The notes under the pieces are model-generated. The model was not told the DNA's origin and made no database searches. It saw only the letters and a program-made list of their open reading frames with translations. A stretch of DNA of 13,520 nt from Thermoplasmatota archaeon. GTDB taxonomy: Archaea > Thermoplasmatota > Thermoplasmata > Thermoplasmatales > Thermoplasmataceae. Made by a program: the position numbers and the translations under genes. Of this stretch, positions 1 through 13,520 are shown piece after piece; position 1 is the stretch's first letter, and each line of letters begins with the position of its first letter. The stretch is taken from positions 1 to 13,520 of the forward strand of contig JAMCUD010000049.1 of NCBI GenBank assembly GCA_023379355.1. Direction: 5' to 3'.

Positions 1-69
1 AAGAAAAGGTCCCGGAATGCATGCTCCTTGGACCAGTCCCTTATGATGTTTCTTGTCGTACTTCCTCAC
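1..69 (-). CDS. Possible start of a gene running off the left edge (partial)
   Basis: The operon clearly continues past the left edge, but the start of the next gene is ambiguous. The listed option begins at a GTG (69-67), overlaps the previous gene by 29 bases and stays open to the edge; its peptide contains KKHHKGLVQGACIPGPF. A second option is ATG at 22-20, preceded by AAGGAG with a spacing of only one base. A third frame is also open from a stop near 77 to the edge and reads naturally (RDWSKEHAFRDLF), but it has no ATG, GTG or TTG; an ACG at 59-57 lies nine bases after GAGG. Too little is visible to name a product. In secretion-type operons an ATPase often follows a small TM-hairpin gene, but nothing here demonstrates that. 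Confidence 0.25.
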   Translation of the reverse strand, partial: MRKYDKKHHKGLVQGACIPGPFL

Positions 70-889
70 CTCTCTTCTTAATCAGGGCATCGAGATACTG
101 GGGATTCTTCAGCAGCTGCTCAACCTCCTCCTCATATACCATGTTTTCTTCTTCAGTGAGCCTTTCCTTTCTCAGCACAGACATTATGCTGTCCTTATGG
201 GCAGATGTTATGGCCCCGATCAGTTCACGGGATTGCCTTGTTCCCTCTGTTATACTCTTAACATCTCCAGTCTGCTTGAGCTTTGCAACCTCCAGAAGCG
301 AATCCTTGAGCATTGTTGTTAGATCATCCAGCACGGACTGAAACATTGCATACTTTGCCCTGTTATAGTGTGCCCATGCAATATCCACAAACCACGGGAT
401 GCTGGATCCCTCCAGATATTTGATCTCAACGCACCAGTATGTGATCCTTCCATTGATTCTCCCGGATTCCAAAGTTAATCCTGTTTTCTTTTCCACCAAG
501 GACCAGATTTCATCAGAAATGAACATCCTCTCCCAATCCATGAAATCCGACGTTGGTACCATGATGAATACTCCATTCCTTGTCCTCAGTGTCTTTGAAT
601 AAAGATATATCATAGGCACATAGACAAGGACCGAGACCAGCGTGTATATAGAACCTACAAGATCGTATTCCACAAAGGCAAGAATACCGCCGATGATCAA
701 CTGGGGAAGCATTGCCTTTAACAGTGACCTGAAGGATACAAATCTCATGAGCCTTGAGATGTTCTCCCCTGATTTTGTCTGGAAAGCCTTTTTGAGTTCT
801 TCCCGTCTTTCTTCAGTGGTTTTCTGTGATTTTTCAAAGGCATTCTCTCTTCTCCTCTGCCAGAAACCCCTTCCCATTGCATCCTTCAT
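41..889 (-). CDS. TM-hairpin membrane protein with long helical cytoplasmic tail, unknown
   Basis: This 282-residue protein is not recognised as a named family. It has a basic, charged N-terminus (residues 1-57), two adjacent TM segments (about 59-73 and 78-97), a mixed domain (about 105-175) with aromatic motifs such as YWCVEIKYLE and WFVDIAWAHYN, and a charged helical, probably coiled-coil tail from about 175 to the end. Both termini should lie in the cytoplasm. The start is well placed: GGGAGGT lies nine bases upstream of the ATG, and the ATG overlaps the preceding stop (ATGA, 886-889), suggesting translational coupling. A TM pair near the N-terminus directly before another operon gene recalls PrgI/VirB3-type subunits of type IV secretion systems. 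That is a topology resemblance only, since those proteins are usually much shorter. Confidence 0.85.
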   Translation of the reverse strand: MKDAMGRGFWQRRRENAFEKSQKTTEERREELKKAFQTKSGENISRLMRFVSFRSLLKAMLPQLIIGGILAFVEYDLVGSIYTLVSVLVYVPMIYLYSKTLRTRNGVFIMVPTSDFMDWERMFISDEIWSLVEKKTGLTLESGRINGRITYWCVEIKYLEGSSIPWFVDIAWAHYNRAKYAMFQSVLDDLTTMLKDSLLEVAKLKQTGDVKSITEGTRQSRELIGAITSAHKDSIMSVLRKERLTEEENMVYEEEVEQLLKNPQYLDALIKKRGEEVRQETS

Positions 890-1752
890 ATTCGGATTAC
901 CTCCCTTCTTTCCTTCTCCAGGAGATATTTCCTGGCAGTGAACAGTGCAATGATGATTGCAAAAGCGGATGCAACAAATGCCCTTGCTATACCATATTCA
1001 TATTCTGAGAGGGTATATTCCAGGGCCGGAGGTTTCGGACCATAATATTTCTGGATGGGTATTGTTGCAATCAGTTCGTTGGGATATTTGTAGATCTGAT
1101 TTCCAAGACCTATGGTTACTGAAGCTTTGGATCCTGAGATATTGAAATTTACAGTTTTCGATCCAAAAACATATCCAGAATCTATCTCCTGGTTGTTCAC
1201 ATATACAGAGAATGTTTCATTGGAAGTGCTCTGCATTGATACATGCCAGTCGGGGTACATCAGGGCCCCGGATGTGCCTGGTGCGACAGTTAAAAACTGA
1301 TCCTGTCCAGAATATGACGATGAAACTGAGACTGACTGGATAACCCTGTTTGACAGTGGTCCGGTTATTATGTCCGAGAAGTGATAAGATACGCCTTGGA
1401 ATGTAAGTGTTGCATTGGCATATGATCCTCCCGGGATATTCCAAACATATGTGAAGTTGAAAACCCCAAGTGATACACCGGATTCAACCGTTGATCCATT
1501 TATTGAGAAATCGAAGCTCCCGGATCCATAAAGGTAGATATGCCAGTCCGGATAAACCTCCACTCCGGAAGAATTGACCGGCACGTAAAGATCCTGATTT
1601 TTCGAATTAAATGTTGAGTATACTGTGACATGGGGTGAGGGGGGTGTGGATGCATATGCCTCTGGCACCATTACAAGCCCAATAATCCCCAAAAGGATCA
1701 GCACTGGTATGATTTTACTTCCTGTCGTAAAATCTCCCCTCTTTTGCTTCAT
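886..1752 (-). CDS. Secreted, membrane-anchored protein with a duplicated beta domain
   Basis: The 288-residue product begins with a basic stretch (MKQKRG) and a hydrophobic signal segment (about residues 13-34, ending near AYA). Two tandem domains of roughly 95 residues follow (about 41-131 and 137-229). The duplication shows in the aligned motif YPDWH at 67-71 and 166-170, each preceded by a GQ/NQDxxLxVxP-like strand and followed by a VxxG strand pair. Several N-X-S/T sequons are present. A TM helix (about 254-274) and a short basic tail (RKYLLEKERREV) anchor it, leaving the domains outside the cell. The ATG at 1752 was chosen; an in-frame TTG at 1758 is possible, and neither has a convincing ribosome binding site. 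It overlaps the upstream gene by 38 bases. Likely a surface or assembly component; function unknown. Confidence 0.85.
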   Translation of the reverse strand: MKQKRGDFTTGSKIIPVLILLGIIGLVMVPEAYASTPPSPHVTVYSTFNSKNQDLYVPVNSSGVEVYPDWHIYLYGSGSFDFSINGSTVESGVSLGVFNFTYVWNIPGGSYANATLTFQGVSYHFSDIITGPLSNRVIQSVSVSSSYSGQDQFLTVAPGTSGALMYPDWHVSMQSTSNETFSVYVNNQEIDSGYVFGSKTVNFNISGSKASVTIGLGNQIYKYPNELIATIPIQKYYGPKPPALEYTLSEYEYGIARAFVASAFAIIIALFTARKYLLEKERREVIRI

Positions 1753-2023
1753 TTTCAACTCTTCTGAATGATCTGGATATGATCCTTCTCTTCAGATCAA
1801 CAAACCTGTTCCTGACCTTTGCCCTTACTCTCGAATTGCTTGCTGCCATTCCGAACATGACTATTCCGGATGTTGTGTTGTTTCCAACAGATCCGGACGA
1901 GGGGAAGAAGAACTTATGGAACATTCCCTCTATGGTTGGAAGAGTTAGGCCTAACCTGGTGAAGATCCACAACCCTATGATGATTACAATAATGGCCACA
2001 GCTGCATCGGTAATCTTTCCCAT
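1715..2023 (-). CDS. Small single-TM protein with basic C-terminal tail, unknown
   Basis: About 102 residues. The N-terminus carries a strong TM segment (TDAAVAIIVIIIGLWIF) followed by a semi-hydrophobic stretch (LGLTLPTIEGMFHKFFFP), a Gly/Ser/Asn linker, a weak second hydrophobic patch (SGIVMFGMAA) and a strongly basic tail (RVRAKVRNRF, RRIISRSFRR). I chose the ATG at 2023 because GGAGTGAT lies just upstream. A GTG at 2032 in the same frame is the alternative and would give a 4-base overlap with the stop of the PCNA-like gene. The C-terminus overlaps the start of the duplicated-domain protein. The architecture suits a small inner subunit of a membrane complex whose basic tail faces the cytoplasm; no family is recognised. 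Confidence 0.75.
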   Translation of the reverse strand: MGKITDAAVAIIVIIIGLWIFTRLGLTLPTIEGMFHKFFFPSSGSVGNNTTSGIVMFGMAASNSRVRAKVRNRFVDLKRRIISRSFRRVENEAKEGRFYDRK

Positions 2024-2028
2024 TTCAA

Positions 2029-3075
2029 TCACTCCATCCTTGGTGCAAGGAGACCCTGTGCCACTACCCTTTCGTTGTTTGGGCCAATTCTCCTGGTCAT
2101 AACATTTACAGGATAATCTTCCTTGAGATTCAGGGTTAGAGACATACCTTTATCTGACTTCACTGTCCTTCTTGCCATCATGGTTTTTATCATGGTTCCA
2201 AAAGGTTCCCGGCTGAAATTGGCAGTATGCCAGTTTCCATCGTTTGTGTAATCCCCGCTTGAAGGCTGTGCATTGATCTCCAGGATGGTCACTGTATTCT
2301 TGTCCGGGGAGTGTGAATCTTTAAGTTGTCTCTCCCTCCCTGCCTCTTTTTCATTAAACCCGGTCACCATGACCTTGTTGCCCTTCATCCTGAAAGTCAA
2401 TGTTTGGCTGAAGGGATCGTCCTTGGAAGACTTCTTCAGGAAATCCATGAGCTTCACCAGGTTACTTCCGTCTATCTGGGCCTTCCATGAATTGTTTTCA
2501 TAGTCCAGTTTAGGCATTTTGAATTTTGCAGCTGCTGGATCCACTCCGGATTCAAGTGTGAACCTTTTGTCCTCACCCTGCTCAATATGGTAGAAGCCAT
2601 CAGGAAGAGATGTGGGCAGAACTTCCTCAATCATCATTATGTGTGACGGATCAACGCTGGTGTAATGCATTTCTCCGTTTTCCACAGATAACCTTGCATC
2701 AATGAAAAAGTCCCTGAGCTGATCGTTCGACATCTGGAGTTTTCCATTCTCATTCAGGAGGCCCATGAGCTTCAATGCCTGTTCTTTTTCCTGTGTTATT
2801 GTGCCAATATGAGATTTGACATCTGGACTACTTGGTTCATTTGCCTCCTGAGCTGAAGGTGATGATACCGTTGGTGCAGGAAGAACTGACTCATAAGGGG
2901 CGTAAAGATCAAGGCGTGTGTTTGTCTCGATCAGTCTGGCCCTCTTTCCCTGCTCTCTTAACGATATAACATCTTCATATGCCAGATTCCTTGGAATACC
3001 ATAGGCCCTTTTTCTCCCGGTAATTGGCCTTGTTCTCCCCTCATCATCCTTGTAATATCCTCTTACTGCCGTCAT
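2029..3075 (-). CDS. Divergent PCNA-like sliding clamp with N-terminal extension
   Basis: The 348-residue product ends in LLAPRME, matching the classic PCNA C-terminus (LLAPRIE/YLAPKIE). It also carries the PCNA domain-1 signature in the order expected: a helix LRDFFIDARLSVENG followed by the strand-loop TSVDPSHIMMIEEVLP (VDPSH at 141-145), compared with the canonical AMDPSHVALV..LP. Near the end, FSREPFGTMIKTM, a SD.GMSLTLNL strand and YPVNV align with the YSxxYLxxMVK / SDEVxLxL / MPLKL pattern. The first ~95 residues are an added basic region (VRGYYKDDEGRTRPITGRKR) and a Pro/Ser/Glu linker. ATG at 3075 is favoured over an in-frame start at 3105 because GGAGGT sits seven bases upstream. PCNA rings tether polymerase, ligase and nucleases to DNA; whether this version still forms a ring is unknown. 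Family assignment is by motif only. Confidence 0.65.
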   Translation of the reverse strand: MTAVRGYYKDDEGRTRPITGRKRAYGIPRNLAYEDVISLREQGKRARLIETNTRLDLYAPYESVLPAPTVSSPSAQEANEPSSPDVKSHIGTITQEKEQALKLMGLLNENGKLQMSNDQLRDFFIDARLSVENGEMHYTSVDPSHIMMIEEVLPTSLPDGFYHIEQGEDKRFTLESGVDPAAAKFKMPKLDYENNSWKAQIDGSNLVKLMDFLKKSSKDDPFSQTLTFRMKGNKVMVTGFNEKEAGRERQLKDSHSPDKNTVTILEINAQPSSGDYTNDGNWHTANFSREPFGTMIKTMMARRTVKSDKGMSLTLNLKEDYPVNVMTRRIGPNNERVVAQGLLAPRME

Positions 3076-3076
3076 T

Positions 3077-3433
3077 TCATTTACCTCCAATTCTTTTCTT
3101 TCCACCCTGATTGAAACCTTTCAAATCAGAATAAAATACAGAAGCTGCTTCTTTCCCATTCCTGTAAAAACTCACGGATTCCTCTCCAACGTAGACCTGA
3201 TCTATGTCAGAAAGCCTCATTCCATTAACGCTGAAATCCTTCTTCTTACCGGTAAATTCAAAAGGATCGTCGTCACTGTTCTCAAACCCACAGGATCTTA
3301 CAACTTTCCCGATTTTTTCAGGTGGCCATTTTAGAAGATCTCTGGTTGTTACTCTTCTCTGTACAGAGAAACTCTTCTTCTTAATGGGGATGACCTGCTT
3401 TTTTCCATTCCTCTTAACAATTCGATATTCCAT
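3077..3433 (-). CDS. Small basic protein with KRNGKKQ N-terminal module, unknown
   Basis: A 118-residue protein beginning MEYRIVKRNGKKQVIPIKKK. The start is fixed by GAGGAGG nine bases upstream. The N-terminal ~35 residues closely resemble the start of the next gene upstream (MSYITIKRNGKKQ...) and more weakly the start of the PCNA-like protein downstream. A second copy of the pattern may occur inside the protein at about residues 87-104 (VSFYRNGKEAASVFYSDL). There are no TM segments, one Cys, and an acidic patch (NSDDDPFEF) in the middle. It lies two bases after the ATG of the PCNA-like gene begins downstream and four bases from its upstream neighbour, so it is co-transcribed. Function not recognised; the basic character suggests nucleic-acid or membrane-surface binding, which is inference. 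Confidence 0.8.
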   Translation of the reverse strand: MEYRIVKRNGKKQVIPIKKKSFSVQRRVTTRDLLKWPPEKIGKVVRSCGFENSDDDPFEFTGKKKDFSVNGMRLSDIDQVYVGEESVSFYRNGKEAASVFYSDLKGFNQGGKKRIGGK

Positions 3434-3437
3434 AATC

Positions 3438-3767
3438 TCATTCCTCCTCAAAATTGCCCTTTGCAACATAGGAGATATCAGAATCAATAACCCGTTCCAT
3501 CCTCTCGTTTCCCTGGTATTTTGTCCTGAGAATGGAGAGTTCAGCCATTGTGTCCCCCTTACCATATTTGGCTACGGCCTTTTCCAGTGCCTTCTTCCTC
3601 AGTCCGTCAGCGAGATCCAGAGCATAGCCGGCCAGTGAAAGACCGTGGATATGGATCTTCTTCAGGTCTGCTGCTTTCAACACCTTTGTTGGAACGTAAG
3701 ACCTCTTTTTCCTGTCAAGGTTCACTGCCTGCTTTTTTCCATTTCTTTTAATTGTAATATAACTCAT
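3438..3767 (-). CDS. Small basic protein with KRNGKKQ N-terminal module, unknown
   Basis: A 109-residue protein starting MSYITIKRNGKKQAVNLDRK. AAGGAGG lies five bases before the ATG, and the ATG overlaps the stop of the 40-residue gene upstream (ATGA, 3764-3767). The N-terminal module is shared with the neighbouring 118-residue protein: aromatic residue, hydrophobic pair, KRNGKKQ, then a run of Lys/Arg, then a hydrophobic/TxxL helix start. The rest is helical and charged (ADLKKIHIHGL, LADGLRKKALEKAVAKYG) with an acidic C-terminus (GNFEEE). No TM segment or catalytic motif is visible. I do not recognise a family. The two modular proteins next to a clamp-like protein suggest a shared adaptor or targeting segment. 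Confidence 0.8.
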   Translation of the reverse strand: MSYITIKRNGKKQAVNLDRKKRSYVPTKVLKAADLKKIHIHGLSLAGYALDLADGLRKKALEKAVAKYGKGDTMAELSILRTKYQGNERMERVIDSDISYVAKGNFEEE

Positions 3768-3886
3768 TTCTTCCTCCTTGGCTTGAATCCGTAAACTGTT
3801 CCATTCTTCACGTATGCGAACATTCCCTTTGGCACGCTGACCTTTCCAAGTGCTTTTTTCTGATTTCCCGACCTTTTCTTTACCAT
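3764..3886 (-). CDS. 40-residue basic protein, unknown
   Basis: A short gene found by reading the - strand just upstream of the 109-residue protein. The start peptide is MVKKRSGNQKKALGKVSVPK and the end is VYGFKPRRKK; the middle (GMFAYVKNGTVYGF) reads like a small beta-hairpin. AGGTGA lies a few bases before the ATG, and the stop overlaps the next ATG (ATGA), the same coupling used elsewhere in this operon, which is the main evidence that it is real. The YVKNG...PRRKK pattern loosely echoes the KRNGKKQ module of the next two genes. It is strongly basic with no TM segment. A small nucleic-acid-binding or structural role is plausible but unproven. Confidence 0.6.
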   Translation of the reverse strand: MVKKRSGNQKKALGKVSVPKGMFAYVKNGTVYGFKPRRKK

Positions 3887-3967
3887 TTTTCACCTTTTTT
3901 TATTTTATTTGATTAAATTTCCTCCCAAAGGGGAGTTTTAAACATTTTATGCAAATATTATGATAGA
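3887..3967 (-). promoter_or_regulatory. Intra-operon gap with possible TATA box and short hairpin
   Basis: This AT-rich ~80-base stretch is the only real break in the leftward operon. On the - strand it has two TATA-like elements, GTTTAAAAC (3943-3935) and AAATTTAATC (3920-3911), either of which could start a transcript just before the ATG at 3886. Between them is a small perfect hairpin CTCCC-CTTT-GGGAG (3935-3922). No long T-run follows it on the - strand, so a terminator is not convincing. A second promoter for the clamp-containing half of the operon is the best guess. Confidence 0.3.
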
Positions 3968-4078
3968 TCATCTCCTCCTGGGAGTCTTCTTTCCCTTTGT
4001 GGATCCTTTCTTCTTCCTCACTGGAGTTCTCTTTTTTGTACCCTTTTTTGAAACCGTTCTTATCACCTCCTTTTTCAT
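3968..4078 (-). CDS. 36-residue Lys/Arg-rich peptide
   Basis: The - strand reads MKKEVIRTVSKKGTKKRTPV, then a Lys/Arg-rich end finishing KGKKTPRRR and a TGA at 3970-3968. Eighteen of the 36 residues are Lys or Arg, giving a protamine-like or ribosomal-tail-like composition. The ATG overlaps the stop of the giant protein (ATGA, 4075-4078). An excellent ribosome binding site, GGAGGTGAT (4070-4062), lies inside the first codons; the only start-like codon at ideal spacing from it is ACG at 4057-4055, so translation may begin at a non-standard codon instead. It probably binds nucleic acid or acidic polymers. It could also be a fortuitous reading frame, but the overlap and strong binding site argue against that. 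Confidence 0.5.
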   Translation of the reverse strand: MKKEVIRTVSKKGTKKRTPVRKKKGSTKGKKTPRRR

Positions 4079-7000
4079 TTTATCTTCCTGCCTTTCAGTT
4101 GTATTCTCTTTGTCTTCTTGCCGGAACCCTCAACAATGGTCACATTGGGATTATCGGTCCTTCTCAGTGAAGCCCATGCAATCACCAGGCCGCCAAGGGT
4201 CAGCATTGTAATGAGAAAATTCGACATTCCACCGAAAAATGATATGAGATCTCCCAGGTTGAAACTTGAAGATGAATATGCTGAAGAGACTGCGAATGGT
4301 ATGGTCAAATGATTGGATGCCGAGTTGTTGTTGAATACTACTATCTGGATTCCGTAAGTACCTGATGTGTAGTCCCTCTGATCCATTGTAATGTTGAAGT
4401 AAGCCAATTCTCCTGCAGATGTATATGTGGAATTGATCTCTGGCGCAGTCAGCTCTGTAGTTCCAAGGAAAGCTTCCATTGCTTCTATGCCCCCTATTGA
4501 CTGGACCTTGACGGTAAAATAACTCATTGGGCCTACAGTATTTTTTGTGTAGGATATGGCAATGCTGCTGTTTGTTCCCTGTGGCAGGACCTGGATATCA
4601 CGTGTAAGGGATGCTGATGCACCAAGCCCATCCGTAACCGTGAGACTTACAGAGTAATTGCCCGGTTGATCGAAATAATAGAGCTGGCTTTGCCCGGCAT
4701 AAGCCGTACCATTTATGTCCCAGGAATATGTGAATGAGGAAGAATCTGGAGCTGTTGCACTGGCATTAATGGAAAGCATTGTGTCCACTGGTATGATTGA
4801 TGGAGGGCTGAACCTAACTGATGGAATTGCCGGGACCATACGTATTGTGAGATATTGTGTCCACTGCTTTCCAGAATCATATGAAAATGTTGCAATAACA
4901 GTGTTCAATTCCGTATAAACAGGAAATTTGTATGATATGTTCATTCCCGTAATGGTCTGGCCGTTGGGGAATGACCATGACATGTTGTAAGGGCCAGCAG
5001 CATCCCAGTTTGGAATCGCTTTGAATTGAAATGCCTGGGTGATATTCAGTTTGGTAGAATAGTCAAAACTGACTGGGGCAGGTAGACTTTGGATTGATAA
5101 GTTGTCCTGTCCAGTTGCACCGTTGGAGCTTGTAACAGTGAAATGGACCGTATAATTTCCTACAGGGAACTGGTATATAGGGTTCTGTAAAAGGGAATGA
5201 TGTCCTGGAGAGAAGGTCCAGTTGTAGCTGTAACCTGAGCCCCCGAGGACTGAGGATGAGAACTGCACCGTAAGAGGACTAGGTCCAGAGGTCTGGTTTG
5301 CAGCTATGGCAACGTACAGATGCACGTTGACAGTAAAATTCTGTATGTCCGTATATCCTGATGAATCGGTAATTCTCGCTTCAAAGGTATTGGGGCCAGA
5401 TGAGGAAAATGCAAATGTTATGTTATTTCCCGAAAATTGTTCTCCTCCAGGGAAATACCACTGGATACTGTAGGGAGCTATTCCCCCGGTAACGTTCAGG
5501 AATAGGGGCTCTTCCTCTGCCGCTACAACGTAGTTTGGTCTTACCAGGTAAGCATGAGGATCCGGATAAACTGTCTCGTTGACATTGCCAGTTGCCTCCC
5601 TTCCAAATGAATCGGTAACAGTTAGTTGGACATCGTATTTACCAGAAGATATGAAAGCGTGTGTCAAGGTTTCATTTGAATATGTATTTCCACCAATTAA
5701 CCAGGAATAACTGTAAGGGCCGGTTCCACCGGAAAGAACACCCCTGAACTGGATTGGGACGTTCATATCAGTTCTATTTGACGGTGTCACAATAGTAACT
5801 GATGGATTTTCCCTCACAACAATATTTGTGGAGAGAAATATGCTCTCTCCTGATGAATCGTTAACATATGCCGTCACATGGTATGTACCTGGTGAACTGA
5901 AATACTGAGAATAAGAATAGGAAGTTGACACAATCTTTCCATCAATAAATATTGAATATGTGTAATGCCCGGTTCCATTGGATGCAGCCAGAGAAATATT
6001 GTCCGTTATATTCTCATCCACTGTTGGATATTCAGTCGAGAGAGTTGCTGAAAGTTCCGAATTAACATCTATGCTGACAGAATATGAAGCACTAGAACCA
6101 AGAGAATCTGTAACCTTGAGGGTGATTGCATAAGATCCTTCGTTGGAAAAAGAGTAGGTCAAATTACTGGATGAAGATACGACATTACCGTCAATTTCCC
6201 ATGTATATATGTAGGGAGAAGTACCCCCGGAAATGTTTGAAATGAACGTGTCTTTTTGGCCAGCATCAATTGAACTGTTCTCCCCTGTTATTGAGACTGA
6301 TAAGACTGTATTCACAGTTATGTTCTCAAAAACACTTCCTGTTATGTTGAAGGAATCTTTTACGGTTAGTCCTATTTCATAAGTTCCAGGTGAAGAGAAG
6401 GTAGTGGACAATGATGATCCATAACCTGAAGTGGCACCATTTATGGTCCATGAATAGTTGTATGGACCAGTTCCTCCTGTTATCCCGGAAAGGAACGAGA
6501 TGGCCATTCCAGTATCTATTAGGGTTCTATTGGCAAATATAACTGGTACCGGTCCAGAATTCACATCGATTGTTATGAATGACGATGCTGTATTTCCCCC
6601 GGTATCTCTTAGAATTGTCTTAACCAGGTATGATCCAGAATTGTTGAACGCGTATTGCATTAAGGAACCATATCCTGTTATCTTCCCATTGATCTCCCAT
6701 GTATAGTTATAGGTGGGGGTTCCAAATTCTCCCGTAGCAGTGAATGTGTCAGTTACACCCGAGTCGAGAGATGAATATCTGGCGGATATTGAGACTGAAG
6801 GAAGGGGGTTTACAGTTATGTTTGATTCAACCTGCGCGGTATTTCCTGAGAAGTCGGTAACTCTCAGCATTACAGTAATAGTTCCTTGAGAACTGAAAGT
6901 GTATGTCAGATTGGGCTGTGATCCTACCTGAGTGTTGCCCACAAACCACTGGTAGATCAATGGGTCTGAACCTCCTGACACTGAAGAGTGGAATATGTCG

Positions 7001-10000
7001 GTAAAACCTAGGTCACCCTGAGATTTTGCTGCTGTTATAGTGGCGGACGGCTTTGCATGAACAATCACTTGGAGATAGGATGATGCCGATGCCTCTTCTG
7101 AATCTACCGCTTTTATTGAGACGTTATACGTGCCGGGTGATGTAAATGAGTATTCAAGGTAGAGTCCTGATGACGACGATGTAACATTAATTCCATTCAC
7201 ATACCAGTAGAAGTTGTACGGTTCAGTGCCGTAAGTTGCATTTCCCGTGAATATTGCAGAGGTGTCGATATCTGTTTTGTCCGGCCCATTAATGGAAACA
7301 GAAGGTTTTGTGATAACGGAAACCGGGAAAGTATAGTTTGAGGTCATTCCAAGCGCATCCTGCACCTCAATTCTGATGTTATGAGTACCAGTTGAACTGA
7401 ACGACATGTGAAAATTCTGGGAGTAGTTTACAATGACGTTTCCAGAATACCAGGTGTAATTGAATGGGTAAGTCCCTCCATGAACATTGGCAGTGAAGGT
7501 GTCATTTATTCCCTGGTCTATTGAACCATACTCCGAGCTTATTGTTACTGACGGATCGGCATTTACAGTCTCAGTAACATTTGCAGATGCCCTGTTTCCA
7601 TTGGAATCAACAATATCCAGTACAACCGTAAATGCACCTGAGGAATCAAAGGTATAGGTGAATGACGGGTTGTATGAGATAATTACTGAGTTAATTTCCC
7701 ATGTATAATTGTAAGGAGATGTGCCGCCTTTCACGGAAGAAGTGAAGGAAACCGGAACACCTACATCAGTTGGATTTGGAGAATATGATATAGATACTGA
7801 TGGATCGGGATTAACAGTTTCCTTGTAAGTGTAGGAGGCTTTATTTCCGATACTGTCGATTGCGGTCACATTTACATAATATGGGCCTGGGGAACTGAAC
7901 GAAGTGCTGAATTCATCCGATGTTGAGGACTGGGTAGCTCCGTTCAGGTACCACTGGTATGAGAAGGAACCGGTCCCCTTTGATGCTGATGCAGTGAATG
8001 TGACAGAATTTCCAACATCAGTGGGATTCTGCGAACTGGTTATTGAGACTGAAGGATCGGGATTCACAGTCTCGGTAACGGTTGAAGAAGTAACCTTGTC
8101 TCCCAGTGAATCCGATAATACCACATAAATGGTTGGAGTCCCAGAATAGGAAAATGCTGTTGTGAATGTTGAACTTGTGGATCCGGATACGGCAGTCCCA
8201 TTCAGGTACCACTGGTATGCGTATGATCCTGTTCCTGCAGAACCGGTTGCTGTAAAAGTGATGGAATTCCCAATGTCAGTTGGATTCTGCGAGCTTGCTA
8301 TGCTCACTGACGGGTCGGCATTAATGGTCTCATCCAGCGTTGACGACTGGGCAGAATTTCCAACATTATCATGGATAATCACATAGAAATCCTCTGTTCC
8401 TGACGAGCTGAAAGAAGTGGTATATGTGGATGATGTTGCACCGCTTATTGCATTGCTATTCTCATACCACTGGTAAGAATATGATCCAGAACCCCCTGAT
8501 GGTGAAGCAGTGAGTGTAACGTTATTCCCAACATCAGTAGGATTCTGTGAACTAGATATGGTAACTGAGGGATCGGAATAGACCGTTTCTGTTATGGAAG
8601 AGGATGCAGTATGACCATCGCTGTCAGTTACAATCACTTTGACAGTGTAGGAACCCGGAGAACTGAATGAATAATCCAACGTTGAACCAGATCCATCCGA
8701 TGCACCGTTGACATACCATTCATAGGATATGGTCCCTGTGCCTCCGCTCTCCGATGCAGTAAAGGTAAGAGAATTGCCTACATCGGTTGGATTCTGTGAA
8801 CTGGATAAGGATACTGACGGATTGTTGTTGATTGTGACCGTCACAGACGCAGAATATGTTTCGCCTATGCTGTCAGTAACTGTTATTTCCACTGTGTAGG
8901 TACCAGCATTAGAGAACGAATATGAGAAATCCTGTGAAGTTGATTCCTGAGTACCCCCTATCGTCCAGGAATATGTATATGGAGACGTACCGCCGGAAGG
9001 AGATGAAGAAAACTCGATAGGGTAGCCTACATCCGCACTACTGACGTTGGATGATGCTGATACAGTGGGATCAGAATTTACGGTTTCAGAAATTGTATTT
9101 GAATTAACAGTATAGTCCGCTCCGTCAGTTACAGCAACATAATAATCGTAGGTTCCCGAAGAGGAATACGACCCAGGAGAGTAAGTTGACCCAGTAGCAC
9201 CGCTTATTGCATTACCGTCTTCATACCACTGGTATGAATACGATCCAGTACCACCGGATGCGGATGCAGTTAATGTTATAGATTTTCCAACATCGGTAGG
9301 GTTTTGTGAACTTGATATGGATACTGATGGATCAGAATTTACGGTCTGTGTAAGGGAAGTTGAACTTGTGTATCCGTTTGAATCTGTAACGGAATAATCA
9401 AGAAGATATGATCCAGTGCTGCTGAATGTGTATGAAAATGACGAGGTCGATCCAGATGCTAACTGGGAATCGGATGTTGAGGTACCATCGTACAGGACAT
9501 AAGAATAGCTCGTATAAGAACCAGTACCACCTGATGCACTTGTGCTGAAATCTATGGTTTGTCCAGTATCAGATGGATTTCTACTGGAACTGATTGATAT
9601 AGAAGGATCGGAATCTACTGTTACAGTTATGGTGTTGGAATTGACCGAATAGCCATTGCTATCAGTCAACTTGAGATAATAAGATGTTGTTCCTGTAGGT
9701 GAGGCAGAATAAGATGAGGATGTTGCACCGGAAATTGCTGAGCCTCCTGCATACCACTGATATGAATATGTCCCGGTTCCACCAGATTCACTGGATGTGA
9801 AGCTGACAGACTGACCGGTATCTAAGGATGTCCTTGAAGCTGATATGGCTACTGTTGGATCAGATACAACGCAGACTATCTCCCCATTTTCTGTTCCGTA
9901 TGTCCCATCACTATCACTTATTTCCACCCCAACTTCGAATGACCCGGTTGAACCCGGTGTCCAAGAGTTTGAAGAACTTGAACTGTGGTCGTAATAGTAT

Positions 10001-10290
10001 GTGGTAGAACTTACTGAAGTCTCAGGGTCATTGGTGATGCTTAAACTCTGCCCAATGTCCAGATATGTGGCAGATACATGTGCATCATCAGTAAAAGATG
10101 ATTCAGTCCCGAATGAAGTATAATCATAAGTAAAAGAGAAAGTGGCACTATATGACCCCTCATCAGGGGTAGCAATAGCACCTGAACCGTTGGGATTCCA
10201 CTGGCTTAATGCCTCAAACCCCATAATACCGACACCAGAAAATATCATTATCGCCGCGAAACCCAGTGCAAACAGTACTTTTTTGTTCAT
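4075..10290 (-). CDS. Giant membrane-anchored surface protein with ~21 PKD-like repeats
   Basis: A 2071-residue protein. GGTGAT lies five bases from the ATG, and the N-terminus is a classic signal peptide (MNKKVLFALGFAAIMIF). Residues ~25-144 form an N-terminal region with a partial repeat (YLDIGQSLSITND). Residues ~145-1902 hold about 21 tandem beta-sandwich units of ~84 residues with the pattern DPSVSI..., D[VI]G.S.TFTAS, GGTGSYSYQWY.NG, FSSxGxYxVxxxVTDSxG and TETV. The WDFGDG loop of textbook PKD domains is absent, replaced by the Y.Y.W motif, so PKD-like is safest. A unique C-terminal domain (~1903-2010), one TM helix (~2020-2042) and a basic cytoplasmic tail (KKTKRIQLKGRKIK) follow. It likely forms a long extracellular stalk or adhesin. 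Ser/Thr content is very high and only one Cys was noticed. No enzyme motif is visible. Confidence 0.93.
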   Translation of the reverse strand: MNKKVLFALGFAAIMIFSGVGIMGFEALSQWNPNGSGAIATPDEGSYSATFSFTYDYTSFGTESSFTDDAHVSATYLDIGQSLSITNDPETSVSSTTYYYDHSSSSSNSWTPGSTGSFEVGVEISDSDGTYGTENGEIVCVVSDPTVAISASRTSLDTGQSVSFTSSESGGTGTYSYQWYAGGSAISGATSSSYSASPTGTTSYYLKLTDSNGYSVNSNTITVTVDSDPSISISSSRNPSDTGQTIDFSTSASGGTGSYTSYSYVLYDGTSTSDSQLASGSTSSFSYTFSSTGSYLLDYSVTDSNGYTSSTSLTQTVNSDPSVSISSSQNPTDVGKSITLTASASGGTGSYSYQWYEDGNAISGATGSTYSPGSYSSSGTYDYYVAVTDGADYTVNSNTISETVNSDPTVSASSNVSSADVGYPIEFSSSPSGGTSPYTYSWTIGGTQESTSQDFSYSFSNAGTYTVEITVTDSIGETYSASVTVTINNNPSVSLSSSQNPTDVGNSLTFTASESGGTGTISYEWYVNGASDGSGSTLDYSFSSPGSYTVKVIVTDSDGHTASSSITETVYSDPSVTISSSQNPTDVGNNVTLTASPSGGSGSYSYQWYENSNAISGATSSTYTTSFSSSGTEDFYVIIHDNVGNSAQSSTLDETINADPSVSIASSQNPTDIGNSITFTATGSAGTGSYAYQWYLNGTAVSGSTSSTFTTAFSYSGTPTIYVVLSDSLGDKVTSSTVTETVNPDPSVSITSSQNPTDVGNSVTFTASASKGTGSFSYQWYLNGATQSSTSDEFSTSFSSPGPYYVNVTAIDSIGNKASYTYKETVNPDPSVSISYSPNPTDVGVPVSFTSSVKGGTSPYNYTWEINSVIISYNPSFTYTFDSSGAFTVVLDIVDSNGNRASANVTETVNADPSVTISSEYGSIDQGINDTFTANVHGGTYPFNYTWYSGNVIVNYSQNFHMSFSSTGTHNIRIEVQDALGMTSNYTFPVSVITKPSVSINGPDKTDIDTSAIFTGNATYGTEPYNFYWYVNGINVTSSSSGLYLEYSFTSPGTYNVSIKAVDSEEASASSYLQVIVHAKPSATITAAKSQGDLGFTDIFHSSVSGGSDPLIYQWFVGNTQVGSQPNLTYTFSSQGTITVMLRVTDFSGNTAQVESNITVNPLPSVSISARYSSLDSGVTDTFTATGEFGTPTYNYTWEINGKITGYGSLMQYAFNNSGSYLVKTILRDTGGNTASSFITIDVNSGPVPVIFANRTLIDTGMAISFLSGITGGTGPYNYSWTINGATSGYGSSLSTTFSSPGTYEIGLTVKDSFNITGSVFENITVNTVLSVSITGENSSIDAGQKDTFISNISGGTSPYIYTWEIDGNVVSSSSNLTYSFSNEGSYAITLKVTDSLGSSASYSVSIDVNSELSATLSTEYPTVDENITDNISLAASNGTGHYTYSIFIDGKIVSTSYSYSQYFSSPGTYHVTAYVNDSSGESIFLSTNIVVRENPSVTIVTPSNRTDMNVPIQFRGVLSGGTGPYSYSWLIGGNTYSNETLTHAFISSGKYDVQLTVTDSFGREATGNVNETVYPDPHAYLVRPNYVVAAEEEPLFLNVTGGIAPYSIQWYFPGGEQFSGNNITFAFSSSGPNTFEARITDSSGYTDIQNFTVNVHLYVAIAANQTSGPSPLTVQFSSSVLGGSGYSYNWTFSPGHHSLLQNPIYQFPVGNYTVHFTVTSSNGATGQDNLSIQSLPAPVSFDYSTKLNITQAFQFKAIPNWDAAGPYNMSWSFPNGQTITGMNISYKFPVYTELNTVIATFSYDSGKQWTQYLTIRMVPAIPSVRFSPPSIIPVDTMLSINASATAPDSSSFTYSWDINGTAYAGQSQLYYFDQPGNYSVSLTVTDGLGASASLTRDIQVLPQGTNSSIAISYTKNTVGPMSYFTVKVQSIGGIEAMEAFLGTTELTAPEINSTYTSAGELAYFNITMDQRDYTSGTYGIQIVVFNNNSASNHLTIPFAVSSAYSSSSFNLGDLISFFGGMSNFLITMLTLGGLVIAWASLRRTDNPNVTIVEGSGKKTKRIQLKGRKIK
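4585..9858 (-). repeat. Tandem array of ~21 PKD-like repeat units (~250 bp each)
   Basis: Coding repeats inside the giant gene. Units 3 and 5-8 (within about 7.8-9.3 kb) are most alike and share the phrase SSQNPTD[VI]G; unit 9 carries NPTDVG. At DNA level a matching block (on the + strand, TCAGTNGGATTCTGYGARCT) recurs near 8011, 8269, 8525, 8774 and 9285, about 250-258 bases apart or a multiple of that. Units further toward the C-terminus (lower coordinates) are well diverged. The pattern suggests recent duplication or gene conversion in the N-proximal part. Confidence 0.9.
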
Positions 10291-10300
10291 GCAGCATCAC

Positions 10301-10612
10301 CTAAACGAAAGATCCAACAACCGGAGTGTCCTTGGCCATTGAGAATATAATCAGTCCTGAACCTATTACCACTGTAGTTCCGATTAAAAACACTGGAAGA
10401 GCGAAAGGGCCAAGAGATATTGAAGTCTGGATAAACATCCTGACAGTATCCTGGAACACTGACATTATGAGACTGAATATCCCTTCTATTGCCAGCTGGA
10501 TCGAATAAAGTATCTCCGAGAACCAGTATAGAATTATTGCCTCCACATTCTTGATTGCATCGAATGGATTCAACCATGACAGGAGTGATGGAGGTTTTAC
10601 GCCATATGCCAT
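10301..10612 (-). CDS. Small membrane protein, third of a paralogous trio
   Basis: A 103-residue protein whose ATG directly follows the stop of the gene before it (TAAATG), with GGTGGG just upstream inside that gene. A Pro-containing N-terminus leads into a long amphipathic/hydrophobic helix (~19-63: IILYWFSEILYSIQLAIEGI...), then a TM helix (~69-91) and a short tail with AKDTPVVG. The C-terminal pattern, an aromatic residue and Pro at the start of the TM helix (LGPFALPVFL) and a KD...VxG tail, is shared with the two genes upstream, so I read the three as diverged duplicates. Small size, two hydrophobic helices and tandem copies fit pilin-like (VirB2/TrbC type), channel or virion membrane proteins; sequence alone does not decide. 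Confidence 0.85.
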   Translation of the reverse strand: MAYGVKPPSLLSWLNPFDAIKNVEAIILYWFSEILYSIQLAIEGIFSLIMSVFQDTVRMFIQTSISLGPFALPVFLIGTTVVIGSGLIIFSMAKDTPVVGSFV

Positions 10613-10870
10613 TTATCCCACCACGTCCTTTGCTCCGCTCAGGAATACGAAAACTACCAAGAGGCCTGCAATGGTAATACCTGTAACCGCTACAAGAAGA
10701 GCAGGAATCCAGGGTCCGAATCCTGTAAATGACTGTGCCCATGAGTACATCAGCAATGATACCTTTCCTCCGAACCAATTCATTTCGATTTCCAGGTCCG
10801 CTTCCAGTGATCCAATAAGGGATGTGAAGAATGAAAGAAGGATCGTAAGAATACTGGGAGTAGAGCTCAT
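10613..10870 (-). CDS. Small membrane protein, second of a paralogous trio
   Basis: An 85-residue protein with a short hydrophobic helix (~6-20: SILTILLSFFTSLIG), an amphipathic region (~24-48: LEIEMNWFGGKVSLLMYSW) and a TM helix (~55-77) starting at GFGPWIPALL and ending in SGAKDVVG. The GxW-x-P start and KDV.G tail match the 133-residue protein upstream (GYGVWAPVM ... AEKDVTG), supporting a duplication. AGTGATC lies a few bases before the ATG. A competing long frame across 10287-10880 is an overlapping artefact: its peptide lacks TM character and would span two well-behaved membrane genes. Likely a multi-copy subunit of a membrane assembly. Confidence 0.85.
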   Translation of the reverse strand: MSSTPSILTILLSFFTSLIGSLEADLEIEMNWFGGKVSLLMYSWAQSFTGFGPWIPALLVAVTGITIAGLLVVFVFLSGAKDVVG

Positions 10871-10889
10871 GATTGATCACTTAAACCCC

Positions 10890-11291
10890 TCAAAGATCAG
10901 TTTCAAACCCGGTTACATCCTTCTCAGCATCTATCACTGTGAATAGGAGATATCCCACAAGAATAGCAACACCAAGACCAACCACGAACATTACCGGTGC
11001 CCATACTCCATATCCCTGCATACTGAAGCCAAAGGATTGGAACATGATAACAACCGATTGTCCGAACCCGGACATCATCTGACCGAACATGTTTCCAAGA
11101 CCGTTTGAAATGCTCTTGAACAGTGAAAGTATCACTCCCCACAAACCGGTGAATATTGATGACCCGATTGATGAAGACGAAACGTATGGGACAAAAAGAA
11201 GTGCCGGAAATACTGCCTTGATCCTAGCTTTCTTTAGAATCTTTGAAAGCTTTGTTATGAAAGATTTCCTGAAGCCTTTCATGGTTATCAT
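10890..11291 (-). CDS. Small membrane protein, first of a paralogous trio
   Basis: A 133-residue protein with a very basic N-terminus (FRKSFITKLSKILKKARIK), a signal-like hydrophobic segment (~27-37) followed by small residues, a Gly/Met/Phe-rich amphipathic stretch (~46-92, including NGLGNMFGQMMSGFGQS) and a C-terminal TM helix (~97-120) beginning GYGVWAPVMF and ending DAEKDVTG. The ATG overlaps the upstream stop (ATGA, 11288-11291) with GGGAGGT eight bases before it; a second ATG three codons in is possible. The basic-plus-hydrophobic N-terminus could be a cleaved signal, leaving two hydrophobic helices as in VirB2-type pilins. This is a topological comparison, not a demonstrated homology. 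Confidence 0.87.
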   Translation of the reverse strand: MITMKGFRKSFITKLSKILKKARIKAVFPALLFVPYVSSSSIGSSIFTGLWGVILSLFKSISNGLGNMFGQMMSGFGQSVVIMFQSFGFSMQGYGVWAPVMFVVGLGVAILVGYLLFTVIDAEKDVTGFETDL

Positions 11292-12505
11292 GCCTTTTTA
11301 CCTCCCTTTGCAGGAGCAGAACCAAAAGCATGGATATCGATGTCGTAAACAGAGATCTCTATGAATGCACTGGCAAACAGAAGTACTGCGCCGAGAAGAT
11401 ATGTTACCTGCATGACCGGATATGGACCGAATACCGTGACAAGGCCATTGTTTCCATATGTGTTTACAGTAATGCTCATGGAGGTCACATTGGCAGTAAT
11501 CTCCATTGTGACAGGGGATGACTGGTTACCGGTAAGCAGCTGAGGAGATATGGCCAGTTTTACTGAAGTCCCATTAATGGTTGATACAGAAGCTATTGGT
11601 ATGAACTTTGTAGAGTTAGTTCCAATGCCCATGGTGACATTGACGTTTCCTGAATCAGTTGTATCCAGGATTATTTTTGAGACTGCAAAATTATTCAGTT
11701 CGCCCAAAGTTAGGTTAGTTTCCTGATATACTGTATGGGAATAGGTAGTGGTGTTGTTTGCAGTCACTGAAGGAAAATCGAATGTAGTGGTGCCGTTAAC
11801 CTGGCCAAAAGGTATGGGGCCAGATGATCCTGTAATGTATAATGTTGCACTTTCATCCGCAAGAACGTGAGAGCTGTCATGCCCAGATACAAAGAGGTTT
11901 CCCAGGCCTGCACCAATGGGTACAATGAGCAAGGCAACAAGGAATATGATCAGAAGAGCAAGCATCCCCCTCGATCCCTTGGATGTTCCTGATTCTGACC
12001 TTGTAAGAACTGTGGTTCCTTTTCCTTTCTGGCCTCTGAACCCATGCTTATGTGCCCATGCTGCATTCCATGTAACAGCAAGTCCAGATATCAATACGGA
12101 TATCAAAAAGAGAAGCGCATCCGGATTTCCGTTGAATGCAGGATTTATGACAAACTTACCAAAGTTGAAGAGATATCCCAGTAGCCCACCGATGAATGCA
12201 CCTATGATAAATGCCGGGATTATTCTTACCAGGAGATCTTCAATGGACCTTCCAGGTGGTGTGAAGAATTCCACTATTGCCCAGACTATTGCTCCCATCA
12301 GGACAGCTGGAGCAACTATGCCCTGCGTTAGCACAACAGTATGATTCATAACAACAAACTGTGGTTTAGATAAGAGTGATATCAGAAGTAGGAATGTGCC
12401 AAATAGTGCTACAATAACTGCACCAAGGGACCAGTTTGGATTATTCCATTTCGGCTTTCCATCTTTCGCATTCGATTTCTTAGAACTTTTACTTTTTGCA
12501 GACAT
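11288..12505 (-). CDS. Six-TM membrane protein with glycosylated outer domain, first gene of the operon
   Basis: A 405-residue protein. A basic cytoplasmic N-terminus (~1-26) precedes TM helices at about 27-46, 62-82, 94-113, 129-150 and 180-202. An extracellular beta-rich domain (~207-362) follows with at least eight N-X-S/T sequons, then a last TM (~366-386) and a short tail ending GGKKA. The start is the ATG preceded by GGAGG at five bases; the frame extends upstream to 12622, but that stretch encodes a non-protein-like peptide and contains the leader hairpins. Gly-rich helices (IPAFIIGAFIGGLLG) suit a channel or scaffold. By position and topology it could play the role of VirB6- or CedA-type proteins in DNA-transfer systems; no sequence match is claimed. 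As first gene it is likely controlled by the leader. Confidence 0.88.
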   Translation of the reverse strand: MSAKSKSSKKSNAKDGKPKWNNPNWSLGAVIVALFGTFLLLISLLSKPQFVVMNHTVVLTQGIVAPAVLMGAIVWAIVEFFTPPGRSIEDLLVRIIPAFIIGAFIGGLLGYLFNFGKFVINPAFNGNPDALLFLISVLISGLAVTWNAAWAHKHGFRGQKGKGTTVLTRSESGTSKGSRGMLALLIIFLVALLIVPIGAGLGNLFVSGHDSSHVLADESATLYITGSSGPIPFGQVNGTTTFDFPSVTANNTTTYSHTVYQETNLTLGELNNFAVSKIILDTTDSGNVNVTMGIGTNSTKFIPIASVSTINGTSVKLAISPQLLTGNQSSPVTMEITANVTSMSITVNTYGNNGLVTVFGPYPVMQVTYLLGAVLLFASAFIEISVYDIDIHAFGSAPAKGGKKA

Positions 12506-12508
12506 TTT

Positions 12509-12535
12509 TTCCTCCGTAATGGGGCTCCGGAGGAA
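12509..12535 (-). promoter_or_regulatory. Leader hairpin that sequesters the ribosome binding site
   Basis: In the - strand leader, TTCCTCCG (12535-12528) is followed after 11 bases by its perfect complement CGGAGGAA (12516-12509), which contains the GGAGG binding site of the six-TM gene. Folding would hide that site completely. This implies translational control of the operon's first gene, through temperature, a ligand, a protein, or refolding with the upstream repeat. Confidence 0.55.
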
Positions 12536-12549
12536 GCAGAAAACCAACC

Positions 12550-12586
12550 AGCTTAACGGAAATGGCTTCCGCTTCTCCGTTAAGCT
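12550..12586. repeat. 11-bp perfect inverted repeat in the divergent intergenic region
   Basis: AGCTTAACGGA (12550-12560) and TCCGTTAAGCT (12576-12586) are exact reverse complements separated by 15 bases. Relative to the leftward TATA box, the repeat would lie right at the 5' end of the transcript, so it could act as an operator for a dimeric repressor or as an mRNA hairpin. Its right arm and loop, read on the - strand, include CGGAGAAG, a near-copy of the CGGAGGAAG complement of the anti-binding-site strand. Confidence 0.6.
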
Positions 12587-12607
12587 TGTGTTAGATAAGA
12601 AATGGTT

Positions 12608-12620
12608 GTTTAAATATAAC
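12608..12620 (-). promoter_or_regulatory. TATA-type promoter for the leftward operon
   Basis: On the - strand GTTATATTTAAAC is a good archaeal TATA element. With the usual ~25-base spacing, transcription would start near 12588, giving a leader of about 80 bases that contains both inverted repeats. The element is nearly symmetric, so it could also work rightward. Confidence 0.45.
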
Positions 12621-12651
12621 ACAGCTTTAAACTAACTTTTATGGTGTAAAA

Positions 12652-12659
12652 ACTAAATA
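12652..12659 (+). promoter_or_regulatory. Candidate TATA box for the rightward genes
   Basis: ACTAAATA is centred about 26 bases before the ATG at 12682, which would give a leaderless transcript, common for first genes in Thermoplasmatales. A second candidate, CTTTAAAC near 12625, would give a short leader. Confidence 0.35.
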
Positions 12660-12681
12660 GGGTATTTAGAATATGTTATAC

Positions 12682-13176
12682 ATGAGCGAGAATTTAGAGG
12701 AATTCTTGGATATAGCTTCAGAACCAGAGAAAATAGCTATTTTATTTATTGGATATTCAAATGAGGTAAAATCAACACGCTTGCAAAAAATGGTTCTAGT
12801 TGCCAAAGCATTATTAGAAGGCAAAGTTCCTTCGAGCCATGGTGCCTATATGTTTGGAGGATATTCTGATGATATCGATGAAGGCACTGAAACTTTAAGA
12901 TCTGAGGGATTTTTAAGCTACTGGGCAGGAAAGGGCTATTATCTATCTAATGATGGAAAAAAATTATTTGAGTCTTTAAAGGAGAAAGAACCGAAGCTCA
13001 ATGATACTGTTCAGAAAGTCTCAGAGATGTTCAAGGGGTTATCAGATAAGCAAGTCACTGCTATAACCTACAAACTCTTTCCACAATTGACTGAAAACTC
13101 AGTTATTAAAGAAGAAATGGAAAAGATTGGAGACAAAATAAATATAGAAACTTTCAAAATAAATATTAAATCGTAG
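12682..13176 (+). CDS. YwgA-like winged-helix protein, possible regulator
   Basis: A 164-residue soluble protein; an in-frame ATG at 12673 adds three residues. ATG at 12682 is preferred because a TATA-like box sits about 26 bases upstream. The pattern TRLQKMVLVAKALLEG, then YMFGGYSDDIDEGTETL, SEGFL and GYYLSNDGKKLFESL matches what I recall of YwgA-type and phage-associated DUF4065-like proteins (RLQKL.Y.A, FYGPYS.EL, L...G.., Y.LT..G), an all-helical/winged-helix fold. The C-terminal part (~115-164) is helical. Its position opposite the large operon, with a palindrome between, makes a regulatory role plausible but unproven. The DNA is clearly more AT-rich than the leftward operon. Confidence 0.7.
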   Translation: MSENLEEFLDIASEPEKIAILFIGYSNEVKSTRLQKMVLVAKALLEGKVPSSHGAYMFGGYSDDIDEGTETLRSEGFLSYWAGKGYYLSNDGKKLFESLKEKEPKLNDTVQKVSEMFKGLSDKQVTAITYKLFPQLTENSVIKEEMEKIGDKINIETFKINIKS

Positions 13177-13185
13177 GACAATGAG

Positions 13186-13482
13186 ATGGCTGTTGAAAAA
13201 CGAAAGCATCTAGGGGTTGAAGCCGGACTTGACCGCATTGGATTCGATTATTCTGCAAACCTTATTCAGGAAGTCGTTGCAGTTGCGGTTGGGGAGATGA
13301 AGATATTAAATCATCCAGATGGCAAAGGATTTTCAATAGTTACGAGGATTGACATCAGGACATTTACTATAATAACCAAAAGATATGTGAAGGATGGTAT
13401 AATAAAGCATGGTTTTAAGGTATTAAGTGAAGTTACCGAATATAAGGATGATGGGGTGTATTTGAATGGCAGGAAATTATGA
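13186..13482 (+). CDS. 98-residue soluble protein, unknown
   Basis: It starts nine bases after the winged-helix gene and is surely co-transcribed. It begins MAVEKRKHLGVEAGLDRIGF, followed by a likely helix (NLIQEVVAVAVGEMKIL) and then four or more beta strands with alternating hydrophobics (FSIVTRIDIRTFTIITKRYV, KVLSEVTEYKDDGVYLNGR). There is no TM segment, signal or Cys. An alpha-plus-beta fold is suggested; no family is recognised. A small partner to the YwgA-like protein, for example as a two-gene regulatory or toxin-antitoxin-like pair, is possible but nothing in the sequence shows toxicity. Confidence 0.75.
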   Translation: MAVEKRKHLGVEAGLDRIGFDYSANLIQEVVAVAVGEMKILNHPDGKGFSIVTRIDIRTFTIITKRYVKDGIIKHGFKVLSEVTEYKDDGVYLNGRKL

Positions 13483-13520
13483 AATAAGTAAAGTTAATTT
13501 AAATGAAGAATATGCACTTC
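13466..13520 (+). CDS. Start of a third rightward gene (partial, cut by right edge)
   Basis: An ATG at 13466 opens a frame (MAGNYEISKVNLNEEYAL) that overlaps the end of the 98-residue gene by 17 bases and runs open to the window edge. The composition matches the neighbouring + strand genes. Too short to identify, and the overlap is longer than usual, so a later start outside the window is possible. Confidence 0.45.
   Translation, partial: MAGNYEISKVNLNEEYAL

What the first reader, a model, noticed from the sequence alone, without database searches (positions are those of the whole stretch)
41..12505. Long single-strand operon: candidate undescribed envelope machine coupled to a DNA clamp
About 14 adjacent genes on one strand, mostly overlapping or within 20 bases, combine a six-TM protein, three paralogous small membrane proteins, a giant PKD-like stalk, tiny Lys/Arg-rich proteins, two proteins with a common N-terminal module, a PCNA-like clamp and three further membrane proteins. 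Surface/membrane parts sharing an operon with a clamp-like protein suggests moving or packaging DNA across the envelope (conjugation-like transfer or a virus/plasmid-virus element). The missing piece is an ATPase, which could lie just past the left edge.
Basis: partly seen in the sequence, partly recalled or inferred. Interest (0 to 1): 0.7.

Follow-up and report, generated by a model that had tools for sequence, protein, structure and literature searches.

The report
Archaeal provirus operon with DNA clamp
This stretch looks like the structural-gene block of a so far undescribed family of viruses that sit in the genomes of acid-loving Thermoplasmata archaea, and unusually it carries a sliding-clamp protein, normally a replication part, among its surface and membrane genes.

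The parts
11288..12505 (-). gA: 405-aa six-TM protein with an ectodomain between TM5 and TM6; two separate genes in distant relatives
10890..11291 (-). gB: 133-aa membrane protein, candidate major coat protein; C-terminal part highly conserved
   Evidence: 76 homologues, alignment A2, 16 of 400 class genomes
10613..10870 (-). gC: 85-aa paralogue of gB
   Evidence: hhalign 98.7% to gB family
10301..10612 (-). gD: 103-aa probable paralogue of gB
   Evidence: hhalign 83.1% to gB family
4075..10290 (-). gE: 2071-aa PKD-repeat stalk with signal and C-terminal TM, candidate spike/adhesin
3764..3886 (-). gF: 40-aa, 33% Lys+Arg
3438..3767 (-). gG: 109-aa basic protein, N-terminal K-R-N-G-K stretch
3077..3433 (-). 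gH: basic protein with a similar N-terminal stretch
2029..3075 (-). gI: PCNA-fold sliding clamp with an extra N-terminal module of about 90 aa
   Evidence: start codon
1715..2032 (-). gJ: 105-aa single-TM protein (start may be 2023)
886..1758 (-). gK: 290-aa signal - ectodomain - C-terminal TM
41..889 (-). gL: 282-aa protein with two adjacent TMs and a soluble C-terminal part; followed in most relatives by dM, dN and the ATPase

Best explanation
The window is the virion-assembly (structural) operon of an integrative virus (provirus) of Thermoplasmata, related to the spindle-shaped archaeal viruses. Shown here: conserved gene order; in relatives, integrative elements with integrases and tRNA or att junctions, a Zot/B251-type ATPase next to the operon, and in two of them fusellovirus VP2; in the window, a PCNA-fold clamp (by model). 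Inferred: gB, gC and gD are coat proteins stored in the host membrane; gA, gK and gL are membrane or portal parts; gE is the receptor-binding stalk; gG and gH are genome-binding virion proteins; the ATPase beyond gL drives DNA into particles that leave through the membrane without lysis. The clamp gI, among the small basic proteins, most likely rides on viral DNA and ties replicated DNA or host replication enzymes to assembly.
For: Gene order gA-gB-(gC)-gD-stalk-(gG/gH/gI)-gJ-gK-gL-dM-dN-ATPase recurs, with local variations, across loci. A B251/Zot-type ATPase follows gL in 13 loci: G001, G070, G094C79, G115C29, G072C180, G072C63, G080C63, G136C26, G136C24, G100C25 (two genes on in these ten), G069C46, G082C26, G168C16. 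ATPase kinship: LSV-48N tblastn E 2e-17, hhalign 99.6%; fusellovirus B251 97.2%; His1 84.2%; family HMM finds LSV-48N E 1.9e-36 and SSV-Lassen E 3.8e-12; Pfam Zot above its cut-off in 4 of 7 family members scanned; Foldseek top match is a Zot N-terminal domain, E 2e-4. Pfam Fusello_VP2_Capsid in two relatives' operons (E 1.6e-16, 2.2e-8), and in P0038 (E 2.6e-19), which also carries gI's N-terminal module. G070 element: 29,431-base period, a 51-aa int fragment at its left end, intact int across the copy junction. Integrase 3' ends overlap tRNA-Pro, tRNA-Lys and tRNA-Ser at three loci. Precedent: the genome map legend of the spindle-shaped Thaspiviridae names a PCNA gene (PMC8491892).
Against: No particle is known. 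gB, gC and gD match no SSV VP1/VP3, His1 or LSV-48N protein by profile, and gB's profile finds no convincing solved structure (best E 0.28). Six IMG/VR scans found no relative. VP2 homologues also occur in the unrelated phage IN93 (PMC4158269), and pleolipovirus His2 is among the organisms hit by the ATPase at E up to 10, so neither gene proves a spindle shape. The ATPase was not seen in the window's own contig, nor was VP2 found in the window. The ATPase model also matches RecA, RuvB and RFC, and VIA ranks those, not Zot. One relative, G080C48, has no such ATPase in the fetched stretch.
Confidence: 0.78

Rival explanations
1. A conjugation-like (T4SS/Ced-type) DNA-transfer element: gA as CedA/VirB6-like channel, gB-gD as two-helix pilins, gE as mating adhesin, with an ATPase.
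For: Ced consists of a 6-7 TM CedA, CedA1 and CedA2 with two TMs each, and an ATPase CedB (PMC9905601, passages read); gA has six TMs and gB-gD are small membrane proteins.
Against: A Walker-A scan of the two bounded elements shows the Zot/B251-type ATPase and, in G070, MCM; three further pattern matches are in the stalk, in gG and in an antisense ORF and look like chance. No VirB2/TrbC family among the Pfam hits listed for the 56 gB members. Fusellovirus VP2 lies in sister operons. Relaxases were not searched for systematically.
Confidence: 0.08
2. A pleomorphic (pleolipovirus-like) membrane-vesicle virus or plasmid-vesicle element rather than a spindle-shaped virus: a similar ATPase, membrane proteins and a spike, but no ordered coat.
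For: His2 is among the organisms hit by the ATPase at E up to 10; no homology to spindle-virus coat proteins; a large spike plus membrane proteins fits.
Against: Closest named ATPases found are LSV-48N and fuselloviruses; VP2 is a fusellovirus family. Pleolipovirus spike and membrane proteins were not compared directly.
Confidence: 0.12
3. A domesticated surface or adhesion operon, not mobile; the clamp is a chance neighbour.
For: The clamp is absent in 8 of 17 readable loci and 9 of 117 order genomes have a gL match.
Against: Sporadic distribution, several divergent copies per genome (G070, G072, G080, G136), integrases and att junctions, decayed copies such as G080C22. The clamp label is clustered on trees (11 of 500 shuffles as low for gB; 0 of 500 for gK).
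Confidence: 0.02

Closest known systems
Haloferax lemon-shaped virus LSV-48N (PP151251.1; PMC12714723)
   Same: ATPase family (35% identity over 112 aa, E 2e-17; hhalign 99.6%); integrated and circular forms and no lysis as reported there (passages); large proteins next to small membrane proteins
   Different: None of its 17 other tested proteins passes 22% in profile comparison; it has a DUF7845 protein, while G070 and G100C25 have MCM; no clamp named in its annotation
Fuselloviridae (SSV1 and kin)
   Same: B251-type ATPase; VP2 DNA-binding virion protein in two relatives; tyrosine integrase with the att site inside the int gene (G070)
   Different: No VP1/VP3 homologue found; the fusellovirus genomes fetched are 14.8-16.3 kb against 29-35 kb; the G070 int is cut only near its 3' end, so it is not clearly a suicidal SSV-type integrase; giant PKD stalk; clamp
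Thaspiviridae (NSV1)
   Same: Spindle-shaped virus with a PCNA gene in its map legend and an 81-aa predicted coat protein with two hydrophobic helices (passages of PMC8491892)
   Different: Linear genome (abstract in listing) with protein-primed polymerase; its sequence was not in the collection under the accession I tried, so no homology test was made
Zot / filamentous-phage assembly ATPase (phage role recalled)
   Same: Pfam Zot above cut-off in 4 of 7 family members; best Foldseek match
   Different: No TM in the element ATPase; zinc ribbons at the C terminus
Ced/Ted DNA-import system
   Same: A six-TM protein plus small membrane proteins, in number and kind
   Different: No VirB4-type ATPase in the bounded elements; sequence homology not found but weakly tested

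Membership tests
PCNA/sliding clamp fold (gI) | full two-half clamp fold | tested here: met
PCNA/sliding clamp fold (gI) | ring assembly on DNA and PIP-box partner binding | not testable with these tools
   needs biochemistry
Fuselloviridae | B251-type ATPase | tested here: met
   in relatives, not in the window: hhalign 97.2%, HMM hits on SSVs
Fuselloviridae | VP1/VP3 coat proteins | tested here: not met
   no profile match for gB, gC, gD (A2 against VP1 0.9%; best window family against VP1 is gJ at 11.9%)
Fuselloviridae | VP2 DNA-binding virion protein | tested here: inconclusive
   present in 2 of 17 loci plus one weak match (E 0.24); none found in the window
Fuselloviridae | SSV-type integrase split by integration | tested here: inconclusive
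   G070: att within the int 3' end, 51-aa fragment at the left end, the rest of the gene is not split
Fuselloviridae | spindle-shaped virion | not testable with these tools
   no particle
T4SS / Ced conjugation-like systems | VirB4/CedB-type ATPase | tested here: not met
   Walker-A scan of two bounded elements in relatives: only MCM (G070) and the Zot/B251-type ATPase, besides chance matches
T4SS / Ced conjugation-like systems | VirB2/CedA1-type pilin | tested here: inconclusive
   no VirB2 family in the Pfam scan of 56 members and no such PDB sequence hit; structures were not compared
T4SS / Ced conjugation-like systems | relaxase | not tested
   not every element protein was scanned against Pfam
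Zot-domain ATPases | Zot domain above Pfam cut-off | tested here: met
   4 of 7 family members scanned (P0202, P0215, P0220, P0233); P0115 and P0232 below it; P0159 not among the 25 rows shown
Pleolipoviridae | spike and membrane protein homologues | not tested
   no record compared

The most novel reading that the evidence does not exclude
A major unrecognised virus lineage of Thermoplasmata builds its particle from a new coat-protein family (gB/gC/gD) and uses a captured PCNA clamp, joined to a virion-type DNA-binding module, as part of its nucleoprotein or assembly gate: the clamp rides the viral DNA into assembly, coupling replication to extrusion through the membrane.
Probability: 0.25. 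Interest if true: 0.85.

Novelty: new variant of a known kind. Interest (0 to 1): 0.62.

Why it matters
A 2018 review says no archaeal viruses had been isolated from mesophilic acidic environments, though spindle and rod particles were seen by microscopy at Iron Mountain (PMC6336744, passages). A sliding clamp kept in a structural operon would be a new way to link genome replication to particle assembly. It also gives a new coat-protein candidate family with 76 homologues.

Tried and rejected
Tried without result: Pfam, PHROGs and NCBIfam for most window proteins; tblastn of gA, gL and gI against phages and of gA against plasmids; six IMG/VR scans; profile comparison of 13 families with 41 fusellovirus, LSV-48N and His1 families (533 pairs: three ATPase pairs stood out; next gJ-His1 MCP at 28.8% and an ATPase zinc-ribbon match at 21.4%, taken as noise). 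CRISPR spacers: one DNA search of the window in 117 genomes listed no match that I took for a spacer, but at most 2 candidates per genome were scored, so it says nothing. VIA on the ATPase gives RuvB, RecA and RFC ties and lists no Zot chain among its 50 rows. No mapped stretch begins and ends with the same 15 to 300 bases, but several stretches are parts of longer contigs. The plus-strand ORF 12673-13176 has a homologue in G065 on a contig without element genes, so I left it out of the operon. Rejected: full paralogy of gC and gD by direct comparison (5.5%); conjugation as the leading reading.

Readable loci are therefore 17, not 18, and the gK tree was rebuilt without that row.

Literature: arCOG02242, a 'viral packaging ATPase ... 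typical for Fuselloviridae', and gp37 genes were already noted in the E-plasma genome (PMC10354927, passages). My searches listed no paper whose title or abstract start describes these elements; only open-licence papers are held and I read passages, not whole papers.
Full report
1. Observation. The window encodes 12 tightly packed minus-strand genes between 41 and 12505. I name them gA to gL in transcription order. The giant gene gE is a true PKD protein. No other window protein I scanned has a convincing Pfam, PHROG or NCBIfam match, apart from a partial sliding-clamp match of gI.

3. Relatives. No whole genome is held for the window. A genome-contig scan with gA gave two loci, one inside a 556-kb contig (G001). 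A search with gL in the order of G001 matched 9 of 117 genomes. A search with the gB profile matched 16 of 400 genomes of the class. The weakest rows of both are near the threshold. Proteins: 38 relatives of gI, 76 of gB, 146 of the ATPase, best 120 listed. G100 holds a 95,943-base contig, the length given for the contig of a gB homologue labelled Thermoplasma sp. Kam2015.

4. The missing ATPase. I mapped 28 stretches, the window included. A Zot/B251-type ATPase follows gL in 13 loci: two genes on in ten; after more genes in G069 and G082; and in G168 dN and the ATPase are one protein. A different P-loop protein sits there in G040, G163 and the second G070 element (no gL was detected in the last). 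G080C48 has no such ATPase in the fetched stretch. G080C22 is decayed. G080C32 has lost gB-gK, leaving one gA-gL ORF, but keeps the ATPase. The window and G079C16 end too early. The ATPase is the strongest link to known viruses: LSV-48N (tblastn E 2e-17; hhalign 99.6%; HMM E 1.9e-36), fuselloviruses (97.2%; SSV-Lassen E 3.8e-12), His1 (84.2%). Pfam calls Zot above its cut-off in 4 of 7 family members scanned, and the model's best Foldseek match is a Zot N-terminal domain at E 2e-4, though the core also resembles RecA, RuvB and RFC. No other family of the element passed 29% in 533 comparisons.

5. Mobility. In G070 a 29,431-base unit is followed head-to-tail by a second copy that runs off the contig end. 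The copy junction carries an intact integrase gene, and the left end of the first copy starts with the last 51 codons of that gene; the junction core occurs only at these two places in the held genome. So a circle or tandem form exists, or the assembly ran round one. In G001 the operon lies between two integrase genes 83% alike in DNA. The first overlaps tRNA-Pro and the repeat includes the tRNA end, giving an interval of 35,261 bases. In G072C180 and the decayed G080C22, integrase 3' ends overlap tRNA-Lys and tRNA-Ser. MCM helicases occur in G070 (both elements) and G100C25, none of which has the clamp.

6. The clamp's place. In 17 loci the stretch from the stalk gene to gK can be read. The clamp is there in 9: window, G136C26, G136C24, G001, G094C79, G072C180, G072C63, G080C63, G079C16. 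It is absent in 8: both G070 elements, G163, G168, G082, G040, G080C48, G100C25 (the latter with all HMM filters off). Outside this count, G069 has a short clamp-tail match behind its ATPase (E 1.2e-18). On a tree of 16 gB rows the label needs three changes (11 of 500 shuffles as low). On a tree of 15 gK rows, without the split G070 gene and the cut G163 gene, it needs one (0 of 500), with weak support, 32/85. So the clamp is clustered by kinship, with at least one likely loss in G070. In the second G070 element the clamp position, and in G040 a place two genes further on, hold a fusellovirus VP2 protein (Pfam E 2.2e-8 and 1.6e-16); G080C48 shows a weak one (E 0.24). An SSV-only VP2 profile finds the first two as well. 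A database protein, P0038, has a VP2 domain followed by gI's N-terminal module. [quoted passage not shown] From this I infer, without proof, that the gG/gH/gI position is for genome-binding proteins.

7. Mechanism (inferred). Coat-like membrane proteins, a stalk with signal and membrane anchor, small basic proteins and a Zot-type ATPase fit assembly at the membrane with non-lytic release, as described for NSV1 (PMC8491892) and LSV-48N (PMC12714723, passages; section 8 read). The clamp could recruit host polymerases to element DNA, or hold replicated DNA at the assembly site. Thaspiviridae give a precedent for a PCNA gene in a spindle virus, but I could not compare sequences.

8. Membership and novelty. 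It is not a fusellovirus by the VP1/VP3 test. Its relatives share the ATPase with fuselloviruses, LSV-48N and His1, and two share VP2 with fuselloviruses. A fusellovirus-type packaging ATPase was noted before in the E-plasma genome (PMC10354927), but the listings I searched showed no description of these elements. Hence a new variant of a known kind, with a coat-protein candidate family and a clamp placement that deserve testing.

9. Limits. The window's own contig was not seen beyond its edges. Virion, excision and function are untested. Gene starts are judged by eye from ribosome sites. Counts of loci rest on the contigs I chose to fetch from the matches, not on a complete survey.

Noticed in passing
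window 12550-12586: Perfect 11-base inverted repeat (12550-12560 and 12576-12586) between gA and the divergent gene: operator-like, upstream of the operon.
   Followed up: partly
window 12673-13482: Two plus-strand ORFs in a GC-poor stretch (35%); the first has a 73% identical homologue in G065 on a contig without element genes.
   Followed up: partly
L002 6890-8848: A DUF5131 (gp37/gp68) gene interrupted by an intein with a LAGLIDADG domain, inside the G001 element.
   Followed up: no
L029 2226-3500: One 424-aa ORF joining part of gA to part of gL: a deletion derivative that has lost the structural genes between them but keeps dM, dN and the ATPase.
   Followed up: no
L020 9997-10859 (G070 element): gK is split into two ORFs (127 and 124 aa) in both copies of the G070 element, so this copy may be decaying.
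   Followed up: no
L004 7026-10097; L034 2980-5718: Type ISP-like restriction-modification protein in the G001 element and an N6 methylase protein in the G072C180 contig, probable cargo.
   Followed up: partly
L045 3335-3703: A short clamp C-terminal-like ORF behind the ATPase of G069C46 (E 1.2e-18).
   Followed up: no
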